Assembly (NCBI RefSeq): GCF_001971785.1
Contig: NZ_CP019389.1
Span: forward strand, 3,297,001 to 3,361,000
Length of the DNA: 64,000 nucleotides
Reading direction: 5' to 3'
Origin: Seonamhaeicola sp. S2-3
GTDB lineage: Bacteria; Bacteroidota; Bacteroidia; Flavobacteriales; Flavobacteriaceae
Shown here: one piece after another, positions 1-64,000 of the stretch
Layout of the letters: each line of letters opens with the position of its first letter
Position numbering within the stretch: the first letter of the stretch is position 1
Notes under the pieces: generated by a model
What the model was told of the DNA's origin: nothing
The model's database searches: none
What the model saw: only the letters and a program-made list of their open reading frames with translations
Position numbers and translations under genes: made by a program

Positions 1-526
1 CAATACCAATAACTCGTAAGCCTAATATTTTAGCTATTTGTCCAACAACACTACCAACAGCACCAGCAGCACCAGAAACTACAATGGTTTCACCAGGTTT
101 AGGTTTTCCTATTTGCGTTAAACCTAAGTAGGCGGTAAGTCCGGTCATTCCTAAAACACCTAAGTAAGCGCTTAACGGTGCTTTAGAGCCATCTACTTTA
201 TTTAAACCTTCACCATTTGAAATTTGTTGAGTTGCCCAATTTAGCATACCTGAAACATAATCGCCAGTATTAAATTTTTCGTTTTTTGAAGCCACTACTT
301 TTGCAACCACACCAGATTGAATAGGTTGGTTTAGCTCAAAAGGAGGGATGTAAGATTTAGCATCGCTCATGCGTCCTCTTAAATACGGATCTACAGAAAC
401 ATAAGCGGCTTCTAAAAGAATTTCTCCTTTAGAAATTGTAAGTTCAGAATCTTCAGTAACAAATTCAAAATTTGAAACTATAGGCTTTCCTTTGGGTCTA
501 TTATTTAATAAAATTGTTTTTATCAT
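1..526 (-). CDS. NADP-dependent oxidoreductase (zinc-independent MDR family), 3' end outside window
   Basis: Reading the reverse strand from the ATG at 526 gives about 175 residues without a stop before the window edge. The product starts MIKTILLNNRPKGKP, has the GroES-like segment DPYLRGRMSD, and further on the Rossmann motif GAAGAVGS of the nucleotide-binding domain. This pattern fits medium-chain reductases acting on enones or quinones (CurA/prostaglandin-reductase type), which use NADPH and lack the structural zinc site. The substrate cannot be read from the sequence. It lies 25 nt after the stop of the NAD(P)-binding gene at 552-1217, so it is probably the last gene of the TetR-headed operon. 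Only the N-terminal half of a normal protein of roughly 330 residues is visible. Confidence 0.85.
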   Translation of the reverse strand, partial: MIKTILLNNRPKGKPIVSNFEFVTEDSELTISKGEILLEAAYVSVDPYLRGRMSDAKSYIPPFELNQPIQSGVVAKVVASKNEKFNTGDYVSGMLNWATQQISNGEGLNKVDGSKAPLSAYLGVLGMTGLTAYLGLTQIGKPKPGETIVVSGAAGAVGSVVGQIAKILGLRVIGI

Positions 527-551
527 GATTTCTTTTAATTCAAGTTTATAT

Positions 552-1217
552 TTAAGTGTTTTTTGATATTTTTTTAATAGCGTTAGAATTGATAATAACA
601 TTAGCTACACTAGTGCTATTGGCTACATTTATCATGGCCTGAGCAATATCTTCAGAAGCGGTGATTTTATATTTTTTAAGTCCCCCAATAAATAAAGGTT
701 GTATTACTTTAAAAACGGCTAATCCAATTTTTTCTAGCGTACGATGTTCTTTACGTTGTCCGCCAATTAATGATGGTCTAAAAATGAAAGTGTTTTTTAT
801 ATTTTGCTTTAAAACATCGCGTTCCATTTCACCTTTAGTTTTATTATAAAACACGGTACTATTTACATTGGCACCTAAAGCCGAAACCACTAAAAATGTA
901 TTTATGTTATTAGCTTTTGATAGTTTTGCAGCAGCTACAGGAATTCCGTAATCTATTTGTTTATAGGTATCTTTATTTGGCGTTTTGGCTTTAGTTGTAC
1001 CTATGCAACAGTAAACTTCATTAGCTTTAAACTGAGACTTAAATTGTTCTAAGTTTAATAAATTGCCAATATATTGAGAAACCTTAGCAGGTAAGCCTTC
1101 TATTTTAGAACGTGAAAACAATTTGATATTGTCATACCGGTTGTCTTCAATTAATTTTTTAAGTAAATGACTGCCAGTTAATCCTGTTGCGCCTAATATG
1201 ATTGCTGTTTTCTTCAT
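552..1217 (-). CDS. NAD(P)H-binding protein of the atypical SDR / HTATIP2-like family
   Basis: The 221-residue product begins MKKTAIILGATGLTGSHL, a GxxGxxG Rossmann motif for NAD(P) binding at residues 9-15. Further on, YCCIGTTKAK and FRPSLIGGQR are typical of the small NAD(P)-binding family related to the TIP30/HTATIP2 oxidoreductases. The protein is cytosolic with no signal peptide. No classical YxxxK catalytic pair is obvious, so enzymatic activity is uncertain. The gene starts 1 nt after the tetR stop codon, which implies translational coupling. It is probably co-regulated with the following reductase in response to the TetR ligand. Confidence 0.8.
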   Translation of the reverse strand: MKKTAIILGATGLTGSHLLKKLIEDNRYDNIKLFSRSKIEGLPAKVSQYIGNLLNLEQFKSQFKANEVYCCIGTTKAKTPNKDTYKQIDYGIPVAAAKLSKANNINTFLVVSALGANVNSTVFYNKTKGEMERDVLKQNIKNTFIFRPSLIGGQRKEHRTLEKIGLAVFKVIQPLFIGGLKKYKITASEDIAQAMINVANSTSVANVIINSNAIKKISKNT

Positions 1218-1218
1218 T

Positions 1219-1803
1219 TTACTTACATACTTTTATACTGCTCCAAGCAGATTGATACGCTTCTTCTAAATGAGTTTCATCTAACTGAAAATCACCACGT
1301 TTTTGAGTAATCATTAAAAATGATAAGGGATTTATTGCATAGGCATATAACAAATAATCAGATAGAGGTTTAATGATGCCTTCCTTTTTGCCACGAGCCC
1401 AAAGATCTAGTAGCGGTTGTAAATGTTTAATACCTTCTTTTCTACTAGCTTCATCAATTATAGGAGTATTGTCACATTGTGCCAAAAACATAGCGTTTTC
1501 ACATTCTTTAAGTTTAAAATCTGCGATACGATACCAAATGAGTTTAAAACCAGCTTCAATAGGCATATCATCTTGATAAGTTTCAAAAGCATAGGCTGTG
1601 TATTTAGCTTTTACTTCTATGTATGTTTGATTGACTAAATCTTGTTTGTTTTTAAAATACAAATAGATTGTAGCAGGCGATACATTGGCCATTTTAGCAA
1701 TTTTACTCATTGGTGTAGCATGAAACCCATTGTTATTAACCAATTGTATGGTTGCTTTAATTAATCTGTTACGCTTGTCTATGCTTTTTTGAAGTTTTGC
1801 CAT
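1219..1803 (-). CDS. TetR/AcrR-family transcriptional regulator
   Basis: The 194-residue protein has an N-terminal helix-turn-helix of the TetR type: residues 1-60 include IKATIQLVNNNGFHATPMSKIAKMANVSPATIYLYFKNK (split here: HATPMSKIAKMANVS, then PATIYLYFKNKQDLV). The C-terminal part is the variable ligand-binding helical domain. It is the first gene of a three-gene unit with an SDR-like and an MDR reductase. Its own upstream region contains an inverted repeat within the promoter spacer (1835-1849), consistent with autorepression. The ligand is unknown; a xenobiotic or acyl-CoA-like inducer would fit the neighbours but this is inference. Confidence 0.92.
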   Translation of the reverse strand: MAKLQKSIDKRNRLIKATIQLVNNNGFHATPMSKIAKMANVSPATIYLYFKNKQDLVNQTYIEVKAKYTAYAFETYQDDMPIEAGFKLIWYRIADFKLKECENAMFLAQCDNTPIIDEASRKEGIKHLQPLLDLWARGKKEGIIKPLSDYLLYAYAINPLSFLMITQKRGDFQLDETHLEEAYQSAWSSIKVCK

Positions 1804-1820
1804 GGTATTAATTATTGGTA

Positions 1821-1849
1821 CAAAGTTATATAAAAATGAATGTTCATTC
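1821..1849 (-). promoter_or_regulatory. tetR promoter with overlapping palindromic operator
   Basis: On the reverse strand the Bacteroidota -7 element TAACTTTG lies at 1828-1821, about 18 nt before the tetR start codon. Just upstream, 1835-1848 reads AATGAATGTTCATT, a perfect inverted repeat with a 2-nt spacer. An overlapping one is GAATG-TT-CATTC at 1838-1849. Such short palindromes between the promoter elements are typical TetR operators. Assignment to this TetR is inference. Confidence 0.6.
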
Positions 1850-1910
1850 TTTTTTTTAACAAAGGTTTAATACAATATTGGGATTGCTGAAATCAAGAAT
1901 GAATTGCAAT

Positions 1911-1944
1911 AAAAAACTCCTATCATTACAATAGGAGTTTTTTT
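1911..1944 (-). terminator. Intrinsic terminator downstream of the outer-membrane protein gene
   Basis: Stem ACTCCTAT (1916-1923) pairs with ATAGGAGT (1931-1938) around a 7-nt loop, flanked by A and T runs on both sides. It ends transcription of the 1983-2840 gene and could act in both directions. Confidence 0.8.
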
Positions 1945-1982
1945 GAGTTTATAATCATGCTAATAAGAACTTAGCGCTCATT

Positions 1983-2840
1983 CTAGCTTCTAGATTTTTT
2001 AAATTTGTAAATCACTCCAAAATTAATTCCGAAAGATGAATAGGGTACTTTCACCGCTAATTCTTTTGATGTATCCGTATTGCCACTAGGTAGCTCATCT
2101 ACATAAGTTGTATTTCTATTGGTTCCTTCTGGTAAATTATCTAAAGAATAAAGACCTTGAACGGCAACTGTACCATCTGGTAAAACCACATTGGTATTAA
2201 ATTCTGTAATTTCAGAATCTTTTCGTTTTAAACTTATACCGTAATATTCAGCCTCAGCAAAAAGACTAAAATTATCATTTAAAGGATATTCATAACCAAT
2301 AGCAGCAATAAACCCTAAAGGGAATTGTCCGTGATAATCTTCAATATAATTAGTTTCAGAATACGAGCCTAATGGCACCCCAAAAGCATCTGCTTCAGCT
2401 TGCGAAAACGTAGCTTTTTGATATACAACAGCTTCGGTTTTTCCGCCTAATTTCACCAAAGCCCCTATACGACCATAAACATTAGGGTTGAATTTATACA
2501 CAAGAGATGTAGCGGCTCCAAAAGCACGAGCTCGTGCAATAGCATCAACTTCATAGCCTGTTAAATTGACTTTAGATACCGTTTGATCTGAACCATGTAA
2601 ATAACCAACACTCAAATCCATACCAATTTTATCATTAAAGAAATAAATGCCTCGTAATTGAGCGTTTAAACCTTCACCATAACTACCATAAGAATTTTCT
2701 GTTCCGCTAGCGGTTTGAGTTTCACCTAATTTCATACCTGCACTTCCTATGGCATAACCACCACTTGCAGAGATTTGAAATTGCGCATATAACGTTGTGC
2801 TTAGAAATAACGTTAAAACTATAATAATTGAATGCTTCAT
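1983..2840 (-). CDS. Outer-membrane beta-barrel protein
   Basis: The 285-residue product has a Sec signal peptide (MKHSIIIVLTLFLSTTLYAQ). It is followed by alternating amphipathic strands such as GIYFFNDKIGMDLSVGYLHG, SLVYKFNPNVYGRIGALVK and FSLFAEAEYYGISLK, and it ends with FGINFGVIYKF. A terminal strand with an aromatic residue near the end is typical of barrels inserted by BamA. No OmpA peptidoglycan domain is present. The gene is monocistronic with its own terminator. Function beyond an outer-membrane barrel cannot be assigned; it may be a porin-like or adhesion-related protein. Confidence 0.8.
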   Translation of the reverse strand: MKHSIIIVLTLFLSTTLYAQFQISASGGYAIGSAGMKLGETQTASGTENSYGSYGEGLNAQLRGIYFFNDKIGMDLSVGYLHGSDQTVSKVNLTGYEVDAIARARAFGAATSLVYKFNPNVYGRIGALVKLGGKTEAVVYQKATFSQAEADAFGVPLGSYSETNYIEDYHGQFPLGFIAAIGYEYPLNDNFSLFAEAEYYGISLKRKDSEITEFNTNVVLPDGTVAVQGLYSLDNLPEGTNRNTTYVDELPSGNTDTSKELAVKVPYSSFGINFGVIYKFKKSRS

Positions 2841-3080
2841 GTTTTAAGATTTCGATTAATAATAAATGAAGATTTAAACTTCAAATAACAATAATTACAA
2901 AGGTACTTTATTTAATATTTTTTGTGTTTAGTTTAACTTAATTATTTTGGTTAAAACAGTAGGTGAGTGGGGGGATTATTTAGGGGTTTAATAATTATTT
3001 ATCTTAGTATTTCTGTGTTTTGAGAGATTTTCTTTAGTTACATTGTTTCCTAAAATATAGCTTAATGAACCGTTAATGAC

Positions 3081-3130
3081 ATATAAAAACACTAGCTTGT
3101 AATTCGTTAACTTGATATAAATGTACTATA
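3081..3130 (+). repeat. Direct repeat copy A, left flank of the RloAB-like cassette
   Basis: This 50-nt stretch aligns with 5569-5629. The first 20 nt share a core CACTAGC-TGT and the last 30 nt match at 27 positions, ending in an identical TATAAATGTACTATA. Copy A lacks 12 nt present in copy B. The pair brackets the two defence genes. Confidence 0.6.
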
Positions 3131-3321
3131 CTGTGGTTAAAAACGAAAGTTTCATTTCCTGATTTTTCTTTTAAAAGTTTTCTTCGATAAAGTAACGACA
3201 AATAAGATAGTAGTAGAATGTGTGTAAAATGTTAATTAAAAACGAAAATATCGTTACAGAATAGGTGTTTTATATATTTTTACATACTTTTATACAAATT
3301 AACAACGATAAACACGATACA

Positions 3322-4665
3322 ATGTTACTTCGATTCAATGTTTCTAATTATCTATCTTTTAACGAAATAACTGAATTCAATTCTTTTATTGGTGATTATA
3401 GAAGATTTGATAATCACGTCTTTAAACATAAAGATTTAGACATATTAAAGATATGTGCAGTTTATGGAGCCAATGCAACTGGAAAATCAAACTTAATTGA
3501 GGCACTAGTTTACATTAGAGACGCCATTATTAGTGATGATTTATCAAAATTAGGTTTATCTGCATTTAAAGGAAATGAAAAAAAAACTTCTAATTTTGAA
3601 ATTGAGTTTGTTGCTCAGGAAAGTGTTTACATTTATGGATTTGAAGTTCTAAAAGACAAGGTGAAAACTGAATACTTATATTTTTCAGGAATGGGAAAGA
3701 AGGATATTCTAATCTTTGATAGAGAAGTAAATAAAGAGGGTAATAGCCTTATAAATATTAATAAAAAATTTCTAAAATTAAAGAAATATCAAATTTTAAA
3801 GGAGCATTATGAAGAAAAGGTAGAAGCTAATCAATTGTTTCTTAATTTAATTGGAGATGTTGATTTGGGAGATTTATCCATCGAAATAGAGAAAGTTGTC
3901 AGGTGGATTTTACGACTTCAAATTATTTTTCCTACATCAAAGCCTAAATACCTAGTTTCTAATCTAATAAATGAACCATCTTTTATGGAATTCACTACTG
4001 ATATGTTGCGCAGTTTTGATACTGGCATAAAAAAATTGCACATAAAAGAGTTTAGTTTAAAAGATTATTTCGGAGAAGATGATAAAGATATTGTTAGTAA
4101 ATTAACGAAAGATTTAGAGAACAATGACGATGAAGATATTCCTTTAGCAATAGATATGATTGCCACTCTTAAAGAAGATAAACCTATAATAAAAAGACTA
4201 TATGTTGAGCATGTTGGTTTTGGTGAGGATAATTTGTTCTCATTTTTTGAAGAATCAGATGGAACAAAAAGGTTAATAGAATTTATGTCTATGCTATATA
4301 ACTTAGTTGCAAAAGATTTTGAGAATAGTATTTATATAATTGATGAAATAGGTAGAAGTATTCATCCATATTTACTTAAAGAATTTTTATCAAAATTATC
4401 AAAAGAAAAAAACATTAATGGCCAATTGATATTCACGACTCATGAATCTAATCTTTTAGATTTAAATATTTTAAGACCAGATGAAATTTGGTTTGCAGAA
4501 AAAAACAGACAAAAAGGGAATACTGAATTCAAAACTTTAGCTGAGTATAAAAAAATTAGGCCAGATTTGAATATTAGAAAAGGGTATTTGGATGGAAGGT
4601 TTGGAGGAATACCAATACTTGCAAATTTTGATGATTTAAATTGGACAGAATATGCCACCAATTAA
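3322..4665 (+). CDS. AAA-family ATPase of an RloA/AbiLi-like defence pair
   Basis: From the ATG at 3322 the protein is 447 residues and begins MLLRFNVSNYLSF, the usual start of this ATPase family. An in-frame GTG at 3265 would only add a non-conserved tail. Walker A is GANATGKS (residues 49-56), Walker B is IYIIDE ending near residue 342, and the switch histidine lies in IFTTHESN near 374. The ABC/SMC-like fold with a long insert between Walker A and B matches OLD-like/RloA ATPases. These work with a second protein in phage abortive infection or next to restriction systems. It overlaps the following RloB-type gene by 14 nt, so the two are translated together. The pair stands alone between flanking repeats, consistent with horizontal acquisition. 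Confidence 0.88.
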   Translation: MLLRFNVSNYLSFNEITEFNSFIGDYRRFDNHVFKHKDLDILKICAVYGANATGKSNLIEALVYIRDAIISDDLSKLGLSAFKGNEKKTSNFEIEFVAQESVYIYGFEVLKDKVKTEYLYFSGMGKKDILIFDREVNKEGNSLININKKFLKLKKYQILKEHYEEKVEANQLFLNLIGDVDLGDLSIEIEKVVRWILRLQIIFPTSKPKYLVSNLINEPSFMEFTTDMLRSFDTGIKKLHIKEFSLKDYFGEDDKDIVSKLTKDLENNDDEDIPLAIDMIATLKEDKPIIKRLYVEHVGFGEDNLFSFFEESDGTKRLIEFMSMLYNLVAKDFENSIYIIDEIGRSIHPYLLKEFLSKLSKEKNINGQLIFTTHESNLLDLNILRPDEIWFAEKNRQKGNTEFKTLAEYKKIRPDLNIRKGYLDGRFGGIPILANFDDLNWTEYATN

Positions 4666-5290
4666 AGGACCAAATAGAAGCTATAAGAAGGGAGAGCCCT
4701 TTAGAGATGCTAGAAAATTTATTATAATTTGTGAAGGAGAAAGAGAATCTGAATATTTTAGTTATTTTGATAAACAATCTCAAAAGTTAATTATTGAAAC
4801 TATTGCTCCTGTTGGTGAAAATCAAGGTGAATCTGCTCCAAATCATCTTAAAGATAGAGCTTCAGAGTATATAGATGAAAATGGTTGGGATGAAAAATAT
4901 GAGGATCAATTATGGTTTGTTTTAGATGTGGATAGATGGGATAGAACAAGTATTGATTCTCTTTTTCAATTAACTCAACAAACTTCTAATTGGTATATAG
5001 CTATAAGTAATCAATGTTTCGAAGTTTGGCTCTTTTATCATAAAAGTGATATCAAAGTAAATCCAAATAGTTCTGCTCAAATGAAACAACTATTAAATAC
5101 TCAAGTAAAGGGGGGCTATAAATTAGAGGATTATGCACCAAATATTGGAACTGCAACAGTAAACGCAAAGAATATAGACCAAAATGAGGCTGGATATTTT
5201 CCAGATATTGGAGTTACCAAAGTATACAAATTAGGAGAAGAGATTGTAGGTCTTTTAAAAGTTGACAATGGAATTATTAAACTAGTATAA
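4652..5290 (+). CDS. RloB-domain (TOPRIM-like) protein, AbiLii-like partner
   Basis: The 212-residue protein carries the RloB pattern: IIICEGERESEYF at residues 24-36 supplies the acidic residues of a TOPRIM-like motif. FVLDVDRWD near residues 88-96 gives the DxD motif, and SNQCFEVWLFYH near 118-129 is the characteristic CFExWL box. RloB proteins are predicted nucleases working with an upstream AAA ATPase, as in the lactococcal AbiL system and the rloA/rloB genes found near type I restriction loci. No restriction genes are visible here, so it would be a stand-alone two-gene defence module. The start codon ATGCCACC overlaps the 3' end of the ATPase gene. The trigger and target of the system are unknown. 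Confidence 0.88.
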   Translation: MPPIKGPNRSYKKGEPFRDARKFIIICEGERESEYFSYFDKQSQKLIIETIAPVGENQGESAPNHLKDRASEYIDENGWDEKYEDQLWFVLDVDRWDRTSIDSLFQLTQQTSNWYIAISNQCFEVWLFYHKSDIKVNPNSSAQMKQLLNTQVKGGYKLEDYAPNIGTATVNAKNIDQNEAGYFPDIGVTKVYKLGEEIVGLLKVDNGIIKLV

Positions 5291-5312
5291 TTTTAAAATA
5301 TTTAAAATAAAT

Positions 5313-5390
5313 ATGGTCGAGTGGTAAGGACTTATACTGAAAATCTGTAATACGGGAAACTATATCACGAGTTCGGTCCTCGTTCTTTGC
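5313..5390 (+). pseudogene. tRNA-like remnant downstream of the RloB-type gene
   Basis: The stretch has a plausible D-arm (GTC at 5316-5318 pairing with GAC at 5329-5331 around a GAGTGGTAAG loop). An anticodon-loop-like CTGAAAA follows, then a long variable region. A perfect T-arm comes last: ACGAG (5367-5371), loop TTCGGTC, CTCGT (5379-5383). The anticodon stem is mismatched and no acceptor stem can be formed with the flanking bases. I read it as a decayed or chimeric class II tRNA, not a working gene. It could alternatively be a tRNA mimic expressed with the defence pair. Confidence 0.35.
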
Positions 5391-5460
5391 TAAAATACTT
5401 CGATATCTGTATTGGATAATTATTCGCAAGGTTTAATGCTACGAATTTGTGAGTAAAAAT

Positions 5461-5527
5461 AAATTGCCAAAGCAATTTGATTTTTTAAAACAATCGTCCG
5501 TTTGGTAATGGCAATTTGTTACAATTG
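5461..5527. repeat. Inverted-repeat-rich non-coding segment
   Basis: AAATTGCCA at 5461-5469 is the exact reverse complement of TGGCAATTT at 5509-5517, and CAATT/AATTG pairs recur at 5512-5527. It lies between the tRNA-like remnant and the 75-nt hairpin. No open reading frame is present. The 475-nt gap 5291-5765 contains only these elements and a promoter. Confidence 0.5.
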
Positions 5528-5539
5528 GCAATACATGCC

Positions 5540-5614
5540 GCAAATTAACTTTCACATAATTGCTATCGATATAAAACACTAGCGTGTTATTATATCTGCA
5601 ATTAGTTAATTTGC
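5540..5614. repeat. 75-nt long imperfect palindrome (hairpin)
   Basis: Four consecutive paired blocks fold the segment into one stem. GCAAATTAACT (5540-5550) pairs with AGTTAATTTGC (5604-5614), and AATTGC (5558-5563) with GCAATT (5598-5603). GATATAA (5568-5574) pairs with TTATATC (5590-5596), and AACAC (5575-5579) with GTGTT (5584-5588), closed by a TAGC loop. Only small one-sided bulges separate them. It is not followed by a T run, so it is not a simple terminator. It may be a structured RNA, a recombination site or a mobile palindrome. Confidence 0.65.
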
Positions 5615-5629
5615 TATAAATGTACTATA
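5569..5629 (+). repeat. Direct repeat copy B, right flank of the RloAB-like cassette
   Basis: This is the counterpart of 3081-3130 and ends in the same TATAAATGTACTATA. It contains 12 extra nucleotides (5588-5599) that supply much of the right arm of the hairpin described at 5540-5614. The two copies lie about 2.5 kb apart around the defence genes. Confidence 0.6.
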
Positions 5630-5737
5630 ATTTATATTATGTAAAATAGAAGTTTTTAAAACAACTATTCTACCGTATAACTTGTTAAATTACTTTTAAA
5701 TAAATGAGTATGGTTTTTTATTACTAAAATTTGGCGG

Positions 5738-5745
5738 TATATTTG
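5738..5745 (+). promoter_or_regulatory. Bacteroidota -7 promoter element before the VTT protein
   Basis: TATATTTG matches TAnnTTTG exactly and lies 20 nt before the ATG at 5766. No clear TTTG -33 element is seen at the expected 19-21 nt distance. Confidence 0.45.
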
Positions 5746-5765
5746 CATTCGCCTTAAAACCTATT

Positions 5766-6386
5766 ATGAAACCATCAAAAGAAAGAACAAAATCTTCAAA
5801 GTCGCGTTTGCGATTGCTGCATCAGTATTACAGTTATACTGGTTTTTACAGCTTTGTTGGTAAAAGTATTTTAAAGGCTTTACCATATATTATTCTAATT
5901 GTTGTTGGTGTTTACGTATTAAATTCATTTTTTAATATTAATGAAGCTTTGGTTAGGCTTACCGAAACATTGCCTATTTACGGGGTTTTAATTTTCTTTT
6001 TTGTTTCAGAAACTTTTATGGGTTTAATACCGCCAGAACTCTTTATAGCTTGGGCTTCTAAATTAAATCGTCCGTGGCTTTACTTAATGTCTTTGGCTTT
6101 TTTATCTTATTTTGGTGGATTATTGTCTTATTTTATTGGGAAATCTATCACCAGAATTCCTAGAGTGCATAATTATTTGCAGTATAAAATGCAAAAGCAA
6201 CTAAAAAACTCTAAAAAATGGGGTGGTTTATTAATTGTAGCTGGTGCTCTACTACCCTTACCCTTTTCAATTTCTTGTATTGCAGCAGGTATAATAGATT
6301 TTAAATTTAGAGGTGTTGTTATGTTTGGCTCTTTACGGTTGTTACGCTTTGTTATTTATGGTTTAGTTATTTTTAACGTGCTATAA
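5766..6386 (+). CDS. DedA/VTT-type small integral membrane protein
   Basis: The 206-residue protein has a basic N-terminus and about five hydrophobic segments: ALPYIILIVVGVYVL, GVLIFFFVSETFMGLIPPELF, LYLMSLAFLSYFGGLLSYFIG, GLLIVAGALLPLPFSISCIAAG and the C-terminal LRFVIYGLVIFNVL. The pattern ETFxGLIPPE...LSYxGGxLSYxIG...GALLPLPF is that of VTT/DedA-like proteins, which are linked to lipid scrambling and membrane homeostasis. It sits in the inner membrane. It is transcribed alone from a -7 element 20 nt upstream, next to the accessory island. The specific substrate is unknown. Confidence 0.75.
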   Translation: MKPSKERTKSSKSRLRLLHQYYSYTGFYSFVGKSILKALPYIILIVVGVYVLNSFFNINEALVRLTETLPIYGVLIFFFVSETFMGLIPPELFIAWASKLNRPWLYLMSLAFLSYFGGLLSYFIGKSITRIPRVHNYLQYKMQKQLKNSKKWGGLLIVAGALLPLPFSISCIAAGIIDFKFRGVVMFGSLRLLRFVIYGLVIFNVL

Positions 6387-6403
6387 ATAAGTGTTTTAAA
6401 GTC

Positions 6404-6946
6404 TTATTCTTTTTTGTTTAGTAACACATTACCTCTGTATGAAATAGCAGATCTATGCGTGCTTGTAACCCTTAAATCTGTATTTAAATTTGAAAAAACA
6501 CTAAGGTTTATCTGAAATGTTTCTGAACCTTTTTTAACTTCAAAATAATACGTTTGTTTATACTTTTTTGAATCAAAGGACTGCTTAGAAACCAAAGGTT
6601 TCCCTTCAAACTTTATACCAGCATCATCTAAATTATAGCCGCCTCCCATTTGTCTTTCACCAAAATAAGGTAAACTAATAGATAAACTATCTCCTAATAT
6701 TTTAAAATGATTGTAGTTACCAATTAAATTAATAGTTCCTCCTCTACTGTCTTGTGGTAACAAAACACTACTATTATTGATTATTGAAGCACTTAGAGGA
6801 TAAGCAGAATCAAATTCAATAGTTAGAGTATCCATTTCTGCTATGGTATTTAGCTTTTCTAGCTCTTCGGCCGTAGGCATTTTGCCTGATTTGCAACTTG
6901 TTATTGAAACTATAAATAATAGCATTATAAAAATTCTAGTTCCCAT
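6404..6946 (-). CDS. DUF4251-type lipoprotein
   Basis: The 180-residue product starts with a lipoprotein signal peptide, LLFIVSITSC, with the lipidated cysteine at residue 18. The mature part contains LPYFGERQMGGGYNLDDAGIKFEG followed by strands such as KYKQTYYFEVKKGSETFQINLSVFS, which is the pattern of the Bacteroidota DUF4251 family. It is presumably anchored in the outer membrane facing the periplasm. No enzymatic motif is visible and no function is known. It converges on the VTT protein gene with a 17-nt gap and is monocistronic. Confidence 0.78.
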   Translation of the reverse strand: MGTRIFIMLLFIVSITSCKSGKMPTAEELEKLNTIAEMDTLTIEFDSAYPLSASIINNSSVLLPQDSRGGTINLIGNYNHFKILGDSLSISLPYFGERQMGGGYNLDDAGIKFEGKPLVSKQSFDSKKYKQTYYFEVKKGSETFQINLSVFSNLNTDLRVTSTHRSAISYRGNVLLNKKE

Positions 6947-7011
6947 ATTATTTTATTTAGTGCGTTCTTTAAAATTAATTAAAATAATGCTTTAAAAGTG
7001 TTAAAAACATG

Positions 7012-7045
7012 AAAAAGCCGAAACAAATTAATATTTCAGCCTTTT
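7012..7045 (-). terminator. Intrinsic terminator after the EF-G2/coiled-coil unit
   Basis: AAAAAGCCGAAA (7012-7023) pairs with TTTCAGCCTTTT (7034-7045) over 12 positions including two wobble pairs, with a 10-nt loop. On the reverse strand the stem is followed by T residues. It lies 30 nt after the stop of the gene at 7075-7455. Confidence 0.65.
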
Positions 7046-7074
7046 CGGATAGTTTAGTGGGTAATGTGGTATTT

Positions 7075-7455
7075 TTATAACCATTCTCTAAAATAGTCCA
7101 TCATCTCTTCTTTTAAATCGTAATGCATTCTAATGTATGTACGCATATCTTCTTTAAGAGTATGCTGTTCATTTTGAAGTTTACCATCTATATTTTCATT
7201 ATAATCTGTCTTATTAATATTAGCCATTTTATTTCTAATGCGGTGTTTTAATTTAGAAATAGCATCTTTTTCAATCATAATTCTATTTTGAAAATTTTCT
7301 AAAGGAACGGTGGCTCTTTTACCAAATTCACGTTTTGCTATTTCTTCTAATTTTTCTTGAAACGTGTCCATTTCATTAAAATGAAAACGCAATTCTCTTT
7401 TCCAAGTTTCTAAATTAAATTTTAGGTCGCTTAAATAATTTGCTTTCGTTATCAT
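7075..7455 (-). CDS. Conserved-looking coiled-coil protein of unknown function, downstream of EF-G2
   Basis: The 126-residue product is almost entirely helical and highly charged (LNLETWKRELRFHFNEMD-like and HTLKEDMRTYIRMHYDLKEE segments). It has no signal peptide or membrane segment, and it ends MMDYFREWL. I do not recognise a named family. It begins 17 nt after the stop of the EF-G2-type gene and is followed by a terminator, so the two form a two-gene transcription unit. A role as a partner or ribosome-associated accessory of the elongation-factor paralogue is a guess from position only. Confidence 0.65.
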   Translation of the reverse strand: MITKANYLSDLKFNLETWKRELRFHFNEMDTFQEKLEEIAKREFGKRATVPLENFQNRIMIEKDAISKLKHRIRNKMANINKTDYNENIDGKLQNEQHTLKEDMRTYIRMHYDLKEEMMDYFREWL

Positions 7456-7472
7456 GATTTCTATGCGTTAAA

Positions 7473-9581
7473 TTATACTTCTTCTTTTGCTAGTTGTTTT
7501 TGAATGTTACTAGGTACTGGTTGGTAGGATGAAAATTTAGAGCTAAATGTTGCTTTTCCTTGAGTTAAAGAGCGCAAATCTGTTGAATATCCAAATAATT
7601 CTGCTGCAGGAATGGTACATTTAAGTATTTGGTAATTATCTAGGTTATCAAAGCCCTGAATAATAGAGCGCCTACTTTGTAAATCGGTCATCACATTCCC
7701 TACCATATCTTCAGGAACTTTTACGGTGAGCTCGTTTGTAGGTTCTAATAACTTAGGATTTGCATTTAAAAATGCTTCTTTAAAAGCGTGTGCTCCGGCT
7801 ATTTTAAAGGAAATATCGTTAGAGTCTACCGAGTGCATTTTGCCATCGTAAACCATAACACGAACATCTCTAATAAAGGAACCCGTTAGCGGACCTTCTT
7901 CCATAACTTCTAAAACGCCTTTCATAATAGATGGAATATAGCGCGCATCAATAACCCCGCCTACAATACAATTGTAAAATACCAGTTTACCTCCCCAGGG
8001 TAAATCTACCTCTTCTTTACCTCTTATATTAAAACCTTCGGGCTCTGGCATACCTTCATACCAAGGTTCTATTTTAAGGTGTACCTGTGCAAATTGTCCA
8101 GAGCCACCAGATTGTTTTTTATGCCTGTAATTTGCAGTAGAAGAGCGCTGTATGGTTTCTCTGTACTTAATTTTTGGTTTGCTGTAATTGGCTTTAATAT
8201 TGTAATTGTTTTTTAATGTCCAATCTATTATAGCTAAGTGTAATTCGCCTTGGCAACCTAACAATTGTTCTTTAGATTCTTTTGAATACGTTATTACCAC
8301 CGTTGGATCTTGCTCATGAATACGTTTTAATGCTTCACTTAATTTTTCTTCATCTGCTTTATTTTCTGCAGATACCGATTTGTTAATTCGAGGGTCTGGA
8401 TATTGAATTGGTTTAATGGTAATAGGCTTGTTACCGCTGTATAAAGTGTCGTTTGTTTCTGTGTCTTTAAGTTTTAGTGTAGCACCAATATCACCAACTG
8501 TAAGTCTATTTACAGGCTCTCTTTTTTTACCGTCCATTATAAAAAGTTGGTTGATAATCTCGGTTTCGTTGGTTCTGGAGTTGGTAAACTTATCATTAAT
8601 ATTTACCTCACCAGATTTTACTTTAAAGAATGTAATTTGTCCTAAATTAGGTTGGTGTAATGTTTTAAAAACAAACAGTGATGTTGGCGATTCTTTTTTA
8701 GGAACCACCTCCTCACCTTCTAAACTTTGCACGGGTTTTAAATCGGCTGCTGCAGGGGCTACATTATCTATAAATCCCATAAGGCGACCACTACCCATGT
8801 CTTGTAATGCCGATATACAAAAAACAGGAAACAAATCGTGGTTAAGCATACCAGCTTTTATACCTTGGCGCATTTCATCTTCGTTAAGTGTGCCTTTATC
8901 AAAATAAAGCTCCATAAGTTCTTCATCATTTTCTGCCGCTTTTTCAACAAGTTCATTGTGTAAGTGGTTAACTTTTTCTTTTTCGCTATCTGGAATAGGA
9001 ATTTTTTCGGGCTTCCCTCCTTCTGATCCAAATTTGTAGCATTTCATTTTTAGTACATCTATAATGCATAATGCACCATCAATTTTAATAGGATATTGAA
9101 TTTGAACCGCATTATTACCTACCAACGTTTTAATACTGTTAAAGGCATCATCAACATTACAATCTGGATGATCTATTTGGTTTATAATAAATAAGGTTGG
9201 CTTGTTGTATTTATCTATGTAATTCCAGATAATTTCAGTGCCAACCTCTACGCCATTTCTTCCGTTAATAACGGTGGCTATGGTGTCTCCCATTCTGATA
9301 GATGAAATAATTTCACCAATAAAATCATCTAACCCGGGAGTGTCAATAATATTAATTTTGTAATTACGCCACTCTGTATGCAAGGGTGTTGCAAACACCG
9401 ATGCCTGCCGCTGGTGTTCAATGTCATGATAGTCAGATACGGTATTTTGATCTTCAATAGTGCCACGTCTATTAATTAGTCCTGCTTCAAAAAGCATAGT
9501 CTCAGCTAACGTAGTTTTGCCACTATTGTGTGCACCCACAAAAACTACATTTTTAATGTGCTTATCATCAAATACTTTCAT
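7473..9581 (-). CDS. EF-G2-type elongation factor G paralogue
   Basis: The 702-residue protein has the full EF-G layout: GTPase domain, domain II, domain III, domain IV (HKKQSGGSGQFAQVHLKIEP) and domain V (DLQSRRSIIQGFD). The P-loop is GAHNSGKTT (residues 16-24). The usual DTPGHVDF reads DTPGLDDF (residues 80-87), so the catalytic histidine is replaced by leucine. Switch I reads RQASV where classical EF-G has RGITI. The guanine-specificity motif is NQID. These changes place it with EF-G2/FusA2 paralogues, of which a Bacteroides member is reported to support translocation without GTP hydrolysis. It is not the main fusA of a ribosomal-protein operon. It is co-transcribed with the coiled-coil gene downstream. 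Confidence 0.88.
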   Translation of the reverse strand: MKVFDDKHIKNVVFVGAHNSGKTTLAETMLFEAGLINRRGTIEDQNTVSDYHDIEHQRQASVFATPLHTEWRNYKINIIDTPGLDDFIGEIISSIRMGDTIATVINGRNGVEVGTEIIWNYIDKYNKPTLFIINQIDHPDCNVDDAFNSIKTLVGNNAVQIQYPIKIDGALCIIDVLKMKCYKFGSEGGKPEKIPIPDSEKEKVNHLHNELVEKAAENDEELMELYFDKGTLNEDEMRQGIKAGMLNHDLFPVFCISALQDMGSGRLMGFIDNVAPAAADLKPVQSLEGEEVVPKKESPTSLFVFKTLHQPNLGQITFFKVKSGEVNINDKFTNSRTNETEIINQLFIMDGKKREPVNRLTVGDIGATLKLKDTETNDTLYSGNKPITIKPIQYPDPRINKSVSAENKADEEKLSEALKRIHEQDPTVVITYSKESKEQLLGCQGELHLAIIDWTLKNNYNIKANYSKPKIKYRETIQRSSTANYRHKKQSGGSGQFAQVHLKIEPWYEGMPEPEGFNIRGKEEVDLPWGGKLVFYNCIVGGVIDARYIPSIMKGVLEVMEEGPLTGSFIRDVRVMVYDGKMHSVDSNDISFKIAGAHAFKEAFLNANPKLLEPTNELTVKVPEDMVGNVMTDLQSRRSIIQGFDNLDNYQILKCTIPAAELFGYSTDLRSLTQGKATFSSKFSSYQPVPSNIQKQLAKEEV

Positions 9582-9796
9582 ACGTCTTATGGTTTAATTT
9601 AAATTGGTAATTAACCTATACGTTCTGTTTAAGAAACTCTTACAGATTTTATAGATGATATAAAGCTAACTTCAATATTTGTAAAAAAATATGATTAATA
9701 TCAGCTAGTTAGGTGTTAGTAGAATGAAATTTAGCTAAGTTCTTAAAGTTATTACAAAATTGTAGTTACTAAGCCTGTAATTTGCTTAGACTACCT

Positions 9797-9804
9797 TATT
9801 TTTG
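9797..9804 (+). promoter_or_regulatory. Bacteroidota -7 element before the DUF3817/MscS unit
   Basis: TATTTTTG matches TAnnTTTG and lies 16 nt before the ATG at 9821. The 239-nt gap between the divergent EF-G2 and DUF3817 genes shows nothing else clear. Confidence 0.45.
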
Positions 9805-9820
9805 CTAAAAATTTCAATTT

Positions 9821-10111
9821 ATGTTTTCATTAAATAATATTTTTAAAATAGTGGCTTTTCTAGAAGGAGTATCTTATATTCTATTACTGTTTATTGCTAC
9901 ACCAATAAAGTACTTAGCACATGACCCACAGTATGTTAAATTGTTAGGAATGCCCCACGGAATTTTATTTATTTTATACGTTGTTTTAGCTTTTATGCTA
10001 AAACCTGAATTCAATTGGAACAATAAACAATTTAGAGGTGTACTTTTAGCTTCTATTATTCCGTTTGGAACTTTTTTTATTGAAAAGAAATATTTGAAAA
10101 CAAGTAACTAA
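9821..10111 (+). CDS. DUF3817-type small integral membrane protein
   Basis: The 96-residue protein reads IVAFLEGVSYILLLFIATPIKYLA, then LLGMPHGILFILYVVLAFML, then FRGVLLASIIPFGTFFIEKKYL. The order LEGxSYxxLLFxAxPxKY...GMxHGxLFxLY...IPFGTFxxEK is the DUF3817 signature. Three membrane segments place it in the inner membrane. Its biochemical role is unknown. The stop codon is separated by 1 nt from the start of the MscS-type gene, so the two are co-translated. Confidence 0.82.
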   Translation: MFSLNNIFKIVAFLEGVSYILLLFIATPIKYLAHDPQYVKLLGMPHGILFILYVVLAFMLKPEFNWNNKQFRGVLLASIIPFGTFFIEKKYLKTSN

Positions 10112-10112
10112 T

Positions 10113-11360
10113 ATGGATTCTGTAAAACATTTACTTTACGATTATTTTTTAGCCAATGGTATAGCCGAAAACACCGCTAAGTATTTAAACATGGCGGTCT
10201 TGTTTTTGGCAGCTATAATTCTTGTATTTTTAGTTGACTTTTTAATAAGAAAGATTTTACTGCAAATGTTTACCCAATTTGCAAAAGCTTCAAAATCTAA
10301 TTTTGATGATTTATTGGTTACAAATAAAGTACCAAGAAATGTAGCCCATATTATACCATTACTGCTAGCTTTAGAGTTTGTTCCCATTGTATTTTATGAT
10401 TTCCCAGATTTTGAAACGGTGGTAGAAAAAGGCTTGCAAGTATTTGCTATTGTTTTAACGCTTTGGATAGTTAGAAGTTTATTACACACTATTAAAGATT
10501 TTTTACAAACCTTACCAAGTTTAAAAGATAAGCCTATTGCTAGTTACATTCAGGTATTTATGATTTTTGCTTGGTTAGGTGGTATTATGTCTGCTATAGC
10601 CATTATTACAGGGATTCCTTTTTTAAAATTCTTAACAGGTCTTGGAGCTGTTTCTGCTGTAATAATTTTAGTTTTTAAAGACACTATTTTAGGTTTTGTT
10701 GCCAGCATACAAGTGTCTATAAATGATATGGTGCGCATTGGCGATTGGGTAACCTTTGAAAAGTTTGGTGCCGATGGAGATGTGATAGAAATTACTTTAG
10801 CCACTGTAAAAGTTCAAAATTGGGATAAAACCATTACCACAATTCCTACATACGCTTTAATATCAGAATCCTTTAAAAACTGGCGTGGAATGACGAATTC
10901 TGGTGGCCGACGCATAAAACGTGCTATAAATATAAAGATTGAAAGTGTTAAGTATTTATCTTCTGAAGATATTGCTAAATTAAAACGCATTCAAACAATT
11001 GAAGCCTATTTAAGCAAAAAAGAAAAAGATATTGAAGCTTTTAATACTGAAAATAATATAGATAAAAGTCTGTTGTTAAACGGCCGAAATTTAACCAATA
11101 TAGGTGTTTTTAGAAAGTATGTACAAGAGTACATTGAAAACCACTCTGCTATTAATAAAGATATGACCATTATGGTGCGTCAATTAGCGCCAACAACACA
11201 AGGTTTACCTATTGAAATTTATGCATTTAGCAGTGATAAACGATGGGTTAATTATGAATACATAATGGCCGATATTTTTGATCATGTGATGGCTGCTGTT
11301 CCGTATTTCGATTTAGAAATTTTTGAACTACCAAGTAGCTTATCCTTTTCAAAGCAATAA
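10113..11360 (+). CDS. MscS-family mechanosensitive ion channel (YbdG-like)
   Basis: The 415-residue protein has several N-terminal membrane helices. They are followed by the pore-lining and beta domain signature FLTGLGAVSAVIILVFKDTI, LGFVASIQVSINDMVRIGDWV and FGADGDVIEITLATVKVQNWDKT, then the cytoplasmic domain. This matches the larger MscS relatives such as YbdG, which open under membrane tension and protect against osmotic downshock. It lies in the inner membrane. It is encoded directly after the DUF3817 gene. The length fits YbdG (about 415) better than classical MscS (about 286). Confidence 0.9.
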   Translation: MDSVKHLLYDYFLANGIAENTAKYLNMAVLFLAAIILVFLVDFLIRKILLQMFTQFAKASKSNFDDLLVTNKVPRNVAHIIPLLLALEFVPIVFYDFPDFETVVEKGLQVFAIVLTLWIVRSLLHTIKDFLQTLPSLKDKPIASYIQVFMIFAWLGGIMSAIAIITGIPFLKFLTGLGAVSAVIILVFKDTILGFVASIQVSINDMVRIGDWVTFEKFGADGDVIEITLATVKVQNWDKTITTIPTYALISESFKNWRGMTNSGGRRIKRAINIKIESVKYLSSEDIAKLKRIQTIEAYLSKKEKDIEAFNTENNIDKSLLLNGRNLTNIGVFRKYVQEYIENHSAINKDMTIMVRQLAPTTQGLPIEIYAFSSDKRWVNYEYIMADIFDHVMAAVPYFDLEIFELPSSLSFSKQ

Positions 11361-11424
11361 GATAATTCTGTATTTTTTTTGAAAATTTAAAAAAAAATCA
11401 TTTTATTTACTGTTACTAATTCAT

Positions 11425-12171
11425 ATGAAGTTTTTTAAGTTTACCATTATCTTATTATTAGGAGGTTTTTATACCGAAGCTCAAAATATAGATTTTGTAT
11501 TTCATAAAGAATTTAGTACTCTAATTGCAGAAAAAGAAGGTAGCTCTCCTTATGCTTACGAAATTTTAAATGATAAAGACTCTTATACCATTACAATTCC
11601 TGCTAAAAAACGTTTAACAGACTACTATAAAAAAACATTAGCCTTTTATAAAAAAGCACAAAATGACAGTTTAAAAATTGCTCAGCTAAGAAAGTCTGGA
11701 AAATCATCGGCTGAAATTAATAAAGTCATTAATATAGCCGATGTAAATAATAGGCTAGCTACAGCTAACCGTATTTTAAAATCTGCAAAAAAATACGAGC
11801 GCATACCTAGTAAGGTTGTTACTAAAAAAGAAAATAAATTAAAAATAAGACGAAATTTATTTAAGCCAGAAACAATTATTTTAGGCAACTTTAAACATAA
11901 AGGAAGCTATTACGTAACAAAAGCTGTTAAAGGTTATATGCAAGGTGATTTAGTTCCTGTAGACCTAGCGAAAGAACAAGAATTAACGACAGATGATTTT
12001 CTTTTAAAGAACGTTTTTGAAGTTATTCAAAATATAAATACTGAAGTTATGTATATGGTATATCCTGATTTTTTAAGTAAATACCCTATAAACGTAGCAA
12101 GTTATCATGATGTTAAAACTAATTTAGATGTTAAAATTAACAACTTAATTAAAGCTTACAGAGTAAAATAA
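11425..12171 (+). CDS. Secreted protein of unknown function
   Basis: The 248-residue product has a short signal peptide (MKFFKFTIILLLGGFYTEAQ). The mature part is lysine-rich, with a helical middle section (DYYKKTLAFYKKAQNDSLK and VNNRLATANRILKSAKKYER), then a strand-rich section ILGNFKHKGSYYVTKAVKGY. I do not recognise the family. It probably resides in the periplasm. It follows the MscS-type gene by 64 nt and ends before a strong bidirectional terminator, so it may be the third gene of that unit. Confidence 0.65.
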   Translation: MKFFKFTIILLLGGFYTEAQNIDFVFHKEFSTLIAEKEGSSPYAYEILNDKDSYTITIPAKKRLTDYYKKTLAFYKKAQNDSLKIAQLRKSGKSSAEINKVINIADVNNRLATANRILKSAKKYERIPSKVVTKKENKLKIRRNLFKPETIILGNFKHKGSYYVTKAVKGYMQGDLVPVDLAKEQELTTDDFLLKNVFEVIQNINTEVMYMVYPDFLSKYPINVASYHDVKTNLDVKINNLIKAYRVK

Positions 12172-12204
12172 ACATGTTTTATTTTAATGTTAATTTATGA
12201 GCAT

Positions 12205-12241
12205 AAAAAAGACCTATTAAATAATTTAACAGGTCTTTTTT
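12205..12241. terminator. Bidirectional intrinsic terminator between the secreted protein gene and leuB
   Basis: AAAAAAGACCT (12205-12215) pairs perfectly with AGGTCTTTTTT (12231-12241), with A and T runs on opposite sides. It serves the converging genes 11425-12171 and leuB. Confidence 0.85.
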
Positions 12242-12262
12242 TTAATCTTTTAACTAGATGGT

Positions 12263-13318
12263 TTATATATTAGCAGCTAACCAGTCTCCTACTTCTTTAG
12301 TACCATAAGCTTTACCACCATCTGCTAAATCTTCAGTTACTATACCTTCAGCTAAAGCTTTGTTTACAGCATCTCTAATAGCTTTACCTTCTTCCATTAA
12401 GTTAAAGTTTTCAAACATCATAGCTGCCGATAAAACAGTTGCCATTGGGTTCGCTATATTTTTACCTGCTGCTTGCGGATATGATCCGTGAATTGGCTCA
12501 AATAATGAAATACTAGTACCTAACGACGCTGATGGCATTAAGCCCATAGAACCAGAAATCACAGAAGCTTCATCTGTTAATACATCACCAAATAAGTTTT
12601 CAGTAATTAATACATCGTAATCTTTTGGCCATTGTACCAAACGCATTGCAACAGCATCAACAAACTCATAAGATACCTCTACTTCTGGGTAATCTTTTTC
12701 CATGCCTTGCACAGTTTCTCTCCATAAACGCGATGTTTCCATAACGTTGGCTTTATCAACACAACATAATTTTTTTGAGCGTTGCATTGCAGCTTCAAAT
12801 CCTTTTTTAGCTAAACGCGTTACTTCTTCTTTGGTGTACAGGTTGGTATCATATGCTGTATTACCATCATCTTTTCTTCCTTTTTCACCAAAGTAAACTC
12901 CTGAAGTTAATTCACGGAAAAACACTAAATCAGTTCCCTCAATACGTTCCTTTTTTAAAGGCGATTTATCTAATAATGAAGGAAACACAAAGGTTGGGCG
13001 CACATTAGCAAACAAGCCTAATTTTTTACGCATTTTTAATAAACCTTGTTCTGGACGTACAGGAGCCGATGGATCGTTATCAAATTTTGGATGCCCAATA
13101 GCTCCAAATAAAACCGCATCTGAAGCAGCACAAATTTCATGAGTTTCATCAGGGTATGGATCTCCTACAGCATCAATAGCCGCAGCTCCAGTTAATGCTG
13201 GTTTCCAAGTAATTTCATGTCCGTATTTTTCAGCAATAGCATCACTTACTTTTACCGCTTGATCTATAACTTCTGGCCCTATTCCGTCTCCAGCTAAAAG
13301 CGCAATATTTAATTTCAT
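12263..13318 (-). CDS. leuB: 3-isopropylmalate dehydrogenase
   Basis: The 351-residue protein has the beta-decarboxylating dehydrogenase signature: N-terminal IALLAGDGIGPEVIDQAVK, the substrate loop around LKMRKKLGLFANVRP, the catalytic Tyr/Lys region FFRELTSGVYFGEKGR, and NLFGDVLTDEASVISGSMGLMPSA, followed by EPIHGSYPQAAGKNIANP. It oxidises and decarboxylates 3-isopropylmalate to 2-oxoisocaproate with NAD, the last leu-specific step before transamination. The length is normal. It is the last gene of the leuC-leuD-leuA-leuB operon, 3 nt after leuA, and ends at a strong terminator. Confidence 0.97.
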   Translation of the reverse strand: MKLNIALLAGDGIGPEVIDQAVKVSDAIAEKYGHEITWKPALTGAAAIDAVGDPYPDETHEICAASDAVLFGAIGHPKFDNDPSAPVRPEQGLLKMRKKLGLFANVRPTFVFPSLLDKSPLKKERIEGTDLVFFRELTSGVYFGEKGRKDDGNTAYDTNLYTKEEVTRLAKKGFEAAMQRSKKLCCVDKANVMETSRLWRETVQGMEKDYPEVEVSYEFVDAVAMRLVQWPKDYDVLITENLFGDVLTDEASVISGSMGLMPSASLGTSISLFEPIHGSYPQAAGKNIANPMATVLSAAMMFENFNLMEEGKAIRDAVNKALAEGIVTEDLADGGKAYGTKEVGDWLAANI

Positions 13319-13321
13319 AAT

Positions 13322-14839
13322 TTAGTTATTAATTATATTCAACATTTTTTCTGTAGCTTTAATTGCCGATACTGTTTGATCGGAATCTAAACCACGTGTT
13401 TTAAATTCTGTTTCTTTATTTTTCCAAGTAATAATGGTTTCACACAAAGCATCAGATCTACTTCCTGGAGGGATTCTAACAGCATAATCTATTAAATCTG
13501 GAAGCACTAGTTTTTTCTTCTTAAAAATAGATCTTACTGCATTCATAAAAGCATCAAACTGTCCATCGCCTTGTGCATTTTCTTCAAATGATTCACCATC
13601 AATAGTAAGCGCTACTGTGGTTGAAGGTTTTAAACCTTTTGAGTGCGTTAATACGTATGAATTAATTTTTATCTTTTCTTCATAAGCCCCACTATCTAAA
13701 ACATCTGAGATGATATATGGCAAATCTTCTTTGGTAACTACTTGTTTTCTATCACCAAGTTCAATTATGCGTTGGGTAACCTTTTTAAGGTCTTCTTCAT
13801 TTAATTGAAGCCCAAGTTCTTGCAAGTTTTTTTGAATATTAGCTTTACCTGATGCTTTACCCAAGGCATATTTTCTGGTTCTTCCAAAACGTTCTGGGAG
13901 TAACTCGCTAAAATATAGGTTCTTTTTATTGTCTCCATCGGCATGAATACCTGCTGTTTGTGTAAATACATTAGCACCAACAACCGGTTTATTTGCAGGA
14001 ATCATAATACCAGAAAACGTTTCTACTAACTTACTAACTGTATATAGTACTTTTTCATTAACACCAATTTTAATGTCTGGCATAAAGTCATTAATAACAG
14101 CTATAGTACTTGCCATAGGAGCATTTCCTGCACGCTCTCCCATACCATTTACCGTTAAATGAAGGCCATCTGCACCAGCTTTTAAAGCCTCTATGGTGTT
14201 AGAAACTCCTAGATCATAATCATTATGAGCATGAAAATCAAAATGTAAATTAGGATACTTTTCTTTTATTTCTGAAATGAAATCGTAAGATTCGTTTGGG
14301 GTTAATACACCAAGGGTATCTGGTAACATAATGCGCTTAACGGGTTGCGTTGATATAAACTCTAAAAACTCAAAAACGTAGTCTTTAGAATTACGCATAC
14401 CATTACTCCAATCTTCTAAATACACATTGGTTGCTATACCCTGTTCTGAGGCTAGTAGAACAGAAGCTTCAATTTCTTTAAAATGCTGATTAGGAGTTTT
14501 TTTAAGCTGATGAGTTAAATGATTTAATGAACCTTTAGTGAGCAAATTTTGAACCCTTGCTCCTGCTTTTACCATCCAATCAATTGAAGTGCCTTTATCT
14601 ACAAAAGATAACACTTCAACATTGTTTAAATACCCATGTTCTCTAGCCCAAGAAGTTATAGCTTTTACTGCTTGAAATTCACCTTCAGAAACTCTGGCAG
14701 AAGCAATTTCTATGCGGTCTACTTTTAATTCTTCTAATAAAAGTTTTGCAATAGTAAGTTTCTCAGAAGCAGAAAACGACACACTCGAGGTTTGTTCACC
14801 ATCGCGTAGTGTCGTGTCCATTATTTCTATTTTCTTCAT
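13322..14839 (-). CDS. leuA: 2-isopropylmalate synthase-type enzyme with regulatory domain
   Basis: The 505-residue protein is a TIM-barrel acyltransferase: MDTTLRDGEQTSSVSFS near the start, FHAHNDYDLGVSNT with the metal-binding HxH, NGMGERAGNAP, and a C-terminal LeuA dimer/regulatory domain (KLVLPDLIDYAVRIPPGSRSDALCETIITW). It should condense acetyl-CoA with 2-oxoisovalerate. Position between leuD and leuB supports LeuA. The DGEQTSSVSFS form of the first motif and overall length resemble (R)-citramalate synthases as much as classical LeuA, so dual or pyruvate specificity cannot be excluded. It starts 31 nt after the leuD stop. Confidence 0.85.
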   Translation of the reverse strand: MKKIEIMDTTLRDGEQTSSVSFSASEKLTIAKLLLEELKVDRIEIASARVSEGEFQAVKAITSWAREHGYLNNVEVLSFVDKGTSIDWMVKAGARVQNLLTKGSLNHLTHQLKKTPNQHFKEIEASVLLASEQGIATNVYLEDWSNGMRNSKDYVFEFLEFISTQPVKRIMLPDTLGVLTPNESYDFISEIKEKYPNLHFDFHAHNDYDLGVSNTIEALKAGADGLHLTVNGMGERAGNAPMASTIAVINDFMPDIKIGVNEKVLYTVSKLVETFSGIMIPANKPVVGANVFTQTAGIHADGDNKKNLYFSELLPERFGRTRKYALGKASGKANIQKNLQELGLQLNEEDLKKVTQRIIELGDRKQVVTKEDLPYIISDVLDSGAYEEKIKINSYVLTHSKGLKPSTTVALTIDGESFEENAQGDGQFDAFMNAVRSIFKKKKLVLPDLIDYAVRIPPGSRSDALCETIITWKNKETEFKTRGLDSDQTVSAIKATEKMLNIINN

Positions 14840-14870
14840 TTAAAAATGAATGAAATTATTGAATTTAGAT

Positions 14871-15470
14871 TTAAAAAGGTCTGGTTTCTCCAAACGATGC
14901 AATTTCTTCTTTCATGTTTTGTAAATAATCTATATCATCAAAACCATTAAGCATATTGCTCTTTTTATAGCCGTTTATATCAAAAGATTCAGATTCTCCT
15001 GTAGCTAATAATATAACCGTTTGGTTAGGTAAATCTACTTTTATTTCTGTTTTTGGGTCTGCTTCAATAGCATCAAACAATTTTTGAGCAAATTCTGGTG
15101 ATACTTGTACAGGTAGTACACCAATATTTAAACAGTTATTTCTGAAAATATCTGCAAAGAATGAAGAGATTACACAACGTAATCCAAAATCATATACAGA
15201 CCAAGCAGCATGTTCTCTAGAAGACCCAGAACCAAAGTTCTTACCTCCTACTAATATTTTAGAACCTGCATATTTAGGGTCATTTAAAGGGAAATCTGCA
15301 ATAGGATTTCCTTCTGAATCATATCTCCAATCACGGAAAAAATTATCACCAAAACCTTTACGTTCTGTAGCTTTTAAGAAACGTGCAGGAATGATTTGAT
15401 CTGTATCTACATTTTCAATTGGTAATGGATAAGCTGTACTTGTTAAAACTTCAAATTTATCGTAAGCCAT
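14871..15470 (-). CDS. leuD: 3-isopropylmalate dehydratase small subunit
   Basis: The 199-residue protein contains YPLPIENVDTDQIIPARFLK, the small-subunit signature, and GKNFGSGSSREHAAWSVYDFG, which contributes to the substrate site. With LeuC it isomerises 2-isopropylmalate to 3-isopropylmalate in the cytosol. The length matches the family. It is separated from leuC by 89 nt holding a palindromic spacer, and from leuA by 31 nt. Confidence 0.97.
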   Translation of the reverse strand: MAYDKFEVLTSTAYPLPIENVDTDQIIPARFLKATERKGFGDNFFRDWRYDSEGNPIADFPLNDPKYAGSKILVGGKNFGSGSSREHAAWSVYDFGLRCVISSFFADIFRNNCLNIGVLPVQVSPEFAQKLFDAIEADPKTEIKVDLPNQTVILLATGESESFDINGYKKSNMLNGFDDIDYLQNMKEEIASFGETRPF

Positions 15471-15484
15471 AATATTTTAATATT

Positions 15485-15512
15485 CAGTCTGCCAGTATTC
15501 AGTAGGCAGTAT
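15485..15512. repeat. Short palindrome in the leuC-leuD spacer
   Basis: CTGCC at 15489-15493 pairs with GGCAG at 15505-15509, flanked by repeated CAGT/ACTG words. Similar words (ACTGCACACTGC) continue into the last codons of leuC around 15560-15575. It has no T run and lies inside the operon. Confidence 0.45.
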
Positions 15513-15559
15513 TATTATTTTAAAATGTAATTTTATAAAGCTATTGTACTGCAAATTAT

Positions 15560-16972
15560 TTACTGCACACTGCTATCTTCTAATATTGTTCTTGGGTCTG
15601 TAACAACACCTTCAATAGCGGTTGCTGCTGCTACTAATGGTGATGCTAATAAGGTTCTTGAACCAGGACCTTGACGGCCTTCAAAATTACGGTTAGATGT
15701 AGAAACGGCTAATTTACCAGCAGGTACTTTATCATCGTTCATTGCTAAACAAGCAGAACAACCAGGTTCTCTAAGTACAAATCCAGCTTCTTCTAAAATT
15801 TTATCTAGACCTTCTTCTTTAATTTGATCTACAACTTTATGAGAACCAGGAACTAACCATGCCGTGATATTATCTGCTTTTTTACGGCCTTTAATAATTG
15901 AACAAAAGGCTCTAAAATCTTCAATACGTCCATTAGTACAAGATCCTAAGAAAACATAATCAACTTTTTTTCCAATCATATCATCTCCTTCGTTAAATTT
16001 CATATAACCAAGAGATTTTTTATAGGTTTCTACACCACCTTCAACATCTTCTGCTTTTGGTATAGATTGTGTTACGCCCATTCCCATTCCTGGGTTAGTA
16101 CCATAAGTAATCATTGGTTCTATATCGGCAGCATCATAAGTAAACTCAGCATCAAATTCTGCACCTTCTTCAGTATATAAGGTTTGCCAATATTCCATGG
16201 CTTTATCCCAATCTGCTCCTTTGGGTGTATGTTTTCTTCCTTTTATGTATTCAAACGTTTTTTCATCTGGAGCAATCATACCACCACGAGCACCCATTTC
16301 AATAGAAAGGTTACAAACGGTCATACGCCCCTCCATAGTCATATCTTCAAAAACATCACCAGCGTATTCTACAAAATATCCTGTAGCTCCTGATGTGGTT
16401 TGTTTTGAAATGATATATAATGCTACATCTTTAGGAGTTACTCCAAAGCCTAATTTACCATTTACGTTAATACGCATTTTCTTTGGTTTTGGTTGCATGA
16501 TACACTGTGTAGATAGTACCATTTCTACTTCTGAAGTACCAATACCAAAGGCAATAGCACCAAAAGCACCATGTGTAGAGGTGTGAGAATCACCACAAAC
16601 AATTGTAGAACCAGGAAGTGTTATACCATTTTCTGGTCCAACAATGTGTACAATACCATTGTTTCTGTGCCCTAAGCCCCAGTGAGAAATACCGTATTTA
16701 GCAGCATTAGTAGCTAATGCTTCTAATTGGTTAGCAGATAAAGGATCTGCAACTGGTAAATGTTGGTTCCACGTTGGTGTATTATGATCTGCTGTTGCAA
16801 ATGTTTTTTCAGGATACATTACACCAATTCCTCTACTTTTTAACCCTACAAATGCGACAGGACTTGTAACTTCATGAATAAAATGACGGTCTATAAAAAA
16901 CACATCTGGTCCGTCTTCTATTTTTCTGACCACATGAGAATCCCATACCTTGTCAAATAATGTCTTGCTCAT
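15560..16972 (-). CDS. leuC: 3-isopropylmalate dehydratase large subunit
   Basis: The 470-residue protein has the aconitase-family layout: [11 protein letters not shown] at the start, [19 protein letters not shown], and the iron-sulfur ligands in [17 protein letters not shown] and [12 protein letters not shown], followed by [22 protein letters not shown]. It carries the 4Fe-4S cluster and pairs with LeuD. It is the first gene of the leu operon. The 222-nt upstream gap contains no Leu-codon-rich leader peptide that I could find, unlike the his operon. The promoter was not located. Confidence 0.97.
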
Positions 16973-17194
16973 ATAATTTTTATTAAATTTTTAAAATGTA
17001 CTTCGGCTAAGTATAAATATGCCAAAAGGATGACAAATTTAGAAAAAACTCTGTGTTTATTCTGTATATAACAAAATTTAAGTCTTACAGTTACATATTT
17101 TTATAAAATTACTAATGGAATTAGAAATAATCAATAATTTTTTAATAGAACTGTAAATATGGTTATGAATTTTGAAGGCTTTTATTTTTGCAAA

Positions 17195-17581
17195 TTAATA
17201 CAGCCTATCAGCCACATACTCTACTTTAGTTTTTCCATGTGGTTTAGCCTTACCATCAGGACCTAAATTAACCATAACTATATTTGAAATTGTAATAATG
17301 GTTTCGTGCGTCATTTTATTTCTAACTTCACTACTTAGTACTAGTGAGGCTTTTCCAAATTTAACCACTTTTATTCCAATTTCAACAATATCGCCTTGTT
17401 TTGCAGAAGCCTTAAAATCTATTTCACTCATGTATTTGGTTACTACTTTTTGGTTTTCAAGTTGAACGATGGTATATAGTGCAGCTTCTTCATCTATCCA
17501 TTCTAATAAGCGTCCTCCAAATAAGGTCCCGTTAGCATTTAAATCTTCTGGTTTTACCCATTTTCTAGTGTGAAATTTCAT
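17195..17581 (-). CDS. Hotdog-fold acyl-CoA thioesterase (YciA/BFIT type)
   Basis: The 128-residue protein has the acyl-CoA hydrolase pattern NANGTLFGGRLLEWIDEEAALYTIVQLENQ, then YMSEIDFKASAKQGDIVEIG and the end strand NIVMVNLGPDGKAKPHGK. The Asn/Gly-Gly and acidic residues of the hotdog active site are present. It hydrolyses acyl-CoA to free acid and CoA in the cytosol; chain-length preference is unknown. It follows the DUF72 gene by 22 nt on the same strand, so the two are probably co-transcribed. Confidence 0.87.
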   Translation of the reverse strand: MKFHTRKWVKPEDLNANGTLFGGRLLEWIDEEAALYTIVQLENQKVVTKYMSEIDFKASAKQGDIVEIGIKVVKFGKASLVLSSEVRNKMTHETIITISNIVMVNLGPDGKAKPHGKTKVEYVADRLY

Positions 17582-17603
17582 ATATTTATTTATGTTTTAT
17601 AAT

Positions 17604-18491
17604 TTAAAATAATTCTTGGTTATCTTCATTTGGTATTTTAAGTGAACACCCTAAAGCAGCATTGAGTTTTTTTATAAAATAAGCAGATAAAAGCGGAGAT
17701 TCTTTTTCTATGTTTTGATGTATAAAAAAGTTTATCTCCTTAATACCTTGTTCTTGCCATAATTTTAAGCGTTCTACCCAATCATCTAAACGGGTGTAAT
17801 CTGTATCATGATTAGCACCTACATAACGTACAAAAGCGGTTGGATTAGTTAAGCGCATATGCATTAAATCTCTTCTACCTGCTGTATCTACAATAATATT
17901 AGAAATACTATTAGTTTCTAAAAGTTCATATAATTCTTTAGAAATGGTTTCATCATTATACCAGTTTGTATGCCTAAATTCTATTGCTAAAGGAACTTCT
18001 TTAGGCCAATTTTCAACAAAAGTTACTACCCTATCAAAATCTTTAGGCGCAAAATTGTTATGCATTTGTAAAAAAACAGTTCCTAGTTTTTCTTTTAAAT
18101 TAGAAGCATTATACAAATAATGTTCAACTACTTCTTTGGTGTTATTTAAACGTTTCCAATGACTAATTTCTTGGTTTAATTTTGGAAAAAACTTGAAATT
18201 TTCAGGTGTTTTATCATACCATTTAGCAAATTGTTCTGCTGGAAAAATTCTGTAAAAAGTAGCGTTTAGTTCAATAGAATTAAATTGTTTAGAATAATAC
18301 CCTAATTCATCTTTAGTACCTCTTGGGTAAAAGCCTTTTAAATCTGCTTTATTCCATTTAGCGCACCCTACATAAACTTTAAGGCTACTATTATTGCTTT
18401 TAGCCTTGTTTAAAACCCGTATAGTTTCTGGGTGATCTGGTGGTAATGTAAAGTCTATATCTTGAGGGTTATTTACACTTCCAAACTTCAT
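17604..18491 (-). CDS. DUF72 (YecE-like) protein
   Basis: The 295-residue protein shows the DUF72 TIM-barrel pattern: VYVGCAKWNKADLKGFYP, YYSKQFNSIELNATFYRI, FPKLNQEISHWKRL, LGTVFLQMHNNFAPK, and LAIEFRHTNWYND. The family is widespread, with an unknown reaction; a nuclease or isomerase role has been suggested from structure only. It is the first gene of a two-gene unit with the thioesterase and is divergent from the gene at 18633. Confidence 0.88.
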   Translation of the reverse strand: MKFGSVNNPQDIDFTLPPDHPETIRVLNKAKSNNSSLKVYVGCAKWNKADLKGFYPRGTKDELGYYSKQFNSIELNATFYRIFPAEQFAKWYDKTPENFKFFPKLNQEISHWKRLNNTKEVVEHYLYNASNLKEKLGTVFLQMHNNFAPKDFDRVVTFVENWPKEVPLAIEFRHTNWYNDETISKELYELLETNSISNIIVDTAGRRDLMHMRLTNPTAFVRYVGANHDTDYTRLDDWVERLKLWQEQGIKEINFFIHQNIEKESPLLSAYFIKKLNAALGCSLKIPNEDNQELF

Positions 18492-18632
18492 TATTTATTA
18501 AAATTACTAGTGAATTTATCTTTATTGGGTAAAGATAGAAAACCCCAAATGTTAATAACCTAGTTGATAATAATAAATTACAATGTTCAAATAAGCTTTT
18601 GTAATAATTATTTTTAGTGAAAATCTTACAAT

Positions 18633-19049
18633 ATGGACTCCAGACAATTTAACCTTAAAAATGTTCGACCAGAAATTTCTAAAGCTACTATTAACGATAA
18701 CATGAGTAAAGATGAACGTTTTCAGAATTTAGTTTTAAGACCAATTATTAAATTTCAAAACGATTTACTTATTGAAGTTTTTAAAAATTACATTACGAAA
18801 CACAAAGCTGTTTTTTATGATTTATCTTTAGAAAAACGCATACTTTATATTGAAAATGCTATTCAAAAAGACATGAAACTTCGTAATTCTATGAAAGGCA
18901 TGGTAATAGGACTTTTTACAGTTGAAGAATATTTGCTTTACATACAAAACTCTTCAGCCTTAAATAAGCGCATGATGAATATTGTAAAAGAACGGCTACT
19001 TAGTAACATTCAATTATTTGAAAAACCAGAGTTTTTAGAAGCTGTTTAG
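18633..19049 (+). CDS. Conserved small helical protein of Flavobacteriia, function unknown
   Basis: The 138-residue protein is predominantly helical with no signal peptide: FQNLVLRPIIKFQNDLLIEVFKNYI, FYDLSLEKRILYIENAIQKD, and MKGMVIGLFTVEEYLLYIQNSSALNKRMMN. Similar proteins in Flavobacteriia are often labelled glyoxalase, but no glyoxalase metal ligands or beta-alpha-beta fold are visible here, so I do not support that name. Its stop codon TAG shares three bases with the TAA of the converging DUF2461 gene (TTAG at 19046-19049). Confidence 0.72.
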   Translation: MDSRQFNLKNVRPEISKATINDNMSKDERFQNLVLRPIIKFQNDLLIEVFKNYITKHKAVFYDLSLEKRILYIENAIQKDMKLRNSMKGMVIGLFTVEEYLLYIQNSSALNKRMMNIVKERLLSNIQLFEKPEFLEAV

Positions 19050-19729
19050 TCTATTAGAGATACACCGTTTAAATCGGTAGTAAGCACATCACTCATATAG
19101 TCAAAAAATGGGCGAATGGCTATAAAAGAAGCATTGACTTCTTTTATAAAGTCTGTATCTAAAACCTCTTTGTCGGTATATTTTTTAGTAAAAATATATT
19201 GTTTTTTCTTAATTAAATCTATGGCTTTATGTTCTTTACTAAAGCCTTTTGGAGCGGTTTTTACTTCATCGCCAACAAAAGTATTTCCCCAAACACTATT
19301 AAATTTTTTATTAGCTAGAATGTCTCTAATTTCAGAATCATCCATTTCAAACTCTTTTCTAATTCGTAATAAATCTTCTTTTGCGGGCTCCCAAAATCCG
19401 GTAGCAATAAAACTCTGATTGTTAGGTTGAATATGCAAATAGTAACCACCTCTTAACTTTGGTTTAGTTCTGTGGAAGGAACCACCAAAGTGAGTTTTGT
19501 AGGGTAATTTATTTTTTGAAAAGCGAACATCTCTATAAATTCTAAAAATTTTCAGTTTATCTATATCATCATGTGCATTTAAATTTTCAAAAACTTCATT
19601 ATAAAACTGTTTTACTTCAGTTTGAATGGTTTTAAACTGCGTTTTGTTTTCGTTAAACCAATCTCTATTATTATTTTTTTCTAGTTTGGTTAAAAAAGTA
19701 AACACCGATTTTGGAAGGGTTACGCTCAT
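19046..19729 (-). CDS. DUF2461 (TIGR02453) protein
   Basis: The 227-residue protein begins with the family pattern FLTKLEKNNNRDWFNENKTQF, followed by KIFRIYRDVRFSKNKLPYKTHFG and GGYYLHIQPNNQSFIATGFWEP. This matches the conserved DUF2461 family, whose biochemical function is unknown. It is cytosolic. It converges on and overlaps the preceding gene by 4 nt at the stop codons. It lies 42 nt after the TruA-like gene on the same strand. Confidence 0.87.
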   Translation of the reverse strand: MSVTLPKSVFTFLTKLEKNNNRDWFNENKTQFKTIQTEVKQFYNEVFENLNAHDDIDKLKIFRIYRDVRFSKNKLPYKTHFGGSFHRTKPKLRGGYYLHIQPNNQSFIATGFWEPAKEDLLRIRKEFEMDDSEIRDILANKKFNSVWGNTFVGDEVKTAPKGFSKEHKAIDLIKKKQYIFTKKYTDKEVLDTDFIKEVNASFIAIRPFFDYMSDVLTTDLNGVSLID

Positions 19730-19771
19730 ATATTTTTTAATTATGAATTTATAAATTACAAAAACATTAAG

Positions 19772-20548
19772 TTATTCAAATTCAATGCTATTAAGAATTA
19801 ATCCAGATGCAGGTGCTATGTAATCCATTTTTATTTTACTATTTGGAACTAAGCTATTTTTAATATCTTGAAGGGTTAGTTTACCTTTTCCTAAATCTAT
19901 TAAAGTTCCCATCATTAATCTAATTTGGTTACGCATAAACCCTTTACCTTTTACTCTAAGTATATAAGATTTATCAGGAAAATAATTGGCTGTGTATATA
20001 TTGTTTTCTATTAATTCGCACTGAATAATTTCTCTGGTATAAACACCGTTTTCTGTAGGTTTATAGCAATAAGACCATAAATAATTTTCGCCTTCAAACA
20101 GTTTAGCGCCCTGTTTCATTATTTCTATATTTAAATCATCTAAAATGGTGGTCATTATAGGTGCACAAAACGGATGACACTTTTCACCGTAAGTAAAGAG
20201 ATATAAATATTCTTTAACTTTTGAATGGTTAATGATATTAAAATCTTTATCTACTTCTCTTATGCTTAAAGCTCTAATATCTTGAGGTAAGTTATAATTA
20301 AATAATTCTAAAAAACTGTTTTTGTCTTCTAATGGTTCTTTTAAAAATAATTCAAAAGCAGTATTTTCAGCAGATACCATGGCATCTGTTCTACCTGAAA
20401 TTAAACTTTTAAAGTATTTCCCTTCTAAAATAAAGTTTAAAGTTCTGTCTACCATCAAGTGTAAGGTTTTTACATTGGGTTGTTTTTGCCAACCATGAAA
20501 CCGATAACCTAAATACTGAATATTTATTACGTAAAAATATTTTTTCAT
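19772..20548 (-). CDS. TruA-like tRNA pseudouridine synthase paralogue
   Basis: The 258-residue protein starts IQYLGYRFHGWQKQP as in TruA and has the catalytic aspartate at D55 in SGRTDAMVSAENTAFEL. C-terminal VKGKGFMRNQIRLMMGTLIDLGKGKL supplies the conserved RNQIR region. Classical TruA reads GRTDAGVHA; here Gly and His are Met and Ser. TruA isomerises U38-40 in the tRNA anticodon stem. The altered motif suggests a paralogue with another target or relaxed specificity, though the catalytic Asp remains. It is divergent from the small membrane protein at 20647. Confidence 0.82.
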   Translation of the reverse strand: MKKYFYVINIQYLGYRFHGWQKQPNVKTLHLMVDRTLNFILEGKYFKSLISGRTDAMVSAENTAFELFLKEPLEDKNSFLELFNYNLPQDIRALSIREVDKDFNIINHSKVKEYLYLFTYGEKCHPFCAPIMTTILDDLNIEIMKQGAKLFEGENYLWSYCYKPTENGVYTREIIQCELIENNIYTANYFPDKSYILRVKGKGFMRNQIRLMMGTLIDLGKGKLTLQDIKNSLVPNSKIKMDYIAPASGLILNSIEFE

Positions 20549-20646
20549 AAGGGTTTTATTCCGTTGCGGAAATTAGTTTATTTACTAATTGTGACAAAAA
20601 ATTTATACATTGTATTCTCTTTTACTAACTATAATAACTAAATATT

Positions 20647-21066
20647 ATGTCTAATTCTACAACAATTAAGCCCCCTTTTTGGTTTTGGATTATAAGTGTG
20701 ATTGCACTTATTTGGAATGGTATGGGTGTAAACGCTTATTTACAACAAGCTTATGATACCGAGAGTTACAGAGCCATGTACACCGAAGAACAACTTGAAA
20801 TAGCGGCTAACATGCCTATTTGGGTTACCGCTACTTTTGCAATAGCTGTGTTTGCTGGTGCATTGGCTTCTATTGGTTTACTACTAAGAAAATCTTGGTC
20901 TGTAAAATTATGGATTCTTTCATTAATTGCCGTAATAATTCAAATGGGATATATTTTGATAAATAGTTATGCTTCAAGCATAGAAATGACCATAATGATT
21001 ATTCTATTGGCCTTTTTATTTGTTTGGTTTGCTAGAAAATCTGAAGCAAAAGGATGGTTGTCTTAA
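20647..21066 (+). CDS. Small four-helix integral membrane protein, function unknown
   Basis: The 139-residue protein has four hydrophobic spans: FWFWIISVIALIWNGMGVNAY, WVTATFAIAVFAGALASIGLL, LWILSLIAVIIQMGYILI and MTIMIILLAFLFVWFARK. Related proteins are sometimes labelled sugar transporter, but the size and lack of transporter motifs do not support this. It is expected in the inner membrane. The gene has its own terminator, shared with hisIE. Confidence 0.72.
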   Translation: MSNSTTIKPPFWFWIISVIALIWNGMGVNAYLQQAYDTESYRAMYTEEQLEIAANMPIWVTATFAIAVFAGALASIGLLLRKSWSVKLWILSLIAVIIQMGYILINSYASSIEMTIMIILLAFLFVWFARKSEAKGWLS

Positions 21067-21073
21067 ATTAATT

Positions 21074-21102
21074 AAAAGGAAGACTATTTATGTCTTCCTT
21101 TT
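21074..21102. terminator. Bidirectional terminator built into the 3' end of hisIE
   Basis: AAAAGGAAGAC (21074-21084) pairs perfectly with GTCTTCCTTTT (21092-21102) around a TATTTAT loop. The right arm encodes the final residues KGRHK of HisIE and the loop includes its stop codon, so termination and coding share the same bases. Confidence 0.8.
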
Positions 21103-21677
21103 AACTCTTTTTCAATATCTTTTAAAGTAAAACCTTTGGCTTGGAGTAGCATTAAATAGTGGAAGAATAAATCTGCCGATTCATAAATAAATAATTCATC
21201 GTTATTATCCATAGCTTCAATAACCGTTTCTACAGCCTCCTCTCCTACTTTTTGCGCTATTTTATTAATACCTTTAGAAAACAAACTTGCTACATATGAT
21301 TTGGCAGTGTCTTTATTAGCAATACGCTCTGCAATCACATCTTCTAAAGTTGAAAAGAAGCCGTAGTTTGGAGTGTTTTCTTCTCCCCAACAATTACCTG
21401 TTCCTTTATGGCAAGTTGGTCCCGCAGGATGCACTTGAACTAACAAGGTATCATTATCACAATCATTTTTAATTTCAACTAAGTTTAAAAAATTACCACT
21501 TTCTTCACCTTTAGTCCATAAACGTTGTTTACTTCTACTAAAAAAAGTAACCTTTTTAGTTTCTATAGTTTTTTGGTAAGCTTCTTCGTTCATATACCCC
21601 AACATCAACACATTTTTTGTTGTTGCATCTTGAATAATTGCTGGTACTAATCCGTTTTTATCGTATTTTATTTCCAT
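21084..21677 (-). CDS. hisIE: Bifunctional phosphoribosyl-AMP cyclohydrolase / phosphoribosyl-ATP pyrophosphatase
   Basis: From the ATG at 21677 the protein is 197 residues and starts MEIKYDKNGLVPAIIQD. An in-frame ATG at 21719 would add 14 residues encoded by the upstream palindrome and is unlikely. The HisI half has MLGYMNEEAYQKT, FFSRSKQRLWTKGEESGN and the metal-binding HPAGPTCHKGTGNCWGE. The HisE half has FFSTLEDVIAERI and KVGEEAVETVIEA. It carries out steps 2 and 3 of histidine synthesis. It is the last gene of the operon. Confidence 0.97.
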   Translation of the reverse strand: MEIKYDKNGLVPAIIQDATTKNVLMLGYMNEEAYQKTIETKKVTFFSRSKQRLWTKGEESGNFLNLVEIKNDCDNDTLLVQVHPAGPTCHKGTGNCWGEENTPNYGFFSTLEDVIAERIANKDTAKSYVASLFSKGINKIAQKVGEEAVETVIEAMDNNDELFIYESADLFFHYLMLLQAKGFTLKDIEKELKGRHK

Positions 21678-21686
21678 TTTAATTTT

Positions 21687-21760
21687 ATTGTCATTGCAAA
21701 TCGCATAGCGATGTGGCAATCTATTAAACAGATTACTTCGTCATACATCCTCGTAATAAC
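21687..21760. repeat. Degenerate GTCATTGCGAGG-type intergenic palindrome between hisF and hisIE
   Basis: The left arm starts GTCATTGC and continues to GGCAATCT at about 21716-21723. The right arm starts CAGATTACTTCGTCAT and ends near CCTCGTAATAAC. This is recognisable as a decayed copy of the palindrome seen in many bacteria with arms GTCATTGCGAGG and GCAATCT/AGATTGC. It fills the whole spacer. Confidence 0.65.
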
Positions 21761-22516
21761 TCATAATCGTACTTCAATATTATTATTTTTTAACTCTTTT
21801 TTTAATTCAGGAATAGGAATTTCATTAAAGTGAAACACACTAGCAGCCAATGCTGCATCTGATTTTCCTATGGTAAAAGTATCTATAAAATGTTGCACAT
21901 TACCTGCGCCACCAGAGGCAATAATAGGAATGTTTAACATATCTGATAATTTAGCTAATGCCTTGTTTGCAAATCCGTTTTTGGTGCCATCATGATTCAT
22001 AGAAGTGAATAGTATTTCACCTGCCCCTCGTTCTTCTACCTCTTTTGCCCATTCAAATAAATCTATATCTGTTGGAATGGTGCCTCCTGCCAAATGGACT
22101 TTCCAGTTACCATCTACTTCTTTAGCATCTATAGCAACTACAACACACTGACTTCCAAATTTATCGGCTAACTCATTCACTAACTCTGGGCGTTTAACTG
22201 CCGAAGAATTAATAGATACTTTATCGGCTCCATTTTTCAATAAAGCATCTACATGCTCTACAGATGATATGCCGCCACCAACTGTAAATGGAATATTAAC
22301 TTGTTCTGCAACATGTAACACCATTTCTAATGTTGTAGCTCGGGCTTCTAATGTAGCTGTTATATCTAAAAACACCAATTCATCTGCACCGTAATCTGCA
22401 TACTGTTTTGCCAATTCTACAGGGTCTCCCGCATCTCGTAAATCAACAAAATTAACGCCTTTAACGGTGCGTCCGTTTTTTATATCTAAACAAGGTATAA
22501 TTCTTTTTGTAAGCAT
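21761..22516 (-). CDS. hisF: Imidazole glycerol phosphate synthase cyclase subunit
   Basis: The 251-residue TIM-barrel protein has the phosphate-binding and catalytic parts of His[22 protein letters not shown] with the catalytic Asp, [45 protein letters not shown], and [13 protein letters not shown]. It takes ammonia from HisH and converts PRFAR to IGP and AICAR. The length is standard. It follows hisA across a 62-nt spacer with a palindrome. Confidence 0.98.
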
Positions 22517-22519
22517 ATT

Positions 22520-22590
22520 TTGGTTGTTAGATGTTGATTGGTTGTTGTTCGTTTTACAAGACTAACAACAAACAACTATCAACTATGAAC
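22520..22590. repeat. Imperfect palindrome in the hisA-hisF spacer
   Basis: A left arm of GTTG/GTTGTT words (22520-22549) and a right arm of AACAAC/CAAC words (about 22561-22590) are reverse complements over roughly two thirds of 30 positions. The innermost GTTGTTGTT/AACAACAAAC part pairs best. The right arm runs into the last codons of hisA (stop at 22579). No T run follows. Confidence 0.55.
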
Positions 22591-23322
22591 TATATAATTT
22601 TCTAATTGTTTTAAACTTATTTTATTCTCGTAAATAGCTTTTCCTATAATAACACCTTCACAGCCTATTTCAGCTAGTTTTGGAAGTTCCTCAAATTTTG
22701 AAATACCTCCAGAGGCTATTAATTTTATTGACTGACGACTACTAGTATTGCTGCATTCTGCTAAAATCTTTTTATACAAATTGAAGGATGGACCTTCTAA
22801 CATACCATCTTTAGCAATATCAGTACAAATAACATAACTAATGCTCTTTTTTTGATAAGCTTTAATAAATGGAATAACCTCTTCTGCACTGTCTTCTAAC
22901 CAACCGCTAATAGCTATTTTGCCTTCGTTACTATCAGCACCTAAGATTATTTTTTCACTTCCGTATTTATTTATCCAACCTGTAAAAGTCTCTTGGTCTT
23001 TAACCGCAATACTACCACCAGTAATTTGGCGAGCTCCAGAATTAAAGGCTATATGTAAATCTTCATTGGTTTTTAATCCGCCCCCAAAATCAATTTTAAG
23101 ATTGGTTTTAGAAGCAATCGTTTCCAATACCTTATAATTTACTATATGTTTTGCCTTGGCACCATCTAAATCTACAAGGTGTAAATATTTAATACCCGTG
23201 TCTTCAAACATTTTAGCGACTTCTAACGGATTTTCATTATAAATTTTTTTGGTGTTATAATCTCCTTTAGACAAGCGAACACACTTTCCTTCAATGATGT
23301 CTATGGCTGGTATTATTCTCAT
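22579..23322 (-). CDS. hisA: Phosphoribosylformimino-5-aminoimidazole carboxamide ribotide isomerase
   Basis: The 247-residue TIM-barrel protein begins [22 protein letters not shown] with the catalytic Asp. It has [45 protein letters not shown], and [15 protein letters not shown] with the second catalytic Asp. It performs the Amadori isomerisation of ProFAR to PRFAR. The short C-terminus LENYIVHS lies within the palindrome of the downstream spacer. It is preceded by the four-helix-bundle gene instead of directly by hisH. Confidence 0.98.
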
Positions 23323-23329
23323 AAATAAT

Positions 23330-23360
23330 GTTAAAAGTTAAATATAAAATATTAAAAGTT
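23330..23360 (+). repeat. Left arm of an inverted repeat bracketing the four-helix-bundle gene
   Basis: The innermost 12 nt, ATATTAAAAGTT (23349-23360), are the exact reverse complement of 23724-23735. Extending outward, 23330-23360 and 23724-23754 agree at about 26 of 31 positions by hand alignment. The arm covers the stop codon of the four-helix-bundle gene. Confidence 0.65.
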
Positions 23361-23718
23361 AGTTCCGTTTCTGGTTTCGCTTTGCTGTATTAATTGATGC
23401 TACTATGATTGCTAATAATTCTTTTCCTTCCTTTTTTAAAATGGAAATCTCCTGAATTTGTTCAGGAAAAATCTCCTCAAATATTTCTAACCAATATACA
23501 CTTTCATCGCATTCCTCTTCAACAATTTTAAGCTTATTAATAAAATCTGCTGTAGATTTTGCTCTTTGAGAAGCACGATAATTGGCTCCTACAGAACTTG
23601 AACTTCTAATTAATTGATTAACAAAGGCATTATATTCTCTAGATTTTGGAACTTTAAAGCAAAAATGCCAACAACCTAAAGCAAATTGTTTTGTGCGTTG
23701 TATAAGTTCATTCTTCAT
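23359..23718 (-). CDS. Four-helix-bundle protein (TIGR02436/23S-IVS family) inserted in the his operon
   Basis: The 119-residue protein contains FALGCWHFCFKVPKSREYNAF, QLIRSSSSVGANYRASQRAKS, and EECDESVYWLEIFEEIF, the signature of the four-helix-bundle family found in 23S rRNA intervening sequences and related to the Avd accessory proteins of diversity-generating retroelements. Its function is unknown; it may bind nucleic acid as an oligomer. It has no link to histidine synthesis. It lies between hisH and hisA, on the same strand, bracketed by 31-nt inverted arms. It looks like a small mobile or passenger cassette co-transcribed with the operon. Confidence 0.88.
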   Translation of the reverse strand: MKNELIQRTKQFALGCWHFCFKVPKSREYNAFVNQLIRSSSSVGANYRASQRAKSTADFINKLKIVEEECDESVYWLEIFEEIFPEQIQEISILKKEGKELLAIIVASINTAKRNQKRN

Positions 23719-23723
23719 TTTAA

Positions 23724-23754
23724 AACTTTTAATATCTAATATTGAACCTATAAC
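23724..23754 (-). repeat. Right arm of the inverted repeat bracketing the four-helix-bundle gene
   Basis: This is the partner of 23330-23360. AACTTTTAATAT (23724-23735) is the exact complement of the inner left arm, and similarity continues across the hisH stop codon at 23748-23750. Confidence 0.65.
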
Positions 23755-24329
23755 TTCAAAAAATTCTTTAATATTTTAGCTCCTTCGTTTCCACTTTTTT
23801 CTGGGTGAAATTGGGTACCATAAAAATTCTCATGTTGTAATGCTGATGCGTAATTAATTTCATAATCTGTGGCAGCAATAGTTTCATTACAATGTTCGGC
23901 ATAGTAACTATGTACTAAATACATGTATTCGTTTTCTTTGATGCCTTTAAATAAATCTGATTTTAAATTTTTGATTACGTTCCAACCCATTTGAGGCACT
24001 TTTACATTCTTTGAAAAGCGCTTTACATTAGTTTGAAAAATACCTAAGCCTTTGGTATTCCCTTCTTCGGTATGCAAACACATGAGTTGCATGCCTAAAC
24101 AAATACCTAAAACAGGCTGTTTGAGTGTTGGAATTAATTTATCTAAACCACTTTCTTGAAGCATTTTCATGGCAGAACTTGCTTCTCCAACTCCTGGGAA
24201 AATTACTTTATCGGCTGCTTTAATTTCTTCTGGATTTTTAGATAATACGGCTTCTGCCCCTAAACGGTTAAAAGCAAACTGAATACTTTTTATATTTCCA
24301 GCACCGTAGTCTATAATTACTAATTTCAT
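23748..24329 (-). CDS. hisH: Imidazole glycerol phosphate synthase glutamine amidotransferase subunit
   Basis: The 193-residue class I glutamine amidotransferase starts MKLVIIDYGAGNIKSIQFAF. It has the nucleophile in VLGICLGMQLMC and the catalytic His/Glu in FYGTQFHPEKSG. It hydrolyses glutamine and channels ammonia to HisF. The length is normal. It follows hisB across an 86-nt spacer with a palindrome, and its 3' end merges with the right arm of the repeat around the four-helix-bundle gene. Confidence 0.97.
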   Translation of the reverse strand: MKLVIIDYGAGNIKSIQFAFNRLGAEAVLSKNPEEIKAADKVIFPGVGEASSAMKMLQESGLDKLIPTLKQPVLGICLGMQLMCLHTEEGNTKGLGIFQTNVKRFSKNVKVPQMGWNVIKNLKSDLFKGIKENEYMYLVHSYYAEHCNETIAATDYEINYASALQHENFYGTQFHPEKSGNEGAKILKNFLKL

Positions 24330-24343
24330 TTTTATTTGTTCTT

Positions 24344-24417
24344 GGTTATTTGTTGTTTGTTACTAGTTATTCTCTGCAAAAAAGCAAATAACTAACAACA
24401 GTAAACAAGTAACTATT
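24344..24417. repeat. Imperfect palindrome in the hisB-hisH spacer
   Basis: Left words GGTTATTTGTTG and TTACTAGTTATT mirror right words AAATAACTAACAAC and AAGTAACTATT. The arms, about 26-30 nt each, are separated by a short CTCTGCAAAAAAGC loop region. The element fills the spacer and touches the hisB stop codon. Confidence 0.55.
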
Positions 24418-25555
24418 ACAACATTCCTTTAGTTGATGGTAAAAACATTTTGTTAGCATCGCGTTTTACGGCCATTTTCATAGCTTTAGCAAAGGCTTTA
24501 AAAATGCCTTCAATTTTATGATGCTCGTTTACGCCTTCAGCTTTTATGTTTAAATTACATTTTGCGCCATCGGTAAACGATTTAAATAGGTGGTAAAACA
24601 TTTCTGTTGGCATGTCACCTATTTTTTCTCGTTTAAATTCGGCATCCCATTCTAACCAATTTCTGCCACCAAAATCTACAGCAACTTGTGCTAAACAATC
24701 ATCCATTGGTAAACAGAATCCGTAACGCTCAATACCTAATTTATTTCCTAAGGCTTTATTGAATAATTCACCTAAAGCAATCATGGTATCTTCAATAGTA
24801 TGGTGCTCATCTACTTCTAAATCACCATTAACTTTTATGGTTAAATCCATAGCACCATGGCGACCAATTTGATCCAACATATGATTGAAAAACGATAAGC
24901 CTGTATCGATATCATTTTTACCAGAACCATCAAGATTTAATTTTATATAAATCTGAGTTTCATTGGTGTTACGAGTAATTTCTTGAACTCTATCTTTAAG
25001 TTTTAAAAACTCATAAATTTCTTTCCAGCTAGTACTTGTTAAAGCAATACAGTCTAGAATTTCTTGTTTTGACGACTCAATTTCATCAGCACCTAATTCT
25101 GTATTTTCAGATAAAAAAATACCCTTTGCTCCAAGGTTTTTTGCTAATTCCATATCGGTAATACGATCACCTAGCACAAACGAATTTTCTAAATCGTATT
25201 TTTCTTTATCAAAGTACTGAGTTAATAAACCAGTTCTTGGTTTACGTGTATTGGCATTTTCATGCGGAAAGGTTTTATCAATATGAACTGCAGCAAATTC
25301 AACACCTTCTTTTTTAAAGGCATTGATAATTTTGTTATGAGCAGGCCAAAAGGTGTCTTCTGGAAACGAATCGGTACCTAAACCATCTTGGTTAGTAACC
25401 ATCACCAATTCGAAATCCAATTCACTAGCTATTTTAGCCATATATTGAAATACTTTTGGGTAGAACTCTAATTTTTCTAAACTATCTAATTGATAATCTA
25501 CTGGCGGTTCTAACACCAAAGTTCCGTCTCTGTCTATAAATAGTACTTTTTTCAT
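24416..25555 (-). CDS. hisB: Bifunctional histidinol-phosphatase / imidazoleglycerol-phosphate dehydratase
   Basis: The 379-residue protein is a fusion. The N-terminal HAD phosphatase (residues 1-165) has [16 protein letters not shown] with the nucleophile Asp and [11 protein letters not shown], plus a zinc-type loop. The C-terminal IGP dehydratase has [16 protein letters not shown] and [17 protein letters not shown], then [20 protein letters not shown] with the manganese-binding histidines. It catalyses steps 6 and 8 of histidine synthesis. The fusion is normal for Bacteroidota. Confidence 0.98.
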
Positions 25556-25580
25556 AATTAAGCTTTTTAGCTTTTGGATA

Positions 25581-26633
25581 TTAGCTATTTGCTAACTGCA
25601 TTAAAGCAGAAATTAATGTTTCGTTTTCAGTTTTAGTTCCCACTGTAAAACGCAATGTGTTTTCGCAAAGTGGTTGTGTGGTTCTATTTCTAATAACGAT
25701 ACCTTTTTCAATTAACTGATTATAACGTTTAGTAGCATCATCAACCCTTGCCAAAACAAAATTAGCTTCGGTAGGAAAAATGGTTTCTACAAAACTGATA
25801 TTTTTTAACGCTTCAATTAAAATGTTACGCTCTTTTAAAACTAATTTTATTTCTTCATTTACAGCTTCTACATTCAAAATACGCTCTAAGGCTCGTTTTT
25901 GCGTTAACTCATTAACATTATACGGCGGTTTAATTTTGTTTAAAACTGCAATAATATCTGCGGAAGCGAAACACAAGCCTAAACGAATTCCTGCTAATCC
26001 ATAAGCTTTTGATAGCGTTTGAGTAACAATTAAATTTGGATAATTATTTAATTCTGAAATCCAACTGCCTTGATTTGAAAAATCAATATAAGCTTCATCA
26101 ATTACTACCAAACCATTAAATTTTTCAAGTAATGTTTTAATTTTTTCTGAAGCAATAAGGTTTCCTGTTGGGTTATTAGGTGAACAAATGAAAATCATTT
26201 TTGAGTTTTCATCAATAGCATCTAAAATAGCTTCAACATTTGGTTGAAAACTTGCGTTTAACTCAACTTTTCGTTCTTCAACTTCGTTTAGATTAGATAA
26301 AACCGAGTACATACCATAAGTTGGCGGTAAGGTAATGATATTATCTTGCTTTGGTTCGCAAAAAGCTCTGAATAATAAATCTAACACTTCATCACTACCA
26401 TTACCAAGTAACATTTGGTTTTCAGGAACCTTTTTTTGTTCTGATAAAACAGATTTTAATGTACGCTGTAACGGATCTGGATAACGATTCACTCCATTTT
26501 CGAACGGATTTTCGTTAGCATCTAAAAAAATCATTTTAGAACCATCGGAAACATATTCGTCACGCGCCGAACTATAAGCTTTCATAGCTTTAACGTTCGC
26601 TCTAATTATATTTTGGATATTAAAAGTTTTCAT
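25581..26633 (-). CDS. hisC: Histidinol-phosphate aminotransferase
   Basis: The 350-residue PLP enzyme of fold type I contains [60 protein letters not shown] and the Schiff-base lysine in [16 protein letters not shown]. It transaminates imidazole acetol phosphate to histidinol phosphate. It overlaps hisD by 4 nt, indicating coupled translation. Confidence 0.97.
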
Positions 26634-27913
26634 TTTAAATCTTTCAACCGGATACTTACCGCATTTTTATGCGCTTGCAACCCTTCGGCTTCAGCCATTA
26701 ATTCTATTGTTTCACCAATATTTAAAATCCCTTCTTTTGATATTTTTTGAAAGGTCATACTCTTCATAAAACTATCTAAATTCACACCAGAATAGGCTTT
26801 ACTAAATCCGTTTGTTGGCAATGTATGGTTGGTTCCAGATGCGTAATCACCAGCACTTTCTGGTGTATAATCACCTATAAAAACCGACCCTGCGTTTCTA
26901 ATACCATTCACATAAAAATCTTCATTTTTTGAACAGATAATAAAATGCTCTGGCCCGTATTGATTGATTAACTCTAAAGCTATTTCATCAGTATCAACAA
27001 AAATAGATTTAGAATTGGCAATAGCTTTTTCTGCAATATCCTTTCTTGGCAGTACGTTTAATTGCACTTCAACTTCTTTTGAAACTTTGGAAATTAAATC
27101 TTTTGAAGTAGACACCAAAATAACCTGACTATCAACTCCGTGTTCGGCTTGACTTAATAAATCTGAAGCAATATAACTAGCATTAGCCGTTTTATCTGCA
27201 ACTACTAACAATTCACTTGGTCCAGCAGGCATATCAATAGCCACACCGTATTTTGTTGCTAATTGTTTAGCCACAGTTACATACTGGTTTCCGGGTCCGA
27301 AAATTTTATAAACCTGTGGAATGGTTTCTGTACCAAACGCTAAAGCTGCAATGGCTTGAATGCCTCCTACTTTAAATACTTTAGTGACACCACAAAGTTT
27401 AGCTGCATATAAAATTTCTGGAGCTAGTTTCCCTTCTTTATTTGGTGGCGAACACAAAACAATTTCATTACAACCTGCAATTTGAGCAGGTGCAGCTAGC
27501 ATTAATACCGTTGAAAACAAAGGTGCTGTTCCTCCGGGAATGTATAAACCTACACTTTCAATTGGGCGTTTTTCTTGCCAACATTGTACGCCATTGGTAG
27601 TTTCTACTTCTACTTTTTGCGTTTTTTGTGCACTATGGAAGACTTCAATATTATTTTTGGCACATTTTATAGCCTTTTTTAAAGCTTCGGGAATGGAATT
27701 AACAGCTTCGTTAATCTCTTGAGCAGACACTAAATTAGTATCTAGTGTCACTTTATCAAAACGCTCTGTGTATTGCTTAATAGCTAAATCACCACGCTGT
27801 TGAACATCAGTAAAAACTTCACTAACAACACCTTCAATATCATCAACGGTTTGTGTAGGACGTTTTAAAACATCAATCCAAGTGGTTTTGTCTGGGTTGT
27901 TAATTACTTGCAT
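26630..27913 (-). CDS. hisD: Histidinol dehydrogenase
   Basis: The 427-residue protein has ESVGLYIPGGTAPLFSTVLM, FGPGNQYVTVAKQLA, IDMPAGPSELLVVADKTA, and GSVFIGDYTPESAGDYASGTNHTLPTNG (read in two parts) with the zinc and catalytic histidines (AEHG, GTNHT). It oxidises histidinol to histidine in two NAD-dependent steps. The start overlaps the hisG stop by one base and its end overlaps hisC. Confidence 0.98.
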   Translation of the reverse strand: MQVINNPDKTTWIDVLKRPTQTVDDIEGVVSEVFTDVQQRGDLAIKQYTERFDKVTLDTNLVSAQEINEAVNSIPEALKKAIKCAKNNIEVFHSAQKTQKVEVETTNGVQCWQEKRPIESVGLYIPGGTAPLFSTVLMLAAPAQIAGCNEIVLCSPPNKEGKLAPEILYAAKLCGVTKVFKVGGIQAIAALAFGTETIPQVYKIFGPGNQYVTVAKQLATKYGVAIDMPAGPSELLVVADKTANASYIASDLLSQAEHGVDSQVILVSTSKDLISKVSKEVEVQLNVLPRKDIAEKAIANSKSIFVDTDEIALELINQYGPEHFIICSKNEDFYVNGIRNAGSVFIGDYTPESAGDYASGTNHTLPTNGFSKAYSGVNLDSFMKSMTFQKISKEGILNIGETIELMAEAEGLQAHKNAVSIRLKDLK

Positions 27914-28770
27914 TATAGCACCATTTTTTCAATTGGACAAACCAGAATTCCTTGAGCACCTTTAGCTTTTAGATCGTCTATAACATCCCAAAATTCATTT
28001 TTACTAATTACGGAATGTACTGAGCTCCAACCTTCTTCGGCTAATGGTAGCACGGTTGGACTTTTCATGCCTGGTAACACATTAATAATATCTTGAATTC
28101 TATCATTTGGTGCGTTTAAAAGGATGTATTTTGATTGTCTGCCTTTTAAAACAGATTGTATTCTAAATTTTACGGTTTCTAAAATAGCTTTTCGTTCTTC
28201 ATTTAATGTTGGTGATACTGCTAAAACCGCCTCTGATTTTAAAATGGTATCTACCTCTTTTAAATTGTTTTTAAACAAGGTACTACCGCTAGAAACTATA
28301 TCGCAAATAGCATCTGCTAGCCCAATATTTGGTGCAATTTCTACCGAACCATTAATGATATGTAATTTGGCATTAACACCGTGTTCATCTAAAAACATTT
28401 GCACCGTATTTGGATACGATGTTGCAATGCGCTTACCTTCTAAATCTTTTATACTGTTATATGTATCAGCTTTTGGTACAGCAATACACACACGACAGGT
28501 TGAAAAGCCTAGTTTTTCAGCAATCTCAATACCTTCGCCTTTTTCAATTAAAACATTTTCACCAATAATAGCAACATCTACAACACCATCTTTTAAGTAT
28601 TGAGGAATATCACCATTTCTAAGGTAAAACACCTCTACTGGAAAATTTTTAGCCGAAGCTTTTAGCTGGTCTTTTCCGTTATCGATAGATATACCGATGT
28701 CTTTTAAAATTTTCATTGAGTCTTCATTCAATCGACCCGATTTTTGTACTGCAATTCTTAATTTACTCAT
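27913..28770 (-). CDS. hisG: ATP phosphoribosyltransferase, long form
   Basis: The 285-residue protein starts LRIAVQKSGRLNEDSMKIL. It has the PRPP-binding segment NIGLADAICDIVSSGSTL and a C-terminal ACT-like regulatory domain (MKSPTVLPLAEEGWSSVHSVI), so it is the long HisG form inhibited by histidine and does not need HisZ. It catalyses the first committed step. It is the first structural gene of the operon, preceded by a leader peptide and an attenuator, so it should be regulated by both histidine feedback and transcription attenuation. Confidence 0.98.
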   Translation of the reverse strand: MSKLRIAVQKSGRLNEDSMKILKDIGISIDNGKDQLKASAKNFPVEVFYLRNGDIPQYLKDGVVDVAIIGENVLIEKGEGIEIAEKLGFSTCRVCIAVPKADTYNSIKDLEGKRIATSYPNTVQMFLDEHGVNAKLHIINGSVEIAPNIGLADAICDIVSSGSTLFKNNLKEVDTILKSEAVLAVSPTLNEERKAILETVKFRIQSVLKGRQSKYILLNAPNDRIQDIINVLPGMKSPTVLPLAEEGWSSVHSVISKNEFWDVIDDLKAKGAQGILVCPIEKMVL

Positions 28771-28817
28771 TTTATTTTAGTTATGAGTTTGAAACAATCT
28801 AGTTGATTTTAGAAATG

Positions 28818-28848
28818 AAAAACCCGCTTGATTGTCTCAAACGGGTTT
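28818..28848 (-). terminator. his operon attenuator terminator
   Basis: On the reverse strand AACCCG and TTGA pair with TCAA and CGGGTT (arms 28821-28831 and 28837-28847), followed by five T residues. The left arm TTTGAGA is also complementary to TCTCAA in the leader coding region, giving a competing antiterminator. The hairpin stands between the leader peptide and hisG. Confidence 0.85.
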
Positions 28849-28878
28849 AAATATATTTTCATTTTATTCAATACATTT

Positions 28879-28932
28879 TCACTTCGCTTGAGAGCAAATA
28901 TGAAAATGATGATGTGTTTGAATAAAAGTCAT
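28879..28932 (-). CDS. hisL: Histidine operon leader peptide
   Basis: A 17-codon reading frame, MTFIQTHHHFHICSQAK, begins about 20 nt after the predicted transcription start. Four of five consecutive codons are for histidine. The coding region forms a long hairpin with downstream RNA: TTTTATTCAA pairs with TTGAATAAAA and CATTTTCA with TGAAAATG. The leader TCTCAA can instead pair with the left arm of the terminator. Ribosome stalling at the His codons when charged His-tRNA is low should favour antitermination. The peptide itself probably has no other function. Confidence 0.88.
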   Translation of the reverse strand: MTFIQTHHHFHICSQAK

Positions 28933-28951
28933 GTTTTTTTTATTTCTGTAG

Positions 28952-28982
28952 CAAATATCTATAATAAAAGTAATATTTCAAA
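28952..28982 (-). promoter_or_regulatory. his operon promoter
   Basis: On the reverse strand TTTG (28982-28979) and GATATTTG (28959-28952) are separated by 19 nt, which fits the Bacteroidota -33/-7 consensus TTTG-N19-TAnnTTTG with one mismatch. It lies just upstream of the leader peptide. Confidence 0.7.
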
Positions 28983-29049
28983 CTTTAATTTATAAATATT
29001 AAAACATTTTACATTTTTTGAATTTTTGTAAAATATTTAAATAAATTAT

Positions 29050-29865
29050 TTACTGATTGCCAAGAATAATTGGTAATCCACTATCTCCAGAACCAATAAC
29101 AATAACTTTACTGTTTGGAGACTCTGATAGTTTCATGGTTGCTTCAATACCTTTGTCTTGTAAAATTTTATCGGTTAATGATGCACTTAAAATCCTGTTA
29201 GCATCGGCTTTACCCTGCGCTTCAATACGTTGTTTTTCTGCTTCTTTTTGGGCTGTAATTAATCTAAACTCATATTCTAAAGATTGTTGTTCTTGCCCCA
29301 ATTTACGCTCAATAGCATCTTTTATTGCTGTTGGTAAGGTTACATCGCGCACTAAAATTTCTAGTAAATCAATATATTGATCATCTACAATTTTTTTGGT
29401 TTCATCAAAAATTTCTTGTTGAATAGCATCTCTTTTTGATGAATAAATTTGTTCTGGAGTGTATCTACCAACTACACTTCTAGTAGCAGATCTAATAGCT
29501 GGTTTTAGTACGCGCTCTAGATAATTTGCACCTTTTTCTCGGTGTAATTTTCCTAAGTTTTCTAATTCTGGTTTATACCAAGCCGAAGCTTCTAATTGAA
29601 TATCTAATCCATTAGAAGATAAAACTTTCATACGTTCTGTTAACTCCTGTTGGCGTGCTTCATAAATAAATACTTTGTTCCAAGGTGCTACAATATGAAA
29701 ACCTTCTCCCATAGGAGGTTTATCTGTTACTACACCTCCTCCAAAGGTTTTGTAAAGTACACCTGCTTCACCAGATCCAATAGTTACAGCTGATTTTGCT
29801 AATACAATTATTAATATGATACCACCAATTATAAAAGGTAGTGCTACTTTAGGTAATTTTTCCAT
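29050..29865 (-). CDS. SPFH/prohibitin-family membrane protein
   Basis: The 271-residue protein has one N-terminal transmembrane segment (ALPFIIGGIILIIVLAKSAV). The SPFH domain follows, with GEAGVLYKTFGGGVVTDKPPMGEGFHIVAPWNKVFIYEARQQE (prohibitin signature, read in parts) and a coiled-coil region rich in EAEKQRIEAQGKADANRIL. It probably forms ring assemblies in the inner membrane that regulate FtsH-type proteolysis or membrane domains. It is 10 nt from the VWA protein gene on the same strand, so they are likely co-transcribed. Confidence 0.88.
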   Translation of the reverse strand: MEKLPKVALPFIIGGIILIIVLAKSAVTIGSGEAGVLYKTFGGGVVTDKPPMGEGFHIVAPWNKVFIYEARQQELTERMKVLSSNGLDIQLEASAWYKPELENLGKLHREKGANYLERVLKPAIRSATRSVVGRYTPEQIYSSKRDAIQQEIFDETKKIVDDQYIDLLEILVRDVTLPTAIKDAIERKLGQEQQSLEYEFRLITAQKEAEKQRIEAQGKADANRILSASLTDKILQDKGIEATMKLSESPNSKVIVIGSGDSGLPIILGNQ

Positions 29866-29875
29866 TATGTTTTAT

Positions 29876-31912
29876 TTAAATTAGTCCGTTATATTTTCTC
29901 AAAAACCACTCAGCAGATAAGCTTAAAGCTATAATTGCTAATAGAAATTTCCAATCTATCAAAGGTATGATATTTTTATTGCTTTTTTGAACGGAAACGT
30001 AACGATTATCGCTCATTAGGTCTTTAATTAAATCATTGGTTTTATCAATAAAATAACTCTTTCCACTACTGTTAGTAGCCAACTGTTGCAACTTTGTTAC
30101 ATTGGCATTCAAAAATTGTTGTTCTACATTATATTCTAAAATAGTAAAACTACCCGATTTACTAATATTTTCGTTTTTAGCCCTAACCGTAAAATTATAT
30201 TCAGATGGTTTTAAATTACTTAAATCTACTTGATAGTTATTATTTTTTAGAACAAAAGGGAATTCAAATTTACTCTCTGATAATTTATCCTCAACCAAAA
30301 TACTTAAAGTTTCTCTATCATCAAAAACATAATTTTTATCGAAAAATTGGGCGTTAATTACAACATTACTGTTGCCTATATAAAACGACTCATAGTCAAC
30401 ATTAAGTCTGTTTCTTTGTTTGTTTGAAGCTAAATACTGGATAAGTTTTCCTATAAAATTATCAAATTCGTTAAATGATTTGGAATTTAAATAGCTTTGA
30501 GCGCGCCATTTCCAAATATTCTCTCCTAGCAATACAACTTCACGTTGTTTGTTAACTTCAACAGCAGCCAATAAAGGTTGTTGTATTGAAACATTTCCTA
30601 TTCTTTTATTTAAGATAGTTTGAAATGGTACATTAAATTTAATAGAACCGTAAAGAGCATTTAATGGAGGGAAAGATTCAAAGTTTATATCATCAACTTG
30701 AAAAGGACTGAAATTTGAATTGAAATTGGCTTGATATTCTTCGGTTTGTAAAACAATTTCATGCGAATAATTTGTACTGATTGAATTTATAAAACTTAAA
30801 TCTGTTTTGGTGCCAATAACTACAAATCTGTTCTTATTTAGTTTGTTTAATTCATCAAATAACTTTTTAAACCTATTGTTTGGTTGATAAACTATTATTA
30901 ATTGAAAATCATTAAGTTGACTTAGAATTTCATTGGGTTTTAAAACAGAAACAGAACGTTGTTCATTACTCTCAATACTTTTTTTAAAGGCTCCAATATC
31001 TGGATGAATAATATCGGCTACAATAGCTATTTTAGTTTTTTGATCTATAACTTCAACAGCAAAATTTTTAGAGTTATTTACTTTATTTTTTTCATTTTCT
31101 AAAGGAATTAAATTTAGTTTATAACTATTAATACCAATAGAATTTGCAGGTAAAGTGAGGTTGATAATTTTAGAATTATTGGTTTTGGTAAAACTAATAG
31201 GTTGAGAATACACCGTTGTATTACCTTTTACCACTTCTAATTTAGTATTTACATTTTGACTTCCATTATATACCAAAATAGCTTCAATAGGAAATCTATT
31301 TTTTAAATACGCATATTTATTAACGTTAAGTTGCTGAATTTTTAAATCGGTATACGTAATGGTATCTCCTAAAATAATTGGATAAACAGGCTGTTTGTAA
31401 GTAGTATAGGCAAACTGGTAGTCGTTACCAAAGGTTTGGTTGCCATCAGATATCAAAACTGTTGGAGATACTGTTGTTTTGTAAATTTGCGCTAATTGCC
31501 CAAACGCATTATTTATATTAGTTTCACTCTCATTAAAGGTTAAGGAATCTGAAGTTTTAAGTGTGTTTCCAAACAAATAGGTTGTAACATTAAATTTAGT
31601 ATTTAACTCTTTATTATTTTTTAAACTATTAAACATTGTATTGGCATCTTCTGCTCTATTTAAATAGTTTATAGAGCTTGAATTATCAACAGCGATAACT
31701 AAATTTGGTTTTTCAGAAACTATTTTTATTTGTTCAAATTTAGGATTAACTATGAGTAGTAAAAACGCAAAAACAGTTATAAACCTTAAAAAAGTAAAAA
31801 GCCAATTTAGTTTAGAACTTTTTATTTTTGATTTATATCTATACTGAAAAAGCGCTATAAATAGCGCTAATATTCCAGATAGTATTATATAAATTAAGGT
31901 TTCTGTTGGCAT
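29876..31912 (-). CDS. Membrane-anchored VWA-domain protein
   Basis: The 678-residue protein starts with two hydrophobic segments (LIYIILSGILALFIALFQY and WLFTFLRFITVFAFLLLIV). A von Willebrand A-like domain follows, with the MIDAS motif in LVIAVDNSSSINYL (DxSxS) and TVLISDGNQTFG. A long periplasmic part with Ig-like and GATase-like stretches comes next, then a C-terminal helix (WKFLLAIIALSLSAEWFLRKY). The architecture resembles BatA/B-like or aerotolerance-type membrane VWA proteins of Bacteroidota. Substrate or partner is unknown. It lies between fabG and the prohibitin gene in one apparent unit. Confidence 0.78.
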   Translation of the reverse strand: MPTETLIYIILSGILALFIALFQYRYKSKIKSSKLNWLFTFLRFITVFAFLLLIVNPKFEQIKIVSEKPNLVIAVDNSSSINYLNRAEDANTMFNSLKNNKELNTKFNVTTYLFGNTLKTSDSLTFNESETNINNAFGQLAQIYKTTVSPTVLISDGNQTFGNDYQFAYTTYKQPVYPIILGDTITYTDLKIQQLNVNKYAYLKNRFPIEAILVYNGSQNVNTKLEVVKGNTTVYSQPISFTKTNNSKIINLTLPANSIGINSYKLNLIPLENEKNKVNNSKNFAVEVIDQKTKIAIVADIIHPDIGAFKKSIESNEQRSVSVLKPNEILSQLNDFQLIIVYQPNNRFKKLFDELNKLNKNRFVVIGTKTDLSFINSISTNYSHEIVLQTEEYQANFNSNFSPFQVDDINFESFPPLNALYGSIKFNVPFQTILNKRIGNVSIQQPLLAAVEVNKQREVVLLGENIWKWRAQSYLNSKSFNEFDNFIGKLIQYLASNKQRNRLNVDYESFYIGNSNVVINAQFFDKNYVFDDRETLSILVEDKLSESKFEFPFVLKNNNYQVDLSNLKPSEYNFTVRAKNENISKSGSFTILEYNVEQQFLNANVTKLQQLATNSSGKSYFIDKTNDLIKDLMSDNRYVSVQKSNKNIIPLIDWKFLLAIIALSLSAEWFLRKYNGLI

Positions 31913-31920
31913 ATCATGTG

Positions 31921-32667
31921 TTAGGTTAACATTCCGCCATCAACATTTAAAGTTTGCCCTGTTACATAAGCCGACAAATCACTAGCTAAAAACACACAAG
32001 CATTTGCAACATCTTCAGGAGTACCACCGCGTTTTAGAGGAATTCCTGCACGCCATCCTTTTACAACTTCTTCATCTAATTTAGCAGTCATTTCTGTTTC
32101 AATAAAACCAGGAGCAATCACGTTACTTCTAATGTTTCTTGAACCAAGTTCTAGAGCAACCGATTTAGAAAACCCGATAATACCTGCTTTAGAAGCCGCA
32201 TAATTGGTTTGTCCTGCGTTTCCTTTTACACCAACTACAGAACTCATGTTAATAATTGAACCTTTACGTTGTTTTAACATGGTACGTTGTACGGCTTTGG
32301 TCATATTAAAAACCGATTTTAGGTTAACTTCAATAACCTTATCAAAATCTTCTTCGCTAATACGCATTAACAGATTATCTTTTGTTATACCTGCGTTATT
32401 AACTAAAACATCAATACTTCCAAATTCATTAACAACCTCTTGAGCTAGTTTTTGAGCTTCTTCAAAATTAGCAGCATTACTTTGATAACCTTTGGCTTTT
32501 ATACCTAATTTATTTAATTCTTCTTCTAAAGCTTTAGCCGCATCAACAGACGAACTGTATGTAAAAGCCACATTAGCACCTTGTTGTGCAAATACTTGAG
32601 CTATTCCTTTTCCTATACCTCTGCTCGCCCCTGTGATAATTGCTGTTTTTCCTTCTAATAGTTTCAT
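31921..32667 (-). CDS. fabG: 3-oxoacyl-[ACP] reductase
   Basis: The 248-residue short-chain dehydrogenase has TGASRGIGKGIAQVFA for NADPH binding, VLVNNAGITKDNLLMRI, the catalytic Ser/Tyr/Lys in INMSSVVGVKGNAGQTNYAASK, and IAPGFIETEMT. The NNAGITKDNL motif and length are diagnostic for FabG, which reduces 3-oxoacyl-ACP in fatty-acid elongation. It is cytosolic. It is followed 8 nt later by the VWA gene. Confidence in FabG as opposed to another SDR is high but not absolute. Confidence 0.92.
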   Translation of the reverse strand: MKLLEGKTAIITGASRGIGKGIAQVFAQQGANVAFTYSSSVDAAKALEEELNKLGIKAKGYQSNAANFEEAQKLAQEVVNEFGSIDVLVNNAGITKDNLLMRISEEDFDKVIEVNLKSVFNMTKAVQRTMLKQRKGSIINMSSVVGVKGNAGQTNYAASKAGIIGFSKSVALELGSRNIRSNVIAPGFIETEMTAKLDEEVVKGWRAGIPLKRGGTPEDVANACVFLASDLSAYVTGQTLNVDGGMLT

Positions 32668-32727
32668 TTAAATTAATTTGTTGTATTAGTTGATATTCAA
32701 ATATACTAATTACAGTTGTTTCAAAAT

Positions 32728-32758
32728 AAAAAACCCCACAAAATATTGCGAGGTTTTT
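32728..32758 (-). terminator. Terminator downstream of sucD
   Basis: AAAACCCCAC (about 32729-32739) pairs with GCGAGGTTTT (about 32748-32757), including wobble pairs, with T residues following on the reverse strand. It lies between the sucD stop and the fabG start. Confidence 0.6.
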
Positions 32759-32778
32759 AAAATGTATATTATTGTTTT

Positions 32779-33651
32779 TTAAGCAATAACTTCAGCTACT
32801 TTTTTTCCTATTTCAGCAGGAGAATCTACTACATGAATTCCACAAGCTCTCATGATTTTCTTTTTGGCTTGTGCTGTGTCATCACTACCGCCAACAATGG
32901 CTCCTGCGTGCCCCATTGTACGTCCTGCAGGAGCAGTTTCGCCAGCAATAAAGCCAACTACAGGTTTTTTACTACCGCTTTCTTTGTACCAATTTGCAGC
33001 ATCTGCTTCTAACTGACCTCCAATTTCACCAATCATAACAACTGCTTTTGTTTCTGGATCGTTTATTAATAATTCAACAGCTTCTTTAGTTGTTGTTCCA
33101 ATAATTGGGTCTCCACCAATACCAATTGCTGTGGTAATTCCTAAACCTTGTTTTACAACTTGGTCTGCCGCTTCATAAGTTAAAGTTCCTGATTTTGAAA
33201 CAATACCTACTTTACCTTGTTTAAAAACAAACCCTGGCATAATACCTACTTTAGCTTCTCCTGGAGTGATTACCCCTGGACAGTTAGGTCCTATTAAACG
33301 ACAATCTTTATCTTTAATATAATCTGAAGCTTTAATCATATCTGCAACAGGTATACCTTCTGTAATTGTAATAATTACTTTTATCCCGGCATCTGCAGCT
33401 TCCATAATAGCATCAGCAGCAAATGCTGGCGGTACAAAAATGATAGTTGTATCTGCACCAACCTCTTTAACAGCTTCTTCAACTGTATTAAATACAGGCT
33501 TATCTAAATGTGTTTGACCTCCTTTTCCTGGAGTCACACCTCCAACAATGTTGGTACCGTATTCAATCATTTGGGTTGCATGGAAAGTTCCTTCGCTACC
33601 TGTAAAGCCTTGTACTATTATTTTTGAATCTTTATTTACTAAAACGCTCAT
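32779..33651 (-). CDS. sucD: Succinate-CoA ligase alpha subunit
   Basis: The 290-residue protein has a CoA-binding domain ([33 protein letters not shown]), [23 protein letters not shown], and the phosphohistidine loop [13 protein letters not shown]. It forms succinyl-CoA synthetase with SucB in the TCA cycle. The beta subunit is not encoded nearby, which is common in Flavobacteriia. It follows the LpxD-like acyltransferase by 60 nt on the same strand. Confidence 0.97.
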
Positions 33652-33711
33652 ACGTGTTTATTTTGTTATGTAAAAAATATAAACAAATGTAATTTTTTTT
33701 GCTGCAATTTT

Positions 33712-34647
33712 TTACTGGTTTTTTAAAATATCTAAAATTTCAGGTATCTTTTTTATAGATGCTATTTCTTTATATTTACTTCTAATATCATCTGCAGGAA
33801 TTCCAAAGTAATTTTTACCACCTTCTAACGATTTGCTAACACCAGATTTGGCTGATATAACAGCTTTAGCACCTATAGTAATTCCGCTTGTAATACCTAC
33901 TTGCCCCCAAATGGTTACTTCATCTTCAATAACAACACAACCTGCAATACCAACTTGTGAAGCTATTAAACATTTTTTACCAATAACCGTATCATGACCA
34001 ATTTGAACTAGGTTATCAATTTTGGTTCCTTCTTTAATGGTTGTGTCTCCAGTAACACCTCTATCTACAGTACAAGCAGCTCCTAAATCTACATTGTTTT
34101 CTATAACAACCTTTCCGCATGATAGCAATCTATCAAAACCTTCAGTACGTTTTTTGTAGTAGAAAGCATTAGCCCCCAAAACTGTACCCGCGTGAATAGT
34201 AACGTTATCTCCTATAATAGCATCATCATAAATACTAACATTAGAGTGAATTATACAGTTTTTACCAATTTTTACATTATTACCAATAAAACAATTTGGC
34301 TGTATTACAGTGCCTTCTCCAATAATAGCTGAATTTGATATTTGTGAATTAGCCGATTGAAAAGGTTTAAAATGATTAGAGAGTTTGTTAAAATCTCTAA
34401 AAGGATCATCACTAATAAGTAGTGCTTTACCTTTGGGACAATCTACTTTTTTATTAATTAAAATAATAGTTGCAGCAGAGTTTAAGGCTTTATCATAATA
34501 CTTTGGATGATCTACAAAAACGATATCTCCAGCTTCAACAACATGAATTTCATTCATGCCAGTTACTGGAAATTCATCTGCTCCTATATATTCACAATCA
34601 ATTAGTTGCGATATGGTTTTAAGGGTTTGTGGTTGTGGGAATTTCAA
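33712..34647 (-). CDS. LpxD-like acyltransferase paralogue (second copy)
   Basis: The 311-residue protein has an LpxD N-terminal domain (VVEAGDIVFVDHPKYYDKAL) and a left-handed beta-helix with hexapeptide repeats (VIQPNCFIGNNVKIGKN, IIGDNVTIHAGTVLGANAF, TVDRGVTGDTTIKEG, LVQIGHDTVIGKKCLIA). It contains the catalytic histidine in QIGHD. LpxD transfers a 3-hydroxyacyl chain to UDP-3-O-acyl-glucosamine in lipid A synthesis. A full LpxD is encoded at 37423-38436, so this paralogue may use another acyl chain or sugar nucleotide. It follows efp by 6 nt. Confidence 0.85.
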   Translation of the reverse strand: MKFPQPQTLKTISQLIDCEYIGADEFPVTGMNEIHVVEAGDIVFVDHPKYYDKALNSAATIILINKKVDCPKGKALLISDDPFRDFNKLSNHFKPFQSANSQISNSAIIGEGTVIQPNCFIGNNVKIGKNCIIHSNVSIYDDAIIGDNVTIHAGTVLGANAFYYKKRTEGFDRLLSCGKVVIENNVDLGAACTVDRGVTGDTTIKEGTKIDNLVQIGHDTVIGKKCLIASQVGIAGCVVIEDEVTIWGQVGITSGITIGAKAVISAKSGVSKSLEGGKNYFGIPADDIRSKYKEIASIKKIPEILDILKNQ

Positions 34648-34653
34648 CGTTTA

Positions 34654-35220
34654 TTATTCTTTTATGCGTTCTTTATAAGTTCCCTTTTCGGTTTCAACCT
34701 TAATTTTATCGCCTTCATTAATAAATAAAGGTACGTTAACTGTTGCTCCGGTTTCAACGGTTGCTGGTTTAGTAGCGTTTGTAGCCGTATTTCCTTTTAC
34801 ACCAGGTTCTGTATGCGTTACCTCTAAAATAACATTAGCAGGCATTTCTACTGAAAGCGGCATACCATCTTCTGAATTAATAAGTACGGTTACAACTTCA
34901 CCTTCTTTCATTAAACCTGGACTATCTAAAGCAGATTTTTGAAGTTCAATTTGAGAATAATCTTCAGTATTCATAAAATGATAGGTTTCTCCCTCATTGT
35001 ATAAATATTGAAATTTATGAGTTTCTACACGAACGTCATCTAACTTATGACCTGCAGAAAATGTATTGTCAATTATTTTTCCTGTAGTAACACTTTTAAG
35101 TTTGGTTCTTACAAACGCAGGTCCTTTACCTGGTTTAACGTGTAAAAATTCAATTATTTTATAAATATCGTGATTATATCTAATACATAATCCATTTCTA
35201 ATATCACTTGTAGTAGCCAT
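34654..35220 (-). CDS. efp: Elongation factor P
   Basis: The 188-residue protein has three beta-barrel domains: TTSDIRNGLCIRYNHDIYKI, the modification loop HVKPGKGPAFVRTKLKSV, and TVNVPLFINEGDKIKVETEKGTY at the C-terminus. The loop tip carries lysine (KPGKG), so any modification would be of the lysine type and not the arginine rhamnosylation type. EF-P relieves ribosome stalling on polyproline. Its place inside the lipid A operon, between lpxA and the second lpxD, is a common arrangement in Flavobacteriia. Confidence 0.97.
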   Translation of the reverse strand: MATTSDIRNGLCIRYNHDIYKIIEFLHVKPGKGPAFVRTKLKSVTTGKIIDNTFSAGHKLDDVRVETHKFQYLYNEGETYHFMNTEDYSQIELQKSALDSPGLMKEGEVVTVLINSEDGMPLSVEMPANVILEVTHTEPGVKGNTATNATKPATVETGATVNVPLFINEGDKIKVETEKGTYKERIKE

Positions 35221-35224
35221 ATAA

Positions 35225-36010
35225 TTAATTTGATTTAAAATATCCTTTCATAATACCTCGGTGAGAATTTTTTATAAACTGAAGAATTTCATCACGCTCT
35301 GGTGTTGCTTCCATTTCAGCTTCAATAATTTCAGCCGCCTGAGTATTATTGTAATTTTTTTGATATAAAATTCTATATATATTTTGAATTTCTCTAATTT
35401 TTTCTGCCTGAAAACCACGTCTTCTTAATCCAACAGAATTAATACCAACATAAGAAAGTGGTTCTCGTGCTGCTTTAACGTACGGAGGTACATCTTTTCT
35501 AACTAAAGAACCTCCAGTTACAAAGGCATGATTACCTACAGATACAAATTGATGTACTGCGGTCATTCCTGCTAGTACCACGTAATCTCCTATTGTAATA
35601 TGACCTGCTAGTGTACTGTTGTTGGAAAAAATACAATTGTTACCTACTACACAATCATGAGCAATATGACAATAAGCCATAATTAGGCAATTATTTCCTA
35701 TTACGGTTTTCATTTTGTCTGCAGTACCCCTATTAATAGTTACGCATTCTCTTATGGTAACATTGTCTCCAATTTCAACAGTAGTATCTTCTCCTTGGTA
35801 TTTTAAATCTTGAGGGTTAGCAGATATAACAGATCCTGGAAAAATATTACAATTCTTTCCTATACGAGCACCTTCCATGATGGTAACGTTACTTCCTATC
35901 CAGGTGCCTTCTCCAATAATAACGTTATTATCTATAGTAGTAAAAGGTTCTATTACTACATTTTTAGCAATTTTTGCACCGGGATGCACATATGCAAGAG
36001 GTTGGTTCAT
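35225..36010 (-). CDS. lpxA: UDP-N-acetylglucosamine acyltransferase
   Basis: The 261-residue left-handed beta-helix protein begins LAYVHPGAKIAKNVVIEPFT. It has VTINRGTADKMKTVIGNNC, CLIMAYCHIAHDCVVGNN with the catalytic His, and the C-terminal helical domain GLRRRGFQAEKIREIQNIYRILY. It transfers a 3-hydroxyacyl chain from ACP to UDP-GlcNAc, the first step of lipid A synthesis. It starts 2 nt after the lpxC/fabZ stop. Confidence 0.97.
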   Translation of the reverse strand: MNQPLAYVHPGAKIAKNVVIEPFTTIDNNVIIGEGTWIGSNVTIMEGARIGKNCNIFPGSVISANPQDLKYQGEDTTVEIGDNVTIRECVTINRGTADKMKTVIGNNCLIMAYCHIAHDCVVGNNCIFSNNSTLAGHITIGDYVVLAGMTAVHQFVSVGNHAFVTGGSLVRKDVPPYVKAAREPLSYVGINSVGLRRRGFQAEKIREIQNIYRILYQKNYNNTQAAEIIEAEMEATPERDEILQFIKNSHRGIMKGYFKSN

Positions 36011-36012
36011 AA

Positions 36013-37422
36013 TTATTTAACTTTAGTTATTTGAGCCATTAGTTCTGCTTCTGCACAAAGTTTACCGTTTGAATAGGCATACCCTTGCATGTGACAAATA
36101 CCACGACGTATTGGGGTGATTAACGTACATTTAAATATTAAAGTGTCGCCAGGAACTACTTTTTGTTTAAACTTAACATTGTCCATTTTCATGAAAAACG
36201 TTAAATAGTTTTCTGGGTCTGGAACGGTATTTAACACTAAAATCCCGCCTGTTTGCGCCATCGCTTCAACAATTAAAACTCCTGGCATTACTGGAGCTCC
36301 TGGAAAATGACCTTTAAAAAATTCTTCATTCATTGTTACATTTTTTGTTGCTGTAACATGATGATCACTAAGCTCAAATACTTTATCTATTAATAAGAAT
36401 GGTTGCCTATGCGGTAACATAGCCATGATTTGTGTAATATCCATTAAGGGTGGTTGATTCAAATCAATGTTAGGCACGTTATTTCGGCGTTCATTCTTTA
36501 TAATTTTAGATAGCTTTTTAGCAAACTGGGTATTTACAAAATGCCCAGGTTTATTGGCAATTATTTTACCTTTTATACGTGTTTTTACTAGAGCTAAATC
36601 TCCTAAAACATCAAGTAGCTTGTGTCTTGCTGCCTCGTTTGGATAATGCAGTGTAAGATTATCTAATATCCCATTAGGTTTAACAGCTATATTGTCTTTT
36701 TTGAAAGCTACTCTTAATTTATCCATAGTTTCTGCAGATAATGGTTTATCTACGTAAACAATGGCATTATTTAAATCGCCTCCTTTAATAAGACCATGTT
36801 CTAAAAGCATTTCAATTTCATGTAAAAAACTGAATGTACGTGAATTAGCGATATGCTTTTTAAAATCGGAAATTTTATTTAATGTGGCGTTTTGGGTACC
36901 TAATACTTTAGTTCCAAAATCTACCATAGTAGTAATTTTGTATTCATCTGAAGGCATTACCAAAATTTCACTACCTGTTTCTTCATCTGTGTATGAAACA
37001 ATATCTGTAACTTCAAATTCTTCTCTAAACGCATCTTCAAGTTCAACTACACCAGCTTCTTCAATAGCTTCAACAAAAAACTTTGAAGAGCCATCCATAA
37101 TAGGAGGTTCTGAGGCATTTAACTCTATTACCACATTGTCAACATCCATTCCTACTAAAGCTGCTAAGACATGCTCTGATGTTTGAATAGTTACTCCGTT
37201 TTTCTCTAAACAAGTGCCACGTTGCGTATTGGTTACATAATTAGCATCTGCTTCAATTACAGGTTCGCCTTCTAAATCTATGCGTTTAAAGGCTAGACCA
37301 AAATTAGCAGGAGCAGGTGTAAATGTTAAAGTAACATCTTTACCGGTATGTAGCCCTACACCAGTTAAAGAAACTTCTTTTCCTATTGTTTTTTGTTTGA
37401 TTTCAGTGTTAATTATTCCCAT
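36013..37422 (-). CDS. lpxC-fabZ: Bifunctional UDP-3-O-acyl-N-acetylglucosamine deacetylase / 3-hydroxyacyl-ACP dehydratase
   Basis: The 469-residue protein is the Bacteroidota fusion. The LpxC half (1-310) starts QKTIGKEVSLTGVGLHTGKDV and has zinc ligands in TSEHVLAALVGM and NEAARHKLLDVLGDL. The FabZ half (320-469) has IMAMLPHRQPFLLIDKVFEL, HFPGAPVMPGVLIVEAMAQTGG and the hotdog core. LpxC performs the committed deacetylation of lipid A synthesis; FabZ dehydrates 3-hydroxyacyl-ACP. The fusion sets competing uses of hydroxyacyl-ACP at fixed stoichiometry. It abuts lpxD with no gap. Confidence 0.98.
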   Translation of the reverse strand: MGIINTEIKQKTIGKEVSLTGVGLHTGKDVTLTFTPAPANFGLAFKRIDLEGEPVIEADANYVTNTQRGTCLEKNGVTIQTSEHVLAALVGMDVDNVVIELNASEPPIMDGSSKFFVEAIEEAGVVELEDAFREEFEVTDIVSYTDEETGSEILVMPSDEYKITTMVDFGTKVLGTQNATLNKISDFKKHIANSRTFSFLHEIEMLLEHGLIKGGDLNNAIVYVDKPLSAETMDKLRVAFKKDNIAVKPNGILDNLTLHYPNEAARHKLLDVLGDLALVKTRIKGKIIANKPGHFVNTQFAKKLSKIIKNERRNNVPNIDLNQPPLMDITQIMAMLPHRQPFLLIDKVFELSDHHVTATKNVTMNEEFFKGHFPGAPVMPGVLIVEAMAQTGGILVLNTVPDPENYLTFFMKMDNVKFKQKVVPGDTLIFKCTLITPIRRGICHMQGYAYSNGKLCAEAELMAQITKVK

Positions 37423-38436
37423 TTATTTCTTTTCTAAATCATTAATTGTTTTAACAATTTTTGGTAAGTTTTTAAAATGAACGTAAGATTTATTGTAATC
37501 TGAATATTGTAAAGCAGGAGAACCTTGAAGCACTTCATTATCTTTTACATTTTTTCCTATTCCTGATTGCGCTTGAATTTTTACATTGTCTCCTATAGTA
37601 ATATGTCCTACAATACCAACCTGACCTCCTATTTGGCAATTCTCTCCTATTTTGGTTGAACCTGCTACACCTGTTTGGGCTGCAATTACAGTGTTTTTGC
37701 CAATTTCAACATTGTGAGCTATTTGAATTTGATTATCTAGTTTAACACCTCTTCTTATTATTGTAGAACCTAGTGTTGCTCTATCTATAGTTGTAGCTGC
37801 ACCTACATCAACATAATCTTCAATAATTACATTTCCAATTTGTGGTACTTTGTTATACTCTCCTTTTTCATTTGGAGCAAAACCAAATCCGTCGGCTCCA
37901 ATAATAGCTCCAGCGTTAATAACACAAAAATTCCCTATAACAGTTTCTGAGTATAATTTGGCTCCAGCAAAAACAACGGAATTATCACCAATGGTTACAT
38001 TATCACCTATAAAAGCATTGGGGAATATTTTCACATTATTACCTATAGTAACATTTTCACCTACATAAGAAAATGCTCCTATATAAACATTTTCACCATA
38101 ATTAGCAGTAGATGCAATAAAATGAGGTTCTTCAATACCTAGTTTATTATTTTTTACTTCGTTATAATACTCTAGTAATTTTGAGAATGCTTTATAAGCA
38201 TCATCAACCTTAATTAAAGTTGTGTTAATCTTACTTTCTGGGACAAAAGTTTTATTAACTATTGCAACAGATGCCTTAGTTGTATAAATATGCGATGTGT
38301 ATTTAGGATTAGCCAAAAAGGTAAGAGACCCTTCTGTTCCTTCTTCTATTTTAGATAGCTTAGATACCTCTGCTTCTGGGTTACCTTCTACTTCGCCTTC
38401 AAGTATCCCTGCTATTTGTTGTGCTGTAAATTTCAC
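37423..38436 (-). CDS. lpxD: UDP-3-O-(3-hydroxyacyl)glucosamine N-acyltransferase
   Basis: The 337-residue protein has the LpxD N-terminal domain ([37 protein letters not shown]), a long run of hexapeptide repeats ([38 protein letters not shown]), and the catalytic His in [13 protein letters not shown]. It adds the N-linked hydroxyacyl chain in lipid A synthesis. It is the first gene of the lpxD-lpxC/fabZ-lpxA-efp-lpxD2 unit and has a -7 element about 36 nt upstream. Confidence 0.96.
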
Positions 38437-38471
38437 ACTAAATTTGTTTGTTATTTTTAGTTTAAGTAGCG

Positions 38472-38479
38472 CAAAAATA
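38472..38479 (-). promoter_or_regulatory. Bacteroidota -7 element before lpxD
   Basis: The reverse strand reads TATTTTTG, an exact TAnnTTTG, about 36 nt before the lpxD start codon. No convincing -33 TTTG was found. Confidence 0.45.
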
Positions 38480-38549
38480 GGAAAAATGTCCTAAAGTTTG
38501 TTATCACCTACTCGTATTGTTTTTTAAATTAAAATGTAGTTAAAATTAG

Positions 38550-39779
38550 TTACCTAATGTGTGTCTGTTCTTTTGGGTAACATATATAATATTTTGTTAC
38601 GGGCTTTGATAGGGTTTTTAAGTTAAGGTGGTCTGAGGCTTTAACTATATCAACTATTTTCCCAGATTTAAATAATATATTAATTTGATTATGTTTTAAT
38701 TGGTACGCTTGGTTAGAAATACTACCAGTAAATACAAAGTATTTAGCTTCTTCTTTGCTAATATTATGTGCTTGCATAAAATCTGTTATATGCATCTCTA
38801 ATTTACTTTCTTTAATTTTTTTCTTTTTTACTTTTATCTTTAATAAATTTCTATTAATAATCATTTTACTAAGCTTACTTAAAACAAAATCTTCATCGTG
38901 TTGCCAATGTTTCATTGCAGATATAATATCGTAGTCATCTAGCTCAGAGAATACTTCTAAGGTTTCATTTGTAAAGTTATCAATACTAATTTTATTGTTT
39001 AAAAAATAAGTTAACGCGGTACTTGCATATAAATTGCGCCCTTGATTATTTAATTCTTTTGCTCTCTGCAACACTCTTATTAATAATTGTTCTGCTGCTA
39101 ATCCGGTTTTATGTAAATATACTTGCCAATACATTAAGCGTCTGGCTACAATAAATTTTTCAACACTATAAATACCTTTTTCTTCAACCACTAGTTCATC
39201 ATCAACTACATTTAACATAGTGATTAGGCGTTCACTATTAATGTTCCCTTCTGCTACGCCTGTATAAAAACTATCACGTTTTAAATAATCAGCCCTATCA
39301 ATATCAAACTGACCAGAGATTAATTGGCATAAGAAGTTTCGATGATATTCTCCTTTAAATATTTTTATGGCTAGCGTTAAATTTGAGTTAAATTCTTTAT
39401 TAAGGCGCTCCATAAAAAGCAGTGAAATTTTCTCATGAGATACATTATTAACTATACTATGCTCCATAGCATGAGAAAACGGACCATGCCCAATATCATG
39501 TAGTAAAATTGCAACATACAACGCGTTTTCTTCTTCGTTAGAAATTGTAACTCCTTTAAAACGAAGCATATTAACAGCCTGTTGCATTAAATGTACACAA
39601 CCGATGGCATGATGAAATCTTGTATGATGTGCTCCAGGATATACTAAATAAGACATGCCCATTTGGGTAATTCGCCTAAGTCTTTGAAAATACCGATGTT
39701 GAATTAAATCGAAAATGAGCGAATTTGGAATGGTAATAAATCCGTAAATTGGGTCGTTTAATATTTTAAGTTTATTCAA
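38550..39779 (-). CDS. HD-domain phosphohydrolase (dGTPase-like)
   Basis: The 409-residue protein begins ILNDPIYGFITIPNSLIFDLI. It has the HD metal motif in ARFHHAIGC-like THHTRFHHAIGCVHLM and LLHDIGHGPFSHAMEHSI, then QFDIDRADYLKRDSFYTGV. These are typical of HD hydrolases of the SAMHD1/dGTPase-like group in Bacteroidota. It likely hydrolyses nucleoside triphosphates or another phosphoester; the substrate is not known. It is cytosolic, divergent from porX, and conserved next to lpxD in the order seen here. Confidence 0.88.
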   Translation of the reverse strand: MNKLKILNDPIYGFITIPNSLIFDLIQHRYFQRLRRITQMGMSYLVYPGAHHTRFHHAIGCVHLMQQAVNMLRFKGVTISNEEENALYVAILLHDIGHGPFSHAMEHSIVNNVSHEKISLLFMERLNKEFNSNLTLAIKIFKGEYHRNFLCQLISGQFDIDRADYLKRDSFYTGVAEGNINSERLITMLNVVDDELVVEEKGIYSVEKFIVARRLMYWQVYLHKTGLAAEQLLIRVLQRAKELNNQGRNLYASTALTYFLNNKISIDNFTNETLEVFSELDDYDIISAMKHWQHDEDFVLSKLSKMIINRNLLKIKVKKKKIKESKLEMHITDFMQAHNISKEEAKYFVFTGSISNQAYQLKHNQINILFKSGKIVDIVKASDHLNLKTLSKPVTKYYICYPKEQTHIR

Positions 39780-39845
39780 ACTTTAAAAATTGTGATTATT
39801 TAATCACAAATATAATTAACAATAACAATTAATATAAATACTTTA

Positions 39846-41399
39846 ATGAATACTATACAAATACTTTGGGTAGATGATGAAATAGACCTACTTAAACCTC
39901 ATATTTTATTTTTAGAACAACGTAATTATAAAGTAACTACTTGCCGAAGCGGTACCGAAGCTATAGATGTTTTAGACGAAGCTTCTTTTGATATTGTTTT
40001 TTTAGATGAAAACATGCCCGGGTTAACAGGTCTTGAAACCTTAAATGAAATTAAAGAAAAGCAAGACACCTTACCCGTTGTAATGATTACCAAAAGTGAA
40101 GAAGAATATATTATGGAAGAGGCTATTGGTAATAAAATTGCAGATTATTTAATAAAACCTGTAAACCCTAACCAAATACTACTAAGCTTAAAAAAGAATT
40201 TAGACCATTCTAGATTGGTGTCTGAAAAAACAACCTCTAATTACCAACAAGAATTTAGAAAAATAGCCATGGATATGGCTATGGTAAACACCTATGAAGA
40301 ATGGGTAGATTTGTATCAAAAACTTATTTATTGGGAAATTCAGTTAGAAGATATAGAAGATACGGGTATGTTTGAAATCTTAGAATCTCAAAAAACAGAA
40401 GCCAATATTCAATTTGGGAAATTTATAGAAAAGAATTACCCAGATTGGTTTAAACCACATACTGATGCCCCTATTATGTCTCATACGCTTTTTAAAGAGC
40501 GTATTGTTCCAGAAATTAATAAAAATCAACCCACACTATTAGTTGTAATTGATAATTTACGTTATGACCAATGGAAAGCTTTTGAACCAATATTAAAAAA
40601 CTACTATAAAAAAGAAAAAGAAGAAGCTTTTTTTAGCATTTTACCGTCTGCAACCCAATATGCTAGAAATGCCATTTTTTCTGGGTTAATGCCTAGTGAT
40701 ATGGAAAAACTATATCCACAATACTGGAAAAACGATACAGATGAAGGTGGCAAAAATTTACATGAAGCCGATTTTTTAGAAGCTCAAATGAAACGCTTAG
40801 GGCTAAATAGTATTGAGTACGAATATTATAAAATCACCAATTTAAAAAATGGGAAAAAGTTAACTGAAAATTTCAACTCATTAAAAGATAACGATTTAAC
40901 AGTGGTTGTTTATAATTTTGTAGATATGCTCTCGCACTCTAAAACAGAAATGGAAGTTGTAAAAGAATTAGCTTCAAATGATAAAGCCTACAGATCTTTA
41001 ACATTAAGCTGGTTTAAAAACTCGCCACTTTTAGAAATGATACAACGGGCACAACAACTTGGTTTTAAATTAATTTTAACCACAGACCACGGTACAATTA
41101 ACGTTAAAAACCCATCAAAAGTAATTGGAGATAGAGATACAAGTTTAAATCTTAGATACAAAACAGGGAGAAGCTTAACTTATGATTCTAAAGATGTATT
41201 AGAAATTAAAAACCCAAAAGACATTCACTTGCCCTCAATAACAATGAGTAGTTCATTTATTTTTGCAAAAAGTGATTTATTTTTTGCCTATCCTAATAAT
41301 TATAATCATTATGTTAGTTATTATAAAAACACCTACCAACATGGAGGTGTTTCTTTAGAAGAAATGGTAATACCATTTATAGTTTTTAGTCCTAAATAA
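39846..41399 (+). CDS. porX: PorX-type response regulator with PglZ domain
   Basis: The 517-residue protein has an N-terminal receiver domain: the acidic pair in ILWVDDEIDLLKPH, the phospho-acceptor in FDIVFLDENMPGLTG, and the lysine in IADYLIKPVNPNQ. The C-terminal part is a PglZ/alkaline-phosphatase-like domain: LLVVIDNLRYDQWKAFEP, ILPSATQYARNAIFSGLMP, and LILTTDHGTINVKNP. This two-domain layout is that of PorX, which activates the type IX secretion system and gliding genes together with PorY and SigP and can hydrolyse oligonucleotides. No porY gene is in the window. A terminator follows. Confidence 0.93.
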   Translation: MNTIQILWVDDEIDLLKPHILFLEQRNYKVTTCRSGTEAIDVLDEASFDIVFLDENMPGLTGLETLNEIKEKQDTLPVVMITKSEEEYIMEEAIGNKIADYLIKPVNPNQILLSLKKNLDHSRLVSEKTTSNYQQEFRKIAMDMAMVNTYEEWVDLYQKLIYWEIQLEDIEDTGMFEILESQKTEANIQFGKFIEKNYPDWFKPHTDAPIMSHTLFKERIVPEINKNQPTLLVVIDNLRYDQWKAFEPILKNYYKKEKEEAFFSILPSATQYARNAIFSGLMPSDMEKLYPQYWKNDTDEGGKNLHEADFLEAQMKRLGLNSIEYEYYKITNLKNGKKLTENFNSLKDNDLTVVVYNFVDMLSHSKTEMEVVKELASNDKAYRSLTLSWFKNSPLLEMIQRAQQLGFKLILTTDHGTINVKNPSKVIGDRDTSLNLRYKTGRSLTYDSKDVLEIKNPKDIHLPSITMSSSFIFAKSDLFFAYPNNYNHYVSYYKNTYQHGGVSLEEMVIPFIVFSPK

Positions 41400-41407
41400 T
41401 CTATGTA

Positions 41408-41438
41408 ACGCATAAAACACCGTTGAAATGCGTTTTTA
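41408..41438 (+). terminator. Terminator after porX
   Basis: ACGCAT (41408-41413) pairs with ATGCGT (41428-41433), followed by TTTT. The stem is short, so this is a weak call. Confidence 0.5.
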
Positions 41439-41489
41439 ACTAGGAAATTTAAAAATATATACCTATTATTGTAATAAACATTGTTTAGT

Positions 41490-41906
41490 TTGAAATTGAC
41501 TTATACATTAGATAATATAAATAACGTAGCTAAAGAGATTATTAATAATGCAACTAGTAAAACCATTTTTTTATATGGTGATATGGGAGTTGGTAAAACA
41601 ACTTTAGTAAAATCTTTAGTAGAATATTTAGGAAGTAATGAAGAGGTAAGTAGCCCAACATTTTCTATTGTTAATGAATATGAAGCAAAAGAAAATTTAA
41701 TTTACCATTTTGATTTATATAGAATAAATAATTTGGAAGAAGCTTTTAGTTTTGGAATTGAAGATTATTTATACTCTAATGAATGGGTGATTGTAGAATG
41801 GCCAGAGTTAATTGAAGACATAGAAATTGAACAATATAATAGAATTGAAATTGAATTAAATGAGGACAATTCTAGAACATTAACACTAAATTTTAAACCT
41901 AATTAA
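41490..41906 (+). CDS. tsaE: tRNA N6-threonylcarbamoyladenosine biosynthesis ATPase TsaE
   Basis: The protein has Walker A in TIFLYGDMGVGKTTLVKSLVEYLG, then SSPTFSIVNEYEAKENLIYHFDLYRINNLEEA (read in two parts) and VIVEWPELIED, which are diagnostic for TsaE. No ATG is available; the TTG at 41490 gives MKLTYTLDN, the usual N-terminus. An upstream TTG at 41481 would add three residues. TsaE acts with TsaB, TsaC and TsaD to form t6A37 in ANN-decoding tRNAs. At 138 residues the length is standard. Confidence 0.93.
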   Translation: MKLTYTLDNINNVAKEIINNATSKTIFLYGDMGVGKTTLVKSLVEYLGSNEEVSSPTFSIVNEYEAKENLIYHFDLYRINNLEEAFSFGIEDYLYSNEWVIVEWPELIEDIEIEQYNRIEIELNEDNSRTLTLNFKPN

Positions 41907-41965
41907 ACAAAAATATGCAAAGCTAAAAACTTAAAACAACCACAAACCCTCCTGTTCTTTAACTT

Positions 41966-41981
41966 TTACGGAAAAACCACA
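41966..41981 (+). repeat. 16-nt exact direct repeat, left copy
   Basis: TTACGGAAAAACCACA recurs exactly at 45162-45177. The copies lie about 110-140 nt upstream of the plus-strand genes at 42092 and 45301, bracketing the peptide, membrane protein and receptor genes. Confidence 0.5.
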
Positions 41982-42091
41982 ACACAAATTTTAAAAAACA
42001 AAGCTTTTAACGTTTTTTTAACATTTACAACTATTTAGCAAGATGGTGATTATATAAATTTGGGGTATTAATTAATTAAATCCCTAAAATT

Positions 42092-42235
42092 ATGAAAACA
42101 AAAAAGTATTTAATTGCAATGGCAATTTTTGGAGGTATGGTGTTTTTAGCTAATGCTGTAACAACGTACAACGTAGATGGACAACAAACCGCTAAAATCG
42201 AAAAATCAAAAATCAAAATTCCAATTTGCGGATAA
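42092..42235 (+). CDS. Small exported peptide of Flavobacteriia, function unknown
   Basis: A 47-residue frame starts MKTKKYLIAMAIFGGMVFLANA, a good Sec signal peptide, then VTTYNVDGQQTAKIEKSKIK and ends IPICG. A -7 element TAAATTTG lies at 42055-42062, 30 nt upstream. Short exported peptides of this general form are known next to alanine dehydrogenase genes in related genomes, as far as I recall. Its last 59 nt overlap the start of the next gene in another frame. It is too small for motif analysis. Confidence 0.6.
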   Translation: MKTKKYLIAMAIFGGMVFLANAVTTYNVDGQQTAKIEKSKIKIPICG

Positions 42236-42719
42236 AAAAGGACTTGTGGGTGGTAGCATTGTTGCTACGCTAATCGCAATCACTCCTTATTTATTTTACT
42301 TATATGAAAGTGTTCCAGATGTCAAATCATGGGACACTTTTTTTGGTACCTATAAAAGTAACTATTACGAAAATGTTTCTGTTTTAGTTTGGACTTTAAC
42401 AGGTAAAGTAATCCCAATTTTTCTTTTATTTATATGGTTTTTCACTTGTAGGCATTGGTGGTATCATGTCTTGTTAGTACCAATAGCAATGTATGCATAT
42501 CAAATATTTGGAACAGTAGCTTCTGATTTGAACTACATAGATTCCAATCAATTAATATACTTAATACCTATTATGGCTATCATTATACCTTCCATATATT
42601 TAATTAGAGCAAAAATTTTCAATAAAATAAATGATGCCAATAAAACATTAGAAGAATTAGAAGAAGAGTTTAAAATGACACCAAAAAATTTCTGGGGAAA
42701 AATTAAAGATTACTTTTAA
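42177..42719 (+). CDS. Four-helix integral membrane protein, function unknown
   Basis: The 180-residue protein has a basic N-terminus and membrane spans GLVGGSIVATLIAITPYLFYLY, VIPIFLLFIWFFTCRHWWYH, HVLLVPIAMYAYQIFG and LIYLIPIMAIIIPSIYLIRAK. A charged C-terminal tail LEELEEEFKMTPKNFW follows. No named family is recognised, though the hydrophobic pattern looks conserved. The only ATG that keeps the first lysine-rich segment lies at 42177, inside the upstream peptide gene. Its stop TAA is shared with the stop of the converging receptor gene (TTAA at 42716-42719). Confidence 0.75.
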   Translation: MDNKPLKSKNQKSKFQFADKKGLVGGSIVATLIAITPYLFYLYESVPDVKSWDTFFGTYKSNYYENVSVLVWTLTGKVIPIFLLFIWFFTCRHWWYHVLLVPIAMYAYQIFGTVASDLNYIDSNQLIYLIPIMAIIIPSIYLIRAKIFNKINDANKTLEELEEEFKMTPKNFWGKIKDYF

Positions 42720-45127
42720 TTTAACCTATCTCTTTCAATTAAATCAATATCTTTTTTATTAGTTCTTAACTTAAAGTTACCAAATTTGTAATTGAACCCA
42801 ACGGTTAGTAATCTGTTTTCCATATTGGAATTCATAATAATATTTTGATTCAAATATTTCGTTTTTTGGTCAAAATTCTGGTTGTTAAAAACATCTGTTA
42901 CACCAACACTTAAAGACGCCCTGTTATTCCAAAAGGTTTTTCTTAAATTTATATTCAGTCCAGACCTTTCACTTGTTATAGAAGCGCCACTAGCTAATGG
43001 AGAAATAAATAAGTAAGAAACATCAGCAGTTAAACTATTGTCTTTTAAAAAAGAGAAATAATTAATGAACTGACCATAAAAACTCCATTTATCTAATGTT
43101 AACAACTCATTATTGCTTTCTAAAGCAAAAAACTGATTATCATAGTAAAACACAGATGTTAATAAATAGACATTCCATTTTTTAGCAATTTGGGTATAGG
43201 TAATAAAATCTAATCCGTAAGAAATACTTTTGTCTATATTAGTTTGAGTGTATTTTAATGTGTTATTTTCATTGTCTTGAAACACAATTTCTTGTGTTGG
43301 GTCATTTTCTATACGGTAGTAAGCTTCAAAAGTAAAATCTTTAAATGTATACCCTAAAGTAAATACATCATCTATTTGGGGCTTTAAAAAAGGGTCGCCT
43401 ATTTTATAAGCATTATCATTTAAATAATACTTAAAAGGGTTCAACTGTCTGTATCTTGGGCGATAAATTCGTTTTTTATAGTTAAAATAAACCTCGTTAT
43501 TTTCATTAATTCTGTTTAAAACATGTATTGTTGGAAATAGTTTAAAATAATTATTTTCATTGTCTTGACTAGTAGAGATTGAATTTCCTGTAGTTTTAGT
43601 ATACTCTGCTCGTAGTCCTGTTTTTAAGCTCCATGAGTCCCAATCTTTTGAATAACTTACATAAGTTGCATAATTATTTTCATCATATAAAAATGTGTCA
43701 GAATTATCTAAATCTTCTTCTTTTATATCATTATTAAATATGTATTGAGAAACAATACTCTCTGAACTAATTATTGATGCTTTTCCTCCCGCCTCAAATT
43801 CTGATGATTCATCAATGGGTAAAACATAATCCAACTGTCCTGTATTTAAATCTACAACTTGACTAGAAAATGTTTGAAACCTATTATCTCTAATTAAACT
43901 ATAATCTGGGTATAAATAATCTGTATCTACATTTTGAAAACTAGAAAAATCGTAATAGGTACGGTGTAAACTAACCGACAACTCCTCTCCTGCTCTTTTA
44001 AATCTATGTGTGTAATCAAGAGTAAATGCTAAATTAAAAGTTTCGTCTACAAGCCTACCTGCTGTTATAAATAAAGAATCTAGTTCGTTATTAGTATTAA
44101 AAACTTTTGTTGCAGAATTAACAAAATTCTTGGTGTTTTCTCTAGGAGCAATAAGCATGTTAGCAGAAAGCCCAATGCTGTTATTATCATTAAGGGTGTA
44201 ATCTATATTGGTATTAATTGATTTATTAGAAGTTTTTCTGGTGCGTACAAAATCAGTTTCCCAACTTGTACCAACTTGTTCATTATCATCAAAAAAAGTT
44301 ATGTATTCCTGATTATGTCTAAATTCTTTTTTAGGGTTGTCATTAAAATTAATATAGGTACTTAATTTTTTAGTTTTAAAAAAATGACTAGTACCATAAG
44401 AATATTTTGGATATTCAGAACCTTGTTTAAAACTGCCAAAAACACTTCCGTTATATCCAGCTGCTATATTTTTAGTTGTAATAATATTTATAACAGCGCC
44501 TCCTTCAGCTTCATATTTGGCAGGAGGATTTGTTATAACTTCTATAGATTTTAAATTACCTGCCGAAGTGCCTTCTAGCAATTGCATCACTTCTGTTGTT
44601 GATAAATGCACTTTTCTATCATTAATATATATTGTAGGTGTTGCATTTTTTACAGTAATAGCTCCATTGTAAACTAAAACACCCGGGGTATGTGTTAAAA
44701 CATCTAGTACATTGTTATTTGATAGTGTAGAATTTTCAACATTAAAAACCAACCTATCTACCATCCTGTTTACAGTAGGTTTTTTAGCTATTATTGTAAC
44801 ATCGTCTAAGGTTTCTAAATTTTCTTTGAGAATAATATCTTGAAGTTGTGTATTTGATTTTAAATCAACTTGAATTTCAATAGTTTGATACCCTAAAAAG
44901 CTAGCTTTAAGAGTATAAACTGAAGCTTTTAATTGCTCCATTTTAAAGATTCCATTCTCGTTAGATATAGTTCCATTAACAACTGAATTGTTTTCTAGTA
45001 AAACTATGTTAGCAAAGGCTATGGGAGAATTATTTTCATCAACAAGTCGCCCTTGTAAAACTAAATCTTGAGAGAGACATGTTAAAGAAAATAATAAAGT
45101 TGAGAGCGCTAATAATATTTTGAACAT
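42716..45127 (-). CDS. TonB-dependent-receptor-like outer-membrane beta-barrel protein
   Basis: The 803-residue protein has a signal peptide (MFKILLALSTLLFSLTCLSQ) and a carboxypeptidase-regulatory-like domain (LQGRLVDENNSPIAFANIVL ... FLGYQTIEIQ). A plug domain follows (VLDVLTHTPGVLVYNGAITV, IEVITNPPAKYEAEGGAVINI), then a barrel with repeated aromatic strands ending NMENRLLTVGFNYKFGNFKL. This is the outer-membrane beta-barrel (PF14905-like) group of TonB-receptor relatives. The ligand is unknown. No SusD partner is adjacent, which argues against a glycan-uptake pair. Confidence 0.88.
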   Translation of the reverse strand: MFKILLALSTLLFSLTCLSQDLVLQGRLVDENNSPIAFANIVLLENNSVVNGTISNENGIFKMEQLKASVYTLKASFLGYQTIEIQVDLKSNTQLQDIILKENLETLDDVTIIAKKPTVNRMVDRLVFNVENSTLSNNNVLDVLTHTPGVLVYNGAITVKNATPTIYINDRKVHLSTTEVMQLLEGTSAGNLKSIEVITNPPAKYEAEGGAVINIITTKNIAAGYNGSVFGSFKQGSEYPKYSYGTSHFFKTKKLSTYINFNDNPKKEFRHNQEYITFFDDNEQVGTSWETDFVRTRKTSNKSINTNIDYTLNDNNSIGLSANMLIAPRENTKNFVNSATKVFNTNNELDSLFITAGRLVDETFNLAFTLDYTHRFKRAGEELSVSLHRTYYDFSSFQNVDTDYLYPDYSLIRDNRFQTFSSQVVDLNTGQLDYVLPIDESSEFEAGGKASIISSESIVSQYIFNNDIKEEDLDNSDTFLYDENNYATYVSYSKDWDSWSLKTGLRAEYTKTTGNSISTSQDNENNYFKLFPTIHVLNRINENNEVYFNYKKRIYRPRYRQLNPFKYYLNDNAYKIGDPFLKPQIDDVFTLGYTFKDFTFEAYYRIENDPTQEIVFQDNENNTLKYTQTNIDKSISYGLDFITYTQIAKKWNVYLLTSVFYYDNQFFALESNNELLTLDKWSFYGQFINYFSFLKDNSLTADVSYLFISPLASGASITSERSGLNINLRKTFWNNRASLSVGVTDVFNNQNFDQKTKYLNQNIIMNSNMENRLLTVGFNYKFGNFKLRTNKKDIDLIERDRLN

Positions 45128-45161
45128 ATAAACAAAAATAAAACAATTAAATAAAAAATTA

Positions 45162-45177
45162 TTACGGAAAAACCACA
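45162..45177 (+). repeat. 16-nt exact direct repeat, right copy
   Basis: Exact copy of 41966-41981, located 124 nt before the alanine dehydrogenase start codon. Confidence 0.5.
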
Positions 45178-45300
45178 GTTTTATTATTCAAATTATTTTA
45201 TGATAAATTCTAACTTTTTTTGTGTTAATTTTAATTATTTTTTAGAATTTAATTACTTTAAAAAAATTATTTGTAATTTGTTTTTAATAACCAGCAAACC

Positions 45301-46500
45301 ATGTCTAAACCACTTTCACCATTTACAAAGCAGCAACTTATACCTCAAGAAGAAACACTTGAAATTTTTAAGAAAAAAGGCGATCTTTTCATTGGTATTC
45401 CTAAAGAAACAGCTTTTCAGGAGCAACGCATATGTTTAACTCCCGATGCCGTTTTTGCATTGGTTAATAATGGACACAAGGTATTACTTGAATCTGGAGC
45501 TGGTGAAGGTGCTAGTTTTAGCGATAAAGATTATAGTGAGGCTGGAGCAGAAATTACTAAAGACACCGCTAAAGTTTTTGCTTGCCCTATGATATTAAAG
45601 GTAGAACCCCCTACTCTAGAACAAATAAAACTTATAAACCCGCAAACTATATTAATTTCTGCATTACAATTAAAAACACAAACTAAAAAATATTTTGAGG
45701 CCTTAGCTTCTAAACGTATTACGGCATTAGCTTTTGAGTTTATACGTGATGCAGATGGCACATATCCAGCTGTGAGGTCATTAAGCGAAATAGCAGGAAC
45801 GGCGTCTGTATTAATTGCTTCAGAATTACTTTCAGACACTAAAAATGGTAACGGATTAATGTTTGGAAACATTAGCGGTGTTCCGCCGTTAGAAGTGGTT
45901 ATTTTAGGAGCTGGAACTGTGGGTGAATTTGCTGCAAGATGCTCTATGGGCTTGGGTGCTAATATTAAAGTTTTTGACAACTCTATTACTAAATTAAGGT
46001 GTATTCAAACCAATTTAGGCAGACCTTTCTTTACATCTACCATTCAACCAAAAAACTTAGCCAAAGCTTTAAAACGCTGTGATGTGGTTATTGGTGCTGT
46101 ACGTGGTAAAAACAGAGCGCCTATTGTAGTATCAGAATCATTAGTACAGTCTATGAAAAAAGGCGCTATAATTATAGATGTAAGTATAGACATGGGTGGG
46201 TGTTTTGAAACTAGCGAAGTAACCTCTCATAAGCAGCCCACATTTGTAAAACACGGTGTTATTCATTATTGCGTTCCTAATATACCTGCCAGATATTCTA
46301 GAACGGCCTCTATTTCAATTAGTAATATTTTTACGCCTTATTTAATGCAAATAGCTGAAGATGGCGGTATTGAAAATTCTTTAAGATTTGATAAAGGTTT
46401 AAGAAATGGATTGTATTTTTACCACGGAATTTTAACCAGTAAACCTGTAGGTGAATGGTTTGGTTTGAGTTATAGCGATGCTAATTTGCTTATTTTTTAA
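45301..46500 (+). CDS. ald: Alanine dehydrogenase
   Basis: The 399-residue protein has the AlaDH/PNT pattern: GIPKETAFQEQRICLTPDAVFAL, LESGAGEGASFSDKDYSEAG, the NAD-binding VVILGAGTVGEFAARCSMGLG, and IIIDVSIDMGGCFETSE. It reversibly deaminates alanine to pyruvate and ammonia with NAD. It is longer at the N-terminus (about 30 residues, KPLSPFTKQQLIPQEETLE) than Bacillus Ald, which is normal in this group. It is followed 23 nt later by a small gene. Confidence 0.92.
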   Translation: MSKPLSPFTKQQLIPQEETLEIFKKKGDLFIGIPKETAFQEQRICLTPDAVFALVNNGHKVLLESGAGEGASFSDKDYSEAGAEITKDTAKVFACPMILKVEPPTLEQIKLINPQTILISALQLKTQTKKYFEALASKRITALAFEFIRDADGTYPAVRSLSEIAGTASVLIASELLSDTKNGNGLMFGNISGVPPLEVVILGAGTVGEFAARCSMGLGANIKVFDNSITKLRCIQTNLGRPFFTSTIQPKNLAKALKRCDVVIGAVRGKNRAPIVVSESLVQSMKKGAIIIDVSIDMGGCFETSEVTSHKQPTFVKHGVIHYCVPNIPARYSRTASISISNIFTPYLMQIAEDGGIENSLRFDKGLRNGLYFYHGILTSKPVGEWFGLSYSDANLLIF

Positions 46501-46523
46501 TCAATTTTTCTTAAATTATTTAA

Positions 46524-46877
46524 ATGAAATTTATTCAACGTTTAGGCTACTACCTAGGAGGATTATCTATAGGTCTTATTATTTTAGCTTTCTTCTTAAA
46601 TGGTAAAGATGTTTCATGTGATTATGGTCCTGAAGCAAGGGTTTTAAAAAACATAAATTCAAAACAAATTATTTTTAACCATGCTTTTGTAAAAGATACT
46701 GCGGCTATAAAACATATTTTATCTAGTGGCGATGTTAATTTTTCTAAAAGTGAACCAAGAAAAACACCCTGTGGTATTTATATGATTGAAGGAGAGTATA
46801 ATGATTACATTGTAGAATTAACAGTTGAAAATTGTGATAGTATAGCAACTATAATCAATTTTAAAGAAATTCCATAA
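46524..46877 (+). CDS. DUF4258-type single-span protein
   Basis: The 117-residue protein has one N-terminal hydrophobic segment (LGYYLGGLSIGLIILAFFL). The rest reads RVLKNINSKQIIFNHAFVKD, VNFSKSEPRKTPCGIYMIEG and IVELTVENCDSIATIINF, resembling DUF4258. It is probably anchored in the inner membrane with a periplasmic domain. The function is unknown. It ends 3 nt before the sugar transferase gene, which suggests translation coupling with the first gene of the polysaccharide locus. Confidence 0.72.
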   Translation: MKFIQRLGYYLGGLSIGLIILAFFLNGKDVSCDYGPEARVLKNINSKQIIFNHAFVKDTAAIKHILSSGDVNFSKSEPRKTPCGIYMIEGEYNDYIVELTVENCDSIATIINFKEIP

Positions 46878-46880
46878 ACT

Positions 46881-47474
46881 ATGATTAAAAGAGGATTTGA
46901 TGTGGTTTTTTCATTGTTAGGCTTAATAATCCTCTTTCCAATTCTTTTATTAATTTCAATTTTAATAAAGTTAGATTCTAAAGGACCTGTACTCTTCATT
47001 CAAGGTCGTGTTGGTAAAAACAATAAAGATTTCAACATCTATAAATTTAGAACCATGCGTGTTTCATCAGAAAAAAAAGGGTTACTAACCTTAGGTAATA
47101 AAGATGCTAGGGTTACTAAAATAGGTTATTTTTTAAGGCGGTATAAAATTGATGAATTTCCTCAATTAATAAATATTTTAAAAGGCGATATGAGTTTTGT
47201 TGGTCCTAGACCAGAACTGAGATACTATGTTAATTTTTACAGTGAAGATGACATGAAAATCTTCTGTGTAAGACCTGGTATAACTGGGCTTGCCTCATTA
47301 AAATACAGAAATGAAGTAGAGTTGTTAAAAGCCGCTGATGACCCAGAACACTTTTTTATAAATACCATAATTCCTGATAAACTTAAATACAATAAAATGT
47401 ATATTGAGCGGCGAAATTTTTGGTTTGATCTTAAGTTAATTGCTTTAACTATTATTAAAGTGATTGCTAAATAA
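46881..47474 (+). CDS. Initiating sugar transferase (WcaJ/PglC type)
   Basis: The 197-residue protein begins with one membrane segment (VVFSLLGLIILFPILLLISIL). Conserved motifs follow: FNIYKFRTMR, RRYKIDEFPQLINILKGDMS, FVGPRPELRYYV and VRPGITGLASL. This is the minimal catalytic module of the bacterial sugar transferase family, as in PglC, which moves a sugar-1-phosphate from a UDP-sugar to undecaprenyl phosphate. It starts repeat-unit assembly at the inner membrane. The large N-terminal membrane domain of WcaJ/WbaP is absent. It heads the polysaccharide locus. Confidence 0.93.
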   Translation: MIKRGFDVVFSLLGLIILFPILLLISILIKLDSKGPVLFIQGRVGKNNKDFNIYKFRTMRVSSEKKGLLTLGNKDARVTKIGYFLRRYKIDEFPQLINILKGDMSFVGPRPELRYYVNFYSEDDMKIFCVRPGITGLASLKYRNEVELLKAADDPEHFFINTIIPDKLKYNKMYIERRNFWFDLKLIALTIIKVIAK

Positions 47475-47584
47475 TTCATTATTAAATAGTTTATGTTTTA
47501 GTGTTTGGTACAGAGTGTATTTATTTATACTTTGTAACATATTTCAGCCGATAAAATATCGTTTCAACTGAAAGAAAGCCCCGT

Positions 47585-48658
47585 ATGAATAGACCGTCTA
47601 ATCTATACTTAGAAGAATTATTAATTGATTCTAATTTATTTCCTGATGTGCTGGGTAAGAAAAAACACAAAATGATTCAGCATGATTTTTCTAAAGAAAC
47701 CATATTAATTACAGGAGCTGCAGGATCAATAGGAAGTGAACTTTCTAAGCAATTAATAAAGAGCAAATTCAAAAAACTTATTTTAATTGATGTAGCTGAA
47801 TCTCCTTTATATAACCTAATTAAAGAAGTAGAATTTGAAAACACACAAAATGTTGAATTCATTCTTTTAAATATTCTAGAAAAAGAAGCTATAACAAACC
47901 TATTCAAAAGGCATAAGCCAACTATAATCTTTCATACGGCAGCTTACAAACATGTACCTTTAATGGAAAATAATCCATATGAAGCAGTGAAATTAAACAT
48001 ATTTGGAACCAAATTGCTCGCTGATATTTCTAATAGTTTTAAAGTAAAAAAATTTATTTTCATATCTACTGACAAAGCAGTTAACCCTATAAGCATTATG
48101 GGAATTTCTAAAAAGGTTGCAGAAAATTATATAAATCTGTTATCCAAAACTAGCGACACTATTTTTTGCTCTACACGATTTGGAAATATATTTGGCTCTA
48201 ATGGTTCTGTATTGCCTTTATTTAAAAAACAAATTGAATTAGGTTTACCTATAACGGTAACCCATAAAGAAATCTCACGGTTTTTTATATCAAAACACAA
48301 AGCTTGTAAGCTTATTCTTGATGTTGCTAACTTTAATTACACCAATTATCACATATTTACATTTAATATGGGCAAACCTATTAAAATCATAGATTTAGCT
48401 AATAGACTAAAAGTTTTATATGCTTCTAAAAACGTGAAAATAGAGGTAGTAATTACCCATTTACGCCCAGGCGAAAAACTAAATGAAGAAATTACTTCAA
48501 AAAATGAGGCCTTATTGCCAACTAAAAATAAAGACATTTTTTTGGTTAAAAATGGCAATAATATTAATTCTTCAAAACTTAATTTTTCTGAATTAGAAAC
48601 CATAACACCATATCTTTCTAAAGAAAAAATTAAGTCAATATTGCGTTCATATATTTAA
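47585..48658 (+). CDS. Short CapD-like nucleotide-sugar epimerase/dehydratase
   Basis: The 357-residue protein has TILITGAAGSIGSELSKQL near residue 40, FHTAAYKHVPLMENNPYEAVKLNIFGT, and FISTDKAVNPISIMGISKKVAENY. Then come FCSTRFGNIFGSNGSVLPLF and THLRPGEKLNEEI. It is the catalytic half of CapD/PglF-type 4,6-dehydratases without the membrane domain carried by the long copy at 54968. It acts on UDP-GlcNAc or a similar nucleotide sugar. The short N-terminus MNRPSNLYLEELLIDSNLFPDVLG looks intact, so it is a soluble version and not a truncation. It converges on proDH with a 1-nt gap. Confidence 0.85.
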   Translation: MNRPSNLYLEELLIDSNLFPDVLGKKKHKMIQHDFSKETILITGAAGSIGSELSKQLIKSKFKKLILIDVAESPLYNLIKEVEFENTQNVEFILLNILEKEAITNLFKRHKPTIIFHTAAYKHVPLMENNPYEAVKLNIFGTKLLADISNSFKVKKFIFISTDKAVNPISIMGISKKVAENYINLLSKTSDTIFCSTRFGNIFGSNGSVLPLFKKQIELGLPITVTHKEISRFFISKHKACKLILDVANFNYTNYHIFTFNMGKPIKIIDLANRLKVLYASKNVKIEVVITHLRPGEKLNEEITSKNEALLPTKNKDIFLVKNGNNINSSKLNFSELETITPYLSKEKIKSILRSYI

Positions 48659-48659
48659 T

Positions 48660-49838
48660 TTACAAGTTTTTGCGTCGTTGTTTTTCCTTACTTAAAAGCG
48701 CTAATTCTCTTCCGGTTTGTCCCGCAACCGATGTGTTTTCTTCAGCTCTTCGTATTAAATAAGGCATAACATCTTTTACGGGTCCAAAAGGCATATATTT
48801 TGCAACATTATAACCTTTATTTGCCAAATTAAAACTAATATGATCACTCATGCCATATAATTGTCCAAACCAAATTCTAGAGTCATTGTTTTTTAAGCCC
48901 TTTTTATCCATTAATTCCATTAATAAATAAGAACTCGCTTCATTATGAGTACCTGCAAAAACCGAAATACGTTCTAAGTTATCAATTATATATTGTAAGC
49001 CATTATTAAAATTCTCATCTGTAGCTAATTTACTTTCACAAATAGGCGATTTATAACCTAATTCTTCAGCTCTTTCATTTTCCTTTTCCATATAAGCACC
49101 TCTAACAAGCTTATAACCAAGAAAATAATTTTCTTTAATAGCCTTTTTGTGTTCTTTCTTTAAAAAATCCATTCTATCATGCCTATACATTTGCAGTGTA
49201 TTAAATACTATAGGTTTTTCTTTATTGTATTTTTTCATCATTTGGGTAACCAAATTATCTGCAGCATCTTGCATCCAACTTTCTTCGGCATCAATTAAAA
49301 CGGCAACATCATTTTCTTTAGCTTTACTACATACAGTATCATAACGCTCTACAACTTTAGCCCATTCTAATTGTTCATTTTCAGATAATTTCTTGCCAGA
49401 ACCAACCTTTTCATATAAACTTAATCTACCAAAACCCGTTGGCTTAAAAACAGCTATAGGAATCGCATCAATATTTTTTGCAAAATCAATAATTTTAAGA
49501 ACTTTTATAACCGCTGCATCAAATTCATCTTCAATATCTTTACCTTCAACAGAATAATCTAATACAGAACTCACTCCCTTGCTAAACATTTTATCTATTA
49601 CGGGTAGGCAATCATCTTCATTAACGCCTCCACAAAAATGATCAAACACGGTAGAACGGATTAATCCTTCAATAGGTAATCTAGCTTTAATTGCAAAATT
49701 GGTGGCTGCTGTACCAATTTTAACTAGCGGCTCAATAGATATCATTTTAAATAAAAAGTAAGCGCGCTCTAATTCTGAATCGTTTTTTAAAGAAAAAGCA
49801 ATTTCGGTATTATCAAAAATTCTTTCAGTTTTTTGCAT
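48660..49838 (-). CDS. Proline dehydrogenase
   Basis: From the ATG at 49838 the protein is 392 residues and begins MQKTERIFDNTEIAFSLKND. It has AVFKPTGFGRLSLYEKVGSG, VLIDAEESWMQDAADNL, GYKLVRGAYMEKENERAEE, VFAGTHNEASSYLL and WFGQLYGMSDHISFNLANKGYNVAKYMPFGPVKDVMPYLIRR (read in parts). This is the FAD-containing TIM barrel of PutA/PRODH. It oxidises proline to pyrroline-5-carboxylate. It is a monofunctional enzyme and its P5C dehydrogenase is elsewhere. It is divergent from aroB. Confidence 0.94.
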   Translation of the reverse strand: MQKTERIFDNTEIAFSLKNDSELERAYFLFKMISIEPLVKIGTAATNFAIKARLPIEGLIRSTVFDHFCGGVNEDDCLPVIDKMFSKGVSSVLDYSVEGKDIEDEFDAAVIKVLKIIDFAKNIDAIPIAVFKPTGFGRLSLYEKVGSGKKLSENEQLEWAKVVERYDTVCSKAKENDVAVLIDAEESWMQDAADNLVTQMMKKYNKEKPIVFNTLQMYRHDRMDFLKKEHKKAIKENYFLGYKLVRGAYMEKENERAEELGYKSPICESKLATDENFNNGLQYIIDNLERISVFAGTHNEASSYLLMELMDKKGLKNNDSRIWFGQLYGMSDHISFNLANKGYNVAKYMPFGPVKDVMPYLIRRAEENTSVAGQTGRELALLSKEKQRRKNL

Positions 49839-49932
49839 TATCAATAAAATTTACAGCAAATATAATTAACCAGAAGTTATCATTTTATATAAAATCTCCT
49901 TAATTTCACAGCCTTAAAAAAAGCTAATTTTC

Positions 49933-51000
49933 ATGGATTCTATTACTTATAAAGATTGTACAATTCATTTTAATAATAATTGCTATACAGCTATAAATAA
50001 ACATGTTGAAAAGAATAATTACTCAAAGATTTTTATTCTTGTTGATGAAAATACCCATCAATATTGCTTACCTTATTTTTTAGAAAAATTTGAAACCAAT
50101 ACTGAAATTGAAATAATTGAAATTGAATCTGGTGAAGAAAACAAGACTATTGATACTTGTGTAGGCGTTTGGAATACGCTTTCTGATCTTGATGCCGATA
50201 GGAAAAGTTTAATGATAAACATAGGCGGTGGTGTTATTACAGATTTAGGTGGTTTTGTTGCTTGTACTTTTAAAAGAGGTATTGCTTATATAAATATTCC
50301 TACTACCCTACTTTCTATGGTAGATGCATCGGTTGGTGGTAAAACAGGTGTAGATTTAGGACACTTAAAAAATCAAATAGGTGTTATAAGCAACCCTGAT
50401 TTGGTACTTATAGACCCTAATTTTTTAAACACACTTCCAGCAAATCAAATGCGTTCTGGTTTAGCAGAAATGCTAAAGCATGGGTTAATTAGTGATGAAA
50501 ATTATTGGAATAGATTTCAAGATTTAGCAGCACTTAATTTGGCTGATTTAGATGAATTAATTTATCAATCTGTCATTATAAAAAAGAATGTTGTTGAAGA
50601 AGATCCTTTTGAAGATGGTTTGCGTAAAACCTTAAATTTTGGTCATACACTAGGACATGCTATTGAATCTTATTTTTTAAGTAATCCTAATAAAACCAAA
50701 CTGTTACATGGCGAAGCTATAATTGTTGGCATGATTTTGGCTCTTTACATCTCGTCAACTCTAACGGGTTTTTCTAGAGAAAAAACTAATAAAATTAAAG
50801 CCTTGTTTTTAAGTTACTACGGAAAAGTTACAATAGACAAAAACGAATATGCATCAATTATTGAGTTACTTAAATACGACAAGAAAAACAACCACGGAAA
50901 TATAAATTTTGTGTTATTAGAATCTATTGGTAAACCTAAAATTGATTGTATTGTAGATGAAAAAATAATCATTGAAGCCTTTGATTATTATGCAGATTAA
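49933..51000 (+). CDS. aroB: 3-dehydroquinate synthase
   Basis: The 355-residue protein has the NAD-binding and active-site region MINIGGGVITDLGGFVACTF, KRGIAYINIPTTLLSMVDASVGGKTG, NQIGVISNPDLVLIDPNFL, SGLAEMLKHGLI, and the zinc ligands in LNFGHTLGHAIESYF and LLHGEAIIVGM. It converts DAHP to 3-dehydroquinate in the shikimate pathway. The length is standard. It is followed 20 nt later by the PHP-type phosphatase, so both may be on one transcript. Confidence 0.97.
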   Translation: MDSITYKDCTIHFNNNCYTAINKHVEKNNYSKIFILVDENTHQYCLPYFLEKFETNTEIEIIEIESGEENKTIDTCVGVWNTLSDLDADRKSLMINIGGGVITDLGGFVACTFKRGIAYINIPTTLLSMVDASVGGKTGVDLGHLKNQIGVISNPDLVLIDPNFLNTLPANQMRSGLAEMLKHGLISDENYWNRFQDLAALNLADLDELIYQSVIIKKNVVEEDPFEDGLRKTLNFGHTLGHAIESYFLSNPNKTKLLHGEAIIVGMILALYISSTLTGFSREKTNKIKALFLSYYGKVTIDKNEYASIIELLKYDKKNNHGNINFVLLESIGKPKIDCIVDEKIIIEAFDYYAD

Positions 51001-51020
51001 TTAAGTACGGTATCGTTTAT

Positions 51021-51770
51021 ATGTTTCATTTTTTTTCAAAAAAAATATTTGTAAAAGATTTACTTAACAACTTTGTAGATATTCATAACCATATCCTACC
51101 AGGAATAGATGATGGAGCCAAAACCGTTCATGAATCTATTGAATTAATTAAAGGGCTAAAAAAATTAGGGATTAATCAATTTATACCTACGCCTCATGTA
51201 ATGCAAGATTACTACCCTAATACAGATGAAAGTATTGGAGATTCTTATGAGATTTTATTAGAAGCATTAAATAAAACAAAATTACTTTCAGATATCGCTA
51301 TTAATCCTGCGGCTGAATATATGCTAGATCACAACTTTGAAGAACTTCTAAAAAACAAAGGTTTATACACTTTAAAGAAAAATTATATTCTAGTAGAAAT
51401 GTCTTATTACCAAGCACCTATTAATTTAGAAGACATTATTTTTAATATCAAAAGCCAAGGATATTTACCAGTTTTAGCGCACCCAGAAAGATATTCTTTT
51501 TACCATAATAAATTAGATTACTACTTAAGATTAAAACAACTAGGTTGTTTTTTTCAGCTTAACTTATTATCATTAAGTGGTCACTATGGCAACGGTGCAG
51601 AAAATACCGCAAAATACTTACTAGAGAAAAACTTATTTGATTTTGCAGGAACAGATGTTCACAATAAAAACCACATTATAAAACTTTCAAAATTAGCTAT
51701 TACTAATAAAGTTTATGATAATTTAAAACCCATAGTAGAAAATACTAATAATGTATTTTCTGTAACTTAA
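51021..51770 (+). CDS. PHP-family tyrosine phosphatase (CpsB/YwqE-like)
   Basis: The 249-residue protein has the PHP metal motifs FVDIHNHILPGIDDGAKT, FIPTPHVMQDYYPNT, PAAEYMLDHNFEELL, LPVLAHPERYSFYH and FDFAGTDVHNKNH. These match CpsB/YwqE, a manganese-dependent phosphatase that removes phosphate from the tyrosine cluster of BY-kinases. It is encoded tail to tail with the BY-kinase Wzc (gap 3 nt), which is its expected substrate and controls capsule chain length and export. Confidence 0.9.
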   Translation: MFHFFSKKIFVKDLLNNFVDIHNHILPGIDDGAKTVHESIELIKGLKKLGINQFIPTPHVMQDYYPNTDESIGDSYEILLEALNKTKLLSDIAINPAAEYMLDHNFEELLKNKGLYTLKKNYILVEMSYYQAPINLEDIIFNIKSQGYLPVLAHPERYSFYHNKLDYYLRLKQLGCFFQLNLLSLSGHYGNGAENTAKYLLEKNLFDFAGTDVHNKNHIIKLSKLAITNKVYDNLKPIVENTNNVFSVT

Positions 51771-51773
51771 TCC

Positions 51774-54143
51774 TTAAGCTTTAAATCTTCCAAAAAGGCC
51801 TTTCTTTTTAGGCGCTCCGTAATAACCGTATTTTGCACCATAACCAAAGTTAGATTGTTTTACATCATTAACAACAAGCATCATTCCATTTAGCTTATGG
51901 TCTTCATGCAATTCTTTTGCAAAATTAAGAATACGTTTTTCAGTGTATCCTGCTCTAGTTACATAAATGGTATGTCCTGCATATTGACTAATTAACAAGG
52001 TGTCTGTTACCAACATAGATGGAGCTGTATCAACAATTACATAATCATATTGTTTAGAAGCATCATCAAATAAGGTTTTCATTCTATCACTCATTAATAA
52101 TTCTGCAGGATTTGGCGGTACTTTACCAGAAAGCATAATATCTATTGGAATCTCATTAATATCATAAGAATTAATGGTTTCACCTAATATGATTGATTTA
52201 TCAAATAGGTATTCAGTTAATCCCACATTAGATTGATTTTCACCTACCTTGTTCTTTATAGCAGAATATATTTGAGGGTTTCTAATATCAGCTCCTATTA
52301 ATAATACCCTTTTTCCAGTATTAGCTAATGTTAAAGCTGTATTTAAACTAACAAAAGACTTACCTTCACTATTAATTGTTGATGTTACAAATACAACATT
52401 ATCATAGTCTTGTATATTTCGTCCTCTTTTAACATAATCAAAATTAGTTCTTATAATTCTAAAAGATTCAGACATTATAGACCTATCATTTCTTTTAATT
52501 AATCCATTTTCTTTTTTACCAAAATTAGGAATTTCACCTAAAACAGTAATATTTTTAATTTCATTTTGTAAATCTTCTTTATTATGAATTTTAGTATCTA
52601 ATAAATCTTTTACATAGATAACCCCAAAAGGAATAAAAAGCCCAATGAATAGCGCACCTAAGTAAGCTACCATAGGAGTTGGTGAAATTGTACTACCTAA
52701 ACTATAGGGCTCCTCAACTATTTTAATTGCTGGAGAAATTGAAGAAATAGATATAGTAGCTTCTTCTCTTTTTTCAAGCAAAAATATGTATATAGCCTCT
52801 TTTATTGATTGTGTTCTTTCAATTGACCTTATAACCCTTTCTTGATCTGGAGCAGAATATAATTTAGAATTAATTTTTCTAGAAGAATTTTTTAATCCTC
52901 TTAGTTGGATGTTTAAAGTTTGTTTTGTGTTATTAATACTTTGTTTTAAGCTACTTCTTATTTGAGCAAGTGTATTGTCAAGTTCTACTACAACAGCATT
53001 ATTTTCGCCCGCACTTTTTAAATAATTTCCTCTTTGGGCTAATAAATCATTATATCTTGATGCTAGTGCCATTATTGCGGGGTCTCCAGCTCCAAGATTA
53101 GAAGGAACACTTTCATAAGGATTATCACCTAGAGATCCACTCATATAGTCTAGCATATTAATTTGGGTAGTTACATCCTGTATAAGTTGTTCATTTTGAA
53201 CACTAGAGGTTAATGCTTGAGTTGCTGTAGATGAAATATCAGTTATTTTATTTCTTGATTTAAAACCAACTATACTATCATCAACACTTTCTAAGTCTGA
53301 TGAAATAGATTTAACACGTTCATTAATAAAATTGGCCGTATTAATAGCTTGCTTTCTTTTTTTATCTATTGTAGATGAATTATATTCATTAACAAGTAAA
53401 CCGACAATATCAATCGCTTTTTGTTCAATAGGATCTTCCATTGATATATTTACAATCTTAGAAGACTCTCTAGATAAATAAACATTAATTTTTTGCTTTA
53501 AATACTGTATCTTGTTTTCTACAGGAGTAATTTTAACTCTAATAGTCTGATTTATAAAACCTTTAATTTTATTTTCCTTAGGCGTAAATATTATTCCTCC
53601 AAAATGTGTGTCAATTTTTTCTCCAAAGGTTAATTTTTTAGGCGTATCATCTTCATTTACCCAAAAATTAAATTCTGTAGTAGATAAAGGCTCTATAAAA
53701 CAATTATAACTTGTTTTATGTATTAAAGAGTCAGACTCTATAAAATTAATTTTAATTGGAGTGTTTTTGTAAATTTCATATTCTTTAACTCTACCCTTAG
53801 AAAAAAATTGAACATTCAAATTAAGCTTAGTTACTATATTTCTCAAAAAGCTTCTAGATTTAATAATTTGCAATTCATCTTCCATTCCAGATTCTTGCGA
53901 ACCAGAAAAAATTGTTAAATCTTTAATAGCTGCCTTCCCAGATTCGTTATCAGAATCCTCCAACACCATTATTTTAGATACTACTTTAAATTTTGGTACA
54001 GTAGATTTTATAGTAAAATAGGCAACACTTAAAGATATAGCAATACATAATGCAAACCATTTCCACTGCTTAAGGTATAGTGAAAGCGCTTTCTTTATAT
54101 CAAAGTTTTGAAAAGGACTGTTTTTTTGACTAAGACTATCCAT
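51774..54143 (-). CDS. wzc: Polysaccharide co-polymerase / tyrosine autokinase (Wzc-like)
   Basis: The 789-residue protein has an N-terminal membrane helix (WKWFALCIAISLSVAYFTI) with the Wzz domain. A long coiled-coil region and a GNVR-like segment follow, then a second helix (PMVAYLGALFIGLFIPFGVIYV) near residue 500 and a cytoplasmic BY-kinase. The kinase has Walker A TSTINSEGKSF near 585, Walker A' VLLIGADIRNP and Walker B YDYVIVDTAP. The tail NFGYGAKYGYYG supplies the autophosphorylated tyrosines. It controls polysaccharide chain length and export with Wza. It follows wza by 14 nt. Confidence 0.95.
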   Translation of the reverse strand: MDSLSQKNSPFQNFDIKKALSLYLKQWKWFALCIAISLSVAYFTIKSTVPKFKVVSKIMVLEDSDNESGKAAIKDLTIFSGSQESGMEDELQIIKSRSFLRNIVTKLNLNVQFFSKGRVKEYEIYKNTPIKINFIESDSLIHKTSYNCFIEPLSTTEFNFWVNEDDTPKKLTFGEKIDTHFGGIIFTPKENKIKGFINQTIRVKITPVENKIQYLKQKINVYLSRESSKIVNISMEDPIEQKAIDIVGLLVNEYNSSTIDKKRKQAINTANFINERVKSISSDLESVDDSIVGFKSRNKITDISSTATQALTSSVQNEQLIQDVTTQINMLDYMSGSLGDNPYESVPSNLGAGDPAIMALASRYNDLLAQRGNYLKSAGENNAVVVELDNTLAQIRSSLKQSINNTKQTLNIQLRGLKNSSRKINSKLYSAPDQERVIRSIERTQSIKEAIYIFLLEKREEATISISSISPAIKIVEEPYSLGSTISPTPMVAYLGALFIGLFIPFGVIYVKDLLDTKIHNKEDLQNEIKNITVLGEIPNFGKKENGLIKRNDRSIMSESFRIIRTNFDYVKRGRNIQDYDNVVFVTSTINSEGKSFVSLNTALTLANTGKRVLLIGADIRNPQIYSAIKNKVGENQSNVGLTEYLFDKSIILGETINSYDINEIPIDIMLSGKVPPNPAELLMSDRMKTLFDDASKQYDYVIVDTAPSMLVTDTLLISQYAGHTIYVTRAGYTEKRILNFAKELHEDHKLNGMMLVVNDVKQSNFGYGAKYGYYGAPKKKGLFGRFKA

Positions 54144-54157
54144 TTTTTACTTAAAAA

Positions 54158-54925
54158 TTATCTTGTGAAAATTAAAGTTAAACTTATGGCAATACTAGCC
54201 AAAGAAGAAATTATACCTATTCTTGCGTCTCCATTAGCTGCGCTTATAGCACCTCTGTTGGGTTTTACATAAACAATGTCATTCTGAGTTAAATAAAATA
54301 CAGGAGAATTAAACACTTCCTTACTTGTAAGATCTATTTCTGTATAAGTTTTAGTGCCATTAAAATCTCTTATAACTAAAACATCTTTTCTTTTTCCGTA
54401 TATATTTAAGTCGCCTGCCATAGCAATAGCTTCTAGTATAGAAAGACGTTCACTACCAATAGGATAAACACCTGGTCTATTAACCCACCCCATGATAGCT
54501 ACACGATAGTTTTTTATTCTTATAATAACTACAGGGTCTTTTAATAGCCCTCCTTCTTCAAACTTCTTTTTTAATAATTGTTTAGCTTCCTCAACTGTTA
54601 ATCCTACAAGTTTAACTTTACCCAAAACAGGATAATCTATATTACCGTCAGAATCTATTAAATAATCTATTAATTTACCACCTTCTTCTCCTCCTGTAGC
54701 CTCCATTAAATTGTAGGGTCTTGTAACTTCTAAATTTAATGTAGACACATTAATACTTAAAACATCCCCTATTTTTAACTTGGCTCTAAAGGTATCTGTA
54801 TCTACAATTGTTTCAAAATTTTTCGCATTTTGGAAGTATACGATATCTTTTTTGGTATAACATGACGTTAACATTAAAAAAAATATAACAAATAATGTAC
54901 TAGGCTTTAAAAAAGACATATTCAT
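54158..54925 (-). CDS. wza: Polysaccharide export lipoprotein (Wza-like)
   Basis: The 255-residue protein has a lipoprotein signal with lipobox LMLTSC (Cys22), then a Poly_export domain (AKLKIGDVLSINVSTLNLEV, DGNIDYPVLGKVKLVGLTVEEA) and an SLBB domain (YRVAIMGWVNRPGVYPIGSERLSILEAIAMAG). The end is a hydrophobic helix (IGIISSLASIAISLTLIFTR). It forms the outer-membrane channel for polysaccharide export with Wzc. The length is short, as usual in Bacteroidota. It is flanked by capD and wzc on the same strand. Confidence 0.94.
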   Translation of the reverse strand: MNMSFLKPSTLFVIFFLMLTSCYTKKDIVYFQNAKNFETIVDTDTFRAKLKIGDVLSINVSTLNLEVTRPYNLMEATGGEEGGKLIDYLIDSDGNIDYPVLGKVKLVGLTVEEAKQLLKKKFEEGGLLKDPVVIIRIKNYRVAIMGWVNRPGVYPIGSERLSILEAIAMAGDLNIYGKRKDVLVIRDFNGTKTYTEIDLTSKEVFNSPVFYLTQNDIVYVKPNRGAISAANGDARIGIISSLASIAISLTLIFTR

Positions 54926-54967
54926 TTTTAAATAATTTGGGGTAAAGTAATAAAATTAAACTATTTA

Positions 54968-56920
54968 TTAAAGGCCGCTGTAAGCTTTATTATCAGACTC
55001 TTTTGAAACACTCTTAACTTTCTTATAAATTTGAACGCGTTTATCAAAGCGTTCGTAGTCTGAGTTATTAGATTTATACTCTGGTATTAACTGTTTCATT
55101 TTCAATACAATATTATTGTTTTGGAAACGATTCATAATACAAAGTTCCTCTATATCACTTTTAACCTTATCATGATCAAGTTCTCTAGTTTTACTAATCA
55201 TAATCTTTTTATGATAAGTTGATAACGTATTTTCGCCATTAGCTAGTAGTTCTTCATAAAGTTTTTCGCCTGGTCTTAAACCTGTAATTTTTATATCAAT
55301 GTCCTCAGGATATCTCAAACCTGATAATTTTATCATGTTTTTAGCTAAATCATAAATCTTCACAGATTCGCCCATGTCAAAAATAAATATTTCTCCTCCT
55401 TTACCCATAGTTCCAGCTTCTAAAACTAATTGTGAAGCTTCTGGAATGGTCATAAAATACCTTGTTATATCTTTATGAGTTAAAGTTAATGGACCGCCTT
55501 CTTCTATTTGCTTTTTAAATAAAGGAATCACAGAACCGTTAGAGCCTAAAACATTTCCAAATCTAGTGGTTATGAATTTAGTTTTACTTTCTTTTTGCAA
55601 GCAAGTAATATACATCTCAGCCATTCGTTTAGTGGCTCCCATAACACTTGTTGGATTTACAGCTTTATCGGTTGACACAAAAACAAATTTCTTAACATTA
55701 TATCTTGAGGCTGTATCTGCTAATAACTTAGTACCGTTTACATTAATTTTAATAGCTTCATAAGGCGATTTTTCCATTAATGGTACATGCTTATATGCTG
55801 CTGCATGAAACACCATAGTGGGTTTGTGATATTGAAAAATAGAATCTATACGTAAACCATCTCTAATATCAGCAACTATAGCTGTAAAATTGTGTTTCCC
55901 AGCACGTTTCAAATCTTGTTGTACATCGTATAAAGCCGATTCTGCTTGGTCTACTAGTATTAAATGCTTTAAATCAAAATTAGATAACTGATTTACTAAT
56001 TCACTACCTATTGATCCAGCTGCTCCAGTAACAATAACGGTTTCTCCTCTAAACTCATTTATAAGATTAGGATTATCTATTTGAATTGAAGGACGACCTA
56101 ATAAGTCTTCAATTTGAACTTGTTTAATTTGGTTTGCGCTAAACTCACCGTCAATCCACTTTTCAATAGGCGGTACCTTTTTAACTTGAACCTCTAAATC
56201 AGTTAAACATCCAACCAAGCTAATAAGTTTTTTTGGGTCTATACTTTGAGATGCTACAATGATTTCATCTATATTATTACTTTTTATAAACTTTTCGTTT
56301 ATTTTTTTTAGAGGAATAATGTTAATTCCATTAATAACTTTACCGCGCTTTTTAATATCGTCATCAATAAAATTAATGATGTTGAAATTTTTATCGGTTC
56401 CGTTTAATAAAGCATTATAAGTTACAATACCAGAATCTCCAGCACCATAAATTAAAATATTTTTAGATGTTTTTAACTTACACTTTATGTGGTTGTAAGC
56501 TATTTTAAACACCAACCTACTACCTGCTAATGCCACAAAACTCAATAGAGAATGGATAACTATAATAGATAACGGTATAGTAAAACTAGGGACAAATAAA
56601 GTTATTCTATTAATTATTATGGCAACCGAAGCTATAGTAGCTATTAACATAACAGCTTTAAAAACATTTACAACATCTGTAAACCCTGTATGCCTAATAA
56701 CACTTTTATGAGAGCTTACCAGTAAGAAACTGATAGCTGAAACTAATGCCATAAATGGTACTTGAAGCAAAAATTGCTTAGTATCAAAATTTAATGTAAA
56801 ATTAAACCTTACTAAATAGGCAACAAAAAGGGTTGTTAGTACAACGGATAAATCAATAAAAAATACAAGCCATTTTGAGGCGTATCTTTGTGATAAACTG
56901 GTAAAGTAGTTTCTTATCAT
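54968..56920 (-). CDS. Membrane-bound CapD/PglF-type nucleotide-sugar 4,6-dehydratase
   Basis: The 650-residue protein has four N-terminal helices (for example WLVFFIDLSVVLTTLFVAYLV and ISFLLVSSHKS), a CoA-binding-like Rossmann domain (ILIYGAGDSGIVTYNALL), and the SDR domain with VIVTGAAGSIGSELVNQL near residue 295. FVFVSTDKAVNPTSVMGATKRMAEMY and ITGLRPGEKLYEELL follow. It should convert UDP-GlcNAc to the 4-keto-6-deoxy sugar, the first step to bacillosamine- or QuiNAc-type sugars. Together with the aminotransferase that overlaps it by 4 nt it could make a 4-amino-4,6-dideoxy sugar. Confidence 0.92.
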   Translation of the reverse strand: MIRNYFTSLSQRYASKWLVFFIDLSVVLTTLFVAYLVRFNFTLNFDTKQFLLQVPFMALVSAISFLLVSSHKSVIRHTGFTDVVNVFKAVMLIATIASVAIIINRITLFVPSFTIPLSIIVIHSLLSFVALAGSRLVFKIAYNHIKCKLKTSKNILIYGAGDSGIVTYNALLNGTDKNFNIINFIDDDIKKRGKVINGINIIPLKKINEKFIKSNNIDEIIVASQSIDPKKLISLVGCLTDLEVQVKKVPPIEKWIDGEFSANQIKQVQIEDLLGRPSIQIDNPNLINEFRGETVIVTGAAGSIGSELVNQLSNFDLKHLILVDQAESALYDVQQDLKRAGKHNFTAIVADIRDGLRIDSIFQYHKPTMVFHAAAYKHVPLMEKSPYEAIKINVNGTKLLADTASRYNVKKFVFVSTDKAVNPTSVMGATKRMAEMYITCLQKESKTKFITTRFGNVLGSNGSVIPLFKKQIEEGGPLTLTHKDITRYFMTIPEASQLVLEAGTMGKGGEIFIFDMGESVKIYDLAKNMIKLSGLRYPEDIDIKITGLRPGEKLYEELLANGENTLSTYHKKIMISKTRELDHDKVKSDIEELCIMNRFQNNNIVLKMKQLIPEYKSNNSDYERFDKRVQIYKKVKSVSKESDNKAYSGL

Positions 56921-58047
56921 AGGTATGGGGATTTTAATACTATATTTAGAATACGGTCTAAATCATTTTGGGTTAAGTTGGAGCCACTAGGTAAACAAAG
57001 TCCTTTTTCAAAAAGTTCTTCAGATATACCATTAGTGAAATGTAAATAATCTTTAAAAACGGGCTGCATGTGCATGGGTTTCCAAAGTGGTCTAGATTCT
57101 ATATCTTCTTCTAATAAAGCTAATCGTATTTGTTCACGCATTTCATAACTGCTTGTTTTAATACATGTTAACCATCTATTAGAATAAAAACCTGTAGGCT
57201 CATCTAAAAATGTTATCGAATCATATTTAGATAAACTTTGTTTATAAAATTCATAATTCTTTCTTCTTGCTTCTACTCTATCATCAAGAACTTCCATTTG
57301 TCCACGACCAATACCTGCAACAACATTACTCATTCTATAATTATAACCTATAGTAGAATGTTGATAATGAGGCGCGTTATCTCTAGCTTGTGTAGATAAG
57401 AAAACGGCTTTATTTTTTAATTCAGCATCTTTAGTTATCAATGCGCCGCCTCCAGAAGTGGTAATTATTTTATTACCGTTAAATGATAAAATAGCTATAT
57501 CTGATAACGTTCCACAAGATTGGTTAAAATATGTGCTGCCCAAAGCCTCGGCACTATCTTCTATAACAGGTATGTCATATTTTTTGGCTATAGCATTTAT
57601 TTCTTTTGCCTTATATGGCATACCATATAAATGAACAGCAATAATGGCTTTAGGTGTTTTGTTTTTTTCAATCCTATCTTTTATAGCTATTTCTAATAAC
57701 TCTGGCGACATATTCCACGTATCTTCCTCACTATCAATAAAAACAGGAGTTGCTCCTTGATAAATGATAGGGTTAGCTGAAGCTGAAAAAGTAAAACTTT
57801 GACATAAAACTTCATCACCTGATGTTACATTTAGCAATTGTAAAGCTAAATGAATGGCTGCCGTACCAGAACTAAGAACTGCTACATGCTTGCTGTTTCC
57901 TAAGTAATTTTCTATATCACTTTCAAAACCATTAACATTAGGACCTAAAGGTGCAATCCAGTTGGTATCAAAAGCTTCTTTAACAAACTTTTGTTCTGTA
58001 CCGCCCATGTGTGGTGATGATAAATATATTTTTGTCTTAGTCAACAT
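56917..58047 (-). CDS. DegT/DnrJ/EryC1-family sugar aminotransferase
   Basis: The 376-residue PLP enzyme begins KIYLSSPHMGGTEQKFVKEAFDTNW. It has HVAVLSSGTAAIHLALQLL, EVLCQSFTFSASANPIIYQGATPVFID, IPVIEDSAEALGSTY, and LSFNGNKIITTSGGGALIT with the Schiff-base lysine. The pattern is that of PglE/PseC-like sugar aminotransferases that act on 4-keto sugars. It is the first gene of the aminotransferase-capD-wza-wzc unit. No acetyltransferase of the PglD type is present in the window. Confidence 0.94.
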   Translation of the reverse strand: MLTKTKIYLSSPHMGGTEQKFVKEAFDTNWIAPLGPNVNGFESDIENYLGNSKHVAVLSSGTAAIHLALQLLNVTSGDEVLCQSFTFSASANPIIYQGATPVFIDSEEDTWNMSPELLEIAIKDRIEKNKTPKAIIAVHLYGMPYKAKEINAIAKKYDIPVIEDSAEALGSTYFNQSCGTLSDIAILSFNGNKIITTSGGGALITKDAELKNKAVFLSTQARDNAPHYQHSTIGYNYRMSNVVAGIGRGQMEVLDDRVEARRKNYEFYKQSLSKYDSITFLDEPTGFYSNRWLTCIKTSSYEMREQIRLALLEEDIESRPLWKPMHMQPVFKDYLHFTNGISEELFEKGLCLPSGSNLTQNDLDRILNIVLKSPYL

Positions 58048-58677
58048 TTGTTATTTTAGTTAAATTAAGAGCATACAAACCCATTAATAGAATTTTCATC
58101 CTATTCAAAATTTTAAAATAAATTTCATGGATTTCCCTCTCAACATAAAAACAAAATTAATTTTCATAATTAGCTTAATTTAAACTTGCATTAAAAAGTA
58201 GCTCTTTTAAAATTAATTAGAGTTGAAAATCAACAACTAATTAAGAGAGAATTTGTAATGTATTTTTTATAAAACTTTCTTTTAACACAAATAAAATCAA
58301 TTCGCTATTAATCAATTCAATTTTGTAATTCGGTGTAAATTTAGTAATTGTTTTAAAGCAAAAAGCTTAGTTTTTGCATATTTCGCCAAAAGAGTAATTA
58401 TATTCGGTTAAATACATTTTTGCTATGAGTTAAAAGTAAAACTATGCAGATTATCGATTTACGTTATAAAAAAGAGCAGAAACCTTAAAAAAAGCAATTG
58501 TTATGCTTCTTTATTAAATTGTATTTCGTTAATAATTAATAATATGCTCTTGTTCATCGATAATTTTAACACTTTTATTACTTTCATCGGAAAAAACAGA
58601 ACCTTAATATAATTAGTTAATTGTTTTAAATTATTTTTTTTCATATTTGCTGCAAATAAAGTAACCCCAAGTTTATA
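58048..58677. other. 630-nt divergent intergenic region without a supported gene
   Basis: The gap between the aminotransferase and the UDP-GlcNAc epimerase is very AT-rich. The only distinct element is a hairpin with arms GCAAAAA (58358-58364) and TTTTTGC (58371-58377) around GCTTAG, without a following T run. A 63-codon reverse frame overlapping the epimerase start looks spurious. It may hold the promoters of both halves of the locus and a long leader, but no consensus element is convincing. Confidence 0.5.
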
Positions 58678-59676
58678 ATGACCGAATATCAACTCAAAAT
58701 CTTAAAAGGCAAACAAGTACTTATTACAGGAGGCGCAGGTTTTATTGGCTCCAATTTATGTGAAACACTACTAGACAATAATATTAAGGTTGTTTGTTTA
58801 GATAATTTCTCAACAGGAAAACGAGAAAACATAGCTCCTTTTATTAAATTGAAGAACTTCAAACTAATTGAAGGCGATATTAGAAACTTAACCGATTGTA
58901 ATAAAGCTTGTGAAAACACAGACTATGTATTGCACCAAGCCGCTTTAGGTTCTGTGCCAAGATCAATTAATGATCCTATAACAACTAATGATGTTAATGT
59001 TTCTGGGTTTTTAAACATGTTGGTGGCTGCTAGAGATGCTGGTGTTAAACGCTTTGTTTATGCTGCCAGTTCTTCTACATACGGAGACCACAAAGCTTTA
59101 CCCAAAGTAGAAGACGTTATAGGAAAACCGCTTTCACCATACGCCATTACAAAATATGTTAATGAATTATATGCCGATATTTTTCATAGTACATACAACC
59201 TAGATACTATAGGATTGCGATACTTTAATGTGTTTGGACGCAGACAAGACCCTAACGGTGCTTACGCTGCAGTAATCCCTAAATTTGTTCAACAATTGGT
59301 TAAGCATGAATCACCATACATTAATGGAGATGGCTCGTACTCAAGAGATTTTACCTATATAGATAATGTGGTACAAATGAACTTAAAAGCCATTACTACT
59401 GAAAATAAAGATAGTTTAAATCAAGTATACAACGTAGCTTACGGCGAAAGAACAACGCTGCTAGAACTCACCAACTTACTTAAAGAATATTTATCAGAGT
59501 TTGATCCAGAAATTAAAAATGTTGAAGTAAAACACAGAGACAACAGAGCTGGAGATATTCCACACTCTTTAGCCTCTATAGATAAAGCCAAAAAACTTCT
59601 AAACTACAATCCTAAATACAGTGTTAGCGAAGGCTTAAAAGAAGCTGTTACTTGGTATTGGGAAAATTTAAAATAA
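58678..59676 (+). CDS. UDP-N-acetylglucosamine 4-epimerase (WbpP/TviC-like)
   Basis: The 332-residue extended SDR protein has [19 protein letters not shown] for [42 protein letters not shown] with the catalytic Ser, [13 protein letters not shown] with the catalytic Tyr/Lys, and [20 protein letters not shown]. The GSVPRSI and [14 protein letters not shown] motifs are typical of WbpP/TviC epimerases that interconvert UDP-GlcNAc or UDP-GlcNAcA with the galacto form. It precedes the matching dehydrogenase by 5 nt. Confidence 0.93.
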
Positions 59677-59681
59677 AAAAA

Positions 59682-61055
59682 ATGAATCAAATTAATGATA
59701 TAAAAATAGCAGTTATTGGTTTAGGATATGTGGGATTACCACTTGCTAGACTTTTTGCTACTAAATATGCTGTTGTAGGATATGATATTAATCAATCTAG
59801 AGTTGAAGAATTAATGAGTGGTCATGATTCAACATTAGAAGTTGATGAAAACGAATTAAAATCTGTACTAACTCAAGATACAGATAACAACATTGGATTA
59901 TTTTGTTCAACAGATATTGAAGCTATTAAAGATTGTAATTACTATATTATTACAGTACCTACTCCAATAGATAAAAATAACAGACCAGACTTAACACCAC
60001 TATACAAATCAAGTGAAACCGTAGGTAAAGTGCTTAAAAAAGGTGATATCGTTATATACGAATCAACCGTTTACCCTGGCGTTACTGAAGATGAATGTGT
60101 ACCCGTTTTAGAAAAAGAAAGCGGTCTTAAATTTAATACAGATTTTTATGCCGGATATTCACCTGAAAGAATTAATCCGGGTGATAAATTACATACCGTA
60201 GATAAAATTCTTAAAGTCACTGCTGGTTCTACACCTGAAATTGGTAAAAAAGTAGATGCACTATATGCAAGCGTTATTACAGCAGGCACTCACTTAGCAC
60301 CTACCATTAAAGTAGCCGAAGCAGCAAAAGTTATTGAAAATTCGCAACGCGATATTAATATTGCTTTTGTTAATGAATTAGCTAAAATTTTTAATCGTTT
60401 AGATATTGACACCCATGATGTTTTGGCTGCTGCTGGAACTAAATGGAACTTTTTACCCTTTAAACCAGGACTAGTTGGTGGGCACTGTATTGGTGTAGAC
60501 CCGTATTATTTAGCCCAAAAAGCGCAAGAAGTTGGTTATCACCCCGAAATAATTTTAGCAGGAAGACGTGTTAATGATGGTATGGGGCAATACGTAGCCT
60601 CAGAAATTATTAAACTCATGCTTCAAAACGATTTAAAAGTAAAAGGAAGCAATATATTAGCTTTAGGAATTACTTTTAAAGAAAATTGTCCAGATGTAAG
60701 AAATACTAAAGCGGTTGATGTTATTGAAGAACTAAAAAGCTATGGTGCCAATGTTACGGTATATGACCCTTGGGCAAACCCTGAAGAGGTAATGCATGAA
60801 TATGGCTTAAAAACCATTCAAAAACTCAGTCACGCTGAGCCTGTCGAAGCGCACGCTGAGCCTGTCGATAGTCATCCTGAGCTTGTCGAAGAACATCCTG
60901 AGCCTGTCGAAGGACAAACCAAATACGACGCTATTGTACTAACAGTAGCTCATAAAGAATTTCTTCAAATAGATTTAAAATCATTGCTAAACCCTAAAGG
61001 CATTTTATATGATGTCAAAGGAGTTATAAGTGAACCCGTTAGCGGTAGATTATAA
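59682..61055 (+). CDS. UDP-N-acetylglucosamine 6-dehydrogenase (TviB/WbpO-like) with in-frame repeat insertion
   Basis: From the ATG at 59682 the protein is 457 residues. It starts with [18 protein letters not shown] for NAD binding, then [35 protein letters not shown] and the catalytic Cys in [15 protein letters not shown]. It ends with the C-terminal UDP-binding domain ([32 protein letters not shown]). It oxidises UDP-GlcNAc to the uronic acid; with the upstream epimerase it makes UDP-GalNAcA. Residues 384-411 are four 7-residue repeats of the form H(A/P)E(P/L)V(E/D)x encoded by 60831-60914. The protein is about 28 residues longer than usual for this reason. An earlier in-frame start at 59652 lies in the epimerase gene and is unlikely. 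Confidence 0.92.
60831..60914 (+). repeat. Four tandem 21-nt GC-rich repeats inside the dehydrogenase gene
   Basis: Units start at 60831, 60852, 60873 and 60894. All contain CTGAGCCTGTCGA or a one-base variant (GAGCTTGTCGA in unit 3). This is the common bacterial interspersed element CTTCGACAGGCTCAG read from the other strand. It is much richer in GC than the surrounding gene. Its length (84 nt) is a multiple of three, so the frame is kept. Confidence 0.93.
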
Positions 61056-61081
61056 ACATACAATTTTAAACCCAAATCATT

Positions 61082-62607
61082 TTGAGCCAATTAAAAAAAG
61101 GAGCGGCATTAAACTACATAACCATATTTTTAACAAATGCGGTTGGTTTATTTATAACACCATTCATATTAAACCATATTGGTAAATCTGAATACGGTAT
61201 TTACACTACCATAGGAGCTCTTATTGGTACTATTTCATTACTAGATTTGGGACTCAATAATACAGTTGTTCGCTTTGTTGCTAAATATAAAGCAGAAAAA
61301 GATCGTAAGGGTGAAGAAAATTTCCTAGCTACCACCATGATTATTTATGGTATTATCTCAGTACTTGTTATAATTATAGGCGTAGCTTTCTACGGTCATA
61401 TAGACAACTACTTTACAAAAATGAATGCTGAAGAAATAGAAATAGCTAAAACTATTTTTATTCTATTAATTTTTAATCTAGTAATTAATTTACCAGGAGG
61501 AACTCTTAGAGGTGTTTGTTTTGGGTATGAAAAATTTGTTTTCCCTAAAACAGTAAATATTATTCGTTATATACTTAGAACAATAACAATTGTTGCGGTA
61601 CTCTCTTTAGGGGGAAAGCTATAGCTTTGGTAATTGTAGATACCGTATTTAACATACTAATTATTATTGTTGGAATTTACTATGTTTTTTTCAAACTAAA
61701 AGTACGCTTTAAACTTCATGAATTTAAATTAAAATACTTAAAGCAAATATTTGGCTACTCTGTATGGATTTTTGTGTTTGGTCTAGTAAGTATGCTTCAG
61801 TGGAAAGCTGGTCATTGGATTTTAGGGCGTATAGCCACGCCTGAAATTCTTACAATTTATGGTATTGGTATCACTTTAGGAACATATTATGGTTCTTTTT
61901 CAACAGCAATTTCTAGCGTATTTTTACCACGAGCAACAAAAATGACTGTTGCAAATGCTACCAATACAGAGCTAACAAACATGATGATTAAAATTGGGCG
62001 TATATCATTTGTTATTCTTATGTACATTTTTGGAGCCTTTTTACTGTTTGGAAATCAATTTGTGTTTTTGTGGGTAGGAAAAGAGCTTGGTGTAGATGGT
62101 AGTTTTGAAGTTTGGCTCATTGCCATATTAATTATGATAGCATATACACTACCTCTTGTGCAAGGCTTTGGCAACTCAATTTTAGAAGCAAGAAATAAAT
62201 TATCTTTTAAGGCTATTTTATATCTATCATTTTTAATACTAGGAGCCATATTTGGAGCTTATTTAGCTAAAAATCTTGGTGCATTAGGTATGATTTGCGG
62301 AACGGTTTCTGGGTGGTTCATTGTTCAAAATGTCATGAATTTTTATTACCATAAAGTTATAGGCTTAAATATTTTAAGATTTTTCAAAGAACTCTCCCAT
62401 AAAACAATCATCACAATAATTATCGTTATCTGCTTAGGATATTTAACTAATTACATTCCTGGTAATGGCTGGATTAACTTTATTATTAAAGCTATTTCCT
62501 ATTCTATCATTTATGCAGTGTTAATATATAATTTTGGGTTTATTAATTATGAAAAAGAGTTGTTTAAAAGCTCTCTAAATCCAATCTTAAAAAAATTAAA
62601 GTTATAA
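61082..62607 (+). pseudogene. wzx: Wzx-type oligosaccharide flippase split by a frameshift in a G5 run
   Basis: Two adjacent frames encode one polysaccharide flippase. The N-terminal part (61082-61624, starting at TTG, MSQLKKGAALNYITIFLTN) ends at a TAG just after ...VLSLGGKL. The second frame, upstream of its ATG-like start, reads ...KAIALVIVDTVFNILIII. Adding one G to the run at 61610-61614 would join them as LSLGGKAIALVIVDTV, a continuous helix. With that correction the protein has about 12-14 membrane spans and about 508 residues, as expected for Wzx/MATE-like flippases that move lipid-linked repeat units across the inner membrane. It may be a phase-variable homopolymer, a real null allele or a sequencing error. 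Confidence 0.85.
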
Positions 62608-63878
62608 TGTTAAGATTAAATAAAATAAAATACCTTGATGAAGGAAAAAAAATAGCTTTTGACTATACGGTTGATGAAAAATTCAAATCGTATTTCCACT
62701 CTTCAAATCAATATTATGCTTTATATGACCAAGACATAAGTAAAACTCCAAAAAGCATTGCTGTCATACCTTTTTTAGCAAATATAATGCCCATAGCATG
62801 GTTTGTAGGTTTTGATGTATCTATAGACGAAATTGATGAGACATTTTTCAACTCACTAAAAATTTTAAAAGAACAATTTATAAAATATCATCCTAAAAAT
62901 GATATCAAAGGAGAGTTACTGGTAAAAAAAATAATTAAAAACACTATTGATGGTAAGGAAACATCTCTCTTATTTAGTGGAGGCTTAGATTCTTTTGATT
63001 CATTAACTAGACACTATAACAAAAATCCATTTTTAATCTCAATCCATGGAGCAGATGTAGCTATAGATGATAAATTAAGGTGGGAAGAGTTTAAAAAATT
63101 CAATTCAGAAGAAAAAATATTAAACCATGATAGATTATTTTATATTGAATCTAATTTACGAGAATTTTACACCTATAAAGTAGATTTATTGGTAGATCAT
63201 TTAGGTTGGTGGGGTATGGTACAACACGGTATGGCTTTAATTGGTGTGTTAGCCCCCCTTAGCTATAAACACAAAATTACAGACATAAATATAGCTGCAT
63301 CTGCCACCAATGAAATAAACTACAGTTGGGGATCGTCTCCTTATATTGATGAAAACATGAAATGGGCTAACACAATAGTTACTCATGATGGTTATGAATT
63401 TAAACGTACAGAAAAAGCTCAAAATATAGTTGATTTTGCAAACAAAACAGGTTTCAATTTTAAATTACGTGTTTGTTATGCTGATGAACGAACAGGATAC
63501 AACTGCAACAAATGCCATAAATGCCAAAGAACTGCATTAAGTCTAATTTTAGCTAATGCAAACCCTAGCGATTATGGCTTTAATCTGCCAGATAATTTTT
63601 ATGATTTAATTTTTAAAAATTTTGGAAAAGATTGCGTCATGACTAAAGGTATTAAATACCAATGGACATGTATACAAGATATGGCAAAAAAAGCAGACTC
63701 TTTTTTTGTCTTAAACAATAAAGAAAAAGAACAAAAAGCTATCCAACGCTTTGCTCAACTAAATCTAGACTTAATTGTTAACAAGAACGCAGAAAAAGTC
63801 AAGAAAAATAAAAAAAGGAAACACATTTTAAGAAACAAGTTTCCTTTACTTTATAAATTATACCGAAAACTAAAATAA
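62607..63878 (+). CDS. PP-loop (adenine nucleotide alpha-hydrolase) protein with a CxxCxxC motif, in the polysaccharide locus
   Basis: The 423-residue protein carries [20 protein letters not shown] near residue 120-138: SGGLDS is the PP-loop that binds ATP and activates a substrate by adenylation, as in QueC, asparagine synthetase and GMP synthetase. Near residue 295-310 it reads [17 protein letters not shown], a likely zinc site as in QueC. The N-terminal 110 residues do not match a domain I know. It overlaps the flippase by 1 nt and is followed 3 nt later by a pyruvyl-transferase gene. I infer a role in modifying a polysaccharide sugar or substituent (amide, thio or nitrile chemistry). It is not the LegX/WbpG type, which has SGGKDS. 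Confidence 0.75.
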
Positions 63879-63881
63879 CCA

Positions 63882-64000
63882 TGAAATACGGTCTTTTAAC
63901 ATACGACGAAAACAAACGCTTTTTCAATGTAGGCGATAACATACAAAGTCTTGCGGCAAAACAGTTTTTACCAAGAGTAGACATGCTCTTAAATAGAGAA
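63882..64000 (+). CDS. Polysaccharide pyruvyl transferase-family protein, 5' part
   Basis: Only the first 40 residues are visible: [20 protein letters not shown] then [20 protein letters not shown]. The pattern [12 protein letters not shown] near the start is characteristic of the polysaccharide pyruvyl transferase family, which transfers pyruvate from PEP onto a sugar as a ketal. It begins 3 nt after the PP-loop gene stop and is cut by the window edge. Confidence 0.75.

Follow-up and report, generated by a model that had tools for sequence, protein, structure and literature searches.

A short palindromic element that mostly lies between genes is present as four tandem, in-frame copies within a UDP-sugar 6-dehydrogenase gene of Seonamhaeicola sp. 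S2-3 (genome G000), in the 64,000-nucleotide stretch of DNA analysed here (the window). The history that we consider probable has several steps. A REP-like hairpin element with a (T)GTCA tag would have entered, as one copy and in frame, a loop of the C-terminal domain of the enzyme. The array would then have grown head to tail by 21-nt steps, the enzyme staying translatable because each step adds whole codons (21 is divisible by three) and no stop interrupts the unit in this frame. Two lineages of the genus would have come to share the insert, probably through homologous recombination of a short tract in a glycan locus, and units would have been gained or lost; its translated product would be a tolerated passenger.

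The host gene (59682-61055, forward strand) encodes a TviB-like protein of 457 aa with N-terminal, central and UDP-binding domains all present (Pfam PF03721, PF00984, PF03720). It scores 396.9 bits with the subfamily model TIGR03026 (cut-off 189.8); the best NCBIfam equivalog, TviB NF011729, scores 543 bits, under its cut-off of 592, and this match stops at residue 381, directly ahead of the insert. Solved relatives found by sequence include 4r16 and Cap5O (3ojl), and a structure-model search confirmed the enzyme family with a TM of about 0.4, from a poor query model on which the placement of the insert is not based. The preceding gene (58678-59676, forward strand) encodes a TviC-like UDP-sugar 4-epimerase, a probable pathway partner judging by its best match (NCBIfam NF011728, 416 bits, under the cut-off of 760). 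The dehydrogenase of the congener G006 sits in an equivalent locus, five upstream neighbours matching genes of the window at 64-84%, and in the congener G001 six upstream neighbours match at 76-88%. On the 3' side of the dehydrogenase, a MATE/flippase-like gene (61082-62607; weak model matches, below cut-offs) is split into two ORFs of 180 and 326 aa in different frames; its counterparts are single ORFs of 501 aa in G006 and 423 aa in G001, and the gene looks broken in S2-3.

The preliminary description had proposed that four 21-nt units encode a 28-residue insert in the C-terminal domain, and this is borne out: the array occupies 60831-60914 with the frame unbroken, one reading frame translating all units as four heptads, and alignment with homologues places it as a 28-column insertion in the C-terminal UDP-binding domain. 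Copies of the core CTGAGCYTGTCGA start at 60835, 60856, 60877 and 60898, a spacing of exactly 21 nt; these four are the matches in the window with at most one mismatch, and 100 shuffles of the window gave none. Tandem Repeats Finder assigns period 21 to 60831-60912 and period 42 to 60828-60910. All on the forward strand, the units are (i) CACGCTGAGCCTGTCGAAGCG at 60831-60851, its first two bases overlapped by a GTCA tag and its stem pairs intact; (ii) CACGCTGAGCCTGTCGATAGT at 60852-60872, with the stem pairs lost; (iii) CATCCTGAGCTTGTCGAAGAA at 60873-60893, likewise overlapped by GTCA in its first two bases and with one of four stem pairs lost; and (iv) CATCCTGAGCCTGTCGAAGGA at 60894-60914, with stem pairs intact. 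They differ from one another at 2 to 7 of 21 positions, units 3 and 4 being the closest pair (19/21 identical), and the array is open in four of six frames. A systematic difference noted earlier also stands, units 1-2 reading CACGC where units 3-4 read CATCC. Elsewhere in the window, an AT-rich 21-nt tandem repeat of 2.8 copies (45186-45243) is unrelated to the array in sequence.

Tandem repeats are prone to mis-assembly, and an assembly or annotation artefact had been raised as a possibility. We regard it as very improbable: the genome is one contig, the frame is open over the whole gene, the units have diverged, and another assembly, that of G006, holds a homologous insert.

The element consists of a (T)GTCA tag followed by NNCT-GAGCYTGTCGA-AGNN, where the middle GAGCYTGTCGA is fixed. 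The 25 exact copies of the core in S2-3 fall at five places: the dehydrogenase (four copies), three intergenic arrays on contig C1 at 301 kb (five copies), 325 kb (ten) and 3566 kb (five), and a single copy at 631 kb near the start of another ORF (L046:1501-1513; G000:C1:631083). The earlier picture of a dispersed palindromic repeat that lies mostly between genes and is expanded in frame here thus holds, 20 of the 25 copies being covered by no ATG-started ORF of more than 64 aa. Looking for exact cores in other genes of this genome, as had been proposed, yields just the copy at 631 kb. That copy is in frame at codon 8 of an ORF (HsdM-like by eye) that is open for only 199 residues versus 545-547 in three homologues; it may lie upstream of the true ORF start. 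Among the other genus genomes scanned, G001 has 21 core copies, G002 has 26 and G006 has two, and G003, G004 and G005 have zero.

We surveyed 232 distinct copies from the family, a subset of those in the genomes concerned. GTCA tags 188 of them, a share inflated by the retrieval of part of the copies with a pattern that contains GTCA; in S2-3, 21 of the 25 core copies bear it. The arms were in no pattern. In the 188 GTCA-tagged copies, Watson-Crick pairing holds at arm pair -1 for 172, where shuffles reached at most 76, and at pair -2 for 178, where they reached at most 86; a first set of 71 copies gave 52 and 56 for the outer pairs versus shuffle maxima of 39 and 36. Pair -3 is Watson-Crick in 86 of the 188; covariation is invisible there because the tag fixes the 5' side. 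Pairs beyond the outer arms showed no excess over shuffles in the set of 71 copies, so GTCA looks like an unpaired tag. A tag with covarying arms is, on these alignments, the anatomy of a REP. DNA folds were no better than shuffles for five single-unit stretches (z -0.76 to +1.22) and for the whole array (z +1.68), so it is covariation that supports the hairpin and we claim no stability for it. An RNA fold of the array region with its flanks gave z -2.1, and searches of the window and of three array loci against Rfam gave no family at gathering score.

The closest described repeats are the CGTC REPs, which a 2013 study (Di Nocera, De Gregorio and Rocco; PMC3733652) presents as short palindromes with an unpaired tetranucleotide at one end, found in Bacteroidetes among other phyla and having no apparent dedicated transposase. 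According to the same study, their stems run to 8-9 pairs, the first two of them AT, their loops span 4-5 nt, their unpaired 3' tail is mostly CCA, CCTC and TGTC also serve as tag, and head-to-tail dimers are negligible (PMC3733652). The flavobacterial element shares a tag of this type at one end (TGTC in 158 and CGTC in six of the 232 copies) and the covarying stem beside it. It differs in having four pairs around a fixed 11-nt middle, in having no conserved CCA in its 3' flank (no base above 51% at positions 15 to 26), and in forming, in the dehydrogenase, a purely head-to-tail array. Because stem length and tail differ, we do not file it among the CGTC repeats despite the resemblance of its TGTC form. 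Like the GTAG REPs of the REP/RAYT system it combines a tag with a hairpin and is dispersed and often clustered, but its tag is GTCA rather than GTAG, and nothing found here supports the transposase of that system as its mover. The RAYT domain Y1_Tnp was not found in G000, G003, G004 or G006. Of 110 family genomes, 22 contain the element, 41 contain Y1_Tnp (40 over cut-off) and eight contain both, which is no association (Fisher p = 1), and none of the five genomes with at least 16 element copies has Y1_Tnp. No core copy occurs in the 5-kb regions around five Y1_Tnp loci from the genus, and two partial look-alikes, TGTCATTCTGA, occur at one of these loci (L172). A RAYT as mover was therefore set aside.

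Pairs of cores 2-14 nt apart were found 15 times, in eight of 397 family genomes, with periods (from match lengths) of 18, 21, 22, 23, 24 and 25 nt. The 21-nt step is thus one of several spacings, of which a coding position would retain those divisible by three. In seven of the eight arrays outside S2-3 (the exception is L143) all four stem pairs are present in the last unit, versus none of their 11 earlier units, a pattern suggesting that an array grows by copying the 5' portion of a unit, with strand slippage as one conceivable mechanism. In a separate case, G011 (L215:2570-3043) has seven element copies between its own UDP-sugar dehydrogenase and the next ORF (SDR-like by eye), the stretch beginning about 25 nt past the dehydrogenase stop.

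Copies within coding sequence are not confined to this enzyme. Among the 232 copies, 21 are internal to an ORF of at least 150 aa with at least 25 residues on each side, and five of these are in the dehydrogenases of S2-3 and G006. Three of the other 16, in L242 (MutS), L237 (an ArgC-like semialdehyde dehydrogenase) and L153 (TraB/GumN), match the core without a tag and were dropped, leaving 13 tagged GTCA or ATCA. Ten of the 13 are in proteins identified by Pfam (1e-5): a chorismate-binding enzyme and MetRS in G001; the LeuRS editing domain in G050; a PrmC-like methyltransferase in G104; MetRS, a 3-hydroxyacyl-CoA dehydrogenase and an FGAR-AT (PurL-like) protein in G109; a methylmalonyl-CoA mutase/MeaB fusion in G068; HsdM in G011; and an Mfd-like helicase in G097 (the names PurL and Mfd were assigned from Pfam domains). 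The proteins of L167, L236 and L275 had no Pfam match at 1e-5. The preliminary description had called in-frame expansion unusual; the case is real, but in-frame placement recurs in other genes of the family, and what sets this dehydrogenase apart among the internal copies is that only it has more than one exact core. In MetRS, the element occupies an identical site within the anticodon-binding domain match in G001 and G109, which belong to two genera (loci L165 and L197), and is absent from the 26 other aligned genomes, including S2-3 (MetRS was matched in 115 of 120 genomes, of which 30 became loci, three of those unaligned). Other long inserts stand at the same site in L302 and L312, and on these alignments it is an insertion hot spot.

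To place the dehydrogenase insert among homologues, 39 relatives including S2-3 were searched; 37 have a homologue, and the best matches of 30 became loci. With 80 named loci added, the best 80 of 588, the alignment has 110 rows and 109 distinct proteins, at one genome per species. Across the insert site, two rows (S2-3 and G006) are 43 residues long and the other 108 are 14-23. The insert is therefore in one of the 108 other distinct homologues, that of G006, at the identical site and likewise 28 residues long. The preliminary description had allowed that the same four units might be in every homologue of the genus; in fact two of seven genus genomes carry the insert and five lack it, some of the five homologues being only 58-76% identical and perhaps not orthologues. 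Extra length in L087, L093 and L123 was rejected as the insert, being in the N-terminal domain and of different sequence, as were eight extra residues at the insert site of L120, which are unlike the repeat. In their N-terminal domain, L087 and L093 (both Salegentibacter) have in common another inserted in-frame palindrome, TCTGAAGA...TCTTCAGA, which adjoins GAGTGGA repeats; this palindrome is single-copy per genome (at up to three mismatches) and so gives no evidence of an interspersed repeat.

The arrays of S2-3 and G006 align best at a shift of one unit. Units 1-3 of S2-3 and units 2-4 of G006 are identical at 54 of 63 positions, versus 60 of 84 in register; unit 1 of S2-3 and its counterpart, unit 2 of G006, agree at 20 of 21 positions and share the linker AAGCG, and unit 3 and its counterpart, unit 4, agree at 19 of 21 and share the linker AAGAA. 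The best match at a one-unit shift indicates that the two arrays are homologous and that units were gained or lost, probably after a single insertion. Unit turnover between the two is thereby supported. A simple two-step expansion of a dimer, suggested earlier, did not stand: G006 has three of the units shifted by one, which makes the CACGC/CATCC split older than the divergence of the two arrays.

The nearest overall homologue of the S2-3 protein is that of G001, which has no insert (92% identity over residues 3-383; alignment identity 89%, versus 77% for G006), and G006 ranks 13th to 38th of 109 in all tracts away from the codons abutting the insert. This distribution, and a MetRS site that receives different inserts in different genera, would fit separate insertions of the element in S2-3 and in G006, both at one hot site. 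We find that doubtful, given the near-identity of the offset unit pairs with their common linkers and the tract upstream of the insert that the two genomes have in common. In this tract, the 20 codons abutting the insert (residues 364-383; 60771-60830, forward strand), G006 is the nearest of all homologues, with 83.3% identity versus 76.7% for the next best, and the tract is first of 390 windows of 20 codons. The insert-abutting window is top for excess S2-3/G006 identity at 15, 18, 20, 22 and 25 codons, among 380-400 windows, alone or tied with an overlapping window. The excess is small (0.04-0.07 over the next homologue), and the window is only tenth at 12 codons and, at 30, ties by one measure and is seventh by G006-minus-G001. 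G001 itself stands first or second over residues 1-120 and 241-364; it drops to 12th over residues 121-240, and to 16th and 37th past the insert, where the nearest homologue is a Flavivirga gene (L056), neither G006 nor G001. Since G001 is not nearest throughout, the dehydrogenase gene appears mosaic beyond the upstream tract as well, and the excess similarity to G006 upstream suggests short-tract recombination that carried the insert.

In the offset alignment with G006, seven of 21 insert codons differ, none synonymously, versus 167 synonymous and 87 nonsynonymous differing codons among the 427 of the rest of the gene (p = 0.0007, from few differences); in register, 14 of 28 insert codons differ, again all nonsynonymously. 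The reading frame of the insert is kept and its residues are not, and with no synonymous change among its differing codons the insert resembles a tolerated loop rather than a selected domain. AlphaFold places residues 384-411 at pLDDT below 50 between strands 378-379 (short) and 415-420 of the UDP-binding domain; the model is poor overall (mean pLDDT 64.6, pTM 0.45), so a disordered loop is tentative. Selection of the insert as an acidic loop rich in proline, with a new role in, for instance, oligomer contacts or the binding of a partner, would account for the 28 residues and open frame kept in both species and for the similar composition (HAEPVEA..., HAKPANS...), and the shared length could reflect a length constraint. 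Such selection is unlikely, given that none of the differing codons is synonymous in either alignment and that 108 of 110 rows do without the insert. The tandem units, the likeness of units 3 and 4, the unit offset between species, and the glycan locus to which the TviC-like epimerase and a nearby transaminase gene point could also be read as a contingency module, in which frequent slippage in unit number tunes the dehydrogenase and hence the surface glycan. This too we hold to be improbable: 21-nt changes keep the frame and give no on/off switch, the divergence among units lowers slippage, and the amino-acid changes look unconstrained. The altered enzyme activity or surface glycan put forward in the preliminary description thus finds no support, the codon differences being all nonsynonymous and the insert being modelled as a low-confidence loop. 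A tolerated, disordered passenger is most likely what the insert is, to judge from the codons and the predicted fold.

The kind of event is already known. Intragenic REPs are published: GTAG and CGTC REPs also occur inside ORFs, tRNA synthetases and repair genes among the hosts, and dimers or groups that encode 20-30 residues make up more than half of the intragenic REPs (PMC3733652). Rickettsia palindromic elements, too, lie in frame in unrelated genes, at about 150 bp as given in a review (PMC10969869), versus a tandem 21-nt unit in our case. One reported coding-repeat system likewise has tandem coding repeats with dyad symmetry in the DNA, but its units are 25-residue amphipathic ones in ORFs without assigned function, whereas here 7-residue Pro/Glu units lie in a conserved enzyme. 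A literature search with the repeat letters returned only an unrelated miRNA study, and one with the translated peptides no match. As far as searched, the Bacteroidota element, its pure tandem coding expansion and the unit turnover are new.

A broader and more speculative view, which we hold tentatively and would not call likely, is that the (T)GTCA element represents a further REP superfamily spread by other means than RAYTs and selected to be translatable in most frames, which would survive in conserved genes, grow there in whole codons and, as a coding module, pass from species to species through recombination of short tracts. Its presence inside tRNA synthetases and other conserved proteins offers natural tests of loop tolerance in conserved enzymes. 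Within one genus, the comparison would trace how a selfish-looking intergenic repeat may become protein sequence, through entry, whole-codon expansion, turnover and exchange.
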